DNA of 10,051 nucleotides from an uncultured Lachnospiraceae bacterium (GTDB lineage: Bacteria > Bacillota > Clostridia > Lachnospirales > Lachnospiraceae): positions 1 to 10,051 of the forward strand of contig CANQEB010000074.1 in assembly GCA_947594085.1 (NCBI GenBank). The letters run 5' to 3'. Positions 1-10,051 of the stretch are shown in pieces (the first letter of the stretch is position 1; each line of letters opens with the position of its first letter). Under the pieces are notes generated by a model. The model worked only from the letters and a program-made list of their open reading frames with translations. It did no database searches and was not told the origin of the DNA. The position numbers were made by a program, and so were the translations under genes.

Positions 1-255
1 CTGTCTTTTTCGGAAATGGAAGCAATAATCCATATATTTGATGAGTTGAATGGCTCCGAAGGGATTCTAGTAGCAAGCAAAATTGCTGACCGCGTTGGAA
101 TTACCCGTTCCGTGATCGTCAATGCGCTGCGCAAGTTTGAAAGCGCGGGCGTCATTGAATCCAGATCCTCCGGAATGAAGGGAACTTACATTAAGGTCCT
201 GAATGACGTCGTCTTCGACGAGTTGGCAGAGATCCGTAAGTCCCGCAATATCTGA
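1..255 (+). CDS. codY: CodY transcriptional repressor, C-terminal part (5' end outside window)
   Basis: The frame is open from base 1, so this is the last 84 codons of a longer gene. CodY is the global GTP- and branched-chain-amino-acid-sensing repressor of Firmicutes; its N-terminal GAF sensor is not in the window. What remains is the DNA-binding winged helix-turn-helix. The run [20 protein letters not shown], followed by [20 protein letters not shown], is almost the family consensus and contains the recognition helix and the wing. The protein ends KSRNI with a TGA at 253-255, and a strong hairpin terminator follows, so codY ends its own transcript. Nothing looks damaged. Family identity is near certain from the helix-turn-helix; full length cannot be judged. 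Confidence 0.95.
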
Positions 256-279
256 CTTAGAAATACATGGTTTTTCATG

Positions 280-307
280 GATGTCCGTCGTATGGCGGAC
301 ATCTTTT
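280..307 (+). terminator. Intrinsic terminator of codY
   Basis: GATGTCCG (280-287) pairs with CGGACATC (296-303). The stem extends inward through T288-G295 and C289-G294 to a GTAT loop, giving about 10 bp, and TTTT follows at 304-307. It lies 24 bases after the codY stop and separates codY from the heat-shock operon. Confidence 0.85.
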
Positions 308-309
308 GT

Positions 310-469
310 GTTAAAAGTGGCTGTTTCCTCGGTGTTTTCGAGTAAATGATTTTGCGCAAACGACATATTTGTTATAGAAAAGAAAAAGAATACATGAGAA
401 AAATAAAGAAAAATAGAGATAAAGGAAGATTTAGTAATAAAACTATAGAATTTATCGTTGTAATAGAAG
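310..469. other. AT-rich intergenic spacer before the groESL promoter
   Basis: This gene-free stretch between the codY terminator and the groESL promoter is strongly AT-rich, with many A runs on the plus strand. I see no convincing open reading frame with a ribosome binding site, no RNA gene and no strong hairpin. The richness in A could act as an upstream promoter element for groESL, but that is inference. Confidence 0.5.
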
Positions 470-498
470 TTGCAATATTTACATAATTTAACTAATAT
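470..498 (+). promoter_or_regulatory. Sigma-A-type promoter of groESL
   Basis: The -35 box TTGCAA (470-475) and the -10 box TAATAT (493-498) are separated by exactly 17 bases, in very AT-rich surroundings. The predicted start, near 505, falls just before CIRCE, so HrcA bound there would block initiation or clearance. This is the usual arrangement for HrcA-controlled operons. Confidence 0.75.
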
Positions 499-509
499 AG
501 GGTTGTTCG

Positions 510-536
510 TTAGCACTCGATTGAAATGAGTGCTAA
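510..536 (+). promoter_or_regulatory. CIRCE operator (HrcA binding site)
   Basis: TTAGCACTC (510-518), a 9-base spacer and GAGTGCTAA (528-536) form a perfect match to the canonical 9-9-9 CIRCE inverted repeat. HrcA binds it and represses groESL at normal temperature; GroEL is known to help keep HrcA active. It lies in the 5' untranslated leader, 37 bases before the groES start. hrcA itself is not in the window. Confidence 0.97.
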
Positions 537-573
537 TAAGGAAAAGAAATCAACATCTAAGGAGGAGTTCAAT

Positions 574-858
574 ATGAAGTTAGTACCATTGGGCGACAGG
601 GTTGTGCTGAAACAGTTCGAAGCAGAAGAGACGACGAAGTCCGGAATCATTCTGACGAGTAAGACGCAGGAGAAGCCGCAGGAGGCAGAGGTCATCGCGG
701 TAGGGCCGGGCGGAATGGTAGACGGCAAGGAAGTAACCATGCAGGTGAAGAAGGGCGATAAGGTAATTTACTCCAAGTACGCGGGCAATGAAGTGAAGCT
801 CGGCGAGGATGAGTACATTATCGTGAAGCAGAGCGATATTCTGGCGATCGTGAAGTAA
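574..858 (+). CDS. groES: Co-chaperonin GroES (Hsp10)
   Basis: This 94-residue protein is normal length for GroES. It forms the seven-subunit lid that closes the GroEL chamber and triggers substrate release into it. The N-terminus KLVPLGDRVVLK is the family signature. The mobile loop (about residues 17-33) carries the GroEL-contacting hydrophobic tripeptide as I25-I26-L27. A GPGG turn corresponds to the roof region, and the protein ends in DILAIVK. The start at 574 is chosen because AAGGAGGAG (559-567) sits 6 bases before it. An in-frame ATG at 526 would begin inside CIRCE and add 16 residues absent from the family. groEL follows after 102 bases in the same operon. Expression should be heat-inducible through HrcA. 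Confidence 0.97.
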   Translation: MKLVPLGDRVVLKQFEAEETTKSGIILTSKTQEKPQEAEVIAVGPGGMVDGKEVTMQVKKGDKVIYSKYAGNEVKLGEDEYIIVKQSDILAIVK

Positions 859-888
859 GTTTTAGAAGGACAGTCAGTGAGACATCGG

Positions 889-914
889 CTGCGGTGGACA
901 GAACGAGACCGCAG
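889..914 (+). other. Intercistronic stem-loop between groES and groEL
   Basis: CTGCGGT (889-895) and ACCGCAG (908-914) form a perfect 7-bp GC-rich stem with a 12-base loop, 30 bases after the groES stop. No T run follows, so it is not an ordinary terminator. Stem-loops between groES and groEL are known in some bacteria as mRNA processing or stability sites. Here that role is an inference from position only. Confidence 0.5.
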
Positions 915-954
915 GGTGAGCATTTACCAAAATATAACAAATACAGGAGGCTAA

Positions 955-2586
<1,632 letters not shown>

Positions 2587-2592
2587 TAAACC

Positions 2593-2715
2593 TGAGCCAT
2601 GCAAAATCGGCGTAGGACGAAGGAACCATTTATGGTTCCTTTTGTCATTCGTCGATTTTATTTGGCGAAGCCAAACAGCGAGAAAGCGATAGCTTTCGAG
2701 CTGGGGCATGGCTCA
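2593..2715 (+). repeat. Structured repeat copy 1, cloverleaf-like, closed by a 10-bp inverted repeat
   Basis: This is the most complete of three related copies. TGAGCCATGC (2593-2602) and GCATGGCTCA (2706-2715) form a perfect 10-bp closing stem. Inside are three arms with almost no unpaired bases between them. Arm A is AAAATCG/CGATTTT (2603-2609/2653-2659), enclosing the hairpin GGAACC-ATTTAT-GGTTCC. Arm B is TTTGGC-GAA-GCCAAA (2661-2675). Arm C (2676-2703) is CAGC, GA, GAAAGC, loop GATA, GCTTTC, GA, GCTG, with tandem G-A mismatches. The 25 bases at 2638-2662 recur exactly in copy 3. It begins 7 bases after the groEL stop, so it would form the 3' end of groESL mRNA. It has no transposase and I do not recognise its family. 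Confidence 0.85.
2620..2643 (+). terminator. Probable groESL terminator (ATTTAT-loop hairpin in repeat copy 1)
   Basis: AAGGAACC (2620-2627) pairs with GGTTCCTT (2634-2641) across an ATTTAT loop, and TTTT occupies 2640-2643. The T run is short and partly inside the stem, so efficiency is uncertain. It is nevertheless the only terminator-like hairpin close behind groEL. Confidence 0.65.
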
Positions 2716-2755
2716 CAAGTTCAAGCGTACATAACGGATACGCGGCTCAGTAATA

Positions 2756-2820
2756 TGCCGGATGATTCGGCGAATGCCGAACAGCGAGAAAGCGCCAGCT
2801 TTCGAGCGGATGGCACGGCA
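2756..2820 (+). repeat. Structured repeat copy 2, lacking the ATTTAT hairpin
   Basis: This partial copy keeps arm B as TTCGGC-GAAT-GCCGAA (2766-2781) and arm C at 2782-2809: CAGC, GA, GAAAGC, loop GCCA, GCTTTC, GA, GCGG. Bases 2765-2795 are identical to 2878-2908 of copy 3 (31 bases). A short outer stem, TGCCG (2756-2760) with CGGCA (2816-2820), closes it. The ATTTAT hairpin is absent. A GCGTAC at 2725-2730, shared with copy 3, and a small GCGTA/TACGC hairpin (2725-2743) may be diverged remains of the left part, so the left edge is uncertain. Confidence 0.75.
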
Positions 2821-2821
2821 A

Positions 2822-2941
2822 AAAGTATAGGCGTACAAAGGGGCCATTTATGGTCCCTTTTGTCATTCGTCGATTTTATTCGGCGAATGCCGAACAGCGA
2901 GAAAGCGCTAGCTTTCTCGCTGAGCCCCGCCCCGGTACTTT
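2822..2941 (+). repeat. Structured repeat copy 3
   Basis: This copy has the same order of hairpins as copy 1. The first is GGGGCC-ATTTAT-GGTCCC (2840-2857), then TTCGGC-GAAT-GCCGAA (2879-2894). Arm C is a perfect 12-bp stem: CAGCGAGAAAGC (2895-2906), loop GCTA, GCTTTCTCGCTG (2911-2922). An imperfect outer stem is possible: 2822-2831 with 2932-2941 gives eight Watson-Crick pairs, one G-T and one A-G mismatch. Its sequence is unlike the closing stem of copy 1. It starts 2 bases after copy 2 ends, and a promoter begins at its right edge. Confidence 0.82.
2837..2861 (+). terminator. Terminator-like ATTTAT-loop hairpin in repeat copy 3
   Basis: AAAGGGGCC (2837-2845) pairs with GGTCCCTTT (2852-2860), with one G-T pair, across an ATTTAT loop, and TTTT lies at 2858-2861. 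It would back up the copy 1 hairpin for groESL readthrough. Confidence 0.55.
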
Positions 2942-2942
2942 G

Positions 2943-2971
2943 TTGCATTTATGTGCAATTCAAAGTATAAT
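2943..2971 (+). promoter_or_regulatory. Strong promoter at the right edge of repeat copy 3
   Basis: TTGCAT (2943-2948) and a perfect TATAAT (2966-2971) are separated by exactly 17 bases, so initiation is expected near 2978. The -35 overlaps the inverted repeat TTGCA-TTTATG-TGCAA (2943-2958), which could be an operator. The next gene starts 150 bases later and has a closer promoter of its own, so this may be a tandem promoter or may drive a short RNA. Confidence 0.65.
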
Positions 2972-3039
2972 AGACATGCATTTTTGCAGATATGGTAAAT
3001 GTGGAATGAAAATCTAAGCAGATGTAAAGGCACATTTTA

Positions 3040-3068
3040 TAGACGATTATTTTTATCTGTGCTATACT
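3040..3068 (+). promoter_or_regulatory. Promoter of the small membrane protein gene, extended -10 type
   Basis: TATACT (3063-3068) is preceded by TGC (3060-3062), giving an extended -10. TAGACG (3040-3045), a 4 of 6 match to the -35 consensus, lies 17 bases upstream. Initiation is expected near 3075, just before a small leader hairpin, TCCCT (3083-3087) with AGGGA (3095-3099). Confidence 0.65.
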
Positions 3069-3127
3069 ATTTTATAAACATATCCCTCGATAACAGGGAC
3101 AAGTAAAGAACAGAGAGGACGAAAGCT

Positions 3128-3634
3128 ATGAGTGATCTTTATCAGGAAATTCTTATCTCGCGAGAAACACCGTTTGTGAACAAAGTCATAAAGGTTGCGG
3201 CATATGCCGTGACTGCGATTTTTATTCTCGGAGGGTTCATGCTGCTCAACCCGCTGTTTCTCATCCCGGGAGTTGCGATGGCAATCTGCTGCTACATCTT
3301 CCTGCCGAGACTGGATGTCGAATATGAGTATTTGTATGTGAACGGCGAGTTAGACATCGACGCGATTTATTCGAAGCAGAAGCGCAAGAGAATTGCAGGC
3401 TACGACATGGAGGAGCTCGAGATCCTTGCGCCGTCCACGTCCCACGCACTGGATTCTTATAAGAACCAGCAAGGCGTGAAGATTCGTGATTTCACGTCGA
3501 GAGATCCTCAGGCGCAGTCCTACACGCTTGTTTTCAGCAAGGAGGGAAAGAGGGACATCATCAAGGTGGAGCTCAATGATGTGATCTTGGGCGATATCCG
3601 CAGAATTGCTCCGCGCAAGGTGAATGCGTTTTAA
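3128..3634 (+). CDS. Small membrane protein of unknown function, resembling DUF6106 proteins
   Basis: This is a 168-residue protein. Residues about 20-40 and 43-61 are two closely spaced hydrophobic segments separated by an N-P turn, which predicts a membrane hairpin. The rest is a soluble domain beginning LDVEYEYLYVNGELDIDAIY and rich in alternating charged and hydrophobic residues, suggesting a mostly beta cytoplasmic domain. From memory it resembles the DUF6106 family of Lachnospiraceae and related Clostridia, whose role is unknown; I could not check this. AGAGGA (3114-3119) lies 8 bases before the ATG. It has its own promoter, and no clear terminator follows before the guaB promoter, so some readthrough into guaB is possible. 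No catalytic motif is visible. Confidence 0.85.
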   Translation: MSDLYQEILISRETPFVNKVIKVAAYAVTAIFILGGFMLLNPLFLIPGVAMAICCYIFLPRLDVEYEYLYVNGELDIDAIYSKQKRKRIAGYDMEELEILAPSTSHALDSYKNQQGVKIRDFTSRDPQAQSYTLVFSKEGKRDIIKVELNDVILGDIRRIAPRKVNAF

Positions 3635-3669
3635 GATTTTGTATTTTCGCAGTATGGCTGAATTTCTGG

Positions 3670-3698
3670 TTGACATTGAAAAGTGAATTTGTTAGAGT
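3670..3698 (+). promoter_or_regulatory. Promoter of guaB
   Basis: A perfect TTGACA (3670-3675) is followed after 17 bases by TAGAGT (3693-3698), a 4 of 6 match to the -10 consensus. Initiation is expected near 3705, leaving a leader of about 55 bases with no riboswitch-like fold that I can see. Confidence 0.7.
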
Positions 3699-3716
3699 AT
3701 TTATTCAAACAGATAA

Positions 3717-5210
<1,494 letters not shown>

Positions 5211-5224
5211 AAATAAGCCGTGCA

Positions 5225-5244
5225 CAGTCGCTATGTGCCGACTG
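5225..5244 (+). other. Small stem-loop between guaB and the amidase gene
   Basis: CAGTCG (5225-5230) pairs with CGACTG (5239-5244) across an 8-base loop, with no T run after it. It is too weak to call a terminator. It may only modulate readthrough from guaB. Confidence 0.35.
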
Positions 5245-5267
5245 GCTAGTGGAGTTGAAGCAATCGT

Positions 5268-5996
5268 ATGGATGACAGACAATCAGAAAGGAAAAAGAGG
5301 ATCAGGTGGGGACGATTCCTGCTTTGGATATGCGTCACGGCAGTGACAGTGATGGTAGTCTGGATCTTGCTGCAGCTTGTCCCGAAGGAAGACGAGAACG
5401 TGGATGTTCTTCTGGATACGCCGGTAGAGCTGGAGACAGAGCAGCAGACGGAGACCGAGATTGAGACGGAGTACGCTGTGCCGATGCCGGATATCGATGA
5501 GCAGCTTCTTACGATCAATGACTATTCCAGGCCCGGTGAGAAGACCGATGCACTGGAGTACATCGTGATCCACTATCTCGCGAACCCGCGGACGACGGCC
5601 CAGCAGAATCATGATTATTTTGAGAGCCTCAAGGATTTGCAGGATACATCGATGAGCGCGAATTTCATCGTCGGTATCGACGGAGAGATCATTGAGTGCG
5701 TACCGCCGGGTGAGATTGCGTACGCATCCAACTCGATGAATCATCTGTCGATATCGATTGAGAATTGCCATCTGGATAAGACGGGTCGTTTTACGCAGGA
5801 AACCTACAATTCCTGTGTGCATCTGACCGCATATCTCGCAGAAAAATACGGAATTGACCGGGAGCATATTATCCGCCATTATGACGTGACCGGCAAGGAA
5901 TGTCCGTTGTACTATGTAGAGCATGAAGATAAGTGGGAAGCGTTCCGTGATGACGTGATGGCCTATATCGAGGAGTGTAAAAAGTCTGTCGGATAA
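5268..5996 (+). CDS. Membrane-anchored N-acetylmuramoyl-L-alanine amidase (Amidase_2/PGRP fold)
   Basis: The predicted product cleaves the bond between N-acetylmuramic acid and L-alanine in peptidoglycan. Of 242 residues, a basic N-terminus (RKKRIRWGR) precedes one hydrophobic segment at about 16-38. With no clear signal cleavage site, this suggests an anchor with the enzyme outside. An acidic, Glu/Thr-rich linker (about 40-75) leads to the catalytic domain. The zinc site of T7-lysozyme-like amidases is complete: H102 in IVIHY, H204 in RHYD, and C212 in GKECP, with K210 at the position of the catalytic lysine. No cell-wall-binding repeats are present. A TGA at 5256-5258 blocks any upstream extension. 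The ribosome binding site is weak (GGAG 5251-5254, or GAAG 5257-5260). No promoter is obvious, so it is probably transcribed from guaB. Confidence 0.92.
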   Translation: MDDRQSERKKRIRWGRFLLWICVTAVTVMVVWILLQLVPKEDENVDVLLDTPVELETEQQTETEIETEYAVPMPDIDEQLLTINDYSRPGEKTDALEYIVIHYLANPRTTAQQNHDYFESLKDLQDTSMSANFIVGIDGEIIECVPPGEIAYASNSMNHLSISIENCHLDKTGRFTQETYNSCVHLTAYLAEKYGIDREHIIRHYDVTGKECPLYYVEHEDKWEAFRDDVMAYIEECKKSVG

Positions 5997-6007
5997 GGTT
6001 AATATGA

Positions 6008-7513
6008 ATGATGATAAAAGAATATTATAAGCAAATCTGCGCAGGCGATCAGGTACGGCAAAATCTGATTGCGTTGCGCGATGAGCTGAAGGAAGAGAAA
6101 AAGAGAAGAGAATTCGCGTATCTGCTCGGAGGTGACTTCTCGAAGCTGTGTGAACTTCTGGGGGATGCGGACCCGAAGGTTCGCAGGAACGCAGCATCTA
6201 TTATGGGAAAAATGGAATCGGAAGACTTGCTTCCGATTCTTTTTGACGCGTACAACAAAGAAAAGACGTTGTTTATTCGGGCGGACTACTTGAAGGCAAT
6301 GAGTGGGATGGACTATCGGTCGGTGCTTGGCAGCCTCAAGGAGCGCCTCGCGCAGCTTCGGGAAGCGGAAATCCTGCCAGAAGAGAGCAAGCATGTCCGG
6401 GAAGAGATTCATGCCTTGCAGGAGATGGTGTCGCGATATGAGAAGCGAGAATCACATCGCTTTACGGGGTGGAAGGAACCGCTGGAGCTTATCCTGGTCA
6501 CAAACCGTTGTCAACGGGAGGTGACGGCACGCCAGATCAAGACAGGGAAGGTCACGATGCTCGCAGGGGGGATCCGTGTACAAAACGCGCAGGTGGGCGA
6601 GCTGTGCCCGATTCGCACATATCGTGAGATGCTGTTCCCCTTGGAGTCGGAGGAGTCTTTGGGGAATTTTGTCACAGGGCAAGGTATGATTGACGATCGA
6701 ATCGGTGCCGCACTCGCAGAGTCCGTGCTGAAATTAGCTCGAAAACTGCATCAGGGTGATGAAACCTTTACGTTCCGGCTTGAGTGGAAGAGTAAGACGG
6801 AGCGTGAGCGCAAGGGCGCGCTCCTGCGAAGAATTTCGGATGCGCTAGAGCGTGGTTCCGGTGACGCATTGATCAATTCAGTGTCGAATTATGAGCTGGA
6901 GCTTCGTCTGCTAGAGCGCAGGGATGGCACATTTTTGCCGATGATAAAATTTTGCACGATTCCTGATACGCGGTTCGCCTATCGGCGTGAATCGATAGCG
7001 GCTTCTATTGCGCCTGTGAACGCCGCGCTTGTGGCAGAGCTCGCGCGCCCATATTTGAAGGAGAACGCTCAGGTGTTGGATCCGTTTTGTGGGGTCGGTA
7101 CAATGCTGATTGAGCGAGATCGGGCCGTAAAAGCCGGGATCATGTATGGGGTTGACATTTACGGTGAGGCGATTGAAAAGGCCAGGATCAATACAGAACG
7201 CGCGGGACGCCAGATATATTATGTCAACAAAGATTTTTTTGAGTTTGAACACGGATATCGGTTTGATGAGATTATCACGGATCTGCCGCAGGTGACGGCA
7301 AATCATCCGATACAGGAGATTCGTGAATTATACCGGGATTTTTTTGAAATTGCGGGCGGATACCTCCAACCGGAGGCGTTGCTTGTCCTTTATACAACAG
7401 AGCCGCAGCTTGTAATAGAAGCGCTTAAGGGTCGCGGAGGGTATAAGATAGCAGAAAAGCATACCATAAACGAGAAAAACGGGGCAGGAGTGTTTATTAT
7501 CATTAAGAAGTAA
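6008..7513 (+). CDS. HEAT-repeat protein fused to a UPF0020/THUMP-type SAM-dependent RNA methyltransferase
   Basis: This is a 501-residue, two-part protein. Residues about 35-115 look like HEAT-type helical repeats (LLGDADPKVRRNAASIMGKM followed by a second helical pair). A middle region (about 150-320) looks like a diverged THUMP-type RNA-binding segment. The C-terminal Rossmann methyltransferase has motif I VLDPFCGVGTMLIE (from residue 356), then GVDIYGEAIEKARINTE for the SAM ribose, and motif IV ITDLPQ with D425-L426-P427. Related tRNA N2-guanosine and 23S rRNA enzymes usually have (D/N)PPY or DLPFG here, so the fourth residue is unusual. RNA modification is the likely role; the target is unknown. 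AAGGT (5995-5999) overlaps the amidase stop, implying translational coupling. ATGs at 6008 and 6011 are both possible starts. Confidence 0.85.
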   Translation: MMIKEYYKQICAGDQVRQNLIALRDELKEEKKRREFAYLLGGDFSKLCELLGDADPKVRRNAASIMGKMESEDLLPILFDAYNKEKTLFIRADYLKAMSGMDYRSVLGSLKERLAQLREAEILPEESKHVREEIHALQEMVSRYEKRESHRFTGWKEPLELILVTNRCQREVTARQIKTGKVTMLAGGIRVQNAQVGELCPIRTYREMLFPLESEESLGNFVTGQGMIDDRIGAALAESVLKLARKLHQGDETFTFRLEWKSKTERERKGALLRRISDALERGSGDALINSVSNYELELRLLERRDGTFLPMIKFCTIPDTRFAYRRESIAASIAPVNAALVAELARPYLKENAQVLDPFCGVGTMLIERDRAVKAGIMYGVDIYGEAIEKARINTERAGRQIYYVNKDFFEFEHGYRFDEIITDLPQVTANHPIQEIRELYRDFFEIAGGYLQPEALLVLYTTEPQLVIEALKGRGGYKIAEKHTINEKNGAGVFIIIKK

Positions 7514-7612
7514 TGCCGGATCGGTACACAAATAGGCGGCAGATCAAACTCCTTTCCCGCATGCAACTGCAATAGTTACCAGTTTTGGTTGAACATAGGG
7601 AGAGGGAGAGAT

Positions 7613-8989
7613 ATGAAGAAATATATCGGTGATAAAGCATTTTATAGGATGGTTCTGGCGGTTGCCGTACCGATCATAGTGCAAAATGGAGTTACAAACT
7701 TCGTCTCCATGATCGACAATATCATGATCGGGCGCGTGGGGACCGAGCAGATGTCGGGCGTGGCGGTGGCCAACCAGTTGATGTTTGTGTTCAATGTCAG
7801 CACCTTCGGCATGCTTTCCGGGGCCGGAATCTTTGGGGCACAGTTTTTCGGAAGCCGCAATGCGGAAGGCCAGCGCAATACTTTTCGTTTCAAGATTGTG
7901 TCCATGATGTTGTTTACATTCGTCTGGATCCTGCTTCTGTACGGCAGGGGAGACGCGCTGATTTCCTTGTACTTGCACGGGAACAGCGAAGTCGGAAGCG
8001 TGGAGGAGACATTGAAATACGGCGTCGCGTATCTGCGGATCATGTTGATCGGGATGGTTCCGTTCGCGTTTGCGCAGATCTATGCGGGCACGCTGCGGGA
8101 ATGCAGTGAGACAGTCGCTCCGATGCGCGCCGGGATAGCGGCGGTTGTGACGAACACGGTGTTGAACTATATTCTGATCTTCGGCAAATTCGGGGCTCCC
8201 CGCCTCGGTGTGCAGGGCGCGGCGATCGCGACGGTCACATCTCGCTTCGTGGAGTCCGTGGCCATCATGGTATGGACGCATCGCCGGGCAGAGAAATTCC
8301 CGTTTATCAAAGGCGCCTACCAGAGCCTGCGCGTGCCGAGCGGCCTGGTAAAGAAGATTCTCATCAAAGGCTCGCCGCTGATGGTAAATGAGTTTCTCTG
8401 GTCGTTTGGCGTGGCGATGCTCGCGCAGTGCTATTCCCTGTATGGGTTGTCGGTGGTCGCGGCGCAGAATATTTCCGCAACGATCTCCAATGTCTGCAAT
8501 GTGGCGTGGCTCGCGATGGGGGACGCGATTGCCATCATTGTGGGGCAACTGCTCGGCGCTGGGAAGATGGAGGAGGCGAAGGACACGGATCGCAAGCTGG
8601 TCTTCTTCGCGGTCACGAGCTGCCTGCTGGTCAGCGTGGCGTTGCTTCTGCTGGCTCCGGTATTTCCACATATCTACGAGACGGCCGACGAGGTGCGCTC
8701 GCTGGCGACGAGATTTATCATCGTGGGTGCCTGCATGATGCCGTTTCAGGCATTTCTGCACAGTGCATACTTCACGCTGCGCTCCGGTGGAAAGACCGGA
8801 ATCACATTTTTCTTCGACTCGGGATTCATGTGGCTCTGCTCGATCCCGGTGGCGTTCGTGCTGAGTCGGTATTCGGGACTTCCGATCCTTGCCACTTACA
8901 TCATATGCCAGTCGCTTGACTTCTTGAAATGTATTGTGGGATATGTGCTTGTAAAGAAAGGTGTGTGGATTCACAATATTGTAGCGTAA
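7613..8989 (+). CDS. MATE family multidrug/metabolite efflux transporter
   Basis: This 458-residue integral membrane protein is normal length for MATE antiporters, which export cationic or other small compounds using a sodium or proton gradient. It is hydrophobic throughout, consistent with 12 helices in two similar halves. Family-like stretches are PIIVQNGVTNFVSMIDNIMIGRVGTEQMSG in the first half (about residues 20-48) and SPLMVNEFLWSFGVAMLAQCYSLYGL opening the second. Substrate cannot be inferred. The start at 7613 is preceded by a purine-rich AGGGAGAGGGAG (7597-7608); an in-frame TTG at 7589 lies upstream of that site and is rejected. The 99-base gap after the methyltransferase shows no clear promoter or terminator, so it may be read from upstream. 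The gene converges on the aldolase gene. Confidence 0.94.
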   Translation: MKKYIGDKAFYRMVLAVAVPIIVQNGVTNFVSMIDNIMIGRVGTEQMSGVAVANQLMFVFNVSTFGMLSGAGIFGAQFFGSRNAEGQRNTFRFKIVSMMLFTFVWILLLYGRGDALISLYLHGNSEVGSVEETLKYGVAYLRIMLIGMVPFAFAQIYAGTLRECSETVAPMRAGIAAVVTNTVLNYILIFGKFGAPRLGVQGAAIATVTSRFVESVAIMVWTHRRAEKFPFIKGAYQSLRVPSGLVKKILIKGSPLMVNEFLWSFGVAMLAQCYSLYGLSVVAAQNISATISNVCNVAWLAMGDAIAIIVGQLLGAGKMEEAKDTDRKLVFFAVTSCLLVSVALLLLAPVFPHIYETADEVRSLATRFIIVGACMMPFQAFLHSAYFTLRSGGKTGITFFFDSGFMWLCSIPVAFVLSRYSGLPILATYIICQSLDFLKCIVGYVLVKKGVWIHNIVA

Positions 8990-9019
8990 AAAGAGGGTGC
9001 CCCGCTTTGGGACACCCTC
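8988..9019 (-). terminator. Intrinsic terminator of the aldolase gene, at the convergent junction
   Basis: GAGGGTG (8993-8999) pairs with CACCCTC (9013-9019), continuing past one mismatch to CCC (9001-9003) with GGG (9009-9011) and a 5-base loop. On the minus strand the hairpin is followed by TTTTT (complement of 8988-8992), so it terminates the aldolase transcript. There is no T run on the plus strand, but the hairpin lies 3 bases after the MATE stop and may also end or protect that mRNA. Confidence 0.85.
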
Positions 9020-9055
9020 GTGTAATTCTGAAAAAGCAAATGACTGTATGTCCGA

Positions 9056-9994
9056 TCAGGCCTTGCCCTCGCTGCCGAGAACGTCTTTGATCTTGTGAGC
9101 AACAACAGCCTTGACGTTTGCACGGCCAACCTTGAGGTAATCGCGCGGATCGAAGATCGACGGATCTGCGAACAGAACCTGACGAACGCCCGCCGTGAGG
9201 CCGAGACGAAGGTCGGAGTCGATATTGATCTTACAGACAGCGCTTCTGGCTGCCTCGCGAAGCTGATCCTCCGGAACGCCGATAGCGTCTTTGAGCTTAC
9301 CGCCATTCTCGTTGATGATCTTCACATATTCCTGCGGAACAGAAGATGCGCCGTGAAGAACGATCGGGAAATTCGGGATACGCTTCTCGATCTCGTGAAG
9401 GATGTCGAAGCGGAGCTGCGGGTTCGTGCCCGGCTTGAACTTGTATGCGCCGTGGCTTGTCCCGATCGCGATCGCGAGGGAGTCAACGCCGGTCTTGGAG
9501 ACGAACTCCTCAACCTCGTCCGGCTGCGTGTAGGAAGAATCCTCAGCGGAAACCTTGACATCGTCCTCGATGCCTGCCAGCTTGCCAAGCTCAGCCTCAA
9601 CGACTACGCCGTGCGCATGAGCATATTCTACAACCTTCTTCGTCAGCTCGATGTTCTCCGCGAACGGGAATCTAGAGCCGTCGATCATGACAGATGTGAA
9701 GCCGCCGTCGATGCAGGATTTACAGATGTCGAAATCTGCGCCGTGATCCAGATGCAGAGCGATCGGGATGTTCGGATTCTCCTGGATTGCAGCCTCAACC
9801 AGCTTTACCAGATAGGTGTGATTTGCGTACTTTCTCGCACCTGCAGACACCTGCAGGATGATCGGGGAATTCAGCTCGCCCGCTGCCTCGGTGATCGCCT
9901 GTACGATCTCCATGTTGTTTACGTTGAATGCGCCGATGGCGTATCCACCTTCATAAGCTTTTTTGAACATTTCAGTGGTTGTTACTAAAGCCAT
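9056..9994 (-). CDS. fba: Class II fructose-1,6-bisphosphate aldolase
   Basis: The enzyme reversibly splits fructose-1,6-bisphosphate into dihydroxyacetone phosphate and glyceraldehyde-3-phosphate in glycolysis and gluconeogenesis. The 312-residue product begins MALVTTTEMF. Class II signatures are clear: HLDHG with the catalytic D83 and zinc ligand H84, EAELG (E134), GTSHGAYK with H181, and VLHGASS with H214 completing the zinc site. KINIDSD near residue 255 is the phosphate-binding segment. The start at 9994 is supported by a strong AAGGAGG on the minus strand (10003-10009), 8 bases away. An in-frame ATG at 10042 would add 16 non-family residues across the promoter. It is a monocistronic, minus-strand gene with its own terminator. 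The exact class II subtype (for example tagatose-bisphosphate versus fructose-bisphosphate specificity) is not certain from sequence alone. Confidence 0.96.
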   Translation of the reverse strand: MALVTTTEMFKKAYEGGYAIGAFNVNNMEIVQAITEAAGELNSPIILQVSAGARKYANHTYLVKLVEAAIQENPNIPIALHLDHGADFDICKSCIDGGFTSVMIDGSRFPFAENIELTKKVVEYAHAHGVVVEAELGKLAGIEDDVKVSAEDSSYTQPDEVEEFVSKTGVDSLAIAIGTSHGAYKFKPGTNPQLRFDILHEIEKRIPNFPIVLHGASSVPQEYVKIINENGGKLKDAIGVPEDQLREAARSAVCKINIDSDLRLGLTAGVRQVLFADPSIFDPRDYLKVGRANVKAVVAHKIKDVLGSEGKA

Positions 9995-10028
9995 TGGTTT
10001 GTCCTCCTTGTATAATATTTTCGTTCCT

Positions 10029-10051
10029 ATTCTACCACACATTTTTTCACT
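10029..10051 (-). promoter_or_regulatory. Promoter of fba, extended -10 (the -35 would lie just outside the window)
   Basis: On the minus strand TAGAAT (10034-10029) is preceded by TGG, giving an extended -10. A -35 at 17-base spacing would occupy 10052-10057, outside the window, so only half the promoter can be judged. Initiation would be near 10022, leaving a leader of under 30 bases. Confidence 0.55.

Follow-up and report, generated by a model that had tools for sequence, protein, structure and literature searches.

The window, the whole stretch of 10,051 nucleotides that was analysed, holds the genes groES and groEL as open reading frames 526–858 (likely start 574) and 961–2586. Positions 510–536, upstream of groES, contain the motif TTAGCACTC-N9-GAGTGCTAA, which we take to be a CIRCE-like operator and which suggests that the operon ended by the element described here is probably HrcA-controlled.

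Behind the groEL stop codon lies a compact cloverleaf, in which a closing stem encloses three hairpin arms, A, B and C (Table 1). The coordinates assigned to it by an earlier, sequence-only reading are exact, and the two strands of the closing stem form a perfect inverted repeat without a mismatch. The RNAfold calculation proposed in that reading returns exactly this cloverleaf as the minimum-energy structure of 2590–2720, with −69.4 kcal/mol as against −33.5 ± 3.3 kcal/mol for 200 dinucleotide shuffles (z −10.8), and none of the shuffles (0/200) equals the native folding energy.

Besides the unit at 2593–2715, the locus contains two more, incomplete units, both of them matches to the covariance model of the family. 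Because these follow the first cloverleaf, the intergenic region 2587–2960 as a whole folds with a z of −10.7. In the third unit, arm A carries a terminator-like hairpin (2837–2860) and arm C is fully paired, with no G-A loop.

The tRNA-like character remarked on earlier extends to the layout only, as neither ARAGORN nor Rfam finds a tRNA in the window. No Rfam 15 family matches the element at gathering scores, in keeping with the earlier failure to recognise a family in it, and a tRNA or a known RNA family has no support from these searches. An encoded protein seems improbable: the open reading frame 2599–2970 spans the hairpins and has nothing in its favour.

Table 1. Features at and behind the 3' end of groEL (positions in the window)
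Feature	Position	Strand	Remarks
groEL stop codon	2584–2586	+	ORF 961–2586; closing stem begins 7 bases on
Closing stem, 5' strand	2593–2602	+	TGAGCCATGC; covarying in the family
Arm A, long hairpin	2603–2659	+	RNAfold; most frequently exchanged arm
Terminator-like hairpin in arm A, with T run	2619–2642	+	GAAGGAACCA-TTTA-TGGTTCCTTT; unreported by a stricter terminator scan
Arm B	2661–2675	+	TTTGGCGAAGCCAAA; most conserved arm
Arm C	2676–2703	+	CAGC-GA-GAAAGC..GCTTTC-GA-GCTG; tandem G-A internal loop
Closing stem, 3' strand	2706–2715	+	GCATGGCTCA; covarying in the family
Second unit, partial, without arm A	2749–2827	+	54.6 bits; arm B 2766–2781, arm C 2782–2809
Third unit	2805–2938	+	56.9 bits; arm B 2879–2894, arm C 2895–2922, closing stem degenerate

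Fold and anatomy of the repeat family

BLAST of the stretch over 60 relatives shows that parts of it recur at the groEL 3' end of several congeneric species and at other places, and whole cloverleaf copies were then read from the loci obtained. They belong to a family of short (about 120–160 bp), non-coding elements with many dispersed copies. Ten full copies were aligned without regard to structure, and their consensus fold has 34 pairs, of which 21 changed on both sides; all five predicted helices have compensatory changes. Pairing cells amount to 92.6% in this alignment, compared with 76.5% in shuffles and 32–39% in slid versions. The covariation score of 0.465 (0.153 in shuffles) was reached by no shuffle, whereas 7 of 500 attained the native value for further pair types; the structure tested was itself derived from the ten-copy alignment. 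Homologues that lose the closing stem or the order of the arms had been named as evidence that would speak against the cloverleaf; the claim withstands this challenge because the copies keep both, with compensatory changes.

The covariance model, also suggested by the sequence-only reading, was built from the ten copies (length 134) and gave many matches in Lachnospiraceae genomes. The three sets of model matches contained 96, 120 and 63 entries, of which 80, 92 and 56 were kept; the entries left out were echoes on the opposite strand, partial units with weaker scores, repeats of loci in an earlier set and L197. There are 210 distinct cores, 205 of them with enough upstream sequence, which reduce to 161 non-redundant sites; 154 sites have enough sequence on both sides.

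The typical closing stem reads AGCAATGAGCC(A/G)TGC...GCA(C/T)GGCTCA. Arm A is long, its sequence varies between copies, and 145 of 206 contain CTTG in it. In 206 of 210 copies arm B has the form of a GGC-N3/4-GCC hairpin, and its loop starts with GA in 202. The tandem G-A/G-A internal loop of arm C is present in 119 of 206 copies (7/206 after shuffling), including the one at 2593–2715, while many copies without it have that place paired, as in the third unit of the window. The triloop of arm C is GNA in 95 of the 180 hairpins scored. Twenty copies from other genera, picked from the order-level matches, show in our own reading of their minimum-energy folds the same three-arm layout, the closing stem being poor in L375. 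Three copies, L225, L253 and L224, form a subfamily with a CGAGCC closing stem; L225 is bordered by an outer inverted repeat (TTCGTGTTTAG...CTAAACACGAA), and at the L253 site G034 seems to hold a remnant in reversed orientation.

Isolated mismatches in the Watson-Crick stems of the 161 non-redundant copies are G-T/T-G in 53 cases and A-C/C-A in 24 (p 0.001). By part, the ratio is 18:4 in arm C, 11:3 in the closing stem (p 0.06) and 24:17 in arm A (not significant), and the 20 order-wide copies give 8:4, numbers that are too few. A protein-binding cruciform was another of the roles suggested in the sequence-only reading. Because G-T mismatches outnumber A-C mismatches in this way, the data argue for selection on the strand as written rather than on a symmetric duplex, which would apply to RNA and single-stranded DNA alike.

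At some fixed sites in close species, arms A and C differ as whole modules while the flanks and borders are the same. Between L251 and L285 the identity is 1.00 in the flank, 0.62 in arm A and 1.00 in arm C; the corresponding values are 0.98, 0.54 and 0.97 for L226/L275 and 0.98, 1.00 and 0.73 for L252/L284. The arms are the same or nearly so in L229/L279/L290 and in L218/L280. Most such arm A sequences have relatives of at least 0.77 identity at other sites; for arm A of L246, L265, L271, L257 and L258, the best relatives elsewhere reach just 0.60–0.64. Gene conversion between copies via the shared closing stem and arm B would be the simplest reading of these exchanges.

Distribution, sites and apparent mobility

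Within the genus, 37 of 47 genomes match the covariance model (E ≤ 0.01), with a maximum of 36 matches per genome. In the genome from which the window comes, whose assembly is 71% complete, the model finds 14 matches at E ≤ 5; nine are below 0.001, and three of those are the units of the window. The order contains matches in 69 of 344 genomes, own included, from 37 of 151 genera (E ≤ 1e-5), and the phylum in 4 of 398, again counting the window's genome, every one of them from its family. As few candidates were scored in each genome, both counts are underestimates. The phylum-level search doubles as a false-positive control.

A gapped pattern found at least 119 stretches in a contig collection, and among the 119 listed 116 match the model (77/80 and 39/39). 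The 80 titles of listed pattern matches name Lachnospiraceae or other Clostridia/Bacillota in 76 cases and other organisms in 4. L087, L093 and L155, titled Pseudomonas, Dehalococcoidia and Betaproteobacteria, fail to match the model and are regarded as chance hits; the match of L095, whose title names Methanobrevibacter, scores 57 bits, and this contig is possibly misassigned. A single-site curiosity is ruled out by the genus- and order-wide copies. Nothing was found in phages or plasmids by blastn of 2587–2940, or in IMG/VR with one exact element pattern, and these searches give no sign that a phage, plasmid or virus carries the element.

The 5' border is sharp over the 161 non-redundant sites: 84% have T at −13, and the DNA preceding it is rich in T. 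Thirty-four of these sites lie directly behind a −10 box. The TATAAT-like box begins exactly 20 bases before TGAGCC at 23 sites and at −18 at 9, other offsets having 0–6. Within this class an extended TG is present at 20/34 sites, and 17/34 have at least 4/6 matches to TTGACA at 16–18 spacing (12% expected for random sequence). With a −10 box in this position, transcription would be expected to begin at the element's first bases. The next gene is co-directional at 25 of the 34 sites, as counted by mechanical ORF calling. A second class of 37 sites lies behind T-tracts, and there a hairpin precedes the element at 30 of 36 testable sites, compared with 59 of 800 shuffled controls. The remaining 90 of the 161 sites belong to neither class; an upstream hairpin is found at 21 of them and at 1/34 in the −10 class.

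Single copies directly follow stop codons at groEL, L271, L246 and L265, copies L366 and L371 follow tRNA genes, and L361 lies about 40 bases after 6S RNA. Judged from such neighbouring motifs, copies often appear to sit exactly at transcript starts and ends.

Several individual sites have features of their own. At L240 (2001–2290, G003), tandem units each have their own −10-like box before them, as if duplicated jointly. Copies L232, L258, L291 and L247 occupy one site, apparently antisense between two operon genes at a start codon, and at L291 the element seems, by eye, to be the source of the upstream gene's TGA stop.

Among the roles considered in the sequence-only reading was a non-autonomous mobile element with terminal inverted repeats. 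This is largely supported by dispersed copies, presence and absence between relatives and some target duplications, but inverted repeats farther out than the closing stem do not clearly exceed the control: ends of at least 8 bp occur at 4 of 154 sites versus 3.6 expected, one of them of 12 bp (L130). With miniature inverted-repeat transposable elements (MITEs) the family shares short, non-coding copies that are numerous and dispersed.

The left and right flanks of 24 copies were joined, and 22 joints (L205 and L206 left out) were searched in seven close genomes, where 16 aligned. The element is missing from at least one relative at 11 of the 16 sites (L267, L221, L228, L231, L270, L272, L269, L286, L253, L283 and L281). 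At four others (L223, L236, L230 and L288) relatives hold shortened remnants or the element itself, and L204 is ambiguous because 8 bases of a second unit may survive in the relative; some absences may therefore be later deletions.

The clearest junction is that of L228 (G023) compared with the empty allele L319 (G034), where ATTCTTCGT, single in the empty allele, flanks the insertion on each side as a 9-bp duplication. At L283 and L281 a −10 box flanks the element on both sides (TGGTATAATCT and GACATGATATAATCT, respectively), and relatives lacking the element at L283, whose loci may be paralogous, retain one such box. Direct flank repeats of at least 10 bp are found at 5 of 154 sites versus 0.4 expected, and of at least 9 bp at 6 of 154 versus 1.0. 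Apparent target duplications of 9–15 bp are seen in a few copies. The 5' end is constant and the 3' end variable among copies.

No matching pair of ends 300–4000 bases apart, and so no gene-carrying longer version, was found in the element loci scanned, and the genome searches for Y1 transposases and reverse transcriptases brought no mobilising enzyme to light. The Y1 (TnpA_REP) transposase is present in 24 of the 47 genus genomes, some of them incomplete assemblies, and has 0 matches in G023, G003, G017, G016 and G011, with 17–36 element matches; its absence from several high-copy genomes speaks against a REP driven by RAYT. A reverse transcriptase is present in 34 of 47 genomes and none was found in G012 (99% complete, 17 element matches) or G025 (92%, 19), which speaks against a reverse transcriptase common to all high-copy genomes.

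Two observations concern other sequences of these genomes. Reverse transcriptases with frames of 421–474 amino acids and similar profile coverage occur in a close clade (G000:C181, G034:C91, G068:C18, G069:C11, G023:C132 and G005:C57). The right flank of L277 (query 1093–1198) contains a second, unrelated-looking repeat (GACGCCGCAAGAGCCGATGTGCCTG...), present at more than 50 places, among the matches listed mainly in G005, G068 and G069.

A possible groESL terminator and the proposed origin of the cloverleaf

A script for the groEL locus finds TTTT with the hairpins 2619–2642 and 2837–2860; a stricter terminator scan reports none on the + strand here. Thirteen groEL loci were scripted for terminators, of which ten could be delimited. 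In G017 and G004, which lack the element, the operon ends in a GGGTAAAC...GTTTACCC hairpin, and several others seem to be alike. G002 and G020 have the element and retain this hairpin, and their arm A is not terminator-like. Six species (G000, G003, G034, G012, G069 and G023) have the element without the usual hairpin. The T-run hairpin of G000, G003, G034 and G012 is arm A of the first unit; a terminator-like hairpin lies in a later unit in G069, while G023 has none by script and an A-run/T-run hairpin by eye. Where the usual terminator is missing, a terminator-like hairpin is thus found inside the element in five of six species by script and in the sixth by eye. This coincidence makes it about an even chance that the groEL copy has been co-opted as the groESL terminator. 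The position of the element directly after the groEL stop and the terminator-like hairpins inside it are consistent with the earlier suggestion that the groESL 3' end carries a folded RNA.

The cloverleaf at 2593–2715 is one of the copies of a widespread and, it appears, mobile repeat of gut Lachnospiraceae with the same four-armed fold. The reading as a whole, an unnamed mobile family of four-way junctions that exchanges its arms and of which one copy has been co-opted as a groESL terminator, is likely. One strand folds into a four-way junction made up of the closing stem, the long variable arm A, the short and near-invariant arm B, and an arm C that in many copies has the tandem G-A loop. 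Spread would be by transposition in trans into AT-rich DNA that melts easily, such as −10 boxes, T-tracts behind terminators and the 3' ends of genes and tRNAs, and target duplications of about 9–15 bp would arise on insertion. Copies, once inserted, could persist, and gene conversion acting through arm B and the conserved closing stem would swap arms A and C between them. The groEL copy would have joined the 3' untranslated region, and its arm A may now stand in for the usual terminator, ending transcription of this heat-shock operon and forming the hairpin at the 3' end of its mRNA. Points that count against this reading are that no mobilising enzyme or gene-carrying longer version was found in the searches described above, that few sites have direct repeats, that the 3' end varies, that relatives hold remnants or the element itself at some aligned sites, that 90 sites fall into neither class, that arms are unchanged at some orthologous sites, and that the stricter scan reports no terminator here.

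A functional class of structured RNA (a 5' or 3' leader or a small RNA), selected at transcript starts and ends, for example as an mRNA-stabilising hairpin or a regulator, with dispersal being secondary, would account for the position at the expected +1 behind sigma70-like promoters with a co-directional next gene (25/34), for the strand-asymmetric wobble (53:24), for the recurring CTTG, GNA and GAAN loops and for the occurrence across the order. It is unlikely in view of the presence and absence between very close species, the remnants, the lack of any single constant partner gene seen and the 275 of 344 order genomes without a match, a number from a limited search that understates presence.

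The constant 5' and variable 3' ends, the varying lengths of the duplications and the placement at promoters and terminators also suit a retro-mobile RNA similar to a bacterial SINE, which the target promoter would transcribe and a reverse transcriptase would copy before insertion into an open transcription bubble. With G012 and G025 carrying 17 and 19 matches and no reverse transcriptase, and with no defined 3' tail, such an RNA is very improbable. An elaborate groESL terminator alone, its cloverleaf made by local tandem duplication of hairpins, fits the tandem units of the window and their terminator-like hairpins, but it is refuted as a complete account because the same cloverleaf is dispersed over many unrelated sites, and it deserves hardly any credence.

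In the mobile-repeat reading, dominant gut bacteria carry a large repeat family that puts a stable four-way junction at promoters and terminators and that could shape the transcript starts and ends of many genes. It would provide a natural experiment in which a fold is conserved with modular exchange of sequence, and a housekeeping operon whose terminator a mobile element seems to have replaced. A bolder proposal, which is speculative and rather doubtful, is that these elements are structured mobile nucleic acids of a new class, which would recognise DNA opened at the start and stop of transcription, insert via the folded four-way junction and swap hairpin arms as cassettes, possibly through an RNA intermediate; with such an intermediate they would be bacterial SINE-like elements.

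Relation to known small repeats

No paper naming the family was found in searches of the open-access literature; supplements, e.g. the motif lists of PMC8040213, may hold it unnamed. The family is not described in the available portions of PMC10969869, PMC2267715, PMC3733652 and PMC8040213. The structured RNAs of Rfam 15 likewise have covarying multi-helix folds, and none of them matches the element. By analogy, elements of the YPAL/ERIC/BOX type would be the closest kind.

RU-1 is the same element as ERIC and is palindromic, and BOX elements are modular. ERIC is enterobacterial and similar in length to the present element, being described, in the text available, as a small mobile intergenic repeat of 127 bp (PMC2759123). 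BOX, RUP and SPRITE of Streptococcus pneumoniae are likewise dispersed small elements, and SPRITE resembles rho-independent terminators according to the portion available of PMC10969869; they belong to another taxon, and the descriptions compared, which are partial, contain no cloverleaf. REP and REPIN sequences with RAYT are likewise dispersed hairpins outside genes, but the element is much longer than the 20–40 bp given for REPs in the available part of PMC3733652, and several high-copy genomes have no Y1 transposase. Bacterial small repeats are described in the accessible part of PMC2229807 as mostly AT-rich and ending in TA, whereas this element shows no TA ends.

The nearest described element, the likeness being one of description, is YPAL/RU-2 of Yersinia. 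According to section 11 of PMC2229807, YPAL is 168 bp long and not AT-rich, has internal inverted repeats, generates target duplications that vary from 3 to 26 bp and uses targets that span or adjoin dyad symmetry; both empty and filled sites are known, and an effect on upstream transcripts is possible. These are the traits shared with the present element, whose own target duplications are putative and which differs from YPAL in occurring in other bacteria and in having a conserved four-way junction, a class of −10-box targets and exchange of arms.
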